Shown here: one piece after another, positions 1-64,000 of the stretch
How positions within the stretch are numbered: the first letter of the stretch is position 1
Layout: every line of letters begins with the position of its first letter
Source of the DNA: Micromonospora parathelypteridis
Lineage (GTDB): Bacteria; Actinomycetota; Actinomycetes; Mycobacteriales; Micromonosporaceae
Length of the DNA stretch: 64,000 nt
Assembly (NCBI RefSeq): GCF_014201145.1
Contig: NZ_JACHDP010000001.1
Coordinates: 6,262,001 to 6,326,000 of the forward strand
Direction of reading: 5' to 3'
Notes under the pieces: model-generated
Told to the model about the DNA's origin: nothing
Database searches by the model: none
Seen by the model: only the letters and a program-made list of their open reading frames with translations
Position numbers and translations under genes: made by a program

Positions 1-585
1 CACGAAGGTGTCGGTGAAACCACGCAGCTCGTCCCAGCCGCCCTGGTAGTCCGGGCCGATCGCGTACACGGAGCCCTGCACGTTGTCGCGGACGTGCTGG
101 GCGATCGCCTCACCCGGCTCGTCGGAGAGGTACGAGGTGTGCCAGACCCGGGAGACGTCCTTGAGCTCGGGTCGGCCGTTGGAACCGACGAGTGGCACCT
201 TGGTCTCGTCGAGCAGGGGAGTGACTCCGGCGACCGAGCCACCACCGACGATGCCGGTGAGCGCGGACACCCGGTCCTGCTTGAGCAGTTTGGTCGCCGC
301 CGGGACCGCGGTCTGTGCGCCGTTGCCCTCGTCCGCGACGACGAGGTCGACCCGTCGACCGCCGAGTTTGCCGTCGTGGGTGTCCAGGTAGAGCTGGAAG
401 CCGTCGCGGATCTCCGTGCCGACGGCCTGGTACGTCCCGGACAGCGACGCGAGCAGGCCGATCTTTATCGAGCCGCTGGCGCTCGGGCCCGGCCCGTCAT
501 CGCCGCAGGCGGTGCCGACGGTCAGCACGACCGCGAGCAGCGTGGCGCCGAGGGCACGGCTGTGCCAGGGGGTGGTGTGAGGCAT
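1..585 (-). CDS. ABC transporter substrate-binding lipoprotein, type 1 periplasmic fold (partial)
   Basis: Only the first 195 codons are in the window; the gene runs off the left edge. The ATG at 583-585 has an AGGAGA-like site just upstream. An N-terminal hydrophobic stretch ends in a lipobox (VGTAC, Cys at about residue 27), so the mature protein should be a lipid-anchored extracytoplasmic receptor. The following sequence (KIGLLASLSGTYQAVG, later LTGIVGGGSVAGV) is typical of LivK/urea/branched-chain amino acid binding proteins. It lies downstream of the sensor kinase and roadblock gene on the same strand, 52 bp from the latter, which suggests co-transcription and a possible ligand-sensing partnership. 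The ligand cannot be told from sequence. Confidence 0.85.
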   Translation of the reverse strand, partial: MPHTTPWHSRALGATLLAVVLTVGTACGDDGPGPSASGSIKIGLLASLSGTYQAVGTEIRDGFQLYLDTHDGKLGGRRVDLVVADEGNGAQTAVPAATKLLKQDRVSALTGIVGGGSVAGVTPLLDETKVPLVGSNGRPELKDVSRVWHTSYLSDEPGEAIAQHVRDNVQGSVYAIGPDYQGGWDELRGFTDTFV

Positions 586-637
586 GTCTTCTTCTCCAGG
601 GAAAGGATGGGTCTCCGGCGTGGGGGCGCCGGGGCTG

Positions 638-1042
638 TCAACGGCTGCGGGCGAGTGCCGCTCGGGCCGCGGGTGTCAGGGCGTCCCCGATGCGGTTGGC
701 CAGCTCGGTCATCTCGTAGGAGACCTTGCCGACGTCGCACTCGGGTGCGGCGAGCACCAGCAGCGACGCGCCGTCGTTGAAGGCCATCGAGAACATGAAA
801 CCGCCCTCGAGTTGCGTGACGTTGGAGATCACCGCGCCGGCGTCGAAGAAGGCCGCCGCGCCGCGCAGCAGGCTGACAAGCCCGCTGCCCGTCGCGGCCA
901 ACTGGTCGGCCCGGTCCGGCGGCAGGTCACGGGTGGCGGCCACCATCAGGCCGTCGCTGGAGATGGCGATCGCATGGCTGACCTCGCTCGCGCGCGCGGC
1001 GAAGCTGTCCAGCAGCCAGCCGAGATCCTGTTGGTCGCTCAC
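638..1042 (-). CDS. Roadblock/LC7 domain protein
   Basis: A 134-residue protein of the bacterial roadblock/LC7 family (MglB-like regulators of small GTPases and of conservon-type signalling complexes). The whole length is one domain: DLGWLLDSFAARASEV at the N-terminus, then AIAISSDGLMVAA, then GGFMFSMAFNDGASLLVLA, as in conservon CvnB proteins. The GTG start at 1042 is preceded by GGAGAG; an upstream extension would overlap the kinase stop without adding domain. It starts 16 bp after the kinase gene ends, so the two are almost certainly one transcript. The usual downstream conservon partners (DUF742 protein and GTPase) are not seen; a solute-binding protein follows instead. Confidence 0.9.
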   Translation of the reverse strand: MSDQQDLGWLLDSFAARASEVSHAIAISSDGLMVAATRDLPPDRADQLAATGSGLVSLLRGAAAFFDAGAVISNVTQLEGGFMFSMAFNDGASLLVLAAPECDVGKVSYEMTELANRIGDALTPAARAALARSR

Positions 1043-1058
1043 GTGCTCTCCTGTCGCG

Positions 1059-3524
1059 TCATTTGTTGGCGAGGTTGATCGGGGTGCGCCGCCGGTTCGC
1101 CACACCCCGCGCGTACGCGGCCATCGCCGTCGCCACCTGGGCCGGGTCGCGGTACTCGGAGCGTTGCTGCTGCTCGGGCACGGTCACGCCGCCGGGCACG
1201 AGATGCCGTTGCGGTTGCCGTTTGGGCAGGCCGGCCCTGGTGGTCGTGGCGACCTCGGGGGCGGTGGCCTGGGCGGCCGTGCGCCAGGCGTCGTCCGCGG
1301 GGCTGGACCACTCCCCGCCGTCGTGGCCGTCGACGACATCCGTCTGGAACCAGTGGTTGACCTGTTCGAAGATGAGTAGCTCCTCAGTGGGCGCGTCACC
1401 CCGGTCCGGAGGTGGGGGAGCGGGTCGGAACACCGGCGCCGCAGGCAGGAGCCGCTCGGCCGGAGGGCGTCCGGCGGTGGGCTCGGGGCGTGGCTGGTAC
1501 GGCGGCGGAGGGCTGGCCGTACGCGCCGCCCGCCGCGACAGTCGGCCGGGTGCGAGCAGGAACTCCTCCGGTGGCATCGACCGGATGATCGCCGCGGGCA
1601 GTGTCGCCTCGGCGAGGGTGCCGCGGCGGGGACCGCGTCGCAGTTGGACGCTGGCGCCCAGCCGAGCCGCGAGCTGACCCACGACGACCAGCCCCATCGC
1701 CCGCACGGCGGCCACGTCGATGGCGGGTGGGCGGGCCAGCAGTTCGTTGAGCTGCTGCATCCGCTGCGGGGACAGCCCCACGCCCTCGTCGCTGATCTGC
1801 ACGATGACGCGGTCACCGAGGCTCCGGCCGCTCACCCACGTCTCGCTGTCCGGTGACGAGTACGTCGTCGCGTTGTCCATGAGTTCGGCGAGCAGGTGCA
1901 CGACCTCGTCGACGGTCTTGGCCGCCACGGCGACATCCCCGTCGATCATGCCGAGCCGGACCCGCGCGTAGTGCTCGATCTGGGACAGCGCCGCCTGGAG
2001 CACCTGTTGCAGCGGCACGTCGCGCTGGCGTACGCGACCGACGCCGACGCCGCCGAGCACCAGCAGGCTGGCGTTGATGCGGCCCATTCGGGTCGCCAGG
2101 TTGTCCAGCGTGTAGAGCTGGTGCAGCCGGTCGGGATCGGTCTCGTCCCGCTCGACCAGATCGACCTGGGCCAGGACGGCGTCGACGAGTCGCTGTTCGC
2201 GGCGGCTCAGGTGGATGAAGATGTCGGCGGTGTTGGCGCGCATGACGGCCTGCTCGGCGGCGGTCCGCACGGCGGCCTGGTGCACGGCGCTGAACGCCTG
2301 GCCCAGCTCACCGATCTCGTCGTCGCTGGACGGTTCGAGGGCGGCGGTGGACTGCTGGCGGGCCAGCTTGTGCGGGTCGACCGCGGCGCTGCCCGGCTGC
2401 TGGAGTTGGGCCACCACGGCGGGGAGCTGTTCGAACGCCACGGCGTTGGCCGCATCCCGCAGGCGACGCAGCCGCCGGGTGATCTGCCTGGCGACGGCCC
2501 AGGTCACCAGCGCGGTCAGTAGCAGTGCCAGCAGGACGCCGGCCGCCTCGGCCACGGCCCGGCGGCGCTGGTCGGCGTGCGCGGCCCGGACGTCGTCGAG
2601 AACCGCGACGTCGACCCGCGCTCGCAGCTCAGCCAGGCGGGTGGCGCGCGTCTGTGTGGTGGACACCCAGGCGGCGGTCTCCAGTTTCAGCGTCGACCCC
2701 GGCTGGGCCCGGGACACCTCGTCCTGCATCCGTTGCAGGGTGAGCGCCTCCTTGCCGGTGCCGGCCTGCTCCCACCAGATGCTCCAGTCGGGTGGAGCCA
2801 GCGCCAGGAACGACAGGCTCGACTCGGTGTAGCTGGTCCGGGCGGCGGTGATGTCCTGCTGCATGGCCGGGGTCAGCTCGCCGCCCGCGACCGCGCGCAG
2901 CACGGCAACCTGCTGCTGTCCGATCGCCTCCGCCGTCTTCGACAGCGCCGCCGAGGCCCGGATTCCGTCGGCGAGTTGGGCGTCCACCACGCCGTGGGAG
3001 ACGTTCTCCCGGAAGTTGATCAGGTCGGCGATCGCGATGCGGTAACTGAAGGTCATCGCCGACACCGAGGCGTGCGCTGCCGTGCGTACCTGGGTGCGCA
3101 GCGGGGCCAGGCCGCCCAGCGCCTCGTCGATGCGGCGCAGCAGGGCCTGGTTGGCGTCGGTGTCGGCGGGCAGCAGATCCCGCTGCTGGCGGTAGCGGGC
3201 CGCAGCCTCGTCGGTGGCGGCCATTTCCGTGCCGAAGGCGTCCTGCTGCTGCGCTGCGGGATAGGTGAGCAGGTCGGCTGCCGCGATGCGCTCGCGCTGC
3301 AGGCGGTAGGCCAGGTGACCCGCCTCGGCGCCGACGCGTGCCAGGACTTCCAGGTCGCTGGCGCGGGCTGTCTGGCGCGCGCTCTCAGTCAGCGCGAGGC
3401 CGGCGAAGCCGATCACGGCGACGAGCGGCGCCGCGACGATGAGGCGCATCCGACCGGCAATCTTCCAACCGCGTCGTCGGGTCGGGTAGGGTCGGGCCGC
3501 GTGGGACCTCGTGCTCGACGCCAA
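1059..3524 (-). CDS. NIT-domain sensor histidine kinase-like protein of conservon type
   Basis: An 821-residue membrane protein. Order seen: a transmembrane helix at about 27-47, an extracellular helical nitrate/nitrite-sensing-like (NIT) region to about 310, a second membrane helix at about 322-342, a HAMP-like linker, a dimerization region, a HATPase domain with N-box [10 protein letters not shown] and G-box DEGVGLS, then a proline-rich disordered tail from about 650. The start is a TTG at 3522-3524 with GGGAG seven bases upstream; an internal ATG at residue 26 would cut into the lead to the first helix. Oddity: at the site where this family carries LDHLATR, the sequence reads LDNLATR (Asn475), so the likely phospho-acceptor histidine is missing. 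It heads the operon with the roadblock protein and the binding lipoprotein. Confidence 0.88.
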
Positions 3525-3702
3525 GATTGACTCCCGCGACTCGTCGATGACGGTCTATTCGCACATTGCCAAATGCAAGTCCCATTCGGCCGGAAGCCGC
3601 GCTCATAGGCCAGACCTGACCGTGGTACAAACTGCCCGTACCAGCATCTGTACCCAGAGTCAGCAGCCGGTGACGCCGCAGGGGCGGCCCGAGTCGGCGA
3701 GG

Positions 3703-4170
3703 TTAGCGCTGGTCGTCGAGGGGTCTGGCCGGCCGCTCCGGGTCCTCCGGATCGGATTGGCCGTTGAGCACCTGGCCGATCAGCTCGCGCAGCTCATCGA
3801 TCGCGTCCACGACGGCGGCCGGGTCACGCGCGTCGCGCCGACCCCGCTGATGCGGTGGCGCAATCCGAGCCGGGTCCGGCGCGCGGGGGCCTCGGCGACC
3901 GTCGGCGGCCAACTGCTCGGCCGCGACCTGCGGCCACAGCGCCGCCAGCCGGCCGCCGGTGCGAAGCGCGTCGTCGCACCGCAACGCGAACTCGTGACTG
4001 CCGAATCGGCGGCCCGACTCGACCGCCGCGACCGTCTCCCGGCTGAACCGCACCAGATCCGCCAGGGCCCGCTGGGTCAGACCCCGGCGGACGCGGCAAT
4101 TGCGTAGTTCCCAACGGAAGCGCTGACTGGCCGCAGAGTGAGCAGAGCTCGACGGGGACGTGTGCTCCAT
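3703..4170 (-). CDS. XRE-family helix-turn-helix regulator
   Basis: A 155-residue DNA-binding protein. The HTH lies at about 22-75 (RRGLTQRALADLVRFSRETVAAVESG), followed by LRCDDALRTGGRLAALWP, the pattern of the many actinomycete Scr1-type XRE proteins. It is shorter than those proteins and lacks their C-terminal DUF5753 ligand domain; the C-terminal half is charged and probably flexible. The ATG at 4168-4170 follows AAGGTGAG; a longer in-frame reading has no homology-like content. No DUF397 partner gene sits next to it. Its target is unknown; the P450 gene upstream on the same strand is 258 bp away. Confidence 0.75.
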   Translation of the reverse strand: MEHTSPSSSAHSAASQRFRWELRNCRVRRGLTQRALADLVRFSRETVAAVESGRRFGSHEFALRCDDALRTGGRLAALWPQVAAEQLAADGRRGPRAPDPARIAPPHQRGRRDARDPAAVVDAIDELRELIGQVLNGQSDPEDPERPARPLDDQR

Positions 4171-4428
4171 GCGCTCACCTTCGTGGCAACGGAAGTCAGC
4201 AGCGGACCGCAGATCGAAAGCGGCCGATGCGCGTGACATTCGTAGAGGGCAATTCTTAACCCAGGATGCGTTGGGTGTGAAGACGTTCATCGACATGGAT
4301 TGCCCGGCAAAGCGTGGAAGGCGCGTGCCGGGCGTGGTGCGGGCACCGCGTCGCGGCGCGTTCGGGGCAGGCCGCGTTGCCCCGCCCACCCGAGGATCGC
4401 GTGCAGGCCGGCCCCGCGTGATGGGCGC

Positions 4429-5727
4429 TCACTGGCGGGCGACGTGCGCCTCGGCAGTCGCCACCTCTCGTGCCGGCGGGACCACGACGGGCGCCGTGAT
4501 ATCGATTATCGCCTTCAGCGTGTGGTGCGCGCGGAACGCAACATTGGGTTTGAAGAAACGATGTTGCTCGGGCGTCAGCCGTAGGCCGGGAATGGCCGCG
4601 GCCAGTCGGGTGAGGGCAACCCCGGCCTCAAGCCGCGCCAATCCCGCCCCAATGCAGAAATGTGGGCCGTGGCCGAACGACAGGTGATCCGCCGCGTCGG
4701 ACCGGTGCGGGTCGAACCGGTCCGGGTGGGCGAAGACCGCGGGGTCCCGGTTGGCCGCTCCAATCAACAGCAGGCAGCGCGCCCCTGCCGGAATGGTGGT
4801 CCCGCCCAGGGTGACGTCTCGGAGGGTCACCCGGAGCCAGCCGTCGATGGCGGGCGCGAAGCGGAGCGTCTCGGCAACGAACGCGGAAACGCTCCCCGGG
4901 TCCGCGGCGATCGCCGACCATCGCTGAGGGCTGGAAAGCGCCTGGTCGAGGGCGTGAGCGAGCAGCCCGGCGGTGGTCTCGTGGCCGGCGACCAGGAGAT
5001 TGAAGGCCAGGCTCGCCACCTCGGGCACCGTCAGCACCGCGTCATCGTCGTCGCGGTAGGCCAGAGCGCGACTGATGAAGTCGTCGCCGCGCGGACCACT
5101 CTCCACCCGCTGCCGGACAAGCTCCTCGCAGTAGTGCCAGAACTCCAGCAGACCCTGCGCCAGACGCACCTGCTCGGCCGGGTCCGGCTGCCCCCAGATG
5201 AGCGCGATCTGACCGTCCGCCCAGCTCCGGATCCGTCCGATGTCGGTGTCGGGCACCCCGAGGATGTCGAGGACCACCAGCAGGGGCAGCTCGGTGGCGA
5301 ACTCCGGGATCAGGTCGACCTGGTCGCCCTGCCGTGCGACGAGTCGGGACACCAACTGGTCGACCCGGCGCCGGACGATCGCGCCGTACTCGGCCTCGAC
5401 CCGGTCGGCGGTGTTCGCGAAGGTCGCCCGGAGGGCTCGGCGGGTGCGCGGGTGCACCGGTGGATCCGCGGCGGCTGTCGTGGGTGGCGCGTCGATCTGC
5501 ATGATGACGCTCATCGCCTCGGGGCACACCTCGTAGACCGGAACGAGGGTGAGGGCGTTGGCGAACGTCGAGGCGTCGGCGAGGGCGCGCCGGACGTGTG
5601 CGTGTCTGCTGATCAACCACAGGTCCAGATCCTCGGCGTAGTGCACCCCTTCGGGGTTGTCGAGAATATGCCGCCACATGCTCGCCGGATCGGTGAGATA
5701 GGCCCCGGTGAACGGATTCAACCGCAT
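4429..5727 (-). CDS. Cytochrome P450
   Basis: A 432-residue soluble bacterial P450 (haem-thiolate monooxygenase). Visible landmarks are the I-helix AGHETT at 247-252, the K-helix ETLR at 286-289, the PERF-like region FAHPDRFDP at 332-340 and the haem loop FGHGPHFCIGAGLARLE with Cys358. Length is normal for the class. The ATG at 5725-5727 is preceded by a strong GGAGG. It needs separate redox partners; no ferredoxin or reductase gene is adjacent, so these must be supplied from elsewhere. No biosynthetic cluster surrounds it, so the substrate is not predictable. Confidence 0.93.
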   Translation of the reverse strand: MRLNPFTGAYLTDPASMWRHILDNPEGVHYAEDLDLWLISRHAHVRRALADASTFANALTLVPVYEVCPEAMSVIMQIDAPPTTAAADPPVHPRTRRALRATFANTADRVEAEYGAIVRRRVDQLVSRLVARQGDQVDLIPEFATELPLLVVLDILGVPDTDIGRIRSWADGQIALIWGQPDPAEQVRLAQGLLEFWHYCEELVRQRVESGPRGDDFISRALAYRDDDDAVLTVPEVASLAFNLLVAGHETTAGLLAHALDQALSSPQRWSAIAADPGSVSAFVAETLRFAPAIDGWLRVTLRDVTLGGTTIPAGARCLLLIGAANRDPAVFAHPDRFDPHRSDAADHLSFGHGPHFCIGAGLARLEAGVALTRLAAAIPGLRLTPEQHRFFKPNVAFRAHHTLKAIIDITAPVVVPPAREVATAEAHVARQ

Positions 5728-6232
5728 GGAACGCCTCCTGATGCACGCGGCGCGAAACCGGCAGCGCCCCCATTAAACGATCCACGTCAGTCGGGCCGAT
5801 AATGGCGCTCATCTGCCACTTGGGCTTTACGGTGCGCCGACTGGCTGCACAAGTCAAGATAGGTTGGTGTCTATTTGCTGTCCTACATTTTTGCGGAATG
5901 CAGTGGACGGGTGAACCTGGCCAGATGCAAGTTGCCGCCCGGTCCTTGCCGTCAGCCGGCCCAGCCGGGAAGGCCATCCAAGCGCCACATCCGGTGCGCG
6001 TCACCTGATCGACTCCGTTTCACCGAGTTCACGGTGTCGCGGTGACGGAGGTGCCCCGATGTCAGCGATAACCCGACGATCAGGGGCGGCTGGGCCGAAC
6101 AACCGACCATCACGGACGGTCGCAACAACTCACCACTTTTCCTCATGACCGGAGAAACGATCTCCGGGACGGCGGGTAACGCCGGCTGCCGCTGAGGGCA
6201 GGAGCCGCCCGCGCGACAACCCCCAGGCGCCG
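5728..6232. other. Long intergenic region, no convincing gene
   Basis: About 500 bp upstream of the P450 gene and downstream of the GH2 gene. It contains a locally AT-richer stretch around 5860-5895 that could hold the P450 promoter. Short open frames (5802-6008 plus, 5952-6146 minus) have no ribosome-binding site, no family resemblance and no actinomycete third-position GC bias. I recognise no RNA gene. Confidence 0.5.
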
Positions 6233-6266
6233 CGCGGGGGTTCCGGTCCAGGCCGGAACCCCCGCG
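6233..6266 (-). terminator. Hairpin terminator after the GH2 gene
   Basis: A perfect 14-bp inverted repeat (6233-6246 against 6253-6266) with a 6-nt loop lies 34 bp past the stop codon. It has no U-run, as is common for actinomycete terminators. Confidence 0.8.
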
Positions 6267-6300
6267 TCGTCCTACCGGGACGACCCTGCCACCCGAGGGG

Positions 6301-8655
6301 TCAGGGCGCCCACGGTGCGGCGACGTTCCAGGTGCTGTCGGCGGCCCACAACGTCGGCGTGTTGTACCCGTCGCCGCCGGTGCCGTTGCTGAGCCAGACC
6401 TCCGAGTTGTAGTGCCTCAGGTACTTACCCCGGAAGTTGTACGACTCCAGCGACACGCCCGCGCCGGTCAGCCCGACACGTGCGCACCAGGTGGCGTCGG
6501 CACGCATGAGCGCCGAGCCGTCGTCCGGCGAGTTGCGGACCCGGGAGTTCTGGTGGCGTAGGTACTGCCCGGGAAAGTTGACCGACTCGAACGAGTAGCA
6601 GCCGGAGGCGGCCAGGCCGGCCCGGATGGTGTACGTGGCGTCGGCTTTGAGCAGGCTGGAACTGGCGGCGTCGACCACCTCCGTGAAGGCCAGGCTGTCC
6701 TGATGGCGCAGGTACCGGTTCGTGTAGCCGGGCGTGGTCACCTGCAGGGATCGTCGGGTGTTGACCGGCAGGGCGACGGGCGCCGCGCTGCCGATGCTCT
6801 TCGAGGCGTTGATGAGGGCGGTGTTGGCGGCGCGTACCCGCGCCTGATCCATCTTGACCACCTGCCGGTCGTAGGTGAGAAAGCCGTTCAGCTCACCCTC
6901 CAGGTCGGTGATCTCGGTGTAGACCGAGGCGCTGAGTCCCTTGCCGAGCATCAGGTTCTGGCTGCCCTGCACCAGCCCCACGTAGCGGTCCGTGAGCGCC
7001 GTCGCGCTGGCCTGCCATTCGTAGGCGAAGAACTGGCCGTTCGGGCTGTGCTCATGACCCGGGGTGTGCAGGCCCAGGCCGCCGAACTCGCCGAGCACCG
7101 CGATCCGGCTGCTCGACGGTACGGGGGAGTCCGGCCCGAGGTAGACGTGCCAGTCGTCGATGTCACCGTTGCCGGGATTGCCGAGGGACTGGCAACAGTT
7201 GTGGCCGCTGTGTGGGTTGACCAGACGGGTCGGGTCCTGGTTCTTGATGTTCTGCGCGACCCTGCGGGTGTCGGCCAGGGCGCGCTCACCCCAACCCTCG
7301 TTGTAGGGGGTGTACGCGACGACCGCGGGGGAACTGCGGTGCTCGTCGACGATCTCGCGTGCCTCGGTCTCGAACTGCGCCTGCTGGGCGTCCGTCGGGT
7401 TGATGTCCTGCGCGGTCAGCGACGGGATGTCCTGCCAGACAAGTAGGCCGAGTCGATCCGCGTGGTAGAACCAGCGCTGCGGTTCGACCTTGATGTGCTT
7501 GCGCACCATGTTGAAGCCCAGGTCCTTGTGCTTCTGCAGGTCGTAGGCGAGGGCGGCGTCGGTCGGCGCGGTGTACAGCCCGTCCGGCCAGTAGCCCTGG
7601 TCGAGGGTGCCGACCTGGAACACGAACTGCCCGTTGAGCTTGGGGCGCAGCACCCCGTTCACCAGGCCGGTGGTGATCTCACGCATTCCGAAGTAGTGCG
7701 TGGTCCGGTCGACGGTGGCACCCCCGGCGTTGCGGAGGGTCACCCGCAGGTTGTACAGGAACGGATCGTCGGGTGACCAGCGGCGGGCGTTGGGGACGGG
7801 CAGGCTGAAGTCGGTGAAACCGCCGGTGGCCGAGCTGACGATGGTTGCTCCGTTCAGCGCCTCGGCGAGCACGCTGTGGCCGCTCACGTCCCCGCGGGTG
7901 AAGACCCGCACCCGCAGGGTGTTGTTGCTCAGGTTCGGGTAGACGTCGACGCTGCTGATGGAGGCCGTGGGAACCGGCTCCATCCACACCGTCTGCCAGA
8001 TGCCCGAGCTGGGGGTGTAGAAGATTCCGCCGGGTTGCTTGGTCTGCTTGCCGATGGCAGGCAGGCTGCCGTTCTGCCGGCTGTCGGTGGGGTCCCAGAC
8101 CTTCACCACGATCTCGTTGACGCCGGCGGTGAGTTGCGGGGTCACGTCGAAGGTGAAGGCGTCGTAGCCACCGGTGTGCGCGCCGACCCGGACGCCGTTG
8201 ACCCAGACGGTGCTCTGCCAGTCGACGGCGCCGAAGTGCAGCAGGGTCCGCCGACCCGCCCAGTTCGGCGGGACGGTGACGGTACGCCGGTAGAACAGGT
8301 AGTTGCGGTTGTCGTTGGCGGCCCGTTGGATGCCGGACAGTGCGCTCTCCACCGGGAACGGCACGTTGACCCGCTCGGGCAGGTCGGTGCCGAACTGCGG
8401 TGCGTCGTCGCTGACCGACTGGCGGAGCTGCCACTCGCCGTTGAGATTGAGCCAGTCCGGCCGGGTCATCTGCGGCCTCGGATACTCCGGCAGTGGTGTG
8501 CCGAGCAGCGCCTGACTGGTCCACGGGGTGGTCAGTGGCGGCGTCTTGGGCGGGGCCGCCTGTGCCGGTGCGCTGGGTGCGGCGAACAGGCTGGCGACCA
8601 GGGTGAGGATGAGCAGCAGGGGCAGGGCGGGGCGGATGCGGACCTGTCGTGTCAT
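6301..8655 (-). CDS. Secreted glycoside hydrolase family 2 enzyme with C-terminal AbfB domain
   Basis: A 784-residue exported enzyme. A Sec signal peptide occupies about 1-33 (cleavage near AQA-A). The GH2 sugar-binding jelly roll follows (NLNGEWQLRQS to WDPTDSRQNG), then an immunoglobulin-like domain and a TIM barrel with the acid/base Glu453 in YNEGWGE and the probable nucleophile Glu523 in VLGEFGG. Residues from about 635 form repeated YLRHQ/YLRHYN units of an AbfB (CBM42-type, arabinofuranose-binding) domain. The GH2 family covers beta-galactosidase, glucuronidase and mannosidase activities; the AbfB module points to arabinose-decorated plant polysaccharide as target. The ATG at 8653-8655 has CGGAGA upstream; the longer frame would bury the signal peptide. 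A LacI-like site lies in the promoter region and a strong terminator follows. Confidence 0.9.
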   Translation of the reverse strand: MTRQVRIRPALPLLLILTLVASLFAAPSAPAQAAPPKTPPLTTPWTSQALLGTPLPEYPRPQMTRPDWLNLNGEWQLRQSVSDDAPQFGTDLPERVNVPFPVESALSGIQRAANDNRNYLFYRRTVTVPPNWAGRRTLLHFGAVDWQSTVWVNGVRVGAHTGGYDAFTFDVTPQLTAGVNEIVVKVWDPTDSRQNGSLPAIGKQTKQPGGIFYTPSSGIWQTVWMEPVPTASISSVDVYPNLSNNTLRVRVFTRGDVSGHSVLAEALNGATIVSSATGGFTDFSLPVPNARRWSPDDPFLYNLRVTLRNAGGATVDRTTHYFGMREITTGLVNGVLRPKLNGQFVFQVGTLDQGYWPDGLYTAPTDAALAYDLQKHKDLGFNMVRKHIKVEPQRWFYHADRLGLLVWQDIPSLTAQDINPTDAQQAQFETEAREIVDEHRSSPAVVAYTPYNEGWGERALADTRRVAQNIKNQDPTRLVNPHSGHNCCQSLGNPGNGDIDDWHVYLGPDSPVPSSSRIAVLGEFGGLGLHTPGHEHSPNGQFFAYEWQASATALTDRYVGLVQGSQNLMLGKGLSASVYTEITDLEGELNGFLTYDRQVVKMDQARVRAANTALINASKSIGSAAPVALPVNTRRSLQVTTPGYTNRYLRHQDSLAFTEVVDAASSSLLKADATYTIRAGLAASGCYSFESVNFPGQYLRHQNSRVRNSPDDGSALMRADATWCARVGLTGAGVSLESYNFRGKYLRHYNSEVWLSNGTGGDGYNTPTLWAADSTWNVAAPWAP

Positions 8656-8816
8656 GCCGTCTCCGGGGGACGAGTCGCCGCGGGCGGTGCAGCCGGGCCC
8701 GAAGCGCGTTGGCGGTGGGCATCGGGTGGTCAGGTGACGAGGGGTGGGCGTCATCGGCGGATGTCGGTGGGATCTCGCGCGCCAACAGTGGCGGACGTAT
8801 AGACACCCATCACCAG

Positions 8817-8832
8817 ATGTACAACGTTATAG
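8817..8832. promoter_or_regulatory. Possible LacI-family operator between the GH2 and trypsin genes
   Basis: The sequence TGTACAACGTTATAG is an imperfect palindrome centred on AACGTT. LacI-type operators of actinomycete glycosidase genes often have an ACAACGTTGT-like core. It lies about 165 bp upstream of the GH2 start and also upstream of the divergent trypsin gene. No cognate regulator gene is in the window. Confidence 0.35.
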
Positions 8833-8931
8833 AGCCGCGCCGGACATCCTGTCAACCGTTCGAGATCCATAGCGCCGGTGGTACGACCCAGAGAGGATGA
8901 CCCGCAACATCCACGGCTCTCAATATGATGA

Positions 8932-9783
<852 letters not shown>

Positions 9784-9796
9784 CCGTACGACCACT

Positions 9797-9830
9797 CGGG
9801 CGGCCCGGACGACGATGTCCGGGCCGCCCG
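9797..9830 (+). terminator. Hairpin terminator after the trypsin gene
   Basis: A perfect 14-bp stem (9797-9810 / 9817-9830) with a 6-nt loop, 13 bp after the stop codon, GC-rich and without a U-run. Confidence 0.82.
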
Positions 9831-9926
9831 CTCGTGCCGCCACCGACGGGTGAGCGTCGAGTGGGCCACCCGACAGATTCGGCGGGCCGTGTGTGCCGCG
9901 TCTGCCGCAACGGCCATGATGAGCCG

Positions 9927-10778
9927 GTGAAGATCCTGTCCATCCAGTCGTCGGTCGCCTACGGTCACGTTGGCAACTCGGCGGCAGCCTTCCCCCTGCA
10001 GCGGCTCGGCCACGAGGTCTGGCCGGTGCTCACGGTGCACTTCTCCAACCACACCGGGTACGGCGCGTGGCGTGGGCCGATGCTGGCGGCGACCGACGTG
10101 GCCGAGGTGATCGAAGGCATCGCCGACCGTGGGGTCCTCGGCAGCGCCGACGCGGTGCTCTCCGGCTACCAGGGCGACCCGGCCATGGGTGCGGTGATCC
10201 TCGACGCGGTGGAGAAGGTCAAGGCGACCAACCCGGCCGCGGTGTACTGCTGCGACCCCGTGATGGGCGACACCGGTCGCGGAATGTTCGTCCGGCCGGG
10301 CATCCCGGAGTACCTGCGGGACACCGTCGTGCCGCGCGCGGACATCATCACGCCGAACCACTTCGAGCTCGACTTCCTCGCCGGCCGTACGACGAACTCG
10401 CTGGCCGAGGTGCTCGACGCGGTCGACGTCGTGCGCGCGACCGGGCCGCGGCACGTCCTGGTGACCAGCGTGCTGCACGGCGACCTGCCGCCGGAGTCGC
10501 TGGAGGTGGTGGCCGTCTCGGACGAGGGCGCGTGGGCGGTGACCACCCCGCTGCTGCCGATCAACCCGAACGGCGGGGGCGACGTCACCGCTGCGTTGTA
10601 CCTCGCGCACCTGTGGACGACCGGCTCACCCGCGACGGCGCTGGAACGCACCATCGCCTCGGTCTTCGCCGTCCTCGAGGCGACCCTCGCGGCCGGCACC
10701 CGGGAGATCCAGCTGATCGCGGCACAGGACGTGATCGCCGACCCGCCGGCCCGGTTCACCGCCCGCCGGCTTCGCTGA
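9927..10778 (+). CDS. pdxY: Pyridoxal kinase
   Basis: A 283-residue ribokinase-fold kinase that phosphorylates pyridoxal in the vitamin B6 salvage route. The N-terminus KILSIQSSVAYGHVGNSAA is the PdxY/PdxK signature. The middle holds YCCDPVMGD and TPNHFELDFL, and the C-terminal anion-hole/base motif reads NGGGDVTAAL. Length matches E. coli PdxY. The start is the GTG at 9927; the ribosome-binding site is weak (GATGAG). The gene stands alone between two hairpin terminators, so it appears monocistronic. Confidence in the family is high; the PdxK/PdxY distinction rests on overall similarity only. Confidence 0.9.
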   Translation: MKILSIQSSVAYGHVGNSAAAFPLQRLGHEVWPVLTVHFSNHTGYGAWRGPMLAATDVAEVIEGIADRGVLGSADAVLSGYQGDPAMGAVILDAVEKVKATNPAAVYCCDPVMGDTGRGMFVRPGIPEYLRDTVVPRADIITPNHFELDFLAGRTTNSLAEVLDAVDVVRATGPRHVLVTSVLHGDLPPESLEVVAVSDEGAWAVTTPLLPINPNGGGDVTAALYLAHLWTTGSPATALERTIASVFAVLEATLAAGTREIQLIAAQDVIADPPARFTARRLR

Positions 10779-10796
10779 CCGCGGGTCGAAGCCACG

Positions 10797-10825
10797 CGCT
10801 GGCGGGTCGGCAACGCCCGCCAGCG
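10797..10825. terminator. Bidirectional hairpin between convergent genes
   Basis: A 10-bp stem (10797-10806 / 10816-10825) with a 9-nt loop lies between the pdxY stop and the stop of the oppositely oriented monooxygenase gene. Confidence 0.7.
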
Positions 10826-10848
10826 GGGGCGGCGCCACGCGGCAACGG

Positions 10849-11181
10849 TCAGCGGCTCTCGGGAACGGCCATCTCGCCCAGCAGCGACCAGTCCTCCTGC
10901 GGCACGGTGGCATTTACGATGCGCGGCGTCTCGGCCAGGTGCGGAGGCAGGGTCTCCTGCGCCGCGCGGAAGTGGGCGGACTGCACGTGAGCCGCACCAG
11001 CCTGGTCGTCCCGGAAGGCCTCGACGAGCACGTACTCGGTCGGGTCGTCCAGGCTGCGGGACCAGTCGAACCACAGACAGCCCGGCTCGGCCCGGGTCGC
11101 CCGGGTGAACTCGTCGGCGATCTGCGGCCAGCGGTCGGCGTGCTCGGGCAGGATCCGGAACTTGGCGGTAATGAAGATCAT
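10849..11181 (-). CDS. ABM-domain (YgiN-like) monooxygenase
   Basis: A 110-residue single-domain protein of the antibiotic-biosynthesis-monooxygenase family, small dimeric ferredoxin-fold proteins that act on quinones or haem without a bound cofactor. The recognisable pattern is ITAKFRILPEHADRWPQI, then TRAEPGCLWFDWSRSLDDP and a C-terminal SAHFRAAQETLPPHL, with the conserved His of the HF segment. Length is standard. The ATG at 11179-11181 has no clear Shine-Dalgarno sequence. No neighbouring pathway gene indicates a substrate. Confidence 0.85.
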   Translation of the reverse strand: MIFITAKFRILPEHADRWPQIADEFTRATRAEPGCLWFDWSRSLDDPTEYVLVEAFRDDQAGAAHVQSAHFRAAQETLPPHLAETPRIVNATVPQEDWSLLGEMAVPESR

Positions 11182-11298
11182 GGGCCCAGGCTACGTCCTG
11201 ACGGCGGCGAGGATGTCAACCAGGCCGACCCGCCGCGTCGGCGGATCGGCCCACCACGGCACGGGCGTGTGGTGTACGCCTTGTCGGCGAGCGGCAGC

Positions 11299-12717
11299 TC
11301 AGCGCAGGCGGCGGATGTCGCCGAACGCCCGGTAGAACCCGCCACGGCTGGACTCGCGGACCTCGGTCACCAGATAGCGGGCGCCCGGCTCGCGGATCCC
11401 CTTGGGGAACTGCACCGACCAGTCGCGCCGGTAGCCGTCGGACAGCACCTGAACCCGCAACCGACCCCGATCGTCGAGGCACTGCACGACCACGCCTGCG
11501 CCCGCGTCGCTGGTCACCTCGACGATCGTCGGCTCGACGGGCCGTGGTGCCTGACGAGGGGCCTTGATGTCACGCACCTCGGGCACGTCCCCGGCCTGGG
11601 CCGCACGGATGGCCGGCTCGCTCGCGTCGATGCAGGCGAGATGGCCGCCGGTGGTGACGACGTAGAGCCGGTCGTCGTGATACTGCATGGAGTACGCCGA
11701 CCCGCAGCCGGTGCCGAGTTTCCACAGCCGGGTGCCCGCCGCGTCGAAGCAGTAGATCGAGGACTGGCTGTCACCGGCGAAGACGTATCGGCCGCCCTCC
11801 GCCGTGGCGCAGGAGAACACCGGGGCGTCGCACAGGTAGCTGCGTTCGAGCCGACCGGCCTTGGACAGCCGCACCACCTCGCGGGTGCCAGTTCCGGCGA
11901 ACACGCTGCCGTGCTCCTGCCAGCCGAAGAGCACCGAACCGGTCCTGGTGTGCCACAGTTCGCGGCCGGTACGCCACTCGTAGCCGGTCACCCCCTGCGA
12001 GTGGCCGTGGTAGATCGCGTCGGTGTCGCACCGCACCATCCAGGCCGAGCGCCCCCGCCCGGGCCTGCGCCACAGGAACTCGTCCTCATGGTCGACCGCG
12101 GTGATCCCGCCGTCGGCGTCCGACACACCCAGGACGCCGTCGTGGATGTCCAGCCAGTAGATGTCGATCTCCGGGGCGATCGCGTACGCCACTCGGGGGA
12201 CCTTCCCGGAGAGGTCGTAGACGTTGCCGTCGTCGCAGCCGGCGTAGATCCAGGCGTCGTCGGCGACGATGCACTTCACGCCGTCGGGCAGACGGACCTG
12301 GCTGCGCACCTGGGCGTCGTGGTCGAGGGTGGTGATCACACCGTGTTCGTTGCCGACCATGCAGTGCCGCCCGTCGACGAAGATGCCGAAGGCGGGGGCG
12401 CCGGAGTCGTAGCGCCAGAGCACCGGTGCGGTGTGGGCGGTGGAGCGGGTGCTGACGATCTGCCGCCGGGAGACGGTGCGCTTCTGTCGGACGCCGGGAA
12501 CCGCCGGAGAGTAGCCCTTGCGGACCTTCTCCCCGATCTTCTTCGCCGCGGCGGCCCGGGCCCGTGCGTTGTCCGGGTAGGCGCTCGCCTTGACCTGCCC
12601 CTGGTCGCCGATCCGACCGAAGCGCACGGTCAGTGTGGCGTTGTCGACGATGACCTCGTAGAACTTGTGCGCACCGTCCACTTCGGACAGTTCGAGGTAG
12701 GTCGTCTCCTGGGACAT
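11299..12717 (-). CDS. WGR-domain protein with PQQ/WD40-like beta-propeller
   Basis: A 472-residue cytoplasmic protein. Residues about 1-75 form a WGR domain (YEVIVDNATLTVRFGRIGDQG, here FGR in place of WGR, then a helical SAYPDNARARAAAAKKIGEKVRKGY). From about 95 onward there is a series of blades with Trp-ending strands (VLWRYDSG, FLWRRPG, ELWHTRTGS, RLWKLGTG) typical of PQQ-like or WD40-like propellers. WGR domains in eukaryotic PARPs sense DNA ends; in bacteria they occur with DNA-repair or unknown partners. The ATG at 12715-12717 follows GGAGG; the longer reading begins without a ribosome-binding site. Role unknown. Confidence 0.8.
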   Translation of the reverse strand: MSQETTYLELSEVDGAHKFYEVIVDNATLTVRFGRIGDQGQVKASAYPDNARARAAAAKKIGEKVRKGYSPAVPGVRQKRTVSRRQIVSTRSTAHTAPVLWRYDSGAPAFGIFVDGRHCMVGNEHGVITTLDHDAQVRSQVRLPDGVKCIVADDAWIYAGCDDGNVYDLSGKVPRVAYAIAPEIDIYWLDIHDGVLGVSDADGGITAVDHEDEFLWRRPGRGRSAWMVRCDTDAIYHGHSQGVTGYEWRTGRELWHTRTGSVLFGWQEHGSVFAGTGTREVVRLSKAGRLERSYLCDAPVFSCATAEGGRYVFAGDSQSSIYCFDAAGTRLWKLGTGCGSAYSMQYHDDRLYVVTTGGHLACIDASEPAIRAAQAGDVPEVRDIKAPRQAPRPVEPTIVEVTSDAGAGVVVQCLDDRGRLRVQVLSDGYRRDWSVQFPKGIREPGARYLVTEVRESSRGGFYRAFGDIRRLR

Positions 12718-12826
12718 GGGGGGCCTCCGAGGGGTCAGCAACCGGCCCGAGGTGGCCGGCGCGGCGACAGTGACCACACGCTAACGGCGACCCCCGACAC
12801 AATCGGCTCCTCGAAACCTGGGCAGG

Positions 12827-13765
12827 TCAGTGGCCCGGCCAGCGCAGCGCGTCGTCACGGAGCACCGCGTGCGCGCCGACGGTCTGGTTGACGATCTGCG
12901 TCACCCGTACGTCGACCGTGACGCTGGCCAGTGCCACGGCGTCCGGGCGGCTGAGGCCGTGCAACCGCTGCATCAGGGTCAGCATCGAGTCCAGGGCCAT
13001 GAAGGTGGCGTCGTCGAGGGACGCGCCGACACCCTGGGTCAGCCAGGCGTCCGCGATGCGCGCCACCGGCCCGGTGACCGGGAAGTCGTCGCGGACGTCG
13101 AAGGTCAACGTCACCTCGTCCATCGGACATTCGATGGCGGTGCCGCCCACCTCGCCGTCGCCCTGTGCGGCATGCCCGTCCCCGACCGAGAACAGCGCGC
13201 CGTCGACCGTGATCGGCAGCAGCAGGGTGCTGCCGGCGGTGAGGTCCTTGCAGTCCAGGTTGCCACCGCAGGCGCGCGGCGGGATCGTCGAGTGACGCCC
13301 CGGCTCGGCGGGCGGCATGCCGAGCACACCCATGAAGGGCCGCAGCGCGACCGTGTGGCCGTGCTGGTTGCGGCCGGTCATCGTGACCGGGTCCAACTCC
13401 CAGGAATGCACCACGCCGTCCTGCTCGACGCCGTACCGCTGGTTGAAGCTGCTGGGCCAGCCGCCGGCCACGGTGGTGCCCCAGGTGGCGGGGATGACCG
13501 CGTCGATGCGTACCGCGAGGGTCTGGCCAGCGCGAGCACCGCGGACCGCGACCGGACCGATCAGGGCGTGCCCGTGGTCGGGTTGGTGCTGCGGGACCCG
13601 GGGCCGGTCCCGGTGCGTTCCGCCGGGATACGGGCCGGCCGACCACCAGCAGTCCAGGGTGCGGTAGGTGACGGTGTCGCCGGGTTCGACGGTGAGCACG
13701 GGCGCGAAATCGGGGGAGAAGTGGCCGTGCAGGGTGCCGTCGCCCGGTGTGAGGGTGTGTCGCAT
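12827..13765 (-). CDS. Acetamidase/formamidase family protein
   Basis: A 312-residue FmdA/AmdA-family amidohydrolase, expected to release ammonia from formamide or short amides. Family landmarks are VEPGDTV near the N-terminus, HSWELDPVTMTG, CGGNLDCKDLTAGSTLLLP and the metal-linked VGDGHAAQGDGEVGG. The ATG at 13763-13765 is preceded by no clear ribosome-binding site, and a TTG directly in front is possible, so the start is uncertain by one codon. It stands alone between a hairpin upstream and the WGR gene downstream (109 bp), so regulation cannot be inferred. Confidence 0.9.
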   Translation of the reverse strand: MRHTLTPGDGTLHGHFSPDFAPVLTVEPGDTVTYRTLDCWWSAGPYPGGTHRDRPRVPQHQPDHGHALIGPVAVRGARAGQTLAVRIDAVIPATWGTTVAGGWPSSFNQRYGVEQDGVVHSWELDPVTMTGRNQHGHTVALRPFMGVLGMPPAEPGRHSTIPPRACGGNLDCKDLTAGSTLLLPITVDGALFSVGDGHAAQGDGEVGGTAIECPMDEVTLTFDVRDDFPVTGPVARIADAWLTQGVGASLDDATFMALDSMLTLMQRLHGLSRPDAVALASVTVDVRVTQIVNQTVGAHAVLRDDALRWPGH

Positions 13766-13802
13766 CAACGCAGGCTAGTGCCACCTGATCCGCACGGCAG
13801 GC

Positions 13803-13836
13803 GCGGCGGGCGCCCGGGAAGCCGGGCACCCGCCGC
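13803..13836 (-). terminator. Hairpin terminator after the CE4 deacetylase gene
   Basis: A 15-bp stem with one mismatch (13803-13817 / 13822-13836) closed by GAAG, starting 22 bp past the stop codon. Confidence 0.75.
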
Positions 13837-13858
13837 ACACCGAGTCGGTCCGAGTGGG

Positions 13859-14905
13859 TCAGCCTGCGGTGCAGGAGCGGATCTGCGGACGAGCGCTGCT
13901 GTTGCCGTTGGTCATCGTGGTGAAGCCGAAGGTGTTGCCGCTGCCGTTGGACCTCATCGTCATGACGGTGCCGCTGCTGTCCCAGGTGGCGGTGCCGTTC
14001 CAGATGGTGGTGACGCGCTGCGGTGCGGTGATGGCCACCACCACGGTCCACGTGCTGGCGCCGCTGACCGTCACCGACGTGTTGTACCGGTCGCCCCAGA
14101 CGTTCGGGGTCGTCGCCGTCGCGGTGCAGTTGCCTCCGCCGGGCGGCGGGGTGCCGGTGGCGGGCGGCGGGGTGCCGGTGCTGGGCGGCGGGGTCGAACC
14201 GTCGGGCGCGACCGCGCGGCCGGTGGACGGCGAGATCATGCCGGGGCAGAGGTTGCGACTCGTGAGGTTGGCCATGATCTGCCCGATGGCGTCGCGGGTG
14301 TTCTGGATCCCGTCGTGCATGAGGATGACCTGACCCGCCTGGAGGCGGCTCGCGTTGGACACGATCTGGCTGACGCTCGCGCCGTTCCAGTCCTGTGAGT
14401 CCACGTCCCAGATCACCTGGCGCATCCCGAGCGAGGACGCGACGGACTGAAGGGTGGAGTTGGTCTCCCCGTACGGCGGTCGGAACAACTGCGGCCGGCT
14501 GCCGGTGGCCGACTGGATCGCCGAGCTGGTCTGGGACAGGTCGGACTGCATCTGCGCCTGGCTCATCGAGGTCATGTGGGCGTGGTTCCAGCTGTGGTTG
14601 GCGACCCACATGCCGGCGGACACCTGCGCCTGTGCCGCCGACCGGTTGTTCTGGACGTTCTGCCCGACGTTGAACATCGTGGCCCGTACACCGTTGGAGC
14701 GCAGGACGTTGAGTAGCGCGCTGGTGCTGCCGGTCGGGCCGTCGTCGAAGGTGAGGCCGACGTAGCCGTTGCAGGCGGCGGCGCTCGATGGGGTCGAGGT
14801 GGCGGCGAGTACGACGCCGCCGGTCGCGACGGTGGTGGCGAGGATGGCCAGTACCGCGCGCCACCGCCCCAACCACCGAGCCGTGCTGGGAGAGAACCTG
14901 CTCAT
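13859..14905 (-). CDS. Secreted polysaccharide deacetylase (CE4) with CBM2 module
   Basis: A 348-residue exported esterase. The signal peptide spans about 1-43. The NodB-type domain shows all five CE4 motifs: TFDDGP (Asp54/55), HSWNH (His104, His108) for zinc, RPPYGE (142-147), DVDSQDW (168-173) and ILMHDG (His197). A Thr/Pro linker (STPPPSTGTPPPATG) leads to a C-terminal CBM2-type module from about 260, closed by the usual Cys260/Cys345 pair. This architecture matches actinomycete acetylxylan esterases and chitin deacetylases of the AxeA type, so the substrate should be acetylated xylan or chitin. The ATG at 14903-14905 follows AAGGGG. It is divergent to the GH19 chitinase gene. Confidence 0.92.
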   Translation of the reverse strand: MSRFSPSTARWLGRWRAVLAILATTVATGGVVLAATSTPSSAAACNGYVGLTFDDGPTGSTSALLNVLRSNGVRATMFNVGQNVQNNRSAAQAQVSAGMWVANHSWNHAHMTSMSQAQMQSDLSQTSSAIQSATGSRPQLFRPPYGETNSTLQSVASSLGMRQVIWDVDSQDWNGASVSQIVSNASRLQAGQVILMHDGIQNTRDAIGQIMANLTSRNLCPGMISPSTGRAVAPDGSTPPPSTGTPPPATGTPPPGGGNCTATATTPNVWGDRYNTSVTVSGASTWTVVVAITAPQRVTTIWNGTATWDSSGTVMTMRSNGSGNTFGFTTMTNGNSSARPQIRSCTAG

Positions 14906-15334
14906 CTGGTGCCCCTTCTCGCGGGCCCGGACGCGCCCCGGCATGGGGCAGCACAGTCCGGACAGGTGTGGGTGAGTGGGGAGGTCAGACCGAAACCGTC
15001 ACGAAACCAACGCATCGATCGTAATGGATCGAAGTATTACAGCGAGAATTCGAGCACGTCAACAACTTCCGGAATCCTTCGGAAGAACCCGGAAGGTGGC
15101 CGAGGCCGTCTGCCATGGCCGGCTGCGGGTGACCGGCCGCCGGGTGTCCAATCGATCATCTTGAGCGGGGAGGGTCATGGTCGCCTGATCCGAAAAACTA
15201 ACGGAAGCTGATGACGTTGGCCTGCCCGCTGCGCGCCGCAATAGTAAGGATTGTGAACAGAAGATGTTACAGTCATTCCCATCTATGGCTGGCCAGCCTG
15301 TTGGCCAGAGATGTCCCAGAAGGGGAGTGATCAC
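14906..15334. other. Divergent promoter region between deacetylase and chitinase genes
   Basis: About 430 bp with clear AT-rich patches (15020-15065 and 15235-15290), a contrast to flanking coding DNA, so it likely holds both promoters. A short near-palindrome (GGCTGGCCAGCC around 15287-15298, followed by a second TGGCCA) could be an operator. No gene or known RNA motif is recognised. Confidence 0.5.
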
Positions 15335-16414
15335 ATGGTGAGACTGCGCGCGCTGGTCGCGCTGGCGGCACTGATCGTCGCCGGCGGACTGGTCGCGGTC
15401 ATCCCGTCGACCGCCGCGTCGGCGGCGGCCTGCTCGGCGGCTTGGCAGGCCTCGGCCGTCTACTGGGGAGACGCCCAGGTGTCGCACAACGGCCGCAACT
15501 ACCGGGCGAAGTGGTGGACCCAGAACGAGGCGCCGCCGGGTACGACAGGTGTCTGGGAGGATCTGGGCGCATGCGGGGGAGGGACCACGCCGCCCACCGG
15601 GGGAACCTGCAGCTACCCGAACTGGGCCGCCGGGACCTGGTACGCCACCGGGGCGATCGTGCGATACACCAACGGTCTGTATTACATCGCTGAGCATGAC
15701 AATCCGGGCTATGACCCCGTCGTCAGCACCTGGTACTGGGAGCCCTACACCTGTGGCGGCCAGCCGCCCACCACCACGCCGCCCACCAATCCGGGCGGTT
15801 TCGTGGTCACCGAAGCCCAGTTCAACCAGATGTTCCCGGGCCGCAACTCCTTCTACACCTACTCCGGGCTCGTCGCCGCCCTCAGCGCCTACTCGGCGTT
15901 CGCGAGGACCGGCAGCGCCACCGTCCAGCGCCAGGAGGCCGCGGCCTTCCTGGCGAACGTGCACCACGAGACCGGTGGTCTCGTGCACGTCGTCGAGCAG
16001 AACACCGCGAACTACCCGCACTACTGCGATCCCGGTCAGCCCTACGGCTGCCCCGCGGGGCAGGCCGCCTACTACGGGCGGGGGCCGATCCAGCTCAGTT
16101 GGAACTTCAACTACAACGCCGCCGGTATCGCCCTCAACCTGCCACTGCTGACCAACCCGTGGCTGGTGCAGAACGACGCCGCGGTGGCCTGGAAGACCGG
16201 CATCTGGTACTGGATGACCCAGAACGGGCCGGGCACCATGACCGCCCACAATGCGATGGTCAACGGTGCCGGGTTCGGCCAGACGATCCGCAGCATCAAC
16301 GGCTCGATCGAGTGCAACGGCGGAAACCCCGCCCAGGTGCAGAGCCGCATCGCCAGGTACCAGCAGTTCGTCGGCATCCTCGGCGTGCCCGCCGGAGGCA
16401 ATCTCTCCTGTTGA
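15335..16414 (+). CDS. Secreted GH19 chitinase with two N-terminal chitin-binding modules
   Basis: A 359-residue exported chitinase. The signal peptide runs to about 31. Two CBM5/12-like aromatic modules follow (Cys33-Cys80 with WQASAVYWGDAQV; Cys92-Cys140 with WAAGTWYATGAIV), each flanked by Gly/Thr/Pro linkers. The GH19 catalytic domain starts near 155; Glu212 in HHETGG is the general acid and Glu221 nine residues later the second carboxylate, the same spacing as in Streptomyces ChiC. YYGRGPIQLSWNFNY and a C-terminal disulphide end the domain. The ATG at 15335 has GGGGAG upstream. It should hydrolyse chitin of fungal walls or insect debris. Confidence 0.95.
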   Translation: MVRLRALVALAALIVAGGLVAVIPSTAASAAACSAAWQASAVYWGDAQVSHNGRNYRAKWWTQNEAPPGTTGVWEDLGACGGGTTPPTGGTCSYPNWAAGTWYATGAIVRYTNGLYYIAEHDNPGYDPVVSTWYWEPYTCGGQPPTTTPPTNPGGFVVTEAQFNQMFPGRNSFYTYSGLVAALSAYSAFARTGSATVQRQEAAAFLANVHHETGGLVHVVEQNTANYPHYCDPGQPYGCPAGQAAYYGRGPIQLSWNFNYNAAGIALNLPLLTNPWLVQNDAAVAWKTGIWYWMTQNGPGTMTAHNAMVNGAGFGQTIRSINGSIECNGGNPAQVQSRIARYQQFVGILGVPAGGNLSC

Positions 16415-16424
16415 TACCCGGCCT

Positions 16425-16463
16425 GGCCTCGGCATACGTCGCTGATCGGCGTATGCCGAGGCC
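16425..16463 (+). terminator. Hairpin terminator after the chitinase gene
   Basis: A perfect 14-bp inverted repeat (16425-16438 / 16450-16463) with an 11-nt loop, 11 bp past the stop codon. Confidence 0.78.
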
Positions 16464-16714
16464 CGGTAGGCGGTAGCCCGTGCTGGCGGAGGCGGGCGTG
16501 TTTCGCTGCGATCAACCCGTTGACACGGCCGCCGTCCGCCCGGAACTATCAGCGACAGTCCACTGCCCCGACTCGCGTTGTTCACGAACCTCATGACAAC
16601 GATGTCAGGGCCCGAACCCCAACCCGTTCGACAGCATCACCACCACAGTCACGGTCTTCCCTACCCAGACCTTCGACGTACTCGACCGGTTCGAGTCGAA
16701 AGGCTCCGTCTTTC

Positions 16715-19700
16715 ATGTCGCATTCCCCCCATGCGCGTTCCCTGTCACCCCGACTGATCGCCGCGACAACAGCCGCCCTGCTACCGCTGGGACTGCTCGT
16801 CGCCGCGCCCCTGGCCCAGGCCGCTCCCAATTCGGCAACGCCCGGCAACTTCAGCTCCTCGTTCGAGTCGGCCGACCCGCAACCCGCCACCAGCACTGTG
16901 GAGCTTGGCGCGAACGGAAAGCCGGTCCAGGCGAACCTCAGCGGTAAGGTCACCACGCTGCCCGGCAGTCTGCTCGGCCAGGTCAGCACCGTGACCGCGA
17001 GCGCCGAGTACCCGCCGAACGAGATCGCCGCGAACCTCAAGGACGACGACCCGTCGACCAAGTGGCTCATGTTCGAGTCGAGCGGGTGGGTGACCTACCA
17101 GCTCGCCACGCCCGCGAAGGTGGTGCGCTACTCGCTGACGGCGGCCAACGACGCACCGACCCGGGACCCCAAGGACTTCGTCGTGCAGGGGTCCAACGAC
17201 GGCAGCACGTGGACCGACCTGGACAAGCGAGCCGGCGAGAAGTTCAGCGGCCGCTTCGCCACCAAGACCTACAGCTTCACCAACACGAACGCCTACGGCT
17301 ACTACCGGCTGAACGTCACGGCGAACTCCGGTGACTCGATCGTGCAGCTCGCCGACTGGAACATCAGCGACGGCTCGAACGTCCGCCCGCCGGCCACGCC
17401 GATGGTCAGCGAAGCCACCGCCGGCCCGAACGGCGGCTACACCACGAAGCCGGACGTCGGATTCACCGGACTGTCGGCGCTGCGCTACGCAGGCGGTGCC
17501 GAGGGCAACGGCCGCTCGTACGCGACCAACAAGCTGTTCGACGTCAACGTCCCGGTCGGCCCGAAGACCCGGCTGTCGTACAAGCTCTTCCCCGAGTTCA
17601 CCAGTGGGGACGCCCGGTACCCGTCCACCTACGCCGCCGTCGACCTGCACTTCACCGACGGCAGCTACCTGAGTGGGCGCTCGCCCGTCGACCAGCACGG
17701 CTACCCGCTGACGGGCCCCGGCCAGGGCGCCTCGAAGGTGCTCTACGCCGACCAGTGGAACCTGGTGCAGGCCGACCTCGGCACCGTCGCACGCGGCAAG
17801 ACGATCGACCGCATCCTGCTCGCGTACGACAACCCGCAGGCCACCGGGGAGACCCGGTTCCAGGGCTGGCTCGACGACATCGAGCTGACCGCCGCACCGG
17901 TGCCGATCGACGGCTCGAAGCTGACCAACTACGTCGACACCCGGCGCGGCACCAACTCGACGTCCGGATTCTCGCGCGGCAACAACCTGCCGATCACCTC
18001 GGTGCCGAACGGCTTCAACTTCTTCACGCCGGTGACCGACGCGACCTCCGACTCGTGGGAGTACGAGTACCACCGGATCAACAACGAGGCGAACCTGCCC
18101 ATGCTGCAGGGCCTCGCGATCTCCCACGAGCCCAGCCCGTGGATGGGTGACCGCAACCAGATGTCGGTCATGCCGGTCGTCGGCGGCGGATCCTTCACCG
18201 GCGAGCCCGCCAGCCGTGCGCTCGCCTTCAGCCACGACGACGAGACGGCACAGCCGGACCTCTACCGGGTCGCGCTGCAGAACGGCCTGATCGCGGAGAT
18301 GTCGCCCACCGATCACGCCGGGATCATGCGATTCACCTTCCCGTCCGGGCAGGCGACCGGAAGCCTCGTCTTCCACAACGGCACGTTCACCATCGGCGCG
18401 GACGGCACCTTCACCGGCTGGGTCGACAACGGCAGCGGCCTGTCGGCCGGTCGGAGCCGGATGTTCGTGTCCGGTGCCTTCGACCGTGCCCCGACGGCAT
18501 CCGCCGCGACGTCGGCCACCTTCGACGTCTCCGCGAGCCGGGAGGTGACGATGCGCCTGGCGACGTCGTTCCTCTCCGTCGAGCAGGCGCGCCGGAACCT
18601 GGACCTGGAGGTCACCGGTAGGAGCTTCGACCAGATCCACGCCGCCGCTACGGCCGCGTGGAAGGACCGGCTCGGCCGGGTCGAGGTGCGGGGCGCCACC
18701 GAGGCGCAGCTGGTCACGATGTACTCGAACCTGTACCGGCTGAACCTCTACCCGAACTCGCAGTCGGAGAACACCGGCACCGCCGCCGCACCCCGCTGGC
18801 AGTACGCCAGCCCGGTCTCGGCGCCGACCGGCGCATCGACCCCCACGCAGACCGGCGCGAAGATCGTCGACGGGCAGATCTACGTCAACAACGGTTTCTG
18901 GGACACCTACCGCACCGTGTGGCCCGCCTACGCCCTGCTGTACCCGGACATCGCCGCCAAGATCTCCGACGGGTTCGTCCAGCACTACCGCGACGGCGGC
19001 TGGATCGCCCGTTGGTCTTCCCCCGGCTACGCCGACCTGATGACCGGCACCAGCGCCAACGTGGCCCTGGCCCAGGCGTACCTCACCGGGGTCAAACTGC
19101 CCGACCCGCTCGCGGCGTACAACGCGGCCGTCAAGGACGCGACCGTCGCGTCCGGGCGCGGTGCGGTCGGACGCAAGGGCATCGAGACCTCACTGTTCCT
19201 CGGCTACACACCGACCTCCACCGGGGAGTCGGTGTCGTGGGCGCTGGAGGGCTTCATCAACGACTACGGCATCGGCAACATGGGTGCGGCCCTCGCCAAG
19301 GACCCGGCCACGCCGAAGTCGGAGCGTGCCCGGCTCAAGGAGGAGTCGCGGTACTTCCTGGAGCGGGCCCAGAACTACGTCCACCTCTTCGACCCGAAGA
19401 CGAAGCTCTTCCAGGGTCGCGACGCCGCCGGCAACTTCCTCGCCGGTGACCCGCTGGACTGGGGTGGCGTCTACACCGAGACCAACGGGTGGAACTTCGC
19501 GTTCACCGCACAGCAGGACGGTCAGGGCCTCGCCAACCTGTACGGCGGGCAGAAGGCGCTGCGGGACAAGCTCGACGCCTTCTTCTCCACCCCGGAGAAC
19601 GCCGACCGCCCCGGCGGGTACGGCGGCATCATCCACGAGATGATCGAGGCGCGCGCGGTGCGGATGGGCCAGCTCGGCATGAGCAACCAGCCGTCGCACC

Positions 19701-22330
19701 ACATCCCGTACATGTACAACTTCGCCGGCGCGCCGGCCAAGACCCAGGCGGCGGTACGGGAGATCCTGCGCCGCCTCTACGTCGGCAGCGAGATCGGCCA
19801 GGGCTACCTGGGCGACGAGGACAACGGCGAGATGTCGTCGTGGTACATCCTCAGCTCGTTGGGCATCTACCCCCTGCAGGCCGGGTCGTCCCAGTGGGCC
19901 ATCGGCTCGCCGCAGTTCACCAAGATGACCGTGCACCGGCGCAGCGGCGACATCGTCGTCAACGCGCCGAACAACAGCAACCGCAACGTCTACGTGCAGG
20001 ACGTGAAGGTCAACGGCAAGAAGCAGCGCAGCCTGTCCCTGGATGTGGCCGCGCTCGCCAAGGGCGGCACCATCGACTTCCAGATGGGCCCCAACCCGTC
20101 GTCGTGGGGCAGCGGCAAGAACGACGCGCCGCCGTCGCTGACCAAGGGTGACAAGGCGCCGGAGCCGTTGCAGGACACCACCGGCCCCGGTCTCGGCACC
20201 GCGACCGCGACCGACGGTCAGGACGCGTCGAAGCTGTTCGACGACTCGTCGACCACGCAGCTCACCTTCACCTCGGCGACGCCGCAGATCAACTGGGCCT
20301 TCCGGGGCGGCAAGCAGAAGCCGACCTACTACACCGTCACGTCCGGGGCGAGTGCGGGCGATCCGGCCGACTGGCGGCTGCAGGGTTCCAACGACGGCAT
20401 CACCTGGACCACTGTGGACTCGCGCAAGGACCAGGTGTTCCCGTGGCGTAACCAGACCCGGCCCTACACGATCGACAAGCCGGGCCGGTTCACGCAGTTC
20501 CGTCTCGCGGTGACGAAGACCGTCGGCGCCGCGCAGACCAACGTGGCCGAGATCGAGCTGCTCGCCGGGGGCGACCTCGACCTCGGGGGAGGCGACATCA
20601 CGGTGACCGCCGCGGGCAGCGTGCACGCGATGTCCGGCGTACCGGTCTCGGGGCCGCTGGCCACCGTCACCGGCGGCACCGCCAGCGGTTACCAGGCCAC
20701 GATCGACTGGGGTGACGGCACGCCGGTCACCGAGGGCACCGTGACGCTGAGCTCGCGGGCCGTGTACAGCATCGGTGGGTCGCACACCTACGCCACGCCG
20801 GGCTACCACCAGGCGAGCGTCACGGTGACCGACGGGGAGAGCCAGAGCTCCGCGACGGTCGGCGTCGAGGTGGGGTACGCCCCGAACTCCGGTCTCACCG
20901 CCGCGTTCGACACCGTCTGCGTCGGTGACGAAGGGGTTCTCGCGGCGGACTGCGACGCCAAGTCGTGGGCGTACTCGCGGGCGGCCCTGGCGGCGGGCGG
21001 CGCGACCCAGGGTCAGCGGCAGCAGGTCCCCGGAACGGCGCTGCAGTTCACGCTGCCGGTGATCCCGGCCGGGCAGCCGGACAACGCCACCGGTAACGGT
21101 GCGACGATCGTGCTCGACCTTCCGGACGACGCCAGGAGCATCTCCTTCGTCGGCGCCGGAACGCAGGGCAACCAGAGCACCACCGGCACGGCGACGTTCA
21201 GCGACGGCACCACGGCCAGCATCCCGATCCAGCTGAGTGACTGGACGCTGGGCGGCAACCCCAACGGCACCCCGTCGTACGGCAACATCGTCGTCGCGAA
21301 GACGGCGTACCGGCTGTACGGCACGAGCCGGGACGGCGCCCAGCCGTTCCTGTTCGCCACCGCGCCGTACCAGATCCCGGCGGGCAAGACGCTGGTGTCG
21401 GTGACCCTGCCGACGCAGACCGGCGACCCCCGCTCGGCGGGCCGGATCCACGTGTTCGCCGTCGCCAACGACGGCACGCCGGCCCCGGCACTCACCACCG
21501 TCGCCCCGAAGGACCAGACGGCGAGCGCCGGTCAGGATCTCGCGGCGAACCTCGGCTCGGTGACTGGCGGCGTTCCCGGTTCGACGGGCTACCACGCCCG
21601 CGTCCAGTGGGGTGACGGCACGGCACCGGACGACGTGACGATCGGTGCGTCCGGTGCGATGAGCGGGCAGCACACCTACGCGCGGGAGGGCACCTACACG
21701 GTGCGCGTCACCGCGTGGGACACGCTGTCGAGCAGCACCGGGTCCTTCACCGTGACCGTGGCGGGTGGCAGGTCCCAGCCGGCGATCGCGCTGTCGGCCG
21801 CCAGCACCGTCACCACCGGTGCGGCGATCACCGTCGACGGCAGCGGGTTCGCGGCCGGCGAGCAGGTGACCGTCACCGTCGGCACCAACCCGGCACGGAC
21901 CACGAAGGTCACGGCGTCCAAGGCGGGAACGGTTCGCGCCTCGGTCGCGACGTCGGGTGACGCGCAGCCCGGCCGGTACGCGGTCACCGCGACGGGAACG
22001 TCCTCCCGTACGCCGGCCACGGCAACCGTCCAGGTGACCGAGCAGCAGGTCGCGCGGACGTACCAGCCGCGGGTGGCGTTGACGACCCTCTCCGGGCCGC
22101 GCGCCACGTCGATCACGATCGACGGTTCCGGGTTCGCACCGAACGAGGCGGTCACGATCACCTTCGGCAACGGCCTCGCGGTCAGCACCGTGCGCGCGAA
22201 TGGTGACGGCGTCGTCTCGGGCGCGACGATCAGCGTCCCGGGTGCGGCGAAGGCGGGCGCGACCAGCGTCACGCTGACCGGTGCCACCTCCGCGACGACG
22301 GTGGCCCGACCGTTCACCGTCACCGGCTAG
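16715..22330 (+). CDS. Very large secreted GH92 alpha-mannosidase with discoidin and PKD modules
   Basis: A 1,871-residue exported enzyme. After a signal peptide (to about 35) come a discoidin/CBM32-like module (about 90-225), a second beta module, then the GH92 catalytic core from about 400 (YVDTRRGTN) to 1135. Core landmarks are NNGFWDTYRTVWPAYALLYP, TETNGWNFAFT and the catalytic GDEDNGEMSSWY near 1032-1043. GH92 enzymes are calcium-dependent exo-alpha-mannosidases that trim N-glycans or yeast mannan. Downstream are a second discoidin-like module (about 1148-1284), two PKD domains (IDWGDGTP; VQWGDGTAP) around an unassigned beta domain, and two immunoglobulin-like repeats containing VDGSGFAAGE and IDGSGFAPNE. 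The ATG at 16715 is set by the signal peptide; an AAAGG lies upstream. Confidence 0.93.
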   Translation: MSHSPHARSLSPRLIAATTAALLPLGLLVAAPLAQAAPNSATPGNFSSSFESADPQPATSTVELGANGKPVQANLSGKVTTLPGSLLGQVSTVTASAEYPPNEIAANLKDDDPSTKWLMFESSGWVTYQLATPAKVVRYSLTAANDAPTRDPKDFVVQGSNDGSTWTDLDKRAGEKFSGRFATKTYSFTNTNAYGYYRLNVTANSGDSIVQLADWNISDGSNVRPPATPMVSEATAGPNGGYTTKPDVGFTGLSALRYAGGAEGNGRSYATNKLFDVNVPVGPKTRLSYKLFPEFTSGDARYPSTYAAVDLHFTDGSYLSGRSPVDQHGYPLTGPGQGASKVLYADQWNLVQADLGTVARGKTIDRILLAYDNPQATGETRFQGWLDDIELTAAPVPIDGSKLTNYVDTRRGTNSTSGFSRGNNLPITSVPNGFNFFTPVTDATSDSWEYEYHRINNEANLPMLQGLAISHEPSPWMGDRNQMSVMPVVGGGSFTGEPASRALAFSHDDETAQPDLYRVALQNGLIAEMSPTDHAGIMRFTFPSGQATGSLVFHNGTFTIGADGTFTGWVDNGSGLSAGRSRMFVSGAFDRAPTASAATSATFDVSASREVTMRLATSFLSVEQARRNLDLEVTGRSFDQIHAAATAAWKDRLGRVEVRGATEAQLVTMYSNLYRLNLYPNSQSENTGTAAAPRWQYASPVSAPTGASTPTQTGAKIVDGQIYVNNGFWDTYRTVWPAYALLYPDIAAKISDGFVQHYRDGGWIARWSSPGYADLMTGTSANVALAQAYLTGVKLPDPLAAYNAAVKDATVASGRGAVGRKGIETSLFLGYTPTSTGESVSWALEGFINDYGIGNMGAALAKDPATPKSERARLKEESRYFLERAQNYVHLFDPKTKLFQGRDAAGNFLAGDPLDWGGVYTETNGWNFAFTAQQDGQGLANLYGGQKALRDKLDAFFSTPENADRPGGYGGIIHEMIEARAVRMGQLGMSNQPSHHIPYMYNFAGAPAKTQAAVREILRRLYVGSEIGQGYLGDEDNGEMSSWYILSSLGIYPLQAGSSQWAIGSPQFTKMTVHRRSGDIVVNAPNNSNRNVYVQDVKVNGKKQRSLSLDVAALAKGGTIDFQMGPNPSSWGSGKNDAPPSLTKGDKAPEPLQDTTGPGLGTATATDGQDASKLFDDSSTTQLTFTSATPQINWAFRGGKQKPTYYTVTSGASAGDPADWRLQGSNDGITWTTVDSRKDQVFPWRNQTRPYTIDKPGRFTQFRLAVTKTVGAAQTNVAEIELLAGGDLDLGGGDITVTAAGSVHAMSGVPVSGPLATVTGGTASGYQATIDWGDGTPVTEGTVTLSSRAVYSIGGSHTYATPGYHQASVTVTDGESQSSATVGVEVGYAPNSGLTAAFDTVCVGDEGVLAADCDAKSWAYSRAALAAGGATQGQRQQVPGTALQFTLPVIPAGQPDNATGNGATIVLDLPDDARSISFVGAGTQGNQSTTGTATFSDGTTASIPIQLSDWTLGGNPNGTPSYGNIVVAKTAYRLYGTSRDGAQPFLFATAPYQIPAGKTLVSVTLPTQTGDPRSAGRIHVFAVANDGTPAPALTTVAPKDQTASAGQDLAANLGSVTGGVPGSTGYHARVQWGDGTAPDDVTIGASGAMSGQHTYAREGTYTVRVTAWDTLSSSTGSFTVTVAGGRSQPAIALSAASTVTTGAAITVDGSGFAAGEQVTVTVGTNPARTTKVTASKAGTVRASVATSGDAQPGRYAVTATGTSSRTPATATVQVTEQQVARTYQPRVALTTLSGPRATSITIDGSGFAPNEAVTITFGNGLAVSTVRANGDGVVSGATISVPGAAKAGATSVTLTGATSATTVARPFTVTG

Positions 22331-22354
22331 CACTGAGCCGGCGCTGGTGCAGCA

Positions 22355-22390
22355 GTGTTGGGCGGGCCGTGTTCACGGCCCGCCCAACAC
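22355..22390 (+). terminator. Strong hairpin terminator after the GH92 gene
   Basis: A perfect 17-bp inverted repeat (22355-22371 / 22374-22390) around a 2-nt centre, 24 bp after the stop codon. In practice a 15-bp stem with a 6-nt loop. It may also serve the convergent TetR gene. Confidence 0.85.
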
Positions 22391-22469
22391 GGGCGAGATC
22401 GGCTGTTGCCGTCGGTGGCAGCCGTACCCGATCGTGCTGGCTTGGTTGGCCCGGGCTTCCGGGGCCCGG

Positions 22470-23111
22470 TCAGCGCGGTGGCAGCAGTGCGTCCACCAGG
22501 TCCCGCAGGGGGCCGACCAGGTCCTGTTCGGTGGCGGAGCTCAGCGGCTCCAGCCGGATCGACGAGCGCAGCACCGCGACTCCGATGCCGGCGGCGAGCG
22601 CCATCTGGGCGCGGAGCAGGATCTGGTCACTGCCCGGCTCCTCGCGGCGCCACCCGCGGGCCGCCGCCAACTGTTCGCTGGAACGGGCCAGGACGGCGCG
22701 CCGGATCTCGTCGGCCCGCGCGTCCCCGGACGACCGCAACAGCAGCGCGAGCTGGCTGGACAATCCCGCCGCGCCGAGGTCGGCGATGTGCCGGGCGATG
22801 GCCTCGGGGACGCGGTCGGCGGGCGTCTGGCCGGTCGTTCGGCGCAGCTCGTCGCCTGCGGCCCGCAGGCACTCCTCGAACAGGCCCTCCTTGGAGGCGA
22901 AGTAGCGGCTGATGAGCGCGACGTTGACGCCCGCGTCGTCGGCGATGTCCCGGACCGTGGTGGCCGCATAGCCATCCTGGGCGAAGCGCCGGCGGGCGGC
23001 GTCGAGCAGGAGCTGCCGGGTTTCGCTCGCGTCGCGGCGCCGACGGCGGGCCGGTTCGCCCGATGGTGGGGCAGTGTCACTGCTCGCGGGGACGGGCGGT
23101 TCTGCTGTCAC
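22470..23111 (-). CDS. TetR-family repressor of the adjacent exporter
   Basis: A 213-residue TetR regulator. The HTH is at about 27-73 (TRQLLLDAARRRFAQDGYAA, DIADDAGVNVALISRYFASK). The C-terminal ligand-binding domain resembles the TetR_C group of efflux regulators. The GTG at 23109-23111 has GAGAGGA upstream; further upstream codons run into the first operator. It is divergent to the DHA2 exporter, with three copies of one palindrome between them, so it almost certainly represses both the exporter and itself until an effector binds. The effector is unknown. Confidence 0.9.
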   Translation of the reverse strand: MTAEPPVPASSDTAPPSGEPARRRRRDASETRQLLLDAARRRFAQDGYAATTVRDIADDAGVNVALISRYFASKEGLFEECLRAAGDELRRTTGQTPADRVPEAIARHIADLGAAGLSSQLALLLRSSGDARADEIRRAVLARSSEQLAAARGWRREEPGSDQILLRAQMALAAGIGVAVLRSSIRLEPLSSATEQDLVGPLRDLVDALLPPR

Positions 23112-23175
23112 GACGCGTCCTCTCTGGCTCGGGCGGCGGGTGATTCTCCCGTGGCGTTCGGCCGCCCCTCCTAAA

Positions 23176-23191
23176 GTAAACATATGTTGAC
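23176..23191. promoter_or_regulatory. TetR operator copy 1
   Basis: GTAAACATATGTTGAC, a 16-bp interrupted palindrome. It lies 65 bp upstream of the TetR start. The other two copies share the half-sites GTAAAC and GTTGAC (or GCTGAC) with a 4-bp centre. Confidence 0.75.
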
Positions 23192-23229
23192 TTGTGGCTG
23201 AAGTGCAAGCCGCTGCGCCCCGACGTGAC

Positions 23230-23245
23230 GTAAACGACTGTTGAC
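23230..23245. promoter_or_regulatory. TetR operator copy 2
   Basis: GTAAACGACTGTTGAC, the same half-sites as copy 1 with a different 4-bp centre. Its centre is 54 bp from that of copy 1. Confidence 0.75.
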
Positions 23246-23273
23246 ATGACCCCGGTGCTGCGGATACTGGTAA

Positions 23274-23289
23274 GTCAGCAAACGTTTAC
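23274..23289. promoter_or_regulatory. TetR operator copy 3
   Basis: GTCAGCAAACGTTTAC; on the minus strand it reads GTAAACGTTTGCTGAC, matching copies 1 and 2 with one half-site change. It lies 19 bp before the exporter start, where a bound repressor would block transcription. Confidence 0.7.
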
Positions 23290-23308
23290 ATCTAGTTTCG
23301 GGGATCTC

Positions 23309-24811
23309 ATGACCCACACCATCCAGGAGCCGACCCACGTCGACTCCACGGCCGGCACCGTCCCGCGGGCCAACAGCACCCTCCTGGTGCTGTACCTGTC
23401 GCTGGGCGGCCTGGCGTTCGCGGTGCTGCAGTCGCTGGTGGCGCCCGCCCTGTCGACCATCGGAGGGGACCTGAGAGTCTCGACCGGGGACATCAGCTGG
23501 GTGCTCACCGCCTACCTGTTGGCAGCCTCGGTCCTGACTCCCATTCTCGGCCGTCTCGGTGACATGGTCGGCAAGCGCAGGGTCCTCATCGGCGTCCTCG
23601 CCGCGCTCGCCGCCGGCACCCTGCTCGCCGCCCTGGCTCCCAACCTGACCGTGCTGATCGTCGCGCGGGCGCTGCAGGGAGCCGCCGGAGCGATCCTGCC
23701 CCTGTCGATCGGCATCGTCCGCGACGAACTTCCCCGGGAAAAGGTCGGCGTCACCGTCGGCCTGCTGTCGGCGATCTTCGGTGTCGGCGCCGGCGTCGGA
23801 ATCGTGGCCGCGGGCCCGATCGTGGAGAACCTGTCGTGGCACTGGCTGTTCTGGCTGCCGCTGGTCCTCGTCGTCGTCGCGTTGCTCGGGGCCATCTTCG
23901 GGATGCCCGAGTCACGGGTCCGCACGCCCGGACGGCTCGACATGCTCGGCGCCGGCATCCTGTCGGTGGCGCTGGTCGCACTGCTGCTGGCGGTGAGCAA
24001 GGGACAAGCCTGGGGTTGGGGTGAGACGAAGACCATCGGCCTGTTCGTGCTCGGTGTGGTCGCGCTGATCGTGTTCGTCCTGGTCGAACTGCGGGTACGC
24101 GAGCCGCTCATCGACATGCGTCTGATGCGCATTCGCGGTGTCTGGGCCACGGACCTCGTCGCCCTGATCCTCGGCTTCGCGATGTTCGGGACGTTCGTGC
24201 TCGTGCCGACCCTGCTCCAACTTCCGGCGGCCACCGGCTACGGGTTCGGCAAGACGGTGTCCCAGGCGGGCCTGTTCCTGCTGCCCACCGTCCTGATGAT
24301 GGTGGTCTTCGGACCCCTCGCGGGTCTGCTGGACCGTCGCTTCGGCCCCAAGGTTCCGATGTTCCTCGGCGCGGTCGCCGTCGTCGTCGCGTTCGTGCTG
24401 CCCGCCCTCGCCCACGGCGCGGCCTGGCAGGTTCTGCTCTCCGGAGTGCTCACCGGCGCCGGAATCGGACTGGCGTTCGCGGCGATGTCCAACGCCATCA
24501 TCGAGAGCGTGCCGGCCGGGCAGACCGGTGAGGCGAGCGGTGTCAACACCATCGCGCGGACCATCGGCAGCAGCATCGGCGCGGCGGTCGTCGCGGCCGT
24601 CATCACCTCGCACAGCACGCCGCAGGGCCTGCCCACCGACGAGGCCTTCACCGCCGGCTTCTGGGTCTGCGCCGGCGTCGCCGTCCTGGCTGTCTTCGCC
24701 TCGCTGGCCCTGCCCTCGGCACGCCGCCGCCACCAGCAGGCCGTCGCCGCCGGTGTCGACGACCTCCCGCCCGAGCCCGTCGAGCTGCACCTGCCGCACC
24801 GGCACCACTGA
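23309..24811 (+). CDS. MFS drug exporter, DHA2 (14-helix) family
   Basis: A 500-residue membrane transporter, the usual length of 14-helix proton-driven drug exporters. Motif A-like GRLGDMVGKRRVL lies after the second helix, and motif C-like GVGAGVGIVAAGPIVENLSW in the fifth helix is the antiporter signature. The ATG at 23309 follows GGGGA; an earlier in-frame ATG at 23246 would overlap the second operator. The His-rich C-terminus (LHLPHRHH) is unusual but needs no special explanation. Substrate unknown; divergent TetR control points to inducible resistance or metabolite export. Confidence 0.92.
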   Translation: MTHTIQEPTHVDSTAGTVPRANSTLLVLYLSLGGLAFAVLQSLVAPALSTIGGDLRVSTGDISWVLTAYLLAASVLTPILGRLGDMVGKRRVLIGVLAALAAGTLLAALAPNLTVLIVARALQGAAGAILPLSIGIVRDELPREKVGVTVGLLSAIFGVGAGVGIVAAGPIVENLSWHWLFWLPLVLVVVALLGAIFGMPESRVRTPGRLDMLGAGILSVALVALLLAVSKGQAWGWGETKTIGLFVLGVVALIVFVLVELRVREPLIDMRLMRIRGVWATDLVALILGFAMFGTFVLVPTLLQLPAATGYGFGKTVSQAGLFLLPTVLMMVVFGPLAGLLDRRFGPKVPMFLGAVAVVVAFVLPALAHGAAWQVLLSGVLTGAGIGLAFAAMSNAIIESVPAGQTGEASGVNTIARTIGSSIGAAVVAAVITSHSTPQGLPTDEAFTAGFWVCAGVAVLAVFASLALPSARRRHQQAVAAGVDDLPPEPVELHLPHRHH

Positions 24812-24823
24812 GTGGCCGTGTCC

Positions 24824-25420
24824 TCACCCTGCTCGCGGTGGGGTCAGCCGTAACTGCCATCGCCCACCCTGGCTGGTGAGCCGGATGATCGCCAGCGGCT
24901 CCACGTCCAACTGCCGGTACGTCGCGATCGGCAGGTCGAGGGCGTGGACCACCGCGACCCGGATCACCAGCGGGTGGGCGACGGCGATGATCCGCCGGCC
25001 AGGTGCGCGTTGCCCGTCCAGCCAGCGACCGACCCGGTCTCGTAACGTCGCCACGGATTCGCCGCCGTGGGGGGCGGAGTCCGGTGCGGACAACCACTCG
25101 TGCAACGCCTGCGGTTGCTCGGCGGCGATCTCCTCGAACGACCGTCCGGTCCAGTCGCCGTAGTCACAGTCGGCCAACGCGGCTTCGATGGTGGGCCGCA
25201 GACCGAAGGCCTCGGCGGTCTGTCGGGCGGCTGCCGCCGGACTGGACAGGCAGGCATCGTCGACGCGCAGGTGCCCTCGCCGGCCCGATTCGGTGCGGGC
25301 CTGGGCGAGGGCGGCACGCAGGCCGCCCTCGTCCAAGCCGTCGTTGGTGCCGCCGAACCGGACCCGGCGCAGCGCGGTGGTGTGACCGTGGGCGACCAGC
25401 CGGAGGCTGGTGGGGGTCAC
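24824..25420 (-). CDS. Histidine phosphatase superfamily protein of the cobalt locus
   Basis: A 198-residue phosphoglycerate-mutase-fold protein, third gene of the cbtB-cbtA unit; its GTG start overlaps the cbtA stop by four bases (GTGA), implying translational coupling. The N-terminal catalytic motif reads VAHGHT: the nucleophile His11 is present but the usual Arg of RHG is Ala10. The rest fits the family (DYGDWTGRSFEEI, HGGESVATLRDRV, AVAHPLVIR with the second His). Such proteins accompany CbtAB in actinomycetes, and CobC-type family members dephosphorylate cobalamin precursors; the role here is inferred from context. The missing Arg may mean reduced or altered activity. Confidence 0.82.
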   Translation of the reverse strand: MTPTSLRLVAHGHTTALRRVRFGGTNDGLDEGGLRAALAQARTESGRRGHLRVDDACLSSPAAAARQTAEAFGLRPTIEAALADCDYGDWTGRSFEEIAAEQPQALHEWLSAPDSAPHGGESVATLRDRVGRWLDGQRAPGRRIIAVAHPLVIRVAVVHALDLPIATYRQLDVEPLAIIRLTSQGGRWQLRLTPPRAG

Positions 25421-26190
25421 GTGCTCGGAAGCGCGGCGGCGGCCCGGCGACGCCGGTCGTGGTGCATCAGCGCCGCGAACAGCAGGCCGATCCCGGTCCA
25501 GAGCACCACCTGGGTGCCGAGCGAGGCCAGCCGGAAGTCCCACAGCAGAGTCGCCGGGAAGTCGTCCGGGACCTCCTGGAAGGAGGGCATCACCACGTAG
25601 GACACCACGGTGACCAGCAGGAATCCGCCGGCGGCCGCAGCAGCACGTTGCCACGTGGGCGCCTCGCTGCCGACCGCCCGGTAGCCCAGCGAGCCCGCCC
25701 ACACCGCCACCAGGCCGAGCACCACCATCAGCAGGTAGGTGACGGTGCGTTGGTTGATGGTGGCCGGGTCGCCGACGGCCGGCGGGTTCGCCGGATACTT
25801 CAGGAACGGCACGATCACCGCGCCGAGCAGGGCCGCGCCGGCCAGCAGCAGGCCCACCCGGCCGTCGTCGTGGGTCCGCCGCCGACGGGACAGCAGCACG
25901 TACGCCGTGGCCAGCAGGCCACCCATCGCGGCGCCGAACAGGCCGGTGGCCAGGAACAGGCCGCCGCGCTGACCAGTCCGGCTGACCAGGGCATCCTCGT
26001 GATTGTGCCCACCGGCAGCGGGCTCGACGTGCGTCGCCGCCGCCTCCTCGATGGCGATGGCCGCCTCGACGTGCGGCTCACCGGCGACGTAGGCGAACGC
26101 CCCGGCGAGCAGGCCGGCGATCAGGCCGGCGAGCAGCCCACGGACGAGGACGGTGAGAAACGGGGGAGCGGTGGTGGCTTTCAGTGGCAC
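25417..26190 (-). CDS. cbtA: Cobalt transporter subunit CbtA
   Basis: A 257-residue membrane protein with about five to six hydrophobic segments (LVRGLLAGLIAGLLAGAFAY, LATGLFGAAMGGLLATAYVL and others) and a His-containing loop (THVEPAAGGHNHED), as in CbtA. With CbtB it is a predicted B12-regulated cobalt uptake system. The GTG start at 26188-26190 lies inside the last codons of cbtB (10-bp overlap), so the two are co-translated. A cobalamin riboswitch lies upstream of cbtB. Longer in-frame readings upstream cross the riboswitch and are not real. Confidence 0.9.
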   Translation of the reverse strand: MPLKATTAPPFLTVLVRGLLAGLIAGLLAGAFAYVAGEPHVEAAIAIEEAAATHVEPAAGGHNHEDALVSRTGQRGGLFLATGLFGAAMGGLLATAYVLLSRRRRTHDDGRVGLLLAGAALLGAVIVPFLKYPANPPAVGDPATINQRTVTYLLMVVLGLVAVWAGSLGYRAVGSEAPTWQRAAAAAGGFLLVTVVSYVVMPSFQEVPDDFPATLLWDFRLASLGTQVVLWTGIGLLFAALMHHDRRRRAAAALPST

Positions 26191-26384
26191 GGGACACCCA
26201 GCAGGTGCCGACCGTCGTGCATCAGCTCGTGCAGGTACATGCCGCTGCGCGAGACTGCCCCCTGATCGAAGGCGACGAGGTAGGTCAACAGGCTGAGCAC
26301 AGCAACGGTCGCCAGGACCGTCCACAGGAGACGCGTGCTGCCAGCGGAGTGCACCAACGGCTGGCTGGACGTGGAAGTAGACAT
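26181..26384 (-). CDS. cbtB: Cobalt transporter subunit CbtB
   Basis: A 67-residue protein with one transmembrane helix (about 19-40) and the diagnostic C-terminal histidine motif HELMHDGRHLLGVPCH (52-67), the expected metal-binding end of CbtB. The ATG at 26382-26384 follows GGGAGG. First gene of the riboswitch-controlled cbtB-cbtA-phosphatase unit. Confidence 0.92.
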   Translation of the reverse strand: MSTSTSSQPLVHSAGSTRLLWTVLATVAVLSLLTYLVAFDQGAVSRSGMYLHELMHDGRHLLGVPCH

Positions 26385-26419
26385 ACGAGCACGAACCTCC
26401 CCGGGGATGACGCGTCCCC

Positions 26420-26560
26420 ATCGCAAGGCTGCGGACGACCGAGCGTCCTGGCTCGCGGATCCCCGTGAGGCTGAGGAACCGCTTACAGTGGCGCGACCGC
26501 GCCGGATTCACACCGGCTTCCCTCGCGTCGCCGCAGATAGTGGGTCGACGGTATCGGTGC
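26420..26560 (-). promoter_or_regulatory. Cobalamin riboswitch upstream of cbtBA
   Basis: Read on the minus strand the leader contains GGGAAGCCGGTGTGAATCC, then CGCGCCACTGTAAGCGG, then GCCAGGACGCTCGG, in the order and spacing of the B12 riboswitch core (conserved G-G-T-G-A-A, C-A-C-T-G and the B12-box). It ends about 35 bp before the cbtB start, where folding can mask the ribosome-binding site. Expected effect: adenosylcobalamin shuts off cobalt uptake. Boundaries are approximate. Confidence 0.88.
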
Positions 26561-26802
26561 CGCCGCAGGCGGTCAACCCGGCCCCACCAGCCGGACGGGT
26601 GAGGAAACAATAATCGACATCTCTGGATGCCAAAGATATGATGCTTGACCACGCCGAGTCGCATTTCCTGGGACCCACGGGCGTTCTGTTACCGCTAACC
26701 TGGTCGAACTGCCGGATTGGGCCGAAGTGCCGGGCCGACCCGGACATCTGACCAATGACTGGGCGGGGTGTGGGTGTACGTGAGCGCGCCGGGACGTGTC
26801 CG

Positions 26803-27681
26803 ATGACGACCAATGAGGCCCCACCGGGATCGGGCATCGTGGACGCGCACCATCACCTCTGGGTCCGGGCGCGGCACCCGCAGCCCTGGATCGATCCGCA
26901 CACCATGGCCGCGATCGACGACGACTTCACCCCGGTCGATCTGGCCCCGGTGGCCCGGGCCGTCGGTGTCACCCAGACCGTCGTCGTTCAGTCCGTCGCC
27001 GCCCGGACGGAGACGCCCGAGCTGCTGGGCATCGCGGCCGACGATCCCCTCATCGCCGGAGTCGTCGGCTGGGTCGACCTCACCGCCGACAGCGTCGGCG
27101 ATCGCCTCGACCGGCTCCGGGCCGCACGCGGCGGAGACTGGCTGGTCGGGATCAGACATGTCGTCCAATCCGAATCTGACCCGGCGTACCTCGACCGTCC
27201 GGACGTCCGGCGGGGCATCGCCGCGGTCGGCGCCGCCGGCCTCGCCTTCGACCTGCTGGTGCGTGACCACCAACTGCCGGCGGCCACCCGACTCGTCCGC
27301 GATCTGCCCCAGATGCGGTTCGTCCTGGACCACCTCGGCAAGCCGTCGCTCGGGCACGACGGCCTCGGCGACTGGCCCCGTGACCTGCGTGCGCTCGCCG
27401 CCGAGCCCAACACGACGGCGAAGCTCTCCGGCCTGGTGACCGAAGTGGACGGCCCGTCCTGGACGACGGCGGACCTGCGGCCCGCCATCGAGCATGCGCT
27501 CGACGTGTTCGGCCCGAACCGGCTGATGTTCGGCTCGGACTGGCCGGTGTGTCTGCTCGCCACCTCGTACACCCGCTGGGTCGAGGCCCTCACCGACCTG
27601 CTGGACCCGCTCGCCGACGACGAGCGTGCGGCGATCTGGCGACGGACCGCCCGGCGGGCGTACCGGCTGGAGACGTCGTGA
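26803..27681 (+). CDS. Amidohydrolase-2 family lactonase, probable L-fuconolactonase
   Basis: A 292-residue TIM-barrel amidohydrolase. The metal motif DAHHHLW lies at 14-20 and the late GSDWPVC supplies the conserved Asp. The family includes L-fucono-1,5-lactonase and L-rhamnonolactonase. Neighbours decide between these: an L-fuconate dehydratase and a sugar ABC transporter belong to the same locus, so hydrolysis of L-fuconolactone to L-fuconate is the best assignment. The ATG at 26803 has only a weak ribosome-binding site, so a start slightly upstream is possible. It is the first gene of the plus-strand half of the fucose locus. Confidence 0.85.
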   Translation: MTTNEAPPGSGIVDAHHHLWVRARHPQPWIDPHTMAAIDDDFTPVDLAPVARAVGVTQTVVVQSVAARTETPELLGIAADDPLIAGVVGWVDLTADSVGDRLDRLRAARGGDWLVGIRHVVQSESDPAYLDRPDVRRGIAAVGAAGLAFDLLVRDHQLPAATRLVRDLPQMRFVLDHLGKPSLGHDGLGDWPRDLRALAAEPNTTAKLSGLVTEVDGPSWTTADLRPAIEHALDVFGPNRLMFGSDWPVCLLATSYTRWVEALTDLLDPLADDERAAIWRRTARRAYRLETS

Positions 27682-27694
27682 CCCCGCGGCGTCT

Positions 27695-27742
27695 CGCGGC
27701 CTGACGGGCCGAAAACCCCGCGGCCTGACGGGCCGAAAACCC
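27695..27742. repeat. Two tandem copies of a 24-bp repeat
   Basis: Exact 24-bp units at 27695-27718 and 27719-27742, each containing GGCCTGACGGGCC (small hairpin) and ending in GAAAACCC. They sit 14 bp after the lactonase stop, and an imperfect start of a third copy precedes them. They could be a terminator/attenuator pair or a slippage duplication. Confidence 0.7.
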
Positions 27743-27942
27743 TCGCCGCCTGCGCCTGCTGATCGATCGGTCGCAGGTTGTGCCAGTTTGATCAGACGTA
27801 TGCCCGCAGTGGCCTGCGTATCGATGACAAAACATGCCCGCAAGACCTTGGCAACATATGTCGATGCGTGGCAAGGTAACGCCTGATCGAGGGAAACATC
27901 CGACCTATCTCTACGGGCGGTGCGGGCATGCGAGGTCCGACG

Positions 27943-28950
27943 ATGAGTACGGTCGAGGCAACCGCCGGCTCGCAGCGCGGCGAACTCAGCGACTGGGTCC
28001 GGGAACGGGTCTCCCACGCCGTCTCCGAGCTGACCGCCGCGACCGCGCTCGTCGTCCTGTTCATCGCGTTGACCGTCGCCAGTCCCTATTTCCTGACCGC
28101 GGACAACCTCTTCAACATCGGGGCGCAGACCGCGGTGATCGCCATCATCGCCACGGCGCAGACGATGGTCATCATCACGAAGGGCATCGACCTGTCCGTG
28201 GGGTCGGTCGCCGCGCTCGCCGGCGTCGTGGGCGCGATGGTCGTCCGCGACCTCGGCTTCTCGCTCTGGGCGGCGACGGTCGTCGCGATCGGTGTCGGCG
28301 CGCTGGCCGGGCTGCTGAACGGGCTGCTGGTGACCGTGGCCCGGATCCCGCCGTTCATCGCGACGCTCGGAACGATGTCCGTGGGCCGCGGTCTCGTCTT
28401 CATCGTCAGCGGCGCGGTCGGCGTCTACGGCCTGCCCCGATCCTTCCAACTGCTCGGCAACGGGGAGATCCTCGGCATCCCGTTCGCCGTGGTGATCACC
28501 GTTCTCGTCGCCGTCGGGGTTGCCTTCCTGCTCTCCCAGACGCGCTTCGGCCAGTACACCTACGCGATGGGCTCCAACCTGGAGGCGGCCCGCCGCTCCG
28601 GAATAAGGGTGCGGCGTCACCTGACCGGGGTGTACGTGCTGGCGGGTGTGCTGGTCGGGCTGGGCGGCATGATCGCCGCGTCCCGGGTCAACTCCGGCCA
28701 GCCGAACTACGGCATCTCGCTGGAGCTCGATGTCATCGCCGCCGCGGTCATCGGTGGAGCCAGCCTCTTCGGAGGCCAGGGCCGGATCGTCGGGACGATC
28801 ATCGGCGCCTTCCTCATCGCCCTGGTCCGCAACGGCGCCGTCCTGCTCGACATCAGCATCCACTACCAGCAGGTGATCGTCGGCCTGATCATCTGGGCCG
28901 CCGTGTACTTCGACCAGTACCGCCGACGGCGGCTGGAAGCACGGGGTTGA
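27943..28950 (+). CDS. Sugar ABC transporter permease (RbsC type), probable L-fucose uptake
   Basis: A 335-residue permease with about eight to ten helices, of the ribose/xylose/rhamnose (CUT2) class. Signature stretches are TKGIDLSVGSVAALAGVV, AGLLNGLLVTVARIPPFIATLGTM and the cytoplasmic coupling loop GSNLEAARRSGIRV, then IGGASLFGGQGR. The ATG at 27943 has GAGG eight bases upstream; an in-frame ATG at 27928 is the alternative. It forms an operon with the binding protein (41 bp downstream) and the ATPase; the sugar is inferred from the fuconate dehydratase across the locus. Confidence 0.9.
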   Translation: MSTVEATAGSQRGELSDWVRERVSHAVSELTAATALVVLFIALTVASPYFLTADNLFNIGAQTAVIAIIATAQTMVIITKGIDLSVGSVAALAGVVGAMVVRDLGFSLWAATVVAIGVGALAGLLNGLLVTVARIPPFIATLGTMSVGRGLVFIVSGAVGVYGLPRSFQLLGNGEILGIPFAVVITVLVAVGVAFLLSQTRFGQYTYAMGSNLEAARRSGIRVRRHLTGVYVLAGVLVGLGGMIAASRVNSGQPNYGISLELDVIAAAVIGGASLFGGQGRIVGTIIGAFLIALVRNGAVLLDISIHYQQVIVGLIIWAAVYFDQYRRRRLEARG

Positions 28951-28990
28951 CATGCCATTCCGAGAGTCCGAACGAGGAAGGACACGCACC

Positions 28991-30043
28991 ATGGCGCACA
29001 CCACCACCAGCCGACGGGCGCGACGGCCCATCCTGCGCGCACAGGCCATTCTGGCCGTAGCCGCGGCGACCGCTCTTCTCAGCGCCTGCGGCGGAGTCGA
29101 GGTCCGCGACGGAGGCGACGGCGCGACCAAGGACGCGAGCGGTCCGTTGAAGCTCGCCGTCGTCCCGAAGGCCGTCGGGGCCGACTACTGGAACACCGTG
29201 AAGGCGGGCGCGGAGTGTGCCGCGCAGCGCGCCGGTGACGTCACCGTCCAGTGGGACGGGGTGACCACCGAAACCGACGTCGAGGGCCAGGTCAACCTGA
29301 TCCAGAACTTCGTCACCAAGAAGGTCGACGGCATCGTGTACGCGGCGACCGACTCCAGCGCGTTGGCGCCGGCGACCGACCAGGCGCTGGGCGCCAACAT
29401 CCCGGTCGCGATGATCGACTCTGGCACCAGCCCGCAACCGTCGAGCGTGCCGCTCTTCGCCACCGACAACCGTGCGTCGGCCACCGAGGCGGCGAAGATG
29501 CTCGCCACCGAACTCGGCCCCGGCAACCACGAGGTGGCACTTGTCGAGTTCCAGCCCGGATCGCAGACCAACACCGAGCGGGTCGACGGCTTCAAGGCCG
29601 GCCTCGCACAGTTCCCCAACCTGAAGCTGGTCGGCCAGCAGCCCAGCCGCAGTGACGTCAACGAGGCGCGACGCGTCACCGAGAACATCCTGACGGCCAA
29701 CCCCAACCTCGCCGGCATCTTCGCGGCCAACGAGCCGAGTGTGCTGGGCGCCGCGCAGGCCATCCAGGCGGCGAACAAGTCCGGCAAGGTGGTCATCATC
29801 GGTTGGGACGCCGCCCCGGACGAGATCGCCGGCGTGCGCAGCGGCCAGATCTCGGCGCTGGTCGTGCAGAACCCGTTCAAGATGGGCTACTTCGGCGTCG
29901 ACAAGATGGTCAAGCACCTCCGCGACAAGGCGCCGCTGGCGTCAGCGGACACCGGCGTCACGTTCGTCACGAAGGAGAACATCGACTCCGCGGAGATCAA
30001 GGCGGTGCTCGAACCGAGTTGCGCCAACCCCCCGGTGCAGTGA
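28991..30043 (+). CDS. Sugar ABC transporter substrate-binding lipoprotein
   Basis: A 350-residue exported receptor of the RbsB-like family. The signal peptide ends in the lipobox LLSAC, giving a lipid-anchored protein. The mature part starts LKLAVVPKAVGADYWNTV and contains VDGIVYAATDS, AMIDSGT and FAANEPSVLGAAQAI, the sugar-contacting segments of this fold. The ATG at 28991 follows AGGAAGGA. Its stop TGA overlaps the ATG of the ATPase gene. It should deliver the sugar, probably L-fucose, to the permease. Confidence 0.92.
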   Translation: MAHTTTSRRARRPILRAQAILAVAAATALLSACGGVEVRDGGDGATKDASGPLKLAVVPKAVGADYWNTVKAGAECAAQRAGDVTVQWDGVTTETDVEGQVNLIQNFVTKKVDGIVYAATDSSALAPATDQALGANIPVAMIDSGTSPQPSSVPLFATDNRASATEAAKMLATELGPGNHEVALVEFQPGSQTNTERVDGFKAGLAQFPNLKLVGQQPSRSDVNEARRVTENILTANPNLAGIFAANEPSVLGAAQAIQAANKSGKVVIIGWDAAPDEIAGVRSGQISALVVQNPFKMGYFGVDKMVKHLRDKAPLASADTGVTFVTKENIDSAEIKAVLEPSCANPPVQ

Positions 30044-30864
30044 TGGGCACCACCCCGACGGCCACCGCCGACAGCGACCGGCAGCCGACCACCGACGAAC
30101 CACCGGTCCTCGAAGCCCGTGGCATCGTCAAGCGGTTCGGGCACGTCGAGGCGCTGCGCGGCGCCGACTTCACGGTCCACCGGGGTGAGGTCGTCGCGCT
30201 GATCGGCGACAACGGCGCCGGAAAGAGCACTCTGATCAAGACGTTGTCCGGTGTGCACCCGCCCGACGAGGGCGAGATCCGGGTGGATGGCCGTCCCGTC
30301 CAGTTCTCCACCCCGCTGGACGCCCGGCGCGCAGGGGTGGAGACCGTCTACCAGGATCTCGCCGTCGCCGACGACCTCAGCGTGGCCGCCAACCTGTACC
30401 TCGGGCGGGAGCTCCTGCGCTCCGGGCCGCTCGGTCGGCTGGGGCTGCTCGACAAGCGGGCCATGCGGCAGGGCGCCGCCGCGGCCCTCGACGAACTGGG
30501 TGTCCGGATCCCCCGGGTCACCACCCCGATCGCGATGTTGTCCGGTGGGCAGCGGCAGTGCGTCGCGGTGGCCCGCGCCATCATCTGGGCCACCAGCGTG
30601 GTCATCCTGGACGAGCCCACCGCAGCGCTCGGCGTGGTTCAGACGCAGCGCGTGCTCGACGTCGTCCGCCGTGCCCGCGACGCTGGCATGTCGGTGGTGC
30701 TGGTGAGCCACAACATGCCTCAGGTGCTCGAGATCGCCGACCGGGTCGAGGTGCTGCGTCTCGGCCGGCGGGCCGCCCGGCTCCGCGCGGACGAGGTCAC
30801 CACCGACGACCTGGTCGCGGCGATGACCGGAAGCATCAGCGGCGCGGAACGGGACGAGCGCTGA
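30043..30864 (+). CDS. Sugar ABC transporter ATP-binding protein, single domain
   Basis: A 273-residue ATPase with Walker A GDNGAGKST, Q-loop YQDLAVADDLSV, signature LSGGQRQ, Walker B VVILDEPTAALG and switch His in SHNM. It has one nucleotide-binding domain, whereas RbsA/XylG proteins have two, so it should act as a homodimer like FrcA. The ATG overlaps the stop of the binding-protein gene (TGATG). It is the last gene of the plus-strand unit and ends 7 bp from the convergent repressor gene, so the two units may interfere transcriptionally. Confidence 0.93.
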   Translation: MGTTPTATADSDRQPTTDEPPVLEARGIVKRFGHVEALRGADFTVHRGEVVALIGDNGAGKSTLIKTLSGVHPPDEGEIRVDGRPVQFSTPLDARRAGVETVYQDLAVADDLSVAANLYLGRELLRSGPLGRLGLLDKRAMRQGAAAALDELGVRIPRVTTPIAMLSGGQRQCVAVARAIIWATSVVILDEPTAALGVVQTQRVLDVVRRARDAGMSVVLVSHNMPQVLEIADRVEVLRLGRRAARLRADEVTTDDLVAAMTGSISGAERDER

Positions 30865-30871
30865 CGGCGGC

Positions 30872-31594
30872 TTAGAACCGTGCGGGCTCGGCGTTCGTGT
30901 CACCGTCGTCGGGTAGCCCGTGCAACGACTCCTCCACCCCGATCAGGTGGTTGGCCATCCGGACGCGGGCCCGCTCCGGGTCGCGCGCCCGCAGGGCCCG
31001 CAGAATCGCGACATGTTCGTCATGGGTACGCCGGTCCGCGCCCTCCTCGTGCAGGCTCCGCCAGAGCCGCCCGCGTAGGGTGCGTCCGGCGAAGGCCTCG
31101 ATCAGGCCGACGAGCACCGGATTCTCGGCGTGCACGGCGATGATCCGGTGGAAGGCGATGTCGATCTCCATGATCCGCTCGTGGTCCTGCGGCGACTGAC
31201 CGGCGATCCGGGCCGCCTCGTCGAGCAGGTCCCCCGCCTGAGCGAGCGCCTCGTCGGTGATCCTGGTCGCCGCTAACCGGGCGGCCTCGCACTCCAGCAG
31301 CCGCCGGACGGTGTGGATGTGCCGTGGGTCGCCCTGGCCCTGGAAGTCCACCACGAAGCCCATCGGGGCCAGCAGTTGCGGCGCGTCGAGGTTGGTGACG
31401 TAGGTGCCGTCACCCTGGCGAATGTTGACGATGCCGAGGATCGACAGGGCCGACATCCCCTCGCGCAGCGAGCCCCGCGAGACGCCGAGCGACTCGGCGA
31501 GGTCCTTCTCGATGGGCAGCCGGTCCCCGGGCTTGAACCGTCCTTCGAGGATCATCCGCTTGATGCCGTTCACCACCTCGTCGGTGCGCGACAT
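30872..31594 (-). CDS. FadR/FCD-type GntR transcriptional regulator
   Basis: A 240-residue repressor. The winged HTH occupies about 3-70 (NGIKRMILEGRFKPGDRLPI, SLGVSRGSLREGMSAL) and the C-terminal FCD domain shows the metal-binding Asp/His pattern (EIDIAFHRIIAVHAENP, ending in RTHDEHVAIL and NHL). Such regulators usually sense a sugar-acid intermediate; here the likely effector is L-fuconate or a downstream keto acid. The ATG at 31592-31594 has a strong AGGAGG. It follows the dehydratase gene by 8 bp in one transcript, so it is probably autoregulated with it. Confidence 0.92.
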   Translation of the reverse strand: MSRTDEVVNGIKRMILEGRFKPGDRLPIEKDLAESLGVSRGSLREGMSALSILGIVNIRQGDGTYVTNLDAPQLLAPMGFVVDFQGQGDPRHIHTVRRLLECEAARLAATRITDEALAQAGDLLDEAARIAGQSPQDHERIMEIDIAFHRIIAVHAENPVLVGLIEAFAGRTLRGRLWRSLHEEGADRRTHDEHVAILRALRARDPERARVRMANHLIGVEESLHGLPDDGDTNAEPARF

Positions 31595-31602
31595 GACACC
31601 TC

Positions 31603-32997
31603 CTAGCGGCCGGCGGGGGCGGCTGTCCCACCCGCGATCACGTACGGCTCCGGAGATGACACGGTAGTCGGGTGCGTCGCAGCCCAGTAGGGGCCGTCGG
31701 GGAAGCGGTAGAGCGCGACCGACTCGGGACGCATCCGGGTGGAGTAGCCGGGCTGGCTGGGCAGGACGTAACCGCTGCCCGAGCCGGCGTCGCGGACGAT
31801 GCACGGGTCGGTGAAGTGCTCGTGCAGGTGGTCGACGAACTCGGTGACACGGTCGGTGAGATCCCCCGAGATCGAGACGTAGTCGAGCACCGAGACGTGT
31901 TGGACCATCTCGCACAGCCCGACACCGCCGGCGTGTGGGCACACGGGGACGTCGAACTTCGCGGCGAGGAGCAGCACGGCGACGATCTCGTTGATGCTGG
32001 CCAGCCTGCCGGTGTCCAACTGGCAGAAGTCGATGGCGCCGGCCTGGAACAGCTGCTTGAACATCACCCGGTTGTGGCAGTGTTCGCCGGTGGCGACTCC
32101 GATGGGAGCGACGGCGCGGCGGACGGCCGCATGGCCCAGGATGTCGTCGGGGCTGGTCGGCTCCTCGATCCACAGTGGCTCGAACTGGGCGAGGGCCTTG
32201 ACCCACTCGATGGCCTGTCCGACGTCCCACACCTGGTTGGCGTCGATCATCAGGTTGCGGTGCGGGCCGAGGATCTCCCGGGCGATCCCACACCGGCGGA
32301 TGTCGTCGTCGAGGTTGGCGCCCACCTTGAGCTTGACGTAGCCGTAGCCGGTGTCCACCGCCTCCTGACACAGCCGGCGCAGCTTGTCGTCGCCGTAGCC
32401 GAGCCAGCCGGCCGAGGTGGTGTAGGCGGGGTAGCCGGTGCGGTCGAGCTCGGCGAGGCGATCGGCCTTCGTGCTCTCTTTGGCGCGCAGGATGGCCAGT
32501 GCCTCGTCCCGGGTCAGCGCGTCGGACAGGTAGCGCAGGTCCGCGATGTCGACGAGCTGCTCGGGGGACATGTCGACGAGCAGCCGCCACAGCGGCTTGT
32601 CGGCGACCCGGGCGACCAGGTCCCACGACGCGTTCAGCACGGCGGCCAGCGACAGGTGGACGACGCCCTTCTCCGGCCCGAGCCAACGCAGTTGGGAGTC
32701 GGAGGTGAGGAAGCGGTAGACCGCGCCCATGTCCGCTGCCATCGTCGCGACGTCCAGGCCCACGAGGCGCTGCGCCTGATGGACCGCCGCCGCGGCGACG
32801 ATGTCGTTGCCCCGACCGATGGTGAAGGTCAGACCGTGGCCCGCGAGTGGCGCGCCCACGCTGTCGACGCCGTCGGTGTGCAGAACGACGTAGGCCGCCG
32901 AGTAGTCGCCGTCCTTGTTCATGGCGTCGGAGCCGTCAGCGGTCAGGGAGGTGGGGAAGCGGACGTCCTCGACGGTGACGGCAGTGATCTGCGGCAT
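31603..32997 (-). CDS. fucD: L-fuconate dehydratase (enolase superfamily)
   Basis: A 464-residue mandelate-racemase-type enolase-superfamily enzyme that converts L-fuconate to 2-keto-3-deoxy-L-fuconate. The N-terminal lid [20 protein letters not shown] is diagnostic of FucD/ENOSF1. Catalytic residues are all seen: KLKVG (Lys222, Lys224), metal ligands Asp252 (DANQVW), Glu278 (IEEP) and Glu305 (GEHCHN), and the His355 base in CPHAGG with Asp328. Spacing matches the Xanthomonas FucD enzyme. The ATG at 32995-32997 has GAGGAG. It forms an operon with the FadR-type regulator. No L-fucose dehydrogenase or keto-acid-processing gene is in the window. Confidence 0.95.
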
Positions 32998-33022
32998 GCG
33001 CTCCTCGCCCGACGTGGCCAAA

Positions 33023-33034
33023 GATCAGATGATC
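33023..33034. promoter_or_regulatory. Possible regulator site upstream of fucD
   Basis: GATCAGATGATC is a short inverted repeat 26 bp upstream of the fucD start. A related GATCAGACG occurs at 27790-27798 upstream of the permease gene. A shared site would let the FadR-type repressor control both halves of the locus; the match is short, so this is tentative. Confidence 0.35.
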
Positions 33035-33516
33035 ACTGGGAGTATACGGAGAGCGGCTTCGACGCGTCAACGATGTCGATCACCTCTGGACCCCAGACAT
33101 CCAATGTTTCGGGCGTGATCCGAAATTGGGAACCTTGCCGTCCTTCGATGACCGTATCGGTTGCCCGCAGGTTAAGGGGGCCTTGCTCGTGCTGGTAGGT
33201 GCCGTTCCGGTGGTAAATCTTCCAGTGGTTCGAGGGTTGACTCGCCCCGCCGGCGTCCCCGGCAACGGGGTCCAATTGGGACACTGGAAGATAAGATGTT
33301 CACTCGGGACTGATGCACTCGCGGCGAAGTGTGAGCAGGATTCCTTACATCCATTGACTCGATACATCGCATCTTTCTGCCGTCCCATTCCTGCTGCAGA
33401 GCCCCGTCGGCGGGGGCGTTCGCTGCCTCGCGCCGGCCGGGCCGGGCGTGACCGTCGGGGCTGGTGACGGTCGTCACCAGCCCGGCCGCCGACACGCCCG
33501 GGACCGACATGTGGGG
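33035..33516. other. Lower-GC intergenic stretch, no confirmed gene
   Basis: This 480-bp stretch has lower GC than its surroundings and no frame with typical third-position bias. One minus-strand frame (33033-33284) encodes 83 residues including QFRITPETLDVWGPE, reminiscent of beta-strand tails in glycosidases. It has no start signal and moderate GC3, so at best it is a degraded remnant. The right part leads into the nrdA leader. Confidence 0.4.
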
Positions 33517-33569
33517 TGTGACAACGGCAGCGTCCCTATATATGGTGTCGAGCGCAGCTGGTTCGGCCG

Positions 33570-33750
33570 CTCATCCGGAGCGGTCGAGGCAACAGGGAAC
33601 CCGGTGAAAATCCGGGACTGTCCCGCAGCGGTGAGTGGGAACGACCGCCGTCATCAGCACTGGACCACCAATCGGTCTGGGAAGCGACGGCCAGTAGGAG
33701 ACCGGCGAACCCGGTCGTGCCCGCGAGTCCGAAGACCTGCCAGCGCGCCG
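33570..33750 (+). promoter_or_regulatory. Cobalamin riboswitch upstream of nrdAB
   Basis: The leader contains AGGGAACCCGGTGAAAATCC, then GGGACTGTCCCGCAGCGGTGA, and finally GAGTCCGAAGACCTGCC: the P3-P6 core, the CCCGC-AGC segment and the B12-box end of a cobalamin riboswitch. A TATATAT at 33537-33543 just upstream may be the -10 region and could overlap an NrdR-like site. In Streptomyces coelicolor the class Ia nrdABS operon is shut off by vitamin B12 through such a riboswitch, letting the B12-dependent class II enzyme take over. The aptamer ends about 150 bp before nrdA. Confidence 0.9.
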
Positions 33751-33896
33751 CGCACCCGCACCCGGGTGGGCGGCGGTCCGAGGCCGCGTGGGACGGCTGA
33801 CGCCACCCGACCCACGTCCGCATGGCGTGGCGTCCGCCGGTGTCTGTCTCCACGCGTCCGAGGGCCATCAGGTCTCGAACTCGCGAGGAGTGAGTG

Positions 33897-36272
33897 GTGA
33901 CAGTCACCGAGGTAGTCCCGGCCAGCGGCGACGCGGCCCTGCGACGGACGCCGATGCAGGTCCGCAAGCGCAACGGCACCACCGAGTCGGTGGAGTTGAA
34001 CAAGATCGTCCGGGCGATCGAGCGGTGGTCCGACGACCTGACCGACGTCGACCCGATGCGCGTCGCCACCCGCACGATCAGCGGCCTGTACGACGGCGCG
34101 ACGACGGCCGAGTTGGACCGGCTGTCCATCCAGACCGCGGCCGAGATGATCGGTGAGGAACCGCAGTACTCGCGTCTCGCCGCCCGGCTCCTGTCCGGCT
34201 ACGTCGACAAGGAGGTGCGTCGGCAGGGCGTCACCTCGTTCAGCGCGGCGATCCGGATCGGCCACGCCGAGGGGCTCATCGGTGACGACACCGCGGCGTT
34301 CGTCGCCGCGCACGCCGCGATGCTCGACGACGCCATCGATCCGGACGGTGACCGGCGGTTCGAGTACTTCGGCCTGCGCACGGTGTACGACAGGTACCTG
34401 CTGCGCCACCCCACCAGCCGGCTGGTGCTGGAGACCCCGCAGTACTGGCTGTTGCGGGTGGCCTGTGGGCTGTCCCAGACGCCGGACGAGGCGATCGGCT
34501 TCTACCGGCTGATGGCCAGCCTGGCTTATCTGCCCAGCTCACCGACGTTGTTCAACTCCGGGACCCGACACACCCAGATGTCCTCCTGCTACCTGGTTGA
34601 CTCGCCGCTCGACGAGTTGGACTCGATCTACCAGCGGTACGCCCAGGTCGCCAACCTGTCCAAGTTCGCCGGCGGCATCGGCATCGCGTACTCCCGGGTC
34701 CGGTCCCGGGGCGCGTTGATCCGCGGCACCAACGGGCAGTCCAACGGGATCGTGCCGTGGCTGCGCACGCTCGACGCCAGCGTCGCCGCGGTCAACCAGG
34801 GCGGGCGGCGCAAGGGCGCGGCGTGCGTCTACCTGGAGCCGTGGCACCCGGACATCGAGGAGTTCCTGCAACTGCGGGACAACACCGGCGAGGACGCCCG
34901 GCGCACCCACAACCTGAACCTGGCCAACTGGGTGCCGGACGAGTTCATGCGCCGGGTCGAGGCCGACGAGATGTGGTCGCTGTTCGACCCGCACGAGGTG
35001 CCCGAGCTACCCGACCTGTGGGGGGAGCGGTTCGACGCCGTCTACCGGGAGGCCGAGGCGCAGGGTCGCTACGTGCGGCAGGTCCCGGCACGGGAGCTGT
35101 ACGGGAAGATGATGCGGACCCTCGCCCAGACCGGCAACGGGTGGATGACCTTCAAGGACGCCGCCAACCGGCTGTGCAACCAGACCGCCGAACCGGGCAA
35201 CGTGGTGCACCTGTCCAACCTCTGCACCGAAATCGTCGAGGTGTCCAGCGACGCCGAGACCGCCGTCTGCAACCTCGGTTCGGTCAACCTCGCCGCCCAC
35301 CTCACCGACGACGGCATCGACTGGGAGCGACTACGCGCCACGGTCCGTACCGCGGTGACCTTCCTCGACCGGGTCATCGACATCAACTACTACCCGACCC
35401 CGCAGGCGGCGGCGAGCAACCCCCGCTGGCGGCCGGTCGGGCTCGGCCTGATGGGCCTGCAGGACGTGTTCTTCGCACTGCGGCTGCCGTTCGACTCCCC
35501 GGTCGCGCGGGAGTTGTCCACGCGGATCAGCGAGGAGCTGTACCTGACCGCGCTGGAGACCTCCGCCGACCTGGCCCGCCGTTTCGGCGCGCATCCGGCG
35601 TACGGGGAGACCCGGGCCGCGCGGGGCCAGCTGCAGCCGGACCTGTGGGGTGTCGAGGGTACGCAGACCGCGCGCTGGGCCGCGTTGCGGCAGCGGGTCG
35701 AGGCGTACGGGCTGCGCAACTCGCTGCTGGTGGCGGTCGCGCCGACCGCGACCATCGCCTCGATCGCCGGGTGCTACGAGTGCATCGAGCCGCAGGTGTC
35801 CAACCTGTTCAAGCGCGAGACCCTGTCGGGGGAGTTCCTCCAGGTCAACACCGCTCTGGTACGCGAGCTGAAGGCCCGCGGTCTGTGGACCGACCGGATC
35901 CGCTCGGCGATCAAGCGCGCCGAGGGGTCGGTGCAGGACATCGCTGAGTTGCCGGCCGGCGTCCGGGAGCTGTTCCGCACCGCATGGGAGCTGCCGCAGC
36001 GGGCGCTGATCGACCTGGCCGCCGCCCGCGCCCCGTTCATCGACCAGTCTCAGTCGCTGAACCTGTTCCTGGCCGCGCCCACCATCGGCAAGCTCTCCTC
36101 GATGTACCTGTACGCCTGGAAGGCCGGGCTGAAGTCCACCTACTACCTGCGCTCGCGCCCGGCCACGCGGATTCAGCAGGCCACTGTCAGCGCTGTCGCA
36201 CCCGTCGTCGTCGACGCGGAGGCGCTGGCCTGCTCGCTGGAGAACCCCGAGTCGTGCGAGGCCTGCCAGTGA
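33897..36272 (+). CDS. nrdA: Ribonucleoside-diphosphate reductase class Ia, alpha subunit
   Basis: A 791-residue catalytic subunit that reduces ribonucleotides to deoxyribonucleotides. An ATP-cone lies at the N-terminus (VRKRNGTTESVELNKIVRAIERW region), giving allosteric control. Active-site features are MSSCYL (first redox Cys), NLCTEIVE (Asn, thiyl-radical Cys and Glu), AVCNLGSVNL (second redox Cys), TATIASIAGCYECIEP, the two Tyr of the radical path in TYYLRSR, and the C-terminal shuttle CEACQ. GTG at 33897 is preferred because GAGGAG ends 6 bases before it; a GTG one codon earlier is too close. A cobalamin riboswitch precedes it and nrdB overlaps its end by four bases. Confidence 0.94.
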   Translation: MTVTEVVPASGDAALRRTPMQVRKRNGTTESVELNKIVRAIERWSDDLTDVDPMRVATRTISGLYDGATTAELDRLSIQTAAEMIGEEPQYSRLAARLLSGYVDKEVRRQGVTSFSAAIRIGHAEGLIGDDTAAFVAAHAAMLDDAIDPDGDRRFEYFGLRTVYDRYLLRHPTSRLVLETPQYWLLRVACGLSQTPDEAIGFYRLMASLAYLPSSPTLFNSGTRHTQMSSCYLVDSPLDELDSIYQRYAQVANLSKFAGGIGIAYSRVRSRGALIRGTNGQSNGIVPWLRTLDASVAAVNQGGRRKGAACVYLEPWHPDIEEFLQLRDNTGEDARRTHNLNLANWVPDEFMRRVEADEMWSLFDPHEVPELPDLWGERFDAVYREAEAQGRYVRQVPARELYGKMMRTLAQTGNGWMTFKDAANRLCNQTAEPGNVVHLSNLCTEIVEVSSDAETAVCNLGSVNLAAHLTDDGIDWERLRATVRTAVTFLDRVIDINYYPTPQAAASNPRWRPVGLGLMGLQDVFFALRLPFDSPVARELSTRISEELYLTALETSADLARRFGAHPAYGETRAARGQLQPDLWGVEGTQTARWAALRQRVEAYGLRNSLLVAVAPTATIASIAGCYECIEPQVSNLFKRETLSGEFLQVNTALVRELKARGLWTDRIRSAIKRAEGSVQDIAELPAGVRELFRTAWELPQRALIDLAAARAPFIDQSQSLNLFLAAPTIGKLSSMYLYAWKAGLKSTYYLRSRPATRIQQATVSAVAPVVVDAEALACSLENPESCEACQ

Positions 36273-37312
36273 CCACCGCCGACACCGCCGACACCGCCGA
36301 CACGAGGACCACGCACATGCTGCTCGACCCCGGGATGGACCTCACCCTCCGCCCCATGCGCTACCCGCACTTCTTCGACCGCTTCCGCGACGCCATCCGC
36401 AACACCTGGACGGTCGAGGAGGTCGACCTGCACGCCGACCTCGCCGACCTCGACAAGCTGTCGCCGGCCGAGCGGCACCTGGTCAGCCGGCTGGTGGCGT
36501 TCTTCGCCACCGGCGACACGATCGTCGCGAACAATCTGGTGCTCAACCTCTACCAGCACGTCAACAGCCCCGAGGGTCGCCTCTACCTGTCCCGGCAGCT
36601 GTTCGAGGAGGCCGTGCACGTCCAGTTCTATCTCAACCTGCTCGACACGTACGTGCCCGACGAGAGCGAGCGGTTCGCCGCCTTCGCCGCGATCGAGAAC
36701 ATCCCCTCGATCCGGCGCAAGGCCGAATTCTGCTTCCGCTGGATCGACTCGTTGAACGACCTGCGGGAGCTGCGGTCCCGGGAGGACCGGCGCACGTTCC
36801 TGCTCAACCTGATCTGCTTCGCCGCCTGCATCGAGGGACTGTTCTTCTACGGCGCGTTCGCGTACGTCTACTTCCTGCGCTCCCGTGGCCTGCTGCACGG
36901 GTTGGCCTCCGGCACCAACTGGGTGTTCCGGGACGAGTCCATGCACATGGCGTTCGCGTTCGACGTCGTCGACACCGTCCGCGGCGAGGAGCCGGACCTG
37001 TTCGACGACGATCTCGCCGACCAGGTTCGGCAGATGCTCACCGAGGCTGTCGAGTGTGAGGTGCAGTTCGCCGAGGACCTGTTGGGCCACGGCGTGCCCG
37101 GCCTGACGTTGACCGACATGCGGGAGTACCTCCAGCATGTCGCCGACCGCCGCCTCGCCCAGCTCGGCATCGCGCCGCACTACGGGTCGAGCAATCCGTT
37201 CGCCTTCATGGAGTTGCAGGACGTGCAGGAGCTGTCCAACTTCTTCGAGCGGCGGGTGTCGGCGTACCAGGTGGGGGTGACCGGCACCGTCGCCTTCGAC
37301 GACGACTTCTAG
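36269..37312 (+). CDS. nrdB: Ribonucleoside-diphosphate reductase class Ia, beta subunit
   Basis: A 347-residue diiron-tyrosyl radical subunit. The ligand pattern is visible: an Asp in VDLHADL, FEEAVHVQFY carrying Glu, His (+3) and the radical Tyr (+7), then ACIEGLFFYG and a later ESMHMAFAF Glu/His pair. Because the Tyr is present this is not the class Ic type. The GTG start overlaps the nrdA stop (GTGA), with GAGG upstream inside nrdA. The last codons (FDDDF, stop) lie in a 27-bp sequence repeated exactly at 38203-38229. The AraC-like nrdS gene that follows nrdB in Streptomyces is absent here. Confidence 0.94.
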   Translation: MTTADTADTADTRTTHMLLDPGMDLTLRPMRYPHFFDRFRDAIRNTWTVEEVDLHADLADLDKLSPAERHLVSRLVAFFATGDTIVANNLVLNLYQHVNSPEGRLYLSRQLFEEAVHVQFYLNLLDTYVPDESERFAAFAAIENIPSIRRKAEFCFRWIDSLNDLRELRSREDRRTFLLNLICFAACIEGLFFYGAFAYVYFLRSRGLLHGLASGTNWVFRDESMHMAFAFDVVDTVRGEEPDLFDDDLADQVRQMLTEAVECEVQFAEDLLGHGVPGLTLTDMREYLQHVADRRLAQLGIAPHYGSSNPFAFMELQDVQELSNFFERRVSAYQVGVTGTVAFDDDF

Positions 37313-37321
37313 GCGGCGACC
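37295..37321 (+). repeat. 27-bp direct repeat, copy 1 (nrdB 3' end)
   Basis: This copy covers the last six nrdB codons including the TAG and nine following bases. It is identical to 38203-38229, 908 bp away, in the same orientation. It has the look of an att-site or target-site duplication. Confidence 0.9.
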
Positions 37322-37362
37322 TCGGTCCACGCGTTGCCCATGAGGAACGCCCCGTCCGCGCC

Positions 37363-37429
37363 GATCTTGCAGTTTCGGTCGCCGATATGCGCGTAATGCT
37401 CCTTATGTCGCGACAGGAAGTGCAAGATC
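37363..37429. repeat. Inverted repeat with GATCTTGCA arms
   Basis: Arms GATCTTGCA (37363-37371) and TGCAAGATC (37421-37429) are perfect and extend imperfectly inward. The 49-bp centre is AT-richer. Located just past nrdB inside the inserted-looking segment. Confidence 0.7.
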
Positions 37430-37455
37430 GCGGGGAAGGGGCGTCCGGTCTCTCT

Positions 37456-37523
37456 GATCATGGAGTTGTGGTGCCTGACTTGGTGTTGCGCAGGCACTTG
37501 TCACCCACCACAACTCCATGATC
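37456..37523. repeat. 18-bp perfect inverted repeat with a nested hairpin
   Basis: Arms at 37456-37473 and 37506-37523 (GATCATGGAGTTGTGGTG and its exact complement) enclose 32 bp. Inside, GTGCCTG (37471-37477) and CAGGCAC (37491-37497) can form an alternative inner stem. It resembles actinomycete intergenic REP-like or terminator elements. Confidence 0.8.
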
Positions 37524-37615
37524 GACGAGGCGGTGCGGGGTTGACGAACAGCCACTCCGTCTAAACGCGATGGTGCTCAGCTACTTCTTATCAATCGATC
37601 AAGGAAGCGGCGCGC

Positions 37616-37843
37616 TCAGCTCTGGGCTTCTGCGACGTAGACACCTTTGCCTGGATGGCCCTCGACCAACTCGCGGTCTTTGAGGATCGTCATGACCCGG
37701 TTGATGGTGGAGATATGCACGCCGTACTGCTCGGCCAACTCACGGGTGGACGGCAGTTTCTCGCCTGGAGCAAGCTCACCAGATTTGATTTTTCCCGCAA
37801 TCTCGTTGGCGATCCGCCGGTAGTCCACTCGCTCGGTCGGCAT
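37616..37843 (-). CDS. Short GntR-family DNA-binding protein
   Basis: A 75-residue protein consisting of only a winged HTH of the GntR type (YRRIANEIAGKIKSGELAPG, LAEQYGVHISTINRVMTIL, VEGHPGKGVYV). It lacks any effector domain, as in the small GntR proteins common near actinomycete integrative elements. The ATG at 37841-37843 has CGGAGA upstream; the longer reading is non-coding in appearance. It lies alone within the segment bounded by the 27-bp direct repeats. Its targets are unknown. Confidence 0.85.
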   Translation of the reverse strand: MPTERVDYRRIANEIAGKIKSGELAPGEKLPSTRELAEQYGVHISTINRVMTILKDRELVEGHPGKGVYVAEAQS

Positions 37844-37899
37844 CGGTCGATCTCCGTAGGGTTCCCTGGTTTCGGCAAACTCCTGGGTTCCGGCCGCAC

Positions 37900-37945
37900 C
37901 CCCACCTGGGGGAGCACGGCAGATGGTCGCTGCTCCCAGGTGGGG
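37900..37945. promoter_or_regulatory. GC-rich inverted repeat upstream of the small GntR gene
   Basis: CCCACCTGGGGGAGCA (37901-37916) faces TGCTCCCAGGTGGG (37931-37944), an almost perfect stem around a 14-nt centre. It lies between the GntR start and a possible divergent small ORF, so it may be an operator or an upstream terminator. Confidence 0.5.
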
Positions 37946-37975
37946 CCAACGTCGTGAACGCGGGAGGGTGCCGCC

Positions 37976-38176
37976 GTGCCGATCGATGAACCGGTAAGTC
38001 GGGCAGACGAACTGTTCGCCGCGATGCGGACACTTGATGCTCACTGGACTCGGGCACCTGACCAGCCGTGGCGTTCAGGCGGCTGCCTCGAGTGCTCGAG
38101 TCAGAGCGAATGTGGTCAGCTCGATTGGTCGTTGGGTGTTGTGGCGGACGTTGCATCGATCATGTTGCAGAAGTAG
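37976..38176 (+). CDS. Possible small protein, divergent from the GntR gene
   Basis: A 66-residue frame starting at GTG 37976 with GGGAGGG upstream. It begins VPIDEPVSRADELFAAMRTL and contains three cysteines, but I recognise no family and third-position GC is only moderate toward the end. It is listed because it is divergent to a regulator inside the repeat-bounded segment, where small cargo genes are common. It may equally be a truncated remnant or no gene. Confidence 0.25.
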   Translation: MPIDEPVSRADELFAAMRTLDAHWTRAPDQPWRSGGCLECSSQSECGQLDWSLGVVADVASIMLQK

Positions 38177-38202
38177 CGATGGACGCTGAGCAGTGCGGCG
38201 AG

Positions 38203-38229
38203 TTCGACGACGACTTCTAGGCGGCGACC
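38203..38229 (+). repeat. 27-bp direct repeat, copy 2 (MerR-fusion 3' end)
   Basis: Identical to 37295-37321. Here the CTA within it serves as the stop codon (TAG on the minus strand) of the MerR-peroxiredoxin gene, whereas in copy 1 the same bases end nrdB on the plus strand. Confidence 0.9.
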
Positions 38230-39131
38230 GATCCCGGGGCCTGGCGTCGCTTGGTGAGCCACCGCATCACGTGCAGGGGGTGCGACGCCGGGTCCGGAAT
38301 CGGGTGGAAGACGTGCTCGACCTCGCCGTCGGCGATGATCAGGGTCAGCCGCTCGTAGAGCGTCATGTCACCCGCGGCGCGGGTCGGCAGACGCAGTGCG
38401 TCGGCCAGGGTCAGCCTCGGGTCGGGGATCAGCGGGTAGGGCAGCCGCAGGCGGTGCACGAGTTCACGCTGGTAGCCGGTCGACTGCGCGGACAGGCCGT
38501 AGACCCGGGCGGCGCCGGCCGCGCGGAGTTCCGCGTGGTGGTCACGGAACCAGGTGGCCTGCTCGGTGCTGCCGCGGGCTCCGTGGATCTCCAGCAGCCC
38601 GTTGGGCAGGTCGACGCCCGGCCGTCCGGTCAGGGGGTAGACGAAGATGACGCTCCGCCCGGCGCCGAGCGCGCCGAGGTCGACCGGACGGCCATCGGTG
38701 CCGTAGAAGGACAAAGGCGGCAACCTGCTGCCGATCAGCGCGGCGGGGTCGGCGTCGACCGGGGGACCGCCGGGTACGACCTGCGTCGCGGCCGCGTCCA
38801 GGCGAGCGTCCAGCGCGTCCCGCTGGGCGGTCAACTTGCCGATCCGTTCCTGCAGGTTGGTGATGGTGCTGCGGTACGTGGCCACCGCCGCCGCGCACAC
38901 GTCGGAGTCGTCGGAGCCACCGGCGATCGACTCCACGAACGGGCGGGTCTCCTCGACGGTGAGGCCGAGCGCCATCAGCTCGCGGATCTGTGCCACCAGC
39001 CGCACGGCGATCGGGTCGTACTCCCGGTAACCGTTGCCCAGCCGCCGCGGCACGACGAGCCCGGCCGATTCGTAGTACCGCAGCGCCCGGACCGTGGTCC
39101 CGGTCCGTCGTGCCAGCTCACCCACCCGCAT
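38217..39131 (-). CDS. MerR regulator fused to a peroxiredoxin-like domain without cysteines
   Basis: A 304-residue protein. Residues 1-70 are a MerR winged HTH (MRVGELARRTGTTVRALRYY, GYREYDP), 75-118 a coiled-coil dimerization helix, and about 138-292 a thioredoxin-fold peroxiredoxin (AhpC/TSA, BCP-like) domain: SVIFVYPLTGRPG, FRDHHAELRAAG, LIPDPRLTLADAL and LTLIIADGEVEHVF. In catalytic relatives the segment after GARG reads CTxQxC; here it is STEQAT, so Ser188 and Thr193 replace the peroxidatic and resolving Cys. The domain probably senses a ligand or redox state without thiol chemistry. The ATG at 39129-39131 is the MerR N-terminus. Its stop codon lies in the 27-bp repeat copy 2. Confidence 0.88.
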   Translation of the reverse strand: MRVGELARRTGTTVRALRYYESAGLVVPRRLGNGYREYDPIAVRLVAQIRELMALGLTVEETRPFVESIAGGSDDSDVCAAAVATYRSTITNLQERIGKLTAQRDALDARLDAAATQVVPGGPPVDADPAALIGSRLPPLSFYGTDGRPVDLGALGAGRSVIFVYPLTGRPGVDLPNGLLEIHGARGSTEQATWFRDHHAELRAAGAARVYGLSAQSTGYQRELVHRLRLPYPLIPDPRLTLADALRLPTRAAGDMTLYERLTLIIADGEVEHVFHPIPDPASHPLHVMRWLTKRRQAPGSVAA

Positions 39132-39144
39132 CCTGCGACCCTAA

Positions 39145-40515
<1,371 letters not shown>

Positions 40516-40542
40516 GCGCACCCGAGTGTTCTGTCCCCCTGG

Positions 40543-40950
40543 TCAGGTGGCGAGGTTCAGCTCGGCGAGGAGCTTCTCCACCCGGCCCCGGATCTCGTCG
40601 CGGATCGGGCGGACGGACTCGACGCCCTTGCCGGCGGGGTCGTCCAGCTTCCAGTCCTCGTAGCGCTTCCCGGGAAAGACCGGGCAGGCGTCACCGCAGC
40701 CCATCGTCACGATGACGTCGGAGGACTCCGTGGTCGCGTACTCCAGGAGCTTGGGGGTCTGGTCGGTGATGTCGATGCCGACCTCCCGCATGGCTTGCAC
40801 GGCCGCGGGGTTGACCGTCTCGGCCGGCGCGGAGCCGGCCGAGCGGACCTCGACGGCGTTGCCGGCGAGGTGGCGTAGCCAGCCGGCGGCCATCTGGGAA
40901 CGGCCGGCGTTGTGGACGCAGACGAACAGGACGCTGGGCTTGTCGATCAT
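40543..40950 (-). CDS. arsC: Arsenate reductase, low-molecular-weight phosphatase fold
   Basis: A 135-residue enzyme reducing arsenate to arsenite. The P-loop is CVHNAGRS (Cys11 to Ser18), followed by VTMGCGDACPVFPGKRYEDW with Cys85 and Cys89 of the redox relay and the general-acid Asp in KLDDP. This is the thioredoxin- or mycothiol-linked type, unrelated to the glutaredoxin ArsC of E. coli. The ATG at 40948-40950 has AAAGG some 12 bases upstream. It lies 52 bp downstream of arsR on the same strand. No arsenite pump follows. Confidence 0.92.
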   Translation of the reverse strand: MIDKPSVLFVCVHNAGRSQMAAGWLRHLAGNAVEVRSAGSAPAETVNPAAVQAMREVGIDITDQTPKLLEYATTESSDVIVTMGCGDACPVFPGKRYEDWKLDDPAGKGVESVRPIRDEIRGRVEKLLAELNLAT

Positions 40951-41002
40951 GACGCGGTCGCCTTTCCGGGGCAGGCGGGTACGGGGTGCGTGGGGGTGAA
41001 GC

Positions 41003-41356
41003 TCAGGCGTCGGGTGCCGGTGCGGCCGTGAGCAGTGCGGCGAGCTGGCGCAGGATGGCCGGCCGGGCGCGGTAGTAGACCCAGGTGCCTCGGCGCTCGG
41101 CGTCGACGAGCCCCGCTTCACGCAGCGTCCTGAGGTGGTGCGAGATGGTCGGGCCGGTCAGGTCGAACGCGGGGGTCAGATCGCAGACGCAGATCTCCCC
41201 GCTCTCGGCGGAGGCGATCATCGACATCAGTTGCAGCCGCACCGGGTCGCCGAGGGCCTTGAACGCGGGCGCGAGCACCGTGGCGGCCTCGGCCGGCATG
41301 CGCCGCTCGGTCAGCGAGGGGCAGCAGGACACGTCCGGCGGCGATTGATTAGACAT
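41003..41356 (-). CDS. arsR: ArsR-type arsenite-responsive repressor
   Basis: A 117-residue winged-helix metalloregulator. The DNA-binding part is DLTGPTISHHLRTLREAGLV, followed by a RRGTWVYY wing. Cysteines occur as a vicinal pair Cys11-Cys12 near the N-terminus and as ICVCDL (Cys56, Cys58), which combines features of the Corynebacterium-type and classic ArsR arsenite sites. The ATG at 41354-41356 has no clear ribosome-binding site. A dyad (TGATTAGA / TCTAATCA) spans its start, suggesting autoregulation and control of the divergent acetyltransferase gene. Confidence 0.92.
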   Translation of the reverse strand: MSNQSPPDVSCCPSLTERRMPAEAATVLAPAFKALGDPVRLQLMSMIASAESGEICVCDLTPAFDLTGPTISHHLRTLREAGLVDAERRGTWVYYRARPAILRQLAALLTAAPAPDA

Positions 41357-41383
41357 TTCTCTAGGTTGACACCTATCTAATCA
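41346..41383. promoter_or_regulatory. Likely ArsR operator/promoter dyad
   Basis: TGATTAGA (41346-41353) and TCTAATCA (41376-41383) form an 8-bp inverted repeat with a 22-bp spacer overlapping the arsR start codon. The spacer contains TTGACA-like bases (41367-41372). AT-rich for this genome. Confidence 0.55.
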
Positions 41384-41461
41384 GTGTGCAACTGTCTGAT
41401 TCGACAGACGTCAAGACAGGCGGCGTCGCGTACCTGCGTCCTGCGGAAACGGAGCCTGCTG

Positions 41462-41959
41462 ATGGCCGACCACACCGTGCGCCCGATGGGCGCCGCCGAC
41501 GCCGAGCGGGTCCTGGAGATCTACCAGGCCGGTCTGGACGCCGGCAATGCCAGCTTCGAGATCACCGCGCCAACCTGGGCGGCGTTCGACGCGGCGCGGC
41601 TGAGCGCGCACCGCTTCGTGGCTGCCGACCGCGACGGCAGCGTCCTCGGCTGGATCGCCGTCTCGCCGACCTCGACCCGCGCGGTGTACGCCGGTGTGGT
41701 CGAACACTCCGTCTACGTGGACCCGGCCGCCCAGGGTCGTGGCGTCGCCCGGTTGCTGCTCGACGCGCTGATCGCCTCGACCGAGGCGGCCGGCATCTGG
41801 ACGATCCAGTCCGGGATCTTCCCGGAGAACACCGCCAGCCTGACGCTGCACCAACGGGCCGGGTTCCGCGTCATCGGCGTACGCGAGCGGGTCGGTCGCC
41901 ACCACGACCGGTGGCGCGACGTAGTCCTGCTGGAACGCCGCAGCCCCAACCTCACCTGA
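41462..41959 (+). CDS. arsN1: GNAT N-acetyltransferase, ArsN1-like
   Basis: A 165-residue GNAT enzyme of the phosphinothricin-acetyltransferase group. Visible are VLEIYQAGLDAGNASFEI, VYVDPAAQGRGVARLLLDAL (acetyl-CoA loop Q/R-G-x-G) and NTASLTLHQRAGFRVIGVRE. Members located in ars loci acetylate arsinothricin or methylarsenite-derived antibiotics; the divergent arsR and nearby arsC support that reading over glufosinate resistance. The ATG at 41462 has CGGAG upstream. The FAD oxidoreductase gene follows by 45 bp, probably in one transcript. Confidence 0.8.
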   Translation: MADHTVRPMGAADAERVLEIYQAGLDAGNASFEITAPTWAAFDAARLSAHRFVAADRDGSVLGWIAVSPTSTRAVYAGVVEHSVYVDPAAQGRGVARLLLDALIASTEAAGIWTIQSGIFPENTASLTLHQRAGFRVIGVRERVGRHHDRWRDVVLLERRSPNLT

Positions 41960-42004
41960 CGAGGCCCGCCCGGCAGGCGGACCACCACATCGAGGAGTCA
42001 CCGG

Positions 42005-43288
42005 ATGAACGCCCTGGACACCCTTCCCGTCGTGATCATCGGCGCCGGCCCGACCGGTCTCGCCGCGGCCGCGCACCTGCACGAGCGCGGCCTGACCTTC
42101 ACCGTCCTCGAAGCCGGCGACACCCCGGGCGCCGCTGTCCGCCAGTGGGGGCACGTGCGCGTCTTCTCACCGTGGCGTTTCAACATCGACCCGGCCGCCC
42201 GTCGGCTCCTCGACGACGCCGGCTGGGTGGCCCCCGACCCGGAGGGCCTGCCGACCGGCGCGGAGCTGGTTGGCGACTACCTCCAACCCCTCGCGGAGCT
42301 GCCGCAGCTCAAGCCGCACGTGCGGTACGGGGCGCGCGTCGAGGCGATCAGCCGCCTCGGCCTCGACCGGCTGCGCACCGCCGGACGCGACACCGCACCC
42401 TTCCTGCTCCGCCTCGCCGACGGCGACGAACTGTTCGCCCGAGCCGTCATCGACGCCTCCGGCACCTGGCGTACGCCGAACGTCCTCGGTGCCTCCGGCC
42501 TGCCCGCGCGGGGTGAGGCGGACGCGACGGCGTACCTGGAGCACGCGCTGCCGGACGTGCTCGGTGTCGACCGGGACCGGTTCGACGGCCGGCACACCCT
42601 GGTCGTGGGCGCCGGCCACTCGGCCGCGAACACGCTGCTGTCCCTGGCGGAACTGGCTGGATCCACACCGGGTACCGAGGTGACCTGGGCGATCCGGACA
42701 GCCTCGCCGGCGCGTACCTACGGCGGCGCGGACGCCGACACTCTGCCCGCCCGCGGCGCCCTGGGCGCGCGGCTGCGTGCGCACGTCGACGCCGGACGGA
42801 TCCGGCTGCTCACCGGGTTCGCCGTGCATACCCTCGCCCCGGTCGACGGCCGGGTACGCGTCGTCGTGCGGCACGCCAACGGCACCGACGAGTCGATCAC
42901 CGTCGACCGGATCGTCGCTGCCACCGGCTTCCGCCCCGACCATTCCATCGCCGCCGAGCTGCGTCTGGACCTGGACCCGGTCCTGGGCGCCACCCGCGCT
43001 CTGGCCCCGCTGATCGACCCCAACGAGCACTCCTGTGGCACCGTTGCGCCGCACGGCGTGGACGAACTCGCCCACCCGGAGACCGGCTACTACGCCGTCG
43101 GCATGAAGGCCTATGGTCGGGCGCCGACGTTCCTCATGGCCACCGGCTACGAGCAGGTCCGCTCCGTCGTCGCCGCCCTCGCCGGGGAATGGGTGGCCGC
43201 TCGTGACGTCCAACTCGACCTGCCCGCGACCGGCGTCTGCAACAGCAACCCGGCCGGCGATCAGCTTGGCGGCTGTTGCACCAGCTGA
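42005..43288 (+). CDS. FAD/NAD(P)-dependent oxidoreductase of the arsenic locus
   Basis: A 427-residue flavoprotein. The FAD-binding Rossmann motif is VVIIGAGPTGLAAAAHL at 9-25, the NADPH motif LVVGAGHSAANTLLSL near 199, and ATGFRPDHS marks the third conserved region, as in flavin monooxygenases. Unusual is the C-terminal tail GVCNSN...LGGCCTS with three cysteines. Flavoproteins of this sort (ArsO-like) recur in actinomycete ars operons, where they may oxidise organoarsenicals; the exact reaction is not established from sequence. The ATG at 42005 has GAGGAG. It is the second gene of the unit begun by the acetyltransferase. Confidence 0.8.
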   Translation: MNALDTLPVVIIGAGPTGLAAAAHLHERGLTFTVLEAGDTPGAAVRQWGHVRVFSPWRFNIDPAARRLLDDAGWVAPDPEGLPTGAELVGDYLQPLAELPQLKPHVRYGARVEAISRLGLDRLRTAGRDTAPFLLRLADGDELFARAVIDASGTWRTPNVLGASGLPARGEADATAYLEHALPDVLGVDRDRFDGRHTLVVGAGHSAANTLLSLAELAGSTPGTEVTWAIRTASPARTYGGADADTLPARGALGARLRAHVDAGRIRLLTGFAVHTLAPVDGRVRVVVRHANGTDESITVDRIVAATGFRPDHSIAAELRLDLDPVLGATRALAPLIDPNEHSCGTVAPHGVDELAHPETGYYAVGMKAYGRAPTFLMATGYEQVRSVVAALAGEWVAARDVQLDLPATGVCNSNPAGDQLGGCCTS

Positions 43289-43338
43289 TCACCGACCACG
43301 ACGACGGTCCCCGTCCCCGGCCCGGTCGGCGGGCGCCG

Positions 43339-43692
43339 TCACCGTCGGCTGGCGCAGGCGACGCACGTACGCGCCGACGGGCGGGCGACGAGTCGCTCGG
43401 TGGGAATCGGACGGGAGCACCGCTCGCACACGCCGTAGCTGCCGTCGTCGACCCGTCGCAACGCGACGTCCAGCTCGGCCAGGCGTTGGCGGGCCGCGTC
43501 CAGGACGGCGGTGAGCTGTGCGCGTTCGAAGGCGATCGTGCTGCCCTCGGGGTCGTGTTCGTCATCGGCGTTGGACGACCGGGATGCCTCGAAGAGGCTC
43601 CGTAGGTCGCCGTCGAGGGCGGTGGCCTGAGTCTCGGTCTGCTCGCGCAGCCGCAGCAGCTCCTGGCGGATCGCGCTGGAATCCCGGTTCAT
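43339..43692 (-). CDS. TraR/DksA-type zinc-finger protein
   Basis: A 117-residue protein with a coiled-coil helical front (IRQELLRLREQTETQATALD, then ERAQLTAVLDAARQRLAELD) and a C-terminal four-cysteine zinc finger CERC...CVAC (YGVCERCSRPIPTERLVARP), the DksA/TraR pattern. DksA-like proteins insert into the RNA polymerase secondary channel; many actinomycete members are of unknown role. The ATG at 43690-43692 has GGTGGAAC upstream. It follows the diiron gene by 22 bp, so it is probably the last gene of that unit. Confidence 0.87.
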   Translation of the reverse strand: MNRDSSAIRQELLRLREQTETQATALDGDLRSLFEASRSSNADDEHDPEGSTIAFERAQLTAVLDAARQRLAELDVALRRVDDGSYGVCERCSRPIPTERLVARPSARTCVACASRR

Positions 43693-43714
43693 GGCCGTTC
43701 CACCGTACAGCTCC

Positions 43715-44932
43715 CTACATGAAGTTGCGGGTGTGCAGGGCGGAGAGCGCGGCGGCCTCGTCGGGGCGGAAACCCAGCCGTACCAGTCGGCGTTGGCGGC
43801 CCTGATCCATCGCGTGTTGCAGAGCCTGCACCCGGTCGAAGCCGGTGGACACGTCGTCGGGATGCCAGCCACCCGCCGCGAGCACCACCAGCGCGTCGAA
43901 GACGTCCGCGTTGAGGCCCGCGGTGTCGGCGAGCGCGTCGTGGCGGCGGTGGATCGCCGCCCGCAGCCGATCCCGCAGCCGCGGGTCGAGCTGCGCCTGA
44001 TGCTCCAGGTGCGCCATGCCGAACACCACGTGCCGGCGCTCGTCCTGCATGGCGAGCCAACAGACTCGGCGGGTCACCGGGTCCGGGGCATTCTGGTGCA
44101 GGAACGACAGCAGATCGACGAAGCTGCCCTCGCCGAGCACGGAGAGCAGGAACGAGGCCAGCGCGAAGTCGGACTCCGCGACGAGCGTGAAGAGCGACTG
44201 CCGGCCGCCGGCCGACGACGTGCCCAGCTCGGCGCCCCGCAGCAGCGCACGCCGGTTGAACACCTCCATGTGCCGCGCCTCGTCGGCCATCTGCACGGCG
44301 AGAAGCTGCACCACCTCACGGAAGTGCGGGTGGATGCGCCCCACGAACCGGGCCGGTACGACGAGCGCGGCCTGCTCGTTCTCGACCAGGTAGGTCATCA
44401 CCTGCACCACCGCGGCCTCGACATCGGCCGGCAGCGCGAACGGATCGTCCCACGGCACCGCGGTCTGCGGATCCCACTGTCGTGCGGCCGCCTGGGCGTA
44501 CAGGTGCGGGGCGACGTCGGCCCACACCAGGTCGCGGTCGTCCAGGTCGAACCGGGCCTCGGGACCACCGGCTTCGAGCAGCGCCCCCCGGGCGCCGAGC
44601 CCCCACCGCGCCGGTGGGCGGCTGCTGAGTGCCGACGGAAGGGCGGGCCCGGCCCGCTCCGCGCCGAACCAGCGGTCGTCATCCGCCGTACCCCGGACGA
44701 CGACGGCCACCAGGTCGCTCCGGTCGCCCAGGTCCGGCCATTCGACCCGATGCCCCCGGCCACGACACCAGGCGGGCAGGTGCACGGGCAGCGCCGGGTC
44801 ACGCCCGGAGACCGCCACCCGGCCTCCGGGCGGCAGCCCGGCCAGAGCGCGCTGTACGAGTAGATGCGCTCCCCGGCCGAAGCCCAGGTCGCCGAGGTGG
44901 ACCTCGACGTCGGCGGCCGGGGCCGTGCTCAC
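43715..44932 (-). CDS. TusA-like domain fused to a ferritin-like diiron protein
   Basis: A 405-residue cytosolic protein. Residues about 8-65 resemble a TusA/SirA sulfur-carrier fold (VEVHLGDLGFGRGAHLLVQR, then VSGRDPALPVHLPAWCRGRG), but the canonical Cys-Pro at the active site is absent (GRGAH instead). From about 165 a four-helix ferritin-like domain carries plausible diiron ligands: Glu186 region, Glu218/His221 (EARH), Glu268 region and Glu298/His301 (ERRH). The GTG start overlaps the stop of the PhnD-like gene by four bases. I know no described enzyme with this combination; context suggests an oxidative step with the flavoprotein of the same unit. Confidence 0.75.
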   Translation of the reverse strand: MSTAPAADVEVHLGDLGFGRGAHLLVQRALAGLPPGGRVAVSGRDPALPVHLPAWCRGRGHRVEWPDLGDRSDLVAVVVRGTADDDRWFGAERAGPALPSALSSRPPARWGLGARGALLEAGGPEARFDLDDRDLVWADVAPHLYAQAAARQWDPQTAVPWDDPFALPADVEAAVVQVMTYLVENEQAALVVPARFVGRIHPHFREVVQLLAVQMADEARHMEVFNRRALLRGAELGTSSAGGRQSLFTLVAESDFALASFLLSVLGEGSFVDLLSFLHQNAPDPVTRRVCWLAMQDERRHVVFGMAHLEHQAQLDPRLRDRLRAAIHRRHDALADTAGLNADVFDALVVLAAGGWHPDDVSTGFDRVQALQHAMDQGRQRRLVRLGFRPDEAAALSALHTRNFM

Positions 44933-45774
44933 GGCCGATAGTCCGTGGCCGTCACCCGCCCGTCAGGCGAGAAGAACCCGGCGGCGTCGACCGCCCTGGC
45001 GAGAAGGTCGTACCCCGAGGTGCGGCCGTCCTTCCAGGCCGTCAGCCCCTCCAGGTCGAGCAGCGGGCGCACCTGCGGATCGGCGTACGACATGCCGAGC
45101 AGCAGCGTCCCGAAGAGCTGGACCCCGGCGGACTCCGGCTCCCGGACCGTCATGTTGCAGTGGTCGTACCGGGCGGTCTGCGCGATGATCCGGGTGCCCT
45201 CGGGTGGCAGCGTGCCCTCCTGGACGAACGCCAGGTGGTTGGCATCGATCATGCAGGCGGCGTCCACCTCACCGGCCACCAGGGCGCGGGCCGCGTCCCG
45301 CTCGCCGCCGATGTGGTCGCCGTGCAGGCCGACACCGACGTCGAACCGCCGCACGTCGACCTCGACTCCGGCGGCGTCGAGGTGACCCAGCGGAATCAGC
45401 GTCGCCTGTGGACTGTCGACCGCGCCGACGGCGACCACCATCCCCGCGAGGTCCGCGACCTGCCGCACCGGCGAGTCGGCGCGGACCACCACGATCGAGG
45501 TGAGGTCCTGGTCGGTGTCGCGCATCGTGAGCGCGCGGACGGCCGTGCCGTTGGCAGCCGCCAGCCGCTCGGCCCGTAGCCAGGCCAGGGGCGAGTTCCA
45601 CGCGGCGTCGATCCGCCCGGCGACAAGATCCTCGACCTGTCGCTCGTAGTGCGAGTAGAGGACGAAGTCGAAGTCCAGGCCTCGCCCGCGCAGCCAGGCG
45701 CGGAAGCCCTCCCAGATGGTCACCACCTTGGGGTCGTACGCGACTGCGCCCATCAGGACGGTTGGCGCCGACAT
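44929..45774 (-). CDS. PhnD-like substrate-binding-fold protein without signal peptide
   Basis: A 281-residue protein of the phosphonate/phosphite-type binding protein fold (MGAVAYDPKVVTIWEGFRAW, ERQVEDLVAGRIDAAWNSPL, SPVRQVADLAGMVVAVG, GLHGDHIGGERDAARALVAG). Such proteins are normally exported receptors, but this one begins directly with the first beta strand and has neither signal peptide nor lipobox, so it should be cytosolic. Its ATG overlaps the stop of the acyl-CoA-dehydrogenase-like gene by one base and its stop overlaps the diiron gene. The fold has been recruited for enzymes such as the desulfinase DszB and for cofactor synthesis (THI5); an enzymatic or ligand-delivery role is inferred. 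Confidence 0.75.
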   Translation of the reverse strand: MSAPTVLMGAVAYDPKVVTIWEGFRAWLRGRGLDFDFVLYSHYERQVEDLVAGRIDAAWNSPLAWLRAERLAAANGTAVRALTMRDTDQDLTSIVVVRADSPVRQVADLAGMVVAVGAVDSPQATLIPLGHLDAAGVEVDVRRFDVGVGLHGDHIGGERDAARALVAGEVDAACMIDANHLAFVQEGTLPPEGTRIIAQTARYDHCNMTVREPESAGVQLFGTLLLGMSYADPQVRPLLDLEGLTAWKDGRTSGYDLLARAVDAAGFFSPDGRVTATDYRP

Positions 45775-46943
45775 CAGCGATTGGCCTCGTCGAGCAGCGG
45801 CAGCCCGGTGGCGACCCGGCCGACGAAGTCGTGCAGGGCGTCGGTGGTCGGCGCCATCACCCGAGCGGCGCGCGAGTCGCGGAAACGGCGCTCAAGGCCC
45901 AGCTCCTTGCGGAACGCGCTGCCACCGCAGAGCTGCATCGCGCCATCGGTGACGTCGGCGGCCGTCTCGCCGGCGAGCGCCTTGACCTGCAGCACCCGCA
46001 ACATCGCGTCGTCGCGGCCCGTCTCCAGCGCGGTGAGGGTGTCGCCCAGGAAGGCGCGCAGCGCGTCGGTGCGGATCATCAGGCGGGCGAGGTCGCGTCG
46101 GGTGACCGGCGCGTCGCGAAGGGCGGCCCCGGTGTGCGTGAGCGTCGTCCCGGTGAGGTGCCGGTTGGCCTCGGCGACCGCGCTGTCGGCGAGACCGAGA
46201 CAGAACGCGCCGTTGAGCACCAGGAACCAGGGGAGGACCGCGCCGAGCGCGGTGTCGAGCCCGGCGCCGTCGTCCGCGAGCATTGCCGCCGACGGGACCC
46301 GGATCCCCTCGCCGGTCATCGGCCGGGAGCCGTTGCCACGCAGGCCGAGCCCGTCGAAGTCACCGGTCACGCTCAGACCGGCGCTGCCGGCCGGCACGTG
46401 CCACAGCGTCATCGGACCGGCGTCGCCGGACAGCGGGAGGCTCGACCAGACGTAGCTGTCGGCCTCGCCGGCCGAGGTGACCCAGCTCTTGCGGGCGTCG
46501 AGGCGGACGCTGCCGTCGTCGGCGGCGCTCGCGGTGCCGGTCGGCGACCAGAAGTGGCTGCGCGAGCCGTACTCGGAGAAGGCCAGCGTGGTGAGATGAC
46601 CGCCGGTGGCGATGGCCGTGCGGACCTCGCGCGGGCCGTGGGCCTCGATGACGGCGGTCGCCGCGTAGTGCATGAGCACCACCATCGCCGTGGACCCACA
46701 CTCGGCGGCCAGCCGCTCGATGACCTCGGCGACCGCCCGCATGCCCTGGCCGCCGCCGCCGACCTCGGTCGAGGAGGCCAGGCCGAGCAGGCCAGCCGCG
46801 GCGAGGGCGTCGACACCCTGGCGAGGGAAGGCACCCTCCCGGTCGACGATCGCGGCCTGCGGGCGGATCACATCGTCGATGACCGTGCCGAGCCTGTCGG
46901 CGGGATCGGTGTCGGATTGGGCAGTGTCGACACTGGTCGTCAT
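45774..46943 (-). CDS. Acyl-CoA-dehydrogenase-fold flavoprotein
   Basis: A 389-residue protein with the three-part ACAD fold: N-terminal helices (GVDALAAAGLLGLAS, EVGGGGQGM), a middle beta domain (LTTLAFSEYGSRSHFWSPTG, LDARKSWVTSAGEADSYVW, LGLRGNGSRPM) and a C-terminal helical bundle (MQLCGGSAFRKELGLERRFRDSRAARVMAPT). The C-terminal Gly-rich ending lacks a clear catalytic Glu-Arg motif of true dehydrogenases, so it may belong with ACAD-fold monooxygenases such as DszC or SfnB. The ATG at 46941-46943 has AAGGGA. It follows the channel gene by 12 bp and is coupled to the PhnD-like gene. Confidence 0.82.
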   Translation of the reverse strand: MTTSVDTAQSDTDPADRLGTVIDDVIRPQAAIVDREGAFPRQGVDALAAAGLLGLASSTEVGGGGQGMRAVAEVIERLAAECGSTAMVVLMHYAATAVIEAHGPREVRTAIATGGHLTTLAFSEYGSRSHFWSPTGTASAADDGSVRLDARKSWVTSAGEADSYVWSSLPLSGDAGPMTLWHVPAGSAGLSVTGDFDGLGLRGNGSRPMTGEGIRVPSAAMLADDGAGLDTALGAVLPWFLVLNGAFCLGLADSAVAEANRHLTGTTLTHTGAALRDAPVTRRDLARLMIRTDALRAFLGDTLTALETGRDDAMLRVLQVKALAGETAADVTDGAMQLCGGSAFRKELGLERRFRDSRAARVMAPTTDALHDFVGRVATGLPLLDEANR

Positions 46944-46955
46944 GCCGGTGTCCCT

Positions 46956-47969
46956 TCAGCCAGACTGGGTGGGACCGCCGTCGACACTATCCGAATTGGA
47001 GGACGCCACGCGAGCGTCGGATAACCGTCTGGTACGGGCGCCGTCCCGGTGGGGCCGTCCGTGCCCGTCGTCCCGGTCGATCCGCAGCTCCCGCTCCAAC
47101 TCGGCGATGACCGCGCGCAGGTCGTCCAGCCGCTGGGTGAGCGCGATGCGGTCCACCTCGTCCGGTACGCCGTCGCCGTCCTCGTCGTAGTCGGGAGCCA
47201 GTCTCTCGGTCATCTCCAACCGACGTGCCTCCTCCATCGAGTTGACGATGACCGCGATGAGGATGTTGAGCAGCAGGTTGACGGTGACGATCACGTAGCT
47301 GACGTAGTAGAGCAGCGTCCACGGCGAGATCTCCATGCCCTGCTCGATGAGGTCCGGCAGCGTCTCCAGCGACAGCAGCACGAACAACGTCAGCAGGGAT
47401 CGGCCGATGTCGCCGTACTGTTCCGGATACCGGCTGCCGAAGATCAGCCAGCCGGCCATGCCGTACACGTAGAGCGTCACCACCGCCAGGGCGAGGAAAC
47501 CGGTGACGCCCGGCAGGCTGCGCCACAGCGCGGAGACGATGGTCCGCAGGCCCGGCGAGAACCGCACCAACCGCACCATGCGGGCGACCCGTACGACGCG
47601 GAGTAGCGCTGGGTCGCCGTGCAGGCCCGGTATGAAGATCGCCGCGATCACCACGAAGTCGAAGACGTTCCAGCCGTGCCGGAAGAAGTCCTGCGGACGC
47701 TTGCCGTAGGCCGCCAGCCGGACGCCGATCTCGACGACGAAGACGGCCCGGAAGAACAGCTCCAGCCAGTGCAGTGCCGTGCCCGCCCGGATCAGGCCGT
47801 CGTACGTCTCCAGGCCGAGGACGACGCCGTTGGCGAGGATCACCACGACGATGACGACCTCGAACGGGCGCGACCCGGCGAACCGGGCGCAGCGGTCAGC
47901 CCAACCGGATCGGTGCCGCGCGGGCGGCGCCGGCCCACCTCGCTGGGCGGGCACGGGGGCGGCGGGCAT
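46956..47969 (-). CDS. Voltage-gated cation channel, NaChBac-like, with EF-hand loop
   Basis: A 337-residue six-helix channel subunit forming tetramers. S1-S4 span about 35-145; S4 carries arginines at every third position (Arg124, 127, 130, 133, 136). The pore helix and filter read TLFVLLSLETLPDL (Glu202 as the filter carboxylate), against LESWAS in NaChBac, so selectivity may differ. After S6 (VIVTVNLLLNILIAVIVNSM) a canonical 12-residue EF-hand loop occurs at Asp260-Glu271 (DYDEDGDGVPDE), followed by a C-terminal coiled coil. The ATG at 47967-47969 is preferred to a TTG eight codons earlier. It lies 12 bp upstream of the flavoprotein gene on the same strand. Confidence 0.88.
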   Translation of the reverse strand: MPAAPVPAQRGGPAPPARHRSGWADRCARFAGSRPFEVVIVVVILANGVVLGLETYDGLIRAGTALHWLELFFRAVFVVEIGVRLAAYGKRPQDFFRHGWNVFDFVVIAAIFIPGLHGDPALLRVVRVARMVRLVRFSPGLRTIVSALWRSLPGVTGFLALAVVTLYVYGMAGWLIFGSRYPEQYGDIGRSLLTLFVLLSLETLPDLIEQGMEISPWTLLYYVSYVIVTVNLLLNILIAVIVNSMEEARRLEMTERLAPDYDEDGDGVPDEVDRIALTQRLDDLRAVIAELERELRIDRDDGHGRPHRDGARTRRLSDARVASSNSDSVDGGPTQSG

Positions 47970-48019
47970 GTCCGCCAGCCTAGCCAAGATCAATGATCGT
48001 GGGCGCCCGCGCGATCCGC

Positions 48020-48076
48020 TCAGGCGTGGCTGAATCGTTCAGGCGTGGCGGGAACGCTCAGGCGTGGCTGGTCCGC
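48020..48076. repeat. Three tandem copies of a 19-bp unit at the hydrolase 3' end
   Basis: The core TCAGGCGTGGC occurs at 48020, 48039 and 48058 with a strict 19-bp period. The copy at 48058 encodes the last codons and stop of the hydrolase gene on the minus strand; the other two lie downstream of the stop and repeat the same codons. Probably slippage-derived. Confidence 0.75.
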
Positions 48077-48894
48077 TCCGGCGTCACCGGGGCGGCGAAG
48101 AAGTCGGCGAGCGGCTCGACCATTCTGGGGTACGCCCGGTTGATGGCGTCATGGCCACTGCGCGGAATCGTCAAGGTCCGGGCTCGCGGCAGCGCGCGGG
48201 CCAACGCCGCGTTCAGATCGAGGTAGTAGGGCGGGCCGTCGGCACCACAGGTCAGCAGCACCTCGGCGGTCACCCCGGCCCACTGGCTGGCTGGGCCGTC
48301 GTGCGCCTGGATCAGCGCCGACTCGTCCAGCGTCATCGGCAGCAGTTCGCCCATCGTCCGGCCGATCCGGGTGCGCATGAACGCGCGGATGATCGCGATC
48401 TGTACGCCGAGCGGAAGCTTCCCCGCCGCCATCTGCGGGTTGATCCCGGCGGACGTGATGGCGAGGGCCCGGGCGATGTCACCGGCCCGCAGTGCTGCTT
48501 GGGCGGGTGCGAGCCACGCCGACGGAAATCCGCCGTCGACGCAGACCGCGGCGTCGTAGAGGGCGAGCCGGTCGATCGGCAGCCGGAGCGCGGCCTTGAG
48601 CGCGATGAACCCGCCGGAGCTGTGGCCGATGACGTTGTCGGATCCGGTGTGTTCCAGCACCACGGCGAGGTCGTCGATGTCCTGCTCGAAGGTGTAGGGC
48701 AACGACCTGGGTGGTGCGTCGGCCCGTCCCCGCCGGTTGTAGAGGTGCACGGTGAACCGGTCGGCGAGCGCCGTCGCCAGTCGGCGGTAGACGTCGATGG
48801 TGACCCCGCCACCGTGCACCACGACGATGCCGGGCCCGTGCCCCGTGGAGTGCAGCACGATGCTCGCGCCGTCCCGTGCGCTGATCCGCTCCAT
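48058..48894 (-). CDS. Alpha/beta hydrolase
   Basis: A 278-residue alpha/beta-hydrolase-fold protein. The oxyanion strand is VVVHGGGVTIDVYR, the nucleophile elbow IGHSSGG (Ser near 118) and the late catalytic His lies in IPRSGHDAI; an Asp after strand six (CGADGP) completes a likely triad. Length fits esterase/lactonase-type members, substrate unknown. The ATG at 48892-48894 has AGGGTGGA upstream. It is divergent to a TetR regulator 62 bp away, so it is probably the regulated target. Confidence 0.87.
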   Translation of the reverse strand: MERISARDGASIVLHSTGHGPGIVVVHGGGVTIDVYRRLATALADRFTVHLYNRRGRADAPPRSLPYTFEQDIDDLAVVLEHTGSDNVIGHSSGGFIALKAALRLPIDRLALYDAAVCVDGGFPSAWLAPAQAALRAGDIARALAITSAGINPQMAAGKLPLGVQIAIIRAFMRTRIGRTMGELLPMTLDESALIQAHDGPASQWAGVTAEVLLTCGADGPPYYLDLNAALARALPRARTLTIPRSGHDAINRAYPRMVEPLADFFAAPVTPERTSHA

Positions 48895-48956
48895 GATCGT
48901 CCACCCTTCCGCGACGACAACAACCGCGAACGACGTTTGCAGTTTACAGTAGATCA

Positions 48957-49655
48957 GTGAGCGACGCACCCACGAGGGCCGGCGACGGCGACTCCGCTCG
49001 GCAGCCGATCTGGAGCAGGCCCGAACGCGGCAGCCGTGGCCCTGCTCCGACGCACAGTCGGGACGCCATAGTCGTGGCCGCCATCGCCCTGGCGGACAGC
49101 GAAGGGCTTGCCGCGGTGTCGATGCGCGCTGTCGCCGGCGCGCTCGGCACCGGCGCCGGATCCCTCTACCGCTACCTTTCGTCGCGCGACGATCTTCTGG
49201 ACCTGATGACCGATCGGGTCGTGGGGGAGTTGCGGCCGTATCCCGAGGCCGAGGGAGGCTGGCTGGACTCGATGCTGCTGCTGGGCCGCCGGCAGTTGGC
49301 GCTGCACCGTGCGCACCCGTGGCTGATCGAGGTGATTCACCGGACGTCCGGCATCGGCCCCGAGAGCCTGGCCTGGTTCGACAACTGCATTCGGATCCTG
49401 GAACCTGTGCCCGCCGCTGTCACCGCCAAGTTCGAGGCGATCGCGATGATGAACGGCGTGGTGACCCTCTTCGCCCGCAGCGAGGCCGCCTCCGGGGCGT
49501 TCAGCTTCGCCGGCGCCGACCTCGCGGCGTACCCGCACCTGGTCGCGGCGTTCAGCCAGCCCCCCGCGCCAGCGCCCCGAACGGACCTCTTCGGGCGGAC
49601 CATGCGCAGTCTGTTGGCCGGTCTGCTGCTCGCCGAGCCGTCCGAAGCGGGCTGA
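48957..49655 (+). CDS. TetR-family regulator (TetR/AcrR with TetR_C domain)
   Basis: A 232-residue regulator. The HTH lies at about 33-80 (RDAIVVAAIALADSEGLAAV, VAGALGTGAGSLYRYLSSRD), and the C-terminal part (LLLGRRQLALHRAHPWLIEV) is the TetR_C region of tetracycline-repressor-like proteins. The GTG at 48957 has no ribosome-binding site, but a TACAGT -10-like box lies seven bases upstream, so the transcript may be leaderless. Divergent to the alpha/beta hydrolase gene; the shared 62-bp gap probably holds the operator. Confidence 0.87.
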   Translation: MSDAPTRAGDGDSARQPIWSRPERGSRGPAPTHSRDAIVVAAIALADSEGLAAVSMRAVAGALGTGAGSLYRYLSSRDDLLDLMTDRVVGELRPYPEAEGGWLDSMLLLGRRQLALHRAHPWLIEVIHRTSGIGPESLAWFDNCIRILEPVPAAVTAKFEAIAMMNGVVTLFARSEAASGAFSFAGADLAAYPHLVAAFSQPPAPAPRTDLFGRTMRSLLAGLLLAEPSEAG

Positions 49656-49798
49656 CGGGACCGGCGCCCAGGTGGTGTCGGCTGTTCCGTCCTCTGGCGC
49701 GGCCCCGGCTGGTCTAGGTTTTCGATGGTGAGCGGGACCGGCCGGTGGGCGTCGATGAGCGACGAGATGGTCGCGGGTGAGCTGGTGAGAGGTGCGCG

Positions 49799-50158
49799 AT
49801 GTCAGATTCTGATCTTGCCGGCCTGCGGGAACGGGCCGCTGACGGTGACCGGGACGCGGTCGACCAACTCGTCGAGCTCGCCGGCGAACGGGGTGACCTG
49901 GCGGAGCTACGCCAGCTCGCGGAGGACGGCAACGCCGACGCGGCGGCCCAGCTGGTCGAGCTCGCCACCGAGCTTGGCGACATGAACGAGCTGCGGCGTC
50001 TCGCCGACCGGGGTGACCGGGACGCGGCCGATCAGCTCGTCGAGTTGGCGGCGGAACGGGCCGACGTGGGCGAGCTTCGACGGCTCGCCGACGGGGGCAA
50101 CCGGGACGCGGCCGACGTGTTGGCCGAGCTCACCGAAGAGGACGACGAGGGGGAGTAG
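49799..50158 (+). CDS. Small four-repeat protein
   Basis: A 119-residue acidic protein made almost entirely of four 28-residue repeats (starting at residues 9, 37, 65 and 93) with the pattern LRxLAxxGxxDAAxQLVELA followed by a short acidic turn. Each repeat predicts two helices, like a minimal Sel1, HEAT or TPR solenoid. The fourth repeat runs into an acidic end (TEEDDEGE). The ATG at 49799 has GAGAGGTG upstream. No neighbour points to a role; helical repeats suggest protein binding. The DNA repeats have a period of 84 bp with good codon bias. Confidence 0.75.
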   Translation: MSDSDLAGLRERAADGDRDAVDQLVELAGERGDLAELRQLAEDGNADAAAQLVELATELGDMNELRRLADRGDRDAADQLVELAAERADVGELRRLADGGNRDAADVLAELTEEDDEGE

Positions 50159-50241
50159 TCGCGTGCCACGGCCGACCGCCGGGCGGGCGACGGGACGTGG
50201 ATCCCGCTGCCCACCCGGTGTCAGCGTGGTCGATGGCCGGG

Positions 50242-51099
50242 TCAGGCCTGCGCGGCCCGGATGGCATCGCGTAGCGGGGTGCTCGGCCGGCCGATCAGCC
50301 GGCTCAGGTCGTCGCTGTCGGTCTCCAGCTCACCGATGGCGATCGAGTGGTCGAGCGCGGCGACGAACCCGGCGGTGCCCGCGTCGAGCCCGACGCCCTG
50401 CAACGCCGAGGCCAGCTCCGCGGCGGACAGGTCCTGGTGGACGACCGTGGTGCCGGTCACCTCCGTGACCGCATCGGCCAACTCGTCGAAGGTGAACGCG
50501 GTGCCGCCCAGTTCGTAGACGGAGTTGCCGTCCTCCTCGCGGGTCAGCGCCACCGCGGCGGCCCGAGCGTAGTCGGCCCGGGTCGCCGCGGAGACCTTGC
50601 TGCCCCCGGTGGCACCGAGGATCGTGCCGGACGTCAGGTACTGCGGCAGCTGGTCGGTGTAGTTCTCGGTGTACCAGCTGTTGCGCAGCACGGTGTAGGC
50701 CAACCCCGACGTGGCGAGGACTTCCTCGGTGGCCTTGTGCTCCGGAGCGAGCGGGTTCGTGGTGGTGTCGGCGTTCAGGATGCTGGTGTAGATCAGGCGC
50801 TCGACCCCGGCGAGCTTGGCCGCGTCGATGACCGCGGTGTGCTGCGCGACGCGCTGACCGGGAGTGTCGCCGGAGATGAGCAGCAGCCGGCGTACGCCGG
50901 CCACGGCGCCGGGCAGCGTCGAAGGGTCGTCGTAGGTGGCCTTGCGGATCTCGACCCCGCGCGCGGCCAGGGCGGCGGCCTTCTCCGGGCTGCGGACGAT
51001 GGCGGCGATGTCGGCGGCGGGTACGCCGGTGTCGAGCAGTTGCTCGATCACCAGGCGACCGAGCCGGCCGGTGGCGCCGGTAACGGCATAGGTGGGCAT
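50242..51099 (-). CDS. NmrA/QorB-like NAD(P)H-dependent oxidoreductase
   Basis: A 285-residue atypical short-chain dehydrogenase. The nucleotide-binding motif is VTGATGRLGRLVIEQL at 6-21, followed by VRSPEKAAAL for the NADPH phosphate and LLLISGDTPGQRVAQH, then YTVLRNSWYTENY. This matches the QorB/NmrA group, quinone reductases or redox sensors. The ATG at 51097-51099 has a clear GGAGG. It is divergent to an HxlR regulator, a pairing widely seen for QorB-like enzymes and QorR-type thiol-sensing repressors; induction by electrophiles or oxidants is therefore likely. Confidence 0.92.
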   Translation of the reverse strand: MPTYAVTGATGRLGRLVIEQLLDTGVPAADIAAIVRSPEKAAALAARGVEIRKATYDDPSTLPGAVAGVRRLLLISGDTPGQRVAQHTAVIDAAKLAGVERLIYTSILNADTTTNPLAPEHKATEEVLATSGLAYTVLRNSWYTENYTDQLPQYLTSGTILGATGGSKVSAATRADYARAAAVALTREEDGNSVYELGGTAFTFDELADAVTEVTGTTVVHQDLSAAELASALQGVGLDAGTAGFVAALDHSIAIGELETDSDDLSRLIGRPSTPLRDAIRAAQA

Positions 51100-51111
51100 G
51101 GAACCTCCGAT

Positions 51112-51137
51112 AGTGCAGTGGCATATCTGCAGGCACT
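51112..51137. promoter_or_regulatory. Possible HxlR operator
   Basis: AGTGC (51112-51116) and GCACT (51133-51137) frame a GCAG...CTGC inner repeat centred on CATATC. It lies between the divergent reductase and HxlR genes, just upstream of the reductase ribosome-binding site. Confidence 0.5.
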
Positions 51138-51187
51138 TACGAATCTACAGCACCGGCTGGCAGGTAACTGTGGGGTAGGCTGGTGAG

Positions 51188-51592
51188 GTGAGCGACATGC
51201 CGTCCCAGCACCCGGCGGGGCCTACCCAGGAACTCGTCAGCGATGTCTTCGCACGGGGCTGCACCTCCCGCGCCGCCTTCGAGGACGTCACCTCGAAGTG
51301 GGCCTCGCTCGCCCTGCTGGCGCTCGGTGAGGGCCGCTACCGGTTCAACGCGCTGCGTCGCCGCATCGACGGGGTCAGCGAGCGAATGCTCTCCCAGACC
51401 CTGCAGACCCTCGAACGCGACGGGATGCTCACCCGAGAGGTGCTCACCGCGATCCCACCGCGCGTCGAATACTCGCTGACCCCCCTCGGCGCCCGGGTCG
51501 CCGAGCAGTTGCGCGGCCTCGCCGACCTGCTGGAGGCCTCAGTGCCCGAGTTGCAGACCGCCCGCGACAGCCACGAGCGCGACCGGGCCTAG
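51188..51592 (+). CDS. HxlR-family redox-type transcriptional regulator
   Basis: A 134-residue winged HTH protein (TSKWASLALLALGEGRYRFN, GVSERMLSQTLQTLERDGML, VEYSLTPLGARV). One Cys in RGCTSR just before the first helix occupies the place of the sensing cysteine of QorR/HypR-type regulators. GTG at 51188 is given; a TAGGCT box seven bases upstream suggests a leaderless transcript, but ATG at 51197, with AGGTGAG upstream, is an equally good start. Divergent to its likely target, the QorB-like reductase. Confidence 0.88.
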   Translation: MSDMPSQHPAGPTQELVSDVFARGCTSRAAFEDVTSKWASLALLALGEGRYRFNALRRRIDGVSERMLSQTLQTLERDGMLTREVLTAIPPRVEYSLTPLGARVAEQLRGLADLLEASVPELQTARDSHERDRA

Positions 51593-51713
51593 CGCCTCCG
51601 GCGCGAGCTGCGGCGTCAGAGCGGGGCGAGTGCTTTGGCGATGTTCCACTCGGCGAGGTCCAGCTTCCATTGCCGGTTGGGGAAATCCGAGGCGTGCGCC
51701 ACGCGCGAGGCCC

Positions 51714-52676
51714 TCAGGCGTGCAGCGTCTCGCGCGGCGGCACGCCGTAGCTGGCGTGGTACCGGGCGGTGAACCTGCTGTGGCTGGCGAACCCCCACCG
51801 GCTGGCGATCGCCGAGACAGTCTCCTGGCGGGGGTCGGCCCGCACCAGGTCGTGGTGTGCCCGAGCGAGCCGGATCCGACGCAGGTACGCCATCGGGGTG
51901 GTGCCGCGATGACGGCGGAACGCGAGTTGCACCGCCCGCAGGGAGACGCCGGCGGCACCGGCGATGTCGGCCGCGCTGATGTCCCGGTCGGCGTGTTCCT
52001 CCATGAAGGTGATCGCTCGTCGCAAGGTGGCGGTGCTGGCGTCGTGTCGGTCCGCGGCGGTCGGCTCGGTGAACGCGGTGTTGGGAAAGACCGCGAGCGC
52101 CGCCGCCGCGAGCATCCGCGCCGCGTTGCCGATCACCAGCGGTTGCGCGCTGGCGGCCGGGCTGTTCAGCACGACGTCGCTGACGAAGTTGGTGGTGTGG
52201 CGCCACTGCCGGGCGAGGCGCGCGTCGGCCGGACCCAGGTCGGTGAATTCGATCCGACCGGGCCGCCGGGTCGGCGCGGTGGTTGCCACCTGCTCCAGCA
52301 CCGACAGGTCCAGCACGGAGATCTCCACCTCGCCGGGCAGCCATCGTGCGCTGCACGGCTCACCGGGCTTCGTGACGAGGTAGACATCGCCGGGGCCGAA
52401 CCGGCTGACCGATGCGCCGCAGGTGCGCTCGATTCGGGCGGTGCGGGTGTGTGTGATGACCAGCCCGCCGAGTTGGCTCGCTCCCATGTCGAGTTGCCCG
52501 GTGTGGCGGACGGTCGCCATGGCGAAGGGCCCCGTTTCCACGCTGTGATGGGTGAACCGGTATTTGTTCCTGCTGTGGATGCGCAGTTTCGGGTCATACG
52601 CTGTGGACAGGAACCCGTGGATGGCTACCGGGTCCCAACTGTCGAAGTGTCTGGTCTGCACTGTTGATGACGTCAT
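51714..52676 (-). CDS. AraC-family transcriptional regulator
   Basis: A 320-residue regulator. The N-terminal half is a cupin-like AraC-binding-like domain (GDVYLVTKPGEPCSARW), and the C-terminal 100 residues hold the double HTH (ISAADIAGAAGVSLRAVQLA, and SAIASRWGFASHSRFTARYH with the conserved GF and F-R-Y pattern). It ends PPRETLHA, the normal AraC ending. The ATG at 52674-52676 has GGAGA. It stands alone; no adjacent gene is an obvious target. Confidence 0.9.
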   Translation of the reverse strand: MTSSTVQTRHFDSWDPVAIHGFLSTAYDPKLRIHSRNKYRFTHHSVETGPFAMATVRHTGQLDMGASQLGGLVITHTRTARIERTCGASVSRFGPGDVYLVTKPGEPCSARWLPGEVEISVLDLSVLEQVATTAPTRRPGRIEFTDLGPADARLARQWRHTTNFVSDVVLNSPAASAQPLVIGNAARMLAAAALAVFPNTAFTEPTAADRHDASTATLRRAITFMEEHADRDISAADIAGAAGVSLRAVQLAFRRHRGTTPMAYLRRIRLARAHHDLVRADPRQETVSAIASRWGFASHSRFTARYHASYGVPPRETLHA

Positions 52677-53106
52677 CCGCTGTCTCCGTCCGGTGAAGGT
52701 GCCGCCGGGTGGGTGGAACGGGACCGGTGGCGAGATCGGGACGTGCCGGGGTGCTCGGCGGTGACCCGGCAGATTGCTCGCCGGCGGTGTGGTGCGGTGG
52801 AACGTCGCGAGCGGGACGGCAGCGACCGGTCGAAGTGGCGTCGTATCTGGCCTGATCGTTCAAGGGGCCACGTACGCAATATCTGTCGATGGGAATGTCA
52901 CCATACGACAACCATCGGTGGGGCGTCCTGCGAATCGCAGTGATGTGTCGGTAGGTCGACTTCGCTTTCCGACTAGCGAGTCGGCTGGTTCTGCGCCTGC
53001 TGTCCTAGCCACCCTCGCGGTCGACAGCGAAATCTTATTCACGATCTCCCGGGGCCGGAGGGCGACCGGGCCGCCGCCGGGTGACTGGCCTAGGGAGGGG
53101 TGAACC
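52677..53106. other. Intergenic region upstream of a conserved hypothetical gene
   Basis: About 430 bp of mixed composition between divergent genes. Probable promoters lie in the AT-richer part (52860-52990). The short frames here lack ribosome-binding sites and family resemblance. No RNA motif recognised. A strong GGGAGGGG at the right end belongs to the next gene. Confidence 0.5.
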
Positions 53107-53769
53107 TTGGACAGTAGCGATCCTGACCGCATCGTTCGACTGGCCGTGGCAGAGGCGCTGGCCCGGGTGGCGGACGAGGACAGCCTGGGGCTGGGCGAGG
53201 GCGACGCGTTGGAGAGGCTCGGGGCCGGTCTGCGTGAGGTGCTGCGGCGCGCACTCGACGACCGGGTGCCTCTGACCACACCGGACTTCGTCGACCAGTG
53301 CCGTGACCTCGGCCTGAACCGGGAGGCGTTCGACCTGCTGGGGCACTACCTGATGACCGCGTTGCTGGCCCACCACGTCGGGCCGGACGCTCTGATTCGC
53401 GTGGGCGTGCTCCTCGGCACCGTCGGACGTTACCTGCCCTGTGCCCGCCCGGTCCCGCATCGCAACGGACGCCCCGTGCCGCAGCGGCGCGACGTGCGCG
53501 CGGACAACAGCGTCGTCGGCCGCTACCGCCGCGCGAAGCTACCCGAGCACCTTCCCAACGCGCCAAGTTGGACCTGCACCGGATGTGGGCGCGAGTGGCC
53601 CTGCGCCACCAAGCAGAGTCAACTGCTCGCCGAGTTCGGCGGTGCGCGCGCCGCTCTCGCGGTCTATCTGGGGTCCTGCCTCGTCGCCGCCGCCCAGGAC
53701 CTGCCCACGCTGCCGCTGCCCCGGGCCCGGAACCGATTCCTGGGTTGGCTGCCCCGCGCCCGGATCTGA
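53107..53769 (+). CDS. Conserved hypothetical protein with a Cys-rich GCGREWPC motif
   Basis: A 220-residue protein I cannot assign to a known function. The first 100 residues are helical and acidic (IVRLAVAEALARVADEDSLG). The middle is basic (residues 114-147). The segment WTCTGCGREWPCATKQSQLL around 154-173 has three to four cysteines that could bind zinc, followed by a helix GARAALAVYLGSCLVAAAQD; this Cys motif recurs in small actinomycete proteins of unknown role. The start is a TTG with a strong GGGAGGGG seven bases upstream and no better codon nearby. It is followed 118 bp later by the secreted peptidase gene. Confidence 0.7.
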   Translation: MDSSDPDRIVRLAVAEALARVADEDSLGLGEGDALERLGAGLREVLRRALDDRVPLTTPDFVDQCRDLGLNREAFDLLGHYLMTALLAHHVGPDALIRVGVLLGTVGRYLPCARPVPHRNGRPVPQRRDVRADNSVVGRYRRAKLPEHLPNAPSWTCTGCGREWPCATKQSQLLAEFGGARAALAVYLGSCLVAAAQDLPTLPLPRARNRFLGWLPRARI

Positions 53770-53887
53770 CCAGGCCGCCGGGCCGCCCCGCCGTAGGCTC
53801 GTTGGCCGGCATCGGGATCGGCACTAGGCAAGAGGGACATCGATGCGATGGAATGTGATCCACACGTCGCGCCCTGGGAGGACACCC

Positions 53888-55879
53888 ATGACGTCTGCTC
53901 CGTCGTCCGTCGGCATCCGCGCACGAGTCGCCAGCGTCCTGGTCGGCATCCTGGTGGCGGCGCTACCCGCAGCCCCGGTCGCCGCCTCTCCCGTGTCCGT
54001 GGCCCAGGCCGAGTCGGCGACACGCCACCGCCCCGTTCCGCCGCACGTCGTGGGCGACCACACGGTCCCTGCCTACTCCTACGCCGACGCGATCAGGGAG
54101 AGCGTCTGGGTCGAGACCCGCGCCGACAGCGATGGCGACGGCGTACGAGACCGGGTGGCCGTGGACCTCGTCCGGCCCCGGGAGGCCGCCGCCGCGGGGG
54201 TCCGTGTGCCGGTCATCATGGACGCCTCGCCCTACTACCTCTGCTGTGGTCGGGGCAACGAGAGCGAGCTCAAGACGTACGACGCGGCCGGCGTGATCGC
54301 CAAGGCGCCGCTCTTCTACGACAACTACTTCGTCCCCCGCGGGTACGCCTTCGCCGCCGTGGACCTCGCCGGCACCGCCCGCTCGACCGGCTGCGAGGAC
54401 GTCGGCGGCCCGGCCGAGGTGGGCAGCGCCAAGGCGGTTATCGACTGGCTCAACGGGCGGGCTCGCGCCTTCACCGCCGACGGCCGGCCGGTGAGCGCTG
54501 CCTGGAGCACCGGGCGGGTCGGCATGATCGGCAAGTCGTGGGATGGCTCGGTCGCCAACGGGGTCGCCGCCACCGGTGTGCCGGGGTTGGCCACGATCGT
54601 GCCGATCTCGGCAATCTCCAGCTGGTACGACTACATGCGTTACCAGGGTGTCCTTCGTTCCACCGACTATCCCGGCTACCTGCACTCGTACGTCAATGGC
54701 CGCGGCGACGAGGCCTGCGCGGACGTGCTGGCCCGGCTCCGCGCGGACAGCGCCGAGGAGACCGGCGACTACAACAGGTTCTGGGCGCAGCGCGACTACC
54801 GGCCCTCGGCCGACCGGGTCCGGGCCAGCGTGTTCGTGGCGCACGGCCTCAACGACCTGAACGTCACCACCAACCAGTTCGCCGGCTGGTGGCAGGAGCT
54901 GGCCGACGAGGGCGTGCCCCGCAAGCTCTGGCTCTACCAGGCCGGCCACGAGGACCCGTTCGACGTTCGGCGCGCCGAGTGGGTCGCCGCCCTGCACCGC
55001 TGGTTCGACTACTGGTTGCAGGGTCTGCGCAACGGGGTGATGGACGAGCCGCGGGTCGACCTGGAGACCGCTCCGGGTACCTGGACGACGCAGCGGGACT
55101 GGCCGGCCCCCGGCACCCGGGACGTCCGGATCGCCCTCGGCGACGGCGACGGCGTGACCGGCACCCTCGGCGGTCGCGGCGCGCGGCCGGGCCAGGAGCG
55201 TGCGTACGTCGACGAGTCACTGACCGAGGCCGAGTTGGTCGCCGAGCCGAGCACGGCGACCGGCGGCCGGTTGGTCTTCCTGTCCGGCGCGCTGACCACC
55301 GCGCTGCGGATTTCCGGCAGCCCTTCGGTGCGGCTGCGGATCCGGGTGGATCGGCCCACCACCGAGCTGACCGCCCGGCTGGTCGACTACGGCACCGCCG
55401 AGCGACTCCGGTACGGCAGCTCGGAAGGGGTGCGGACGCTGGACACCGAGTCCTGCTGGGGAGCCTCCACCGACGTCGACGATGCCTGCTACCGGGACAC
55501 CGAGGAGATCACCGAGGTCTCCGACCACGCGGTGCTGACCCGGGGTTGGCGCGACGCCGCACACCACCGCTCGCTGCGCTTCAGCACCCCGTTGCTACCG
55601 GATCGGTGGTACTCCGTGACGGTGCCGCTGAACGCCTACGACGCGGTGCTGCCCGCCGGGCACGTGCTCGGCCTGGTGCTCGGTCAAAGTGACCCGGAGT
55701 TCACCGAGACCGACGACCAGGACGCCACGGTCCGGGTCGACCTGGGCCGCAGTGAGCTGATCCTTCCGGTCACCGGCCGCGCCGGCCTGCCAGCGGTCGA
55801 TGTCGCACCGCCGGTGGTCACCGCGCCCGCCGACCCGTCGGCCGCCCGGACGGCCCGCGACATCCGGCCGGTGCCCTGA
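53888..55879 (+). CDS. Secreted Xaa-Pro dipeptidyl-peptidase (S15/CocE-type)
   Basis: A 663-residue exported serine peptidase. The signal peptide ends near AAPVAASPVS. The alpha/beta-hydrolase core shows the nucleophile GKSWDGSVANG, catalytic Asp in VFVAHGLNDLNV and His in YQAGHEDPFD; DLAGTARSTGCEDVGG precedes the elbow as in PepX. The C-terminal beta-rich jelly roll (LRIRVDRPTTELTARLVDYG) is the PepX_C domain. It should remove X-Pro dipeptides from peptides outside the cell; the CocE-like esterases share the architecture, so substrate type is not certain. The ATG at 53888 follows GGGAGGA; the longer frame has no ribosome-binding site. Confidence 0.92.
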   Translation: MTSAPSSVGIRARVASVLVGILVAALPAAPVAASPVSVAQAESATRHRPVPPHVVGDHTVPAYSYADAIRESVWVETRADSDGDGVRDRVAVDLVRPREAAAAGVRVPVIMDASPYYLCCGRGNESELKTYDAAGVIAKAPLFYDNYFVPRGYAFAAVDLAGTARSTGCEDVGGPAEVGSAKAVIDWLNGRARAFTADGRPVSAAWSTGRVGMIGKSWDGSVANGVAATGVPGLATIVPISAISSWYDYMRYQGVLRSTDYPGYLHSYVNGRGDEACADVLARLRADSAEETGDYNRFWAQRDYRPSADRVRASVFVAHGLNDLNVTTNQFAGWWQELADEGVPRKLWLYQAGHEDPFDVRRAEWVAALHRWFDYWLQGLRNGVMDEPRVDLETAPGTWTTQRDWPAPGTRDVRIALGDGDGVTGTLGGRGARPGQERAYVDESLTEAELVAEPSTATGGRLVFLSGALTTALRISGSPSVRLRIRVDRPTTELTARLVDYGTAERLRYGSSEGVRTLDTESCWGASTDVDDACYRDTEEITEVSDHAVLTRGWRDAAHHRSLRFSTPLLPDRWYSVTVPLNAYDAVLPAGHVLGLVLGQSDPEFTETDDQDATVRVDLGRSELILPVTGRAGLPAVDVAPPVVTAPADPSAARTARDIRPVP

Positions 55880-55934
55880 CCGGCCGAGCTCGGTCCCGAT
55901 CGGACACTCCGCGCGGTCGAGGTGTGACCCGCTG

Positions 55935-55969
55935 CTGCCCCGTCCAGGTCTTTCGGCCGGGCGGGGCAG
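55935..55969 (+). terminator. Hairpin terminator after the S15 peptidase gene
   Basis: CTGCCCCG (55935-55942) pairs with CGGGGCAG (55962-55969), extended by two to three more pairs, around a loop containing TCTTTC. It starts 55 bp past the stop. Confidence 0.6.
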
Positions 55970-56071
55970 GGTGTTCATCGCGGGCACGAACCTCGTACGA
56001 CGGCTGTTCACCACCTTCTCCAAGGCTTCTCGATCGAAAGAGCATTCGCTTGATCGAGGAGAGGCTCTCAC

Positions 56072-57580
56072 GTGAGCGACAAGCAACCCGAAGAGACCGA
56101 GCGCGCGCAGCTGTCACGGCGCAAGCTGGTCAAGTACGCGGGCGTCGGCGCGACGCTGGCCGCGGCCAGCCCGCTGGTCGGCGCCGGCGCGGCCTGGGCC
56201 GACGAGGACCGTCGGCCGGGTGACGACACGAGCGACCGGGGCAGCTCCAAGAACCGCGTGTGGCGCGCTGGTGACCACCACGTCCACTCCGAGTACAGCG
56301 GTGAGTTCGACACCACGAAGTCCCCGATTGTCTTCCACAAGGGCGCGGACGCGGTCTACCCGATCGTCACCAACGCCATCATGGCAAAGAACTTCGGTCT
56401 GACCTGGGCCATGTGCACCGACCACGGTGGACCGACCCACTCGAAGGTGAACATCGAGCAGGCCTACCCCGACCTGCTGCGGTCGCGCAAGCTGGTCCCC
56501 GAGGTGCTGCAGTTCTGGGGTATGGAGTTCGACGCGCCGTCGCTGGACCACCACACTCTGATGATTCCGCGTCACGACGACGAGGCGAAGCAGCTCTTCG
56601 AGCTGGAGAGCCGGTTCGCCAAGTACGACGCGTTCCCCACCGACCCGGCCCGGGACACCGAGGCGAAGATGGTGGAGTTCCTCAAGGTCGCCCGCAACAT
56701 GCCGCACAAGCCGCTGGTGATCGCTCACCACGCGTCGCGCTCGGCGCCCGGCCTCGGCGTCTACGGCCAGGACACTCCGCGCGAGTTCCGCAACGGCAAC
56801 AACGCGGCGCCGGACGTCTACATCGGCTTCGAGGGTGCCCCGGGCCACCAGGCCGGCCCGCTCAACGGTGGCGCGCGGGGTGGGTACGGCAACCACCCCA
56901 CCTACGGCGGCTTCGACCAGATGACCGCGCGGGTCGGCGGGTTGTGGGATTCGCTGCTCGGCGAGGGCCGGCGCTGGTGGATCACCGCGACCTCGGACTC
57001 GCACGTGCACTGGACCCGCGGTGGCTCCGACTTCTGGCCGGGTGAGTACAGCAAGACGTACGTGCACGCCCGCCAGGACTACGGCGACATCATGGACGGT
57101 CTGCGCAACGGTCGGATCTTCGTCACCACCGGTGACCTGATCCGCAACCTCGACGTCACCGCCAAGTCCCAGGGCAAGACCGCCAACGTGGGCGAGACCG
57201 TCACGGTCAGCCGCCGCAGCCGTACCGATGTCGAGATCGAGATCAAGTTCCGGCCGTTGGGCGGCGTGAACGGCAACGGCGACCGCCCCGAGGTCCGCCG
57301 GGTCGACCTGATCGTCGGCCAGATCACCGGCCCGAGCGCCAACCTGGACGCCGACACCAACCCCACCACCAAGGTGGTGGCCCGGTTCGGCCCGCGTGAC
57401 TGGCGTCGGCAGGGCGAGGACTACGTCATCCGGCACACCCTGCGCAACGTCGAGGCCGACACCTACGCGCGGGTGCGGGGCACCAGCACCGACGAGGCGG
57501 AGCCCCTCGCGGACGGGCTGGAGAGCCCGTGGGACGACCTGTGGTTCTACTCGAACCCGGTGTTCGTGCACGTGCGCTGA
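56072..57580 (+). CDS. Tat-exported PHP-type metallophosphoesterase-like protein
   Basis: A 502-residue protein. The N-terminus has a twin-arginine motif (SRRKLVKYAG) and hydrophobic helix ending GAAWA, a Tat signal, so the protein folds with its metal before export. The main domain shows PHP-type metal motifs: GDHHVHSEYS (HxH), CTDHGGPTHS, EVLQFWGMEFD, VIAHHAS and ATSDSHVHW, compatible with a binuclear or trinuclear metal centre. PHP proteins hydrolyse phosphoesters; the substrate is unknown. The C-terminal 130 residues are beta-rich. The GTG at 56072 has GGAGAGG about ten bases upstream. Confidence 0.88.
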   Translation: MSDKQPEETERAQLSRRKLVKYAGVGATLAAASPLVGAGAAWADEDRRPGDDTSDRGSSKNRVWRAGDHHVHSEYSGEFDTTKSPIVFHKGADAVYPIVTNAIMAKNFGLTWAMCTDHGGPTHSKVNIEQAYPDLLRSRKLVPEVLQFWGMEFDAPSLDHHTLMIPRHDDEAKQLFELESRFAKYDAFPTDPARDTEAKMVEFLKVARNMPHKPLVIAHHASRSAPGLGVYGQDTPREFRNGNNAAPDVYIGFEGAPGHQAGPLNGGARGGYGNHPTYGGFDQMTARVGGLWDSLLGEGRRWWITATSDSHVHWTRGGSDFWPGEYSKTYVHARQDYGDIMDGLRNGRIFVTTGDLIRNLDVTAKSQGKTANVGETVTVSRRSRTDVEIEIKFRPLGGVNGNGDRPEVRRVDLIVGQITGPSANLDADTNPTTKVVARFGPRDWRRQGEDYVIRHTLRNVEADTYARVRGTSTDEAEPLADGLESPWDDLWFYSNPVFVHVR

Positions 57581-57690
57581 TCCGACGCGACAGCGGCACA
57601 GCGGGTCCGTCCGGCACCACTCGACGCATGTCGGGCGGAGCCGGGCGGGCCCGCGTCGCGTTTCTCCCGCGTCGCGACCGCTCCCGGAGG

Positions 57691-58296
57691 TCAGTCGGTG
57701 CTGCGGCGGCGGCCGGCTCGGGGGGTGGCGGTGCGCCTGCCCCGTACGGCCGCGGCACCGGTCCGGCTCGCAGCGGGCGCCGTCGGTGCCGGGTTCGGCT
57801 GCACCTGCGCCACCACCTCGCAGAGGTCACGCAGCGGGTCTGCCGCCTGGGCCGAGCAGGCGACCCGCTGGAGCAGTGCCCGCAGCGTCGCCGACTCGGT
57901 TGACGTGAGCGCCCCCAGCAGGTGTGACTCGACCTGCCGCAGCGCCAGGCGCCGTTGCTCCCAGGCGGCGCGGCCGACGTCGGTGACGTCGACCAGCCGG
58001 TTGCGCCGGTCGGCCGGGTCCGCCCGACGGGCGACGAACCCGGGCCGCTCCAGGTCGTCGATCAGGTACGTGAGGACGGTGCGGTCGATGCCGAGCTCCT
58101 CGGCGATCGCACCCTGGTTTCGGGCTGGCCCGTTGACCGCCGCGGTGAGCACCTGGTAGCCGCGTGGACCGCCGGGGAAGTCGGTGAGCGCGTGCTCGGC
58201 CGCCCGGACGTAGCCACGAAAGACGATCCCGAGCATCCAGCCCAGGTCGTCGTCGAGCGGATCGGGCCGGTCCGGCCGTTGAGTGGCATCCGTCAT
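57691..58296 (-). CDS. MarR-family transcriptional regulator
   Basis: A 201-residue regulator with the MarR winged HTH (GPARNQGAIAEELGIDRTVL, YLIDDLERPGFVARRADPAD, RNRLVDVTDVG). The C-terminal 40 residues are Arg/Ala/Pro-rich and probably disordered. The ATG at 58294-58296 has only a GGGG at close distance, so translation may be weak or leaderless. It is divergent to the LLM-flavin/hemerythrin gene 114 bp away and is the natural candidate for its regulator. Confidence 0.9.
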   Translation of the reverse strand: MTDATQRPDRPDPLDDDLGWMLGIVFRGYVRAAEHALTDFPGGPRGYQVLTAAVNGPARNQGAIAEELGIDRTVLTYLIDDLERPGFVARRADPADRRNRLVDVTDVGRAAWEQRRLALRQVESHLLGALTSTESATLRALLQRVACSAQAADPLRDLCEVVAQVQPNPAPTAPAASRTGAAAVRGRRTATPRAGRRRSTD

Positions 58297-58410
58297 GCCC
58301 CGACAATAGCGCAGTGACGCAGACCTTGTTGGCAGAAGATGTTCTGTATGGCATAAGGTTGAGGTCATGACGCATCGTCCGAGGCGTCGCGTGAAACGGG
58401 AGGCTCGCAC

Positions 58411-60006
58411 ATGAGCGACTACGGCCACGACCTGGTCTTCGGATCGTTCGTCACCCCCAGCGGTGGCGATCCGGACCGCACGGTCGGCGTCGCCGTCCTC
58501 GCCGAGCAGGTCGGCCTGGACCTGGTCACCTTCCAGGACCACCCGTACCAGCCGGCATTCCTCGACACCTGGACGCTGCTGAGCTTCGTCGCAGCCCGGA
58601 CCAGCCGCGTGCACGTGGCGGCGAACGTGACGAACCTGCCCCTGCGTCCGCCGGCGGTGCTCGCCCGCAGCGTGGCCAGCCTGGACCTGCTCAGCGGCGG
58701 CCGAGTCAGCCTCGGCCTCGGCGCGGGAGCGTTCTGGGAGGCCATCGAGGCGATGGGCGGCCGGCGGTTGACCCCCGGGCAGGGCGTACGAGCGCTGGAG
58801 GAGGCCATCGAGGTCATCCGTCAGCTCTGGGACGCCGAGGCGCGCGGCGGAGTGCGGGTCGACGGCGAGTTCTACCGGGTGCTGGGCGCCAAGCGCGGGC
58901 CGGCTCCGGCACACGCGGTGCCGATCTGGCTGGGCGCGTACAAGCCTCGGATGCTCCAGCTCACCGGTCGCCGGGCCGACGGCTGGCTGCCCTCGCTGGG
59001 TTACCTCCAGCCGGGTGACCTGGCCAAGGGCAACGCGATCATCGACGATGCCGCGCAGCAGGCCGGCCGAGCCCCGCAGGACGTGCGTCGGCTCCTCAAC
59101 ATCAACGGCACGTTCTCGGCCGGTGGGCGGGGCACACTCAACGGGCCGGCCGAGCAGTGGGTGCAGGAGCTGGCCGAGCTGGCGTTGGGCGAGGGCGTCA
59201 GCGCCTTCATCCTCGCCAGCGACGACCCCGACGACCTGCGCCGGTTCGCCGGCGAGGTCGCCCCCGCAGTGCGTGAGCTGGTCACGGCCGAGCGCGACCG
59301 CGGCGCGGAGCCGGCGCGTACGCCGGAGCGGGCACCGGAGCCGGAGCGGGCACCGGAGCCGAAGGCCGCCCCGCCGGTGCGGCCGAGCCGCGCAACCGTG
59401 ACTGGCGGCGCCTTCGCTGTGGTGCCCACCCCCGACGATGGCGTGCGGCGCAGCGACCAGCAGGTCTGGGACGAGTCGACCCGGCCCACCGGGCCGGTCC
59501 CCGATCCGAACCGCACCTACACCCCGCACGAGCAGGCCACCGGTGCGCACCTGGTGCAGATTCACGACGGACTGCGCGCCGAGCTGGCCCAGATCCACGA
59601 TCTGATCGAGCAGGTGGCGGCCGGCGAGATCGACGCCGGTGCGGCCCGGTCCCACATCAACACGATGACGATGCGACAGAACCGGTGGACGCTCGGCGTC
59701 TACTGCGAGTCGTACTGCCGCATCGTCACTACCCACCACACGATCGAGGACCAGTCGTTCTTCCCCCGGCTGCGGGCGCGTGACCCCCGACTCGGTCCGG
59801 TCGTCGACCGGCTCGAGCAGGAACACCACGTCATCCACGACGTGCTGGAGGGTGTCGACCGGGCCCTGGTCGCCTACGTCGGATCCCCGGACGGCCTCGC
59901 CGAGCTGCGGGCGGCGGTGGACCTGCTGACCGACGCGCTGCTGTCGCACCTCAGCTATGAGGAGCGTGAGCTGGTCGAGCCGCTGGCCCGGCTCGGCATC
60001 GCCTGA
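58411..60006 (+). CDS. LLM-class flavin oxidoreductase fused to a hemerythrin domain
   Basis: A 531-residue fusion. Residues 1-290 are a luciferase-like (F420- or FMN-dependent) monooxygenase barrel: VTFQDHPYQPAFLDTWTLLS, VTNLPLRPPAVLARSVASLD and LGAGAFWEAI. A Pro/Glu-rich linker (302-322, PERAPEPERAPEP) leads to a hemerythrin/HHE four-helix domain (about 370-531) with likely iron ligands His385, His442/443, Glu446, His472/473, His476, His513 and Glu517/518. Hemerythrins bind oxygen, nitric oxide or sense redox state, so the fusion could couple oxygen supply or sensing to the flavin reaction. The ATG at 58411 has GGGAGG. Confidence 0.9.
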   Translation: MSDYGHDLVFGSFVTPSGGDPDRTVGVAVLAEQVGLDLVTFQDHPYQPAFLDTWTLLSFVAARTSRVHVAANVTNLPLRPPAVLARSVASLDLLSGGRVSLGLGAGAFWEAIEAMGGRRLTPGQGVRALEEAIEVIRQLWDAEARGGVRVDGEFYRVLGAKRGPAPAHAVPIWLGAYKPRMLQLTGRRADGWLPSLGYLQPGDLAKGNAIIDDAAQQAGRAPQDVRRLLNINGTFSAGGRGTLNGPAEQWVQELAELALGEGVSAFILASDDPDDLRRFAGEVAPAVRELVTAERDRGAEPARTPERAPEPERAPEPKAAPPVRPSRATVTGGAFAVVPTPDDGVRRSDQQVWDESTRPTGPVPDPNRTYTPHEQATGAHLVQIHDGLRAELAQIHDLIEQVAAGEIDAGAARSHINTMTMRQNRWTLGVYCESYCRIVTTHHTIEDQSFFPRLRARDPRLGPVVDRLEQEHHVIHDVLEGVDRALVAYVGSPDGLAELRAAVDLLTDALLSHLSYEERELVEPLARLGIA

Positions 60007-60070
60007 TCAGCACGGTGCCGCGGCGCGGTCGGGGGTTGCCGACCGAGACGTGAGAGACTACTTTCGAAAC

Positions 60071-60667
60071 ATGTCTCTCAAGAATCCGTACGGGGATTTC
60101 GAGATCACCGAACCGCAGGCGCTGCGGGCGCTGGCCCACCCGGTGCGGCTGGCCATCCTCGACCGCCTCCAGCAGCACGGCCCGGCCACCGCCACCGGGC
60201 TCTCGCCGCACGTCGACGCCACGCCCTCGGTGGTCAGCTGGCACCTGCGGCACCTCGCGACGTTCGGTCTGGTCGAAGACGCGCAGGGCACCACCAGCAA
60301 GCGCGAACGCTGGTGGCAGGCGGCCGCCCGGGGGTTCCGCTTCACGCTGCCCGACGACGCCGAGGGGCAGGCCGCAGGCCGTCAGCTACGCGGCGAGATG
60401 TTCGCCCGGACCGCCGAGGCGCCACAGCAGTGGCTCCTGCACGACGAGCCCCGGCTGGACGACGAGTGGCGCGGGCTGGCCGGGGTGGCCGACACCCGCT
60501 TCGTGGCCACCCCCGAGGAACTGCGGCAGCTGGAGACCGCGATCGAGGAGTTGCTCGTCCCCTACGTACGGCGCAAGGAGGACGACGCCGCACCGGCCGG
60601 CGCCCAACTCGTCCGGATGCTGCGCTACCTCCTGCCCGAGCCCGGCGACGACCCGGCCGCGTCGTGA
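60071..60667 (+). CDS. ArsR-type winged-helix regulator
   Basis: A 198-residue regulator with an N-terminal ArsR-like HTH (PQALRALAHPVRLAILDRLQ, ATPSVVSWHLRHLATFGLVE) and a longer C-terminal part (WWQAAARGFRF, then a helical end) that replaces the metal-binding sites; no cysteine is present, so it is not a metal sensor. The ATG at 60071 has no ribosome-binding site in front and may be leaderless. It overlaps the exporter gene by four bases, so regulator and exporter are co-translated, a typical self-regulating efflux pair. Confidence 0.9.
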   Translation: MSLKNPYGDFEITEPQALRALAHPVRLAILDRLQQHGPATATGLSPHVDATPSVVSWHLRHLATFGLVEDAQGTTSKRERWWQAAARGFRFTLPDDAEGQAAGRQLRGEMFARTAEAPQQWLLHDEPRLDDEWRGLAGVADTRFVATPEELRQLETAIEELLVPYVRRKEDDAAPAGAQLVRMLRYLLPEPGDDPAAS

Positions 60668-61920
60668 CCACCACCGACACCGCGCCCCCGCCGGCCCTGC
60701 ACCGCGACCAGCGGTTCCGCACCTTCTGGCTCAGCGAGACGATCTCCCAGTTCGGTGACCGGATCAGCGAGCTGGCCCTACCGCTGATCGCCGTCACCCT
60801 GCTCGCCGCGACGCCCGTGCAGGTCAGCGTCCTCACCGCGTTGATCTGGCTGCCCAACCTGCTGGGCCTCTTCCTGGGTGCCTGGGTGGACCAGCGCACC
60901 CACAAGCGGCGACTCCTCATCATCGCCGACCTGGTCCGCGCCGCGGTGCTGCTCAGCCTGCCGGTGGCCTACCTGTTCGACGCGATCACCCTCACCCAGC
61001 TCTACCTGGTGGCACTGCTCACCGGCCTCGGGGCGGTGCTGTTCGCCATGGCGCGTCAGGCGTTCTTCGTCGCCCTCGTGCCGCGATCGGCGTACGTGGA
61101 CGCGACCAGCAAGCTGAGCATGAGCCGGTCGCTGTCCTTCATCGCCGGCCCGGCCGTCGGCGGTGGGCTGGTCCAGGCGCTCAGCGCGCCGGTCGCGATC
61201 GTCGTCGACGCGGTGTCCTTCCTCGGCTCCGCGCTGATGCTCCGCCGCATCCCGGTGACCGAATCGCCTCCACCGCCGCGTCGGACGTCCACTCTCGGCC
61301 TCGTCCGCGAAGGGCTCGTGCTGGTGCTGCGGCACCCGGTGCTGCGTGCCGCCCTCGGCTGCACCAGCACGGTCAACTTCTTCACCTTCATCGCGAGCGC
61401 GCTGCTGGTGCTCTACGCCAGCCGCGAACTCGACCTGTCGGCCGGCGCGATCGGCGTCGCCTTCGCGTTCGGGGCGCTCGGCGGATTGGCGGGCGCGGCG
61501 CTCGCTCCACGGATCTCGCGCGCCATCGGGCTGGGCCGAACCGCGATGATCGGCGTGGTGCTCTTTCCCGCGCCGCTGGCGCTGACCGCTCTGGTGTCCG
61601 GATCCACGTGGACGAAGGTGGCCATGCTGGCGGCCATCGAGCTGGTCTCCAGCGTCGGGGTGATGCTGATGGACGTGAACCTGAACGCCCTCCTCACCGC
61701 CGTGACACCCGACGACGCGCGAGGACGCCGGGCAGGTGCCTACAGCGCCGTCAACTACGGCATCCGACCGCTCGGCGCGCTGGTCGGTGGCGCGTTGGGC
61801 ACCACCATCGGGTTGCGGCCCACCCTCGTCATCGCCGGCCTGGGTGGCGTGCTCGCCGTGCTCTGGTTGCTCATGTCACCGGTGCGCCACATCAGGACCC
61901 TCGACGAACCGGTCGCCTGA
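60664..61920 (+). CDS. MFS transporter, MFS_3 (EntS-like) group
   Basis: A 418-residue membrane protein with about 12 helices. The first helix region FRTFWLSETISQFGDRISEL and the A-like loop WVDQRTHKRRLLIIADLVRA are typical of the MFS_3 group, which includes enterobactin and macrolide exporters. The GTG start overlaps the stop of the upstream regulator (GTGA). Export of a siderophore-like or antibiotic molecule is plausible, but the substrate is unknown. Confidence 0.9.
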   Translation: MTTTDTAPPPALHRDQRFRTFWLSETISQFGDRISELALPLIAVTLLAATPVQVSVLTALIWLPNLLGLFLGAWVDQRTHKRRLLIIADLVRAAVLLSLPVAYLFDAITLTQLYLVALLTGLGAVLFAMARQAFFVALVPRSAYVDATSKLSMSRSLSFIAGPAVGGGLVQALSAPVAIVVDAVSFLGSALMLRRIPVTESPPPPRRTSTLGLVREGLVLVLRHPVLRAALGCTSTVNFFTFIASALLVLYASRELDLSAGAIGVAFAFGALGGLAGAALAPRISRAIGLGRTAMIGVVLFPAPLALTALVSGSTWTKVAMLAAIELVSSVGVMLMDVNLNALLTAVTPDDARGRRAGAYSAVNYGIRPLGALVGGALGTTIGLRPTLVIAGLGGVLAVLWLLMSPVRHIRTLDEPVA

Positions 61921-61928
61921 TCCGCCGG

Positions 61929-62621
61929 TCAGCTGGCCTCCGCCAACAGCAGCCGGGCCAGCTCGGTGGGCTGAGAGAACATCGGCCAGTGGCCGGTGGC
62001 CATCGTGACCAGTCGCCAGCGGTCGCTGGTCAGCAGCTTGGCCACGGTGTCGTTGGGCTCAGGCCCGTCGAGCAGGCACTTGACGTACGTCGCCGGAAGA
62101 TCACCCAGTGGACGGGTCACCACGGCCGGCTCGGTCAGCGTGGCGCCCGGGTGCGGGGTGGCGCCCTCGACGAGCCGTGTCACCTGCTCGTCGGTGAGAC
62201 CCTGACCGTCGAACTCGGCCGCACCGAGCGGCGGCCAGTAGCCGTCGTCGGCAAGCAGCGCCTCGAATGCCGCCCGGCCCTGCCACCAGCCGGACGCGAA
62301 CGACTCGCCGTCGACCGGCACCTCCGAGTCGACGAAGACCACCCTGGTCAATCGTTCCCCGATCCGCTCGGCGGCCTGACCCACCGGAATGCCCGAGTAG
62401 CTGTGCCCCACCAGCACCACGTCACGCAGGTCGCAGCTCTCGATCTCGTCGACAATGTCCTGCACGTGGGTCTGCTGCCCAGCGGGCACGCCCCGCTTCT
62501 CGGCCAGCCCGGAGAGCGTCAGTGGGTGGGTGCCATGGCCGGCCGCCCGCAGGGGCGGCACCACCTCGTCCCATGCCCACGACCCCAGCCACGCCCCCGC
62601 CACCAGCACGAAATCAGCCAT
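61929..62621 (-). CDS. Alpha/beta hydrolase, EstC/hydroxynitrile-lyase-like
   Basis: A 230-residue esterase-type protein. It begins VLVAGAWLGSWAWDEVVPPL (oxyanion region), has the nucleophile VGHSYSG near residue 73, Asp in FVDSEVPVDGESF and the catalytic His in ATGHWPMFSQP. This compact form is common in actinomycetes, related to salicylate esterases and hydroxynitrile lyases. The ATG at 62619-62621 has only a weak ribosome-binding site. It is convergent with the MFS gene, 8 bp apart. Substrate unknown. Confidence 0.88.
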   Translation of the reverse strand: MADFVLVAGAWLGSWAWDEVVPPLRAAGHGTHPLTLSGLAEKRGVPAGQQTHVQDIVDEIESCDLRDVVLVGHSYSGIPVGQAAERIGERLTRVVFVDSEVPVDGESFASGWWQGRAAFEALLADDGYWPPLGAAEFDGQGLTDEQVTRLVEGATPHPGATLTEPAVVTRPLGDLPATYVKCLLDGPEPNDTVAKLLTSDRWRLVTMATGHWPMFSQPTELARLLLAEAS

Positions 62622-62660
62622 GGCCAGGACCCTAGCGCCGACCTGCGACAGACCGGTGGG

Positions 62661-63041
62661 TCACGACCAGGTGCGGGCCTCGGCGGCGAACACCTCCGGC
62701 GGACTCTCCACCGGTAGCACACAGAGCAGGTGACCACCGGGTGCCCGCAGGACCCGGCACTCGAGCCACTGCGACACCTCGGTGGCGCCCAGGGCCAGCA
62801 ACCGCGCGGTCTCGGCTGGCACGTCGTCGGTCTCGATGTCCAGGTGGAAGCGTGGCGCGTCGTCGACCGCCTGAACCGCGGTGACCAGCCCCGGCAACGC
62901 CTCGTGCAGACCGACGAACTGCGGCTCCGCCGGAACGGGCCGGGTGCTGACGCCGAGCGCCGCCGACCAGAACTCCGCCGCCCGGGCGGCCTCCGCCTCG
63001 GGAGCGTCGATCAGCAGCGCGTACACCCGGCTTCTGTGCAT
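62661..63041 (-). CDS. VOC/glyoxalase-like family protein
   Basis: A 126-residue protein of the glyoxalase/bleomycin-resistance (VOC) superfamily with two beta-alpha-beta-beta-beta units: RVYALLIDAPEAEAARAAEFW, then FHLDIETDDVPAETARLLAL and a C-terminal LRAPGGHLLCVLPVES. His and Glu residues of a partial metal site are visible. The ATG at 63039-63041 has a poor ribosome-binding site. Located between a hydrolase and a propeller gene on the same strand; function not predictable. Confidence 0.87.
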   Translation of the reverse strand: MHRSRVYALLIDAPEAEAARAAEFWSAALGVSTRPVPAEPQFVGLHEALPGLVTAVQAVDDAPRFHLDIETDDVPAETARLLALGATEVSQWLECRVLRAPGGHLLCVLPVESPPEVFAAEARTWS

Positions 63042-63115
63042 GCACGGCAGGGTATCGAGGATGCGGGAGTGCCGCTCGCCGGCCGCGTCCACACCAGCGC
63101 TGACTGACCGGATGC

Positions 63116-64000
63116 TCAGCCGTGGTCTAGTGGAGGTGGCCCGGCCTCGACCGGCATCCGGTAGATCCGCACCGGATAGTCGACGGCCGGATGTCCACCG
63201 TTGAGCCCGGCGGTCAGGTGCAGCTGGGCCGCCGGCATCCAGAGCCGGGCATCGGCGTCGAGCCACATCGCGTCCACCCAGGCCAGCCGGGGGTCGGCGA
63301 CGAGCGTTCGTACGCTGCGGTCGGGCGCGATGGCGAGCACGCGCCGTCGTTCCACGTCGCTGAGGTAGATGGTGCCGGTGGCGTCGATGGCCGTGCCGCC
63401 GGTGCTCGGAGTGTCGCACCACCGCTCGACCCGCCGGGACATCTCGTCAACGGAGACCGATGGATCGTCCAACCAACGGGTGGCGATCCGGGACATCCCG
63501 CCGGAGGCCGGTTGGTAGTAGAGCCAGCGACCGTCCGGCGACACCTCGAGTTGGTCGACGTGCAGGCGTACCTCGGCGCCGTCCGGGTCACGCAGCGCGC
63601 GACCGTCGGCGACCAACGGCCCGCCCACCGTGCTCGGATGCCCGTCCAGCACCCGTCGGGACCGACCCGAATCGAGGTCGAGCACGATGAGGCCGGGTGC
63701 CCCCGCGTCGCTGAGGTACGCCACGGGGCCGTTGAAACGGGCGTCGTCGACGTAGCTGTTCGGGTGCACCGCCTCGTCGAGGTGGTAGACCCGCTCCACG
63801 TGGCCGCCGTCCGGGTTGATCGCGATCAGCCTGGCACCCCCCGGCACCTGCCGGCCGCCGATCTGCGGCGTACCCGAGTCAATGATCCACAACCGGCCGT
63901 CCGGGCCGGCGCGCAACCCGTTGACGTGGACGAACGCCCGGTCCGGTGGCTGGTCAGGCTGATTCCACGCGGCATCGGGGTACGGGTCACGGCCGCCGTC
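63116..64000 (-). CDS. MRJP/yellow-like beta-propeller protein (5' end outside window)
   Basis: The C-terminal 294 codons of a gene that continues beyond the right edge. The frame stays open to position 64000. It has propeller-type repeats: FVHVNGLRAGPDGRLWIID at the start of the visible part, DARFNGPVAYLSDAG, YYQPASGGMSRIATRWL, IDATGTIYLSDVE and WVDAMWLDADARLWMPA, typical of the major royal jelly protein/yellow family in bacteria, which are often exported and sugar- or small-molecule-related. The N-terminus, needed to judge export, is not in the window. Confidence 0.85.
   Translation of the reverse strand, partial: DGGRDPYPDAAWNQPDQPPDRAFVHVNGLRAGPDGRLWIIDSGTPQIGGRQVPGGARLIAINPDGGHVERVYHLDEAVHPNSYVDDARFNGPVAYLSDAGAPGLIVLDLDSGRSRRVLDGHPSTVGGPLVADGRALRDPDGAEVRLHVDQLEVSPDGRWLYYQPASGGMSRIATRWLDDPSVSVDEMSRRVERWCDTPSTGGTAIDATGTIYLSDVERRRVLAIAPDRSVRTLVADPRLAWVDAMWLDADARLWMPAAQLHLTAGLNGGHPAVDYPVRIYRMPVEAGPPPLDHG

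What the first reader, a model, noticed from the sequence alone, without database searches (positions are those of the whole stretch)
43339..47969. Five-gene unit joining an EF-hand cation channel, ACAD-fold flavoprotein, cytosolic PhnD-like protein, TusA-diiron fusion and DksA-like protein
The genes run in one direction with gaps of 12 bp, then overlaps of 1 and 4 bp, then 22 bp. This tight coupling implies shared function. The ACAD-fold protein and a signal-less binding-fold protein recall DszC and DszB of sulfur removal, and the TusA-like domain also recalls sulfur chemistry; the ferritin-like diiron domain could perform a second oxidation. I know of no described pathway with this set. The sulfur link is inference; the packing is seen.
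Basis: partly seen in the sequence, partly recalled or inferred. Interest (0 to 1): 0.75.

Follow-up and report, generated by a model that had tools for sequence, protein, structure and literature searches.

The report
Selenium-linked three-gene oxidative cassette
Three tightly packed genes of unknown function in a soil actinomycete form a unit found in many bacteria, almost always where the selenium enzyme SelD is present and often right beside selenium genes, so they probably handle selenium, not sulfur, in a way not yet described.

Summary
The five genes and their spacing are real (gaps 12, -1, -4, 22 bp), but they are not one unit. The three central genes (ACAD-fold flavoprotein, signal-less PhnD/PtxB-fold protein, TusA-like/diiron fusion) are a conserved, overlapping cassette: same order and strand in 70 of 80 loci from other genomes, in many actinobacterial genera and two Chloroflexota MAGs. 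Channel and DksA-like genes lie near it only in Micromonospora. The cassette is linked to selenium. SelD is in 48 of 49 searched genomes that carry it, and 14 more loci hold SelD themselves, against 85 of 296 genomes of the class. Neighbours include SelB, tRNA-Sec, SelD, selenocysteine formate dehydrogenase, or SenA/SenB: 17 of 64 loci against 0 of 40 random stretches. In one genome selD heads the cassette as an apparent operon (L113). The sulfur reading is weakened: the TusA domain lacks its cysteine and the folds nearest the binding protein bind phosphite and arsenic oxyanions. Function is inferred: most likely oxidative handling of a selenium compound feeding SelD; a new SelD-dependent product is the main rival.

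The parts
45774..46943 (-). Core gene 1: acyl-CoA-dehydrogenase-fold flavoprotein (389 aa), sister of the Rv1679/FadE16 family; canonical catalytic Glu replaced by Ala (VMAPT, A364)
   Evidence: (NF049984 375.4 bits, cut-off 600)
44929..45774 (-). Core gene 2: signal-less PhnD/PtxB-fold oxyanion-binding-like protein (281 aa) with near-invariant HGDH and DHC motifs; sister of the Rv1680 family
   Evidence: (NF049985 210.1 bits, cut-off 400)
43715..44932 (-). Core gene 3: TusA-like domain without catalytic Cys fused to a ferritin-like diiron domain (405 aa; motifs E184/E186, E218xxH221, E268, E298xxH301)
46956..47969 (-). Flanking gene, not part of the conserved cassette: ion channel (337 aa), 12 bp upstream of the core; near the cassette only in Micromonospora loci
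43339..43692 (-). Flanking gene, not part of the conserved cassette: DksA/TraR-type zinc-finger protein (117 aa), 22 bp downstream; near the cassette only in Micromonospora loci and not always adjacent there

Best explanation
The three central genes are one operon-like selenium-metabolism cassette. Shown: they are co-conserved and overlap, they occur almost always in genomes with SelD, and they often lie beside selenocysteine or selenoneine genes. Inferred: the flavoprotein and the diiron domain oxidise a small selenium compound (for instance an organic selenide or a seleninate), the cytosolic PtxB-like protein holds or hands over the small oxyanion-like selenium species, and the released selenium is passed towards selenide and SelD for selenophosphate. 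The Cys-less TusA-like domain would be a docking or binding module, not a sulfurtransferase. My confidence in the selenium link is about 0.9; in supply to SelD as the direction about 0.4. The figure below is for the whole statement.
Against: No enzymatic or ligand evidence. One genome (L080, G691) has an apparently intact cassette and no SelD match. In the window's own genome selD is 1.5 Mb and selB 0.56 Mb away. In Micromonospora SelD is over cut-off in 36 of 37 genomes, so the genus gives no test. The 80 loci are the best 80 of 292; the other 212 were not examined. 47 of 64 loci show no selenium gene nearby at the thresholds. No transporter is consistently next to the cassette (MFS 6 and ABC 4 of 140 neighbours). 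Supply and use of selenophosphate predict the same co-occurrence. Seven loci have the binding and diiron genes without a detectable ACAD and two have the diiron gene alone.
Confidence: 0.5

Rival explanations
1. SelD-dependent biosynthesis: the cassette consumes selenophosphate, which the PtxB-like protein binds (a phosphorus oxyanion with one non-oxygen substituent, like the ligands of its phosphite and phosphonate relatives), and the flavoprotein and diiron enzyme build or tailor an unknown selenium metabolite or cofactor.
For: SelD present almost always; selD heads the cassette in L113, reminiscent of sen clusters; fold match to phosphite/phosphonate binders; accessory distribution (12 of 295). 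PMC9814287 (whole text seen) quotes the selenoneine author that other selenium pathways are likely.
Against: No cassette genome was shown to have SelD without any other use: selenocysteine machinery lies near SelD in 45 of 56 regions fetched (one of the 56, L196, holds no SelD and a few genomes are in twice), so no orphan-SelD case is proven. No C-Se bond-forming type of enzyme is evident.
Confidence: 0.3
2. Selenium homeostasis or detoxification: the cassette oxidises excess selenide or methylated selenium made by cells that handle selenium.
For: Two oxidising enzyme folds; SelD association as above.
Against: Selenium toxicity is not limited to SelD genomes (general knowledge), so a detoxification cassette should also be frequent without SelD; among the genomes checked one intact case was seen (L080).
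Confidence: 0.12
3. Sulfur pathway like DszC/DszB with TusA sulfur transfer.
For: ACAD-fold relatives include sulfur enzymes SfnB (84.5 bits, cut-off 430.9) and 3-sulfinopropanoyl-CoA desulfinase (88.1 bits, cut-off 600), both far below cut-off.
Against: TusA cysteine absent (0 of 88 rows); DszC 55.9 of 850 bits; binding protein nearest PtxB/HtxB/PhnD/arsenic binders; association is with SelD, SelB, SenA/B.
Confidence: 0.04
4. The association with SelD reflects relatedness of the sampled genomes or lifestyle, with no functional link.
For: Genomes are related and the sets overlap (G392 and L052, G552 and L059 give identical SelD coordinates).
Against: Holds in 23 named genera (record titles, listed) and Chloroflexota MAGs, within one genus (10 of 12 against 43 of 283), and physically (17 of 64 against 0 of 40); the cassette is decayed in G416, which lacks SelD.
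Confidence: 0.04

Closest known systems
Rv1678-Rv1681 module of mycobacteria (NCBIfam NF049984 ACAD, NF049985 SBP-like, NF049973 radical SAM, NF049986 membrane protein)
   Same: ACAD and SBP-like genes adjacent and homologous (46-47% and 37-40% identity in L137-L140); same loss of the catalytic Glu (VMAPT, 4 of 4).
   Different: A radical SAM protein follows instead of the TusA-diiron fusion (called in L137-L139, named in L137 and L138), and no diiron homolog was found in the four loci; SBP motifs CHC and HGDT instead of DHC and HGDH; window proteins score below both family cut-offs. No paper on Rv1679/Rv1680 function was seen in the listings.
Selenoneine cluster senA-senB-senC(selD)
   Same: Small gene set tied to SelD; lies beside the cassette or the diiron gene in Actinomadura, Amycolatopsis and MAG loci.
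   Different: Different protein families; SenA is over cut-off in 0 of 24 genomes checked, 22 of them with the diiron gene, the window's own included.
Selenocysteine locus with Sec formate dehydrogenase (selB, tRNA-Sec, selD, fdh)
   Same: The cassette sits within or beside it in Mycobacterium, Mycolicibacterium and several Streptomyces loci.
   Different: The cassette genes are not among the known Sec machinery and are missing from most SelD genomes (43 of 53 in one genus).
PtxB/HtxB/PhnD and ArrX/AioX oxyanion-binding proteins
   Different: Those are exported binding proteins (general knowledge); this one starts its first strand at residue 5 and has no permease or ATPase among the five genes.
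AurF / VlmB / aldehyde-deformylating oxygenase diiron enzymes
   Different: N-terminal TusA-like fusion; substrate unknown.

Membership tests
TusA sulfurtransferase | Catalytic Cys of the CPxP motif | tested here: not met
   No Cys at P0002 positions 16-26 in 0 of 88 locus rows; in the 36-homolog alignment one row (P0024) has a Cys at position 16, not at the aligned site. Motif recalled.
TusA sulfurtransferase | TusA fold | tested here: met
Acyl-CoA dehydrogenase (canonical) | Catalytic Glu in the YEGT position | tested here: not met
   Aligned residue is Ala in the window protein and in 81 of 81 cassette rows with that column. That some dehydrogenases carry the base elsewhere is recalled, not tested.
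Rv1679 / Rv1680 families (NF049984, NF049985) | Curated score cut-offs 600 and 400 bits | tested here: not met
   375.4 and 210.1 bits: sister subfamilies.
DszC / DszB | DszC cut-off 850 bits | tested here: not met
   55.9 bits.
DszC / DszB | DszB as nearest structure of the binding-fold protein | tested here: inconclusive
   DszB not in the 50 rows shown; PtxB ranks first.
ABC-transporter substrate-binding protein | Export signal and partner permease/ATPase | tested here: not met
   First strand at residues 5-11; no permease or ATPase among the five genes. No signal-peptide program was run.
AurF N-oxygenase | Pfam AurF cut-off 29.6 bits | tested here: not met
   25.1 bits; many homologs carry PF11583 in the precomputed column.
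Carboxylate-bridged diiron protein | Paired ExxH motifs with further Glu | tested here: met
   E184/E186, E218xxH221, E268, E298xxH301; 94-95 of 95 rows. Metal binding itself not tested.
Selenoneine (sen) cluster | SenA with SelD | tested here: not met
   Own genome SenA best 342.4 bits, cut-off 420. SenB was not searched in the own genome.
SelD-linked selenium gene set | Occurrence mainly in SelD genomes and physical linkage to selenium genes | tested here: met
   48 of 49, 10 of 12, 17 of 64 against 0 of 40; exception L080.

The most novel reading that the evidence does not exclude
The cassette is a further SelD-dependent selenium trait besides selenocysteine, selenouridine, the labile Se cofactor and selenoneine: a cytosolic PtxB-fold protein binds selenophosphate or a selenium oxyanion, and a flavin enzyme plus a TusA-diiron enzyme make or release an unknown selenium compound; in some lineages its mRNA carries a SECIS-like GGUC-loop hairpin through which SelB could sense selenocysteine status.
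Probability: 0.3. Interest if true: 0.9.

Novelty: categorically new. Interest (0 to 1): 0.8.

Why it matters
Few selenium-specific genes are known, and how aerobic soil bacteria obtain or spend selenium beyond SelD is open. A compact three-gene cassette, spread over many actinobacterial genera and almost always accompanied by SelD, gives a directly testable entry: delete it, feed defined selenium sources, look for a lost selenoprotein activity or a lost selenium metabolite. It also gives a context for the unstudied paralogous Rv1679-Rv1680 pair, and a candidate case of a PBP-fold protein that works in the cytosol.

Tried and rejected
Five-gene operon: rejected; channel and DksA-like are Micromonospora-only neighbours among the 80 loci. 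Sulfur desulfurisation: rejected as leading reading. Plasmid-borne spread: no match in 72,556 plasmid records. Known RNA near the cassette: in the 10 loci scanned (7, 6, 3 in both) only tRNAs, tRNA-Sec included, reached Rfam thresholds. Common palindromic operator upstream of the cassette in all lineages: not found; best 6-mer palindrome in 3 of 53. GGUC hairpin as a selD regulon element: the conserved form was not found beside selD in the 11 matching regions, nor upstream of the window's own cassette. Transporter partner: no recurrent one (140 of 330 chosen neighbours scanned). Structure of the diiron domain: model too weak (mean pLDDT 64.3), so its active site was not modelled. Literature: 'Rv1680/Rv1679/Rv1681' gave 0 papers with two terms; with one of four terms 326 papers, 40 listed, nearly all by chance words in 'moex', Rv1681 in four and FadE16 in one of the listed (listing); Rv1680 in none of the 10 listed of 2,388. 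TusA/AurF/ACAD terms gave 0. Selenium searches were seen as listings; term searches within PMC5322559, PMC9312934, PMC13188914 and PMC5029168 (passages) found none of acyl-CoA dehydrogenase, phosphonate, TusA or ferritin. Subscription papers, the selenoneine paper of 2022 among them, were not seen.
Full report
The observation. The window (G000:C1:6262001-6326000; its diiron protein is 97-98% identical to that of Micromonospora arborensis) holds five minus-strand ORFs at 43339-47969 with gaps of 12, -1, -4 and 22 bp. Pfam confirms ion channel, ACAD domains, phosphonate-binding fold and DksA-type zinc finger; the diiron (AurF) and TusA matches are below cut-off. No EF-hand was listed.

Which genes belong together. 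A profile of 36 homologs of the TusA-diiron protein found 292 encoding stretches in GTDB species genomes; the best 80 were fetched with up to 10 kb on each side. By tblastn, ACAD, binding protein and diiron protein occur in that order on one strand in 70 of 80; ACAD is missing in 10 and the binding protein in 3 (L053, where the contig ends, counts in both) and a few matches are partial or in two pieces, for example L040, L072, L093, L101. Junctions are mostly -4 or -1 bp (some gaps there are distorted by my simple start choice). The channel is near in 13 and the DksA-like gene in 15 loci, all Micromonospora; in 7 of those 15 the DksA-like gene is about 1.2 kb off. Within the own genus the cassette is patchy: 7 of 37 genomes have a strong diiron match.

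Selenium in the neighbourhood. Clustering of the neighbours showed no fourth constant gene, but recurrent ones whose representatives NCBIfam names SelD (392.8 bits, cut-off 125), SelB (274.3; 242.25), SenA (472.9; 420), SenB (323; 300) and actinobacterial formate dehydrogenase (1500.6; 1400); tRNA-Sec was found by Rfam and ARAGORN. With fixed thresholds, 17 of 64 cassette loci outside the close Micromonospora group hold a selenium gene, against 0 of 40 random 20 kb stretches (two per contig from 20 cassette-bearing genomes, one pair overlapping; the contigs were those whose length I knew because they hold SelD or the cassette, which if anything favours the control). The other 47 of 64 show none at these thresholds. 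In L113 (G553) selD, ACAD, binding protein and diiron gene follow each other with gaps of 36, 55 and -23 bp, and selB lies about 1.2 kb beyond.

Selenium across genomes. In 296 genomes of the class SelD is over cut-off in 85 and the cassette protein (over 490 bits) in 5, all 5 with SelD; a sixth, distant match in G104 (32% identity) has neither SelD over cut-off nor the binding protein. In 295 genomes of the genus of G309, SelD is in 53 and the cassette protein in 12; 10 of the 12 have SelD, 7 of them within 14 kb of it. The two exceptions are G538 (81% complete, match at 103-405 only, no binding-protein match) and G416, where ACAD and binding-protein genes are broken and the diiron match begins at residue 33-43. 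For 50 further cassette loci whose SelD status was open, 49 genomes could be searched and 48 have SelD; 14 others show SelD inside the locus. The exception, L080 (Saccharothrix algeriensis), has an apparently intact cassette and a PhnCDE-like transporter about 4-6 kb away. Fisher tests give p = 0.002 (class), 8e-7 (genus), 5e-28 (62 of 63 loci against class) without correction for relatedness, and the sets overlap in part. In the window's genus SelD is over cut-off in 36 of 37 genomes, so it cannot test the link. The own genome has SelD at 4.81 Mb and SelB with tRNA-Sec and part of a formate dehydrogenase gene at 6.86-6.87 Mb.

Relation to Rv1678-Rv1681. NCBIfam has families for Rv1678, Rv1679, Rv1680 and Rv1681. 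In 4 of 40 genomes of one genus of the same order the Rv1680-like family is over cut-off; there ACAD and SBP stand side by side, in three of the four loci followed by an ORF of 332-333 aa that is a radical SAM protein of the Rv1681 family in the two that I scanned, with no diiron homolog. The cassette is thus a sister module with a different third enzyme.

A leader hairpin. In 10 loci (four Pseudonocardia, two Actinomycetospora, three MAGs and one Chloroflexota MAG) a 7-bp hairpin with loop GGTC stands about 73-120 bp before the ACAD start, in the sense orientation; GGTC is the commonest tetraloop of hairpins of 6 bp or more there (11 of 62 sequences, next 3). On 7 distinct rows all 49 cells pair and 3 pairs change on both sides (the element was picked as a hairpin, which favours it). 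A looser search finds such hairpins upstream in 13 of 80 sequences, against 0 of 80 antisense and 21 of 400 random 400-bp control pieces, so the loose count alone is only about threefold; the point is the conserved form. The Sec codon of formate dehydrogenase in the loci examined is followed by hairpins with GGTCT or AGTCT loops (of the 10 hairpin genomes only that of L077 is among them, as L143), so the leader resembles a SECIS. That SelB represses selAB in E. coli through a SECIS-like leader is recalled; only the citation of Thanbichler and Boeck 2002 was seen. The element is absent in the window and upstream of the Streptomyces cassettes, and the conserved form was not found beside selD, so it is a lead only.

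Mechanism. Two oxidising enzymes and a cytosolic oxyanion-type binding protein, found almost only where SelD exists but missing from most SelD genomes, fit an accessory route that releases selenium from a particular compound and feeds SelD. A product-forming route that uses selenophosphate fits nearly as well. The data do not separate them; I rank supply first because the cassette stands beside two different users of selenium (Sec and selenoneine). A modest count of luciferase-like monooxygenases among the neighbours (5 of 140) would suit release of selenium from organic compounds, but has no control.

Novelty. Four papers on selenium genes in prokaryotes were searched by term (PMC5322559, PMC9312934, PMC13188914, PMC5029168; passages only). 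PMC5322559 names YedE, YedF, a LysR-type regulator and DUF3343, not these proteins. PMC5029168 lists actinobacteria with orphan SelD and speaks of a novel and unknown SelD-related use (passage). I found no description of the cassette; subscription literature was not available. I rate it categorically new as a selenium-linked gene set, with its biochemical role unproven.

Noticed in passing
window 40543-43288: An arsenic-resistance-like group (arsenate-reductase-like, ArsR-like, acetyltransferase and flavin-monooxygenase-like ORFs, judged by eye from the translations) ends about 50 bp from the DksA-like gene.
   Followed up: no
L058 7915, L061 7898, L063 4541, L064 7883, L066 7896, L068 7834, L077 7848, L081 7876, L089 3545, L092 7876 (18 bases each, +): Conserved GGUC-loop hairpin in the leader of the cassette, SECIS-like, with changes on both sides of three pairs.
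   Followed up: partly
G679, G684, G692, G702, G687 and G058: SelD genes with one in-frame TGA, possibly selenocysteine-containing SelD.
   Followed up: no
L112 (G416): Decayed cassette (ACAD and binding-protein genes broken, diiron match short at its N-terminus) in a genome without SelD.
   Followed up: yes
L055, L059, L065, L067, L071, L078, L093: Binding-protein and diiron genes without a detectable ACAD gene beside them.
   Followed up: partly
L084, L103: Diiron gene beside SenA genes, without ACAD and binding protein.
   Followed up: partly
L127 9531-11858 (own genome, 1.4 kb after selD): FxsB-type radical SAM peptide maturase near selD.
   Followed up: no
G029, G030, G016: Short pieces of the diiron gene at 49-98% identity in Micromonospora genomes without a full match, perhaps remnants or contig ends.
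   Followed up: no
L137-L140: Rv1679-Rv1680 type ACAD-SBP pair; a radical SAM protein of the Rv1681 family follows in L137 and L138, with an Rv1678-type membrane protein in L137.
   Followed up: partly
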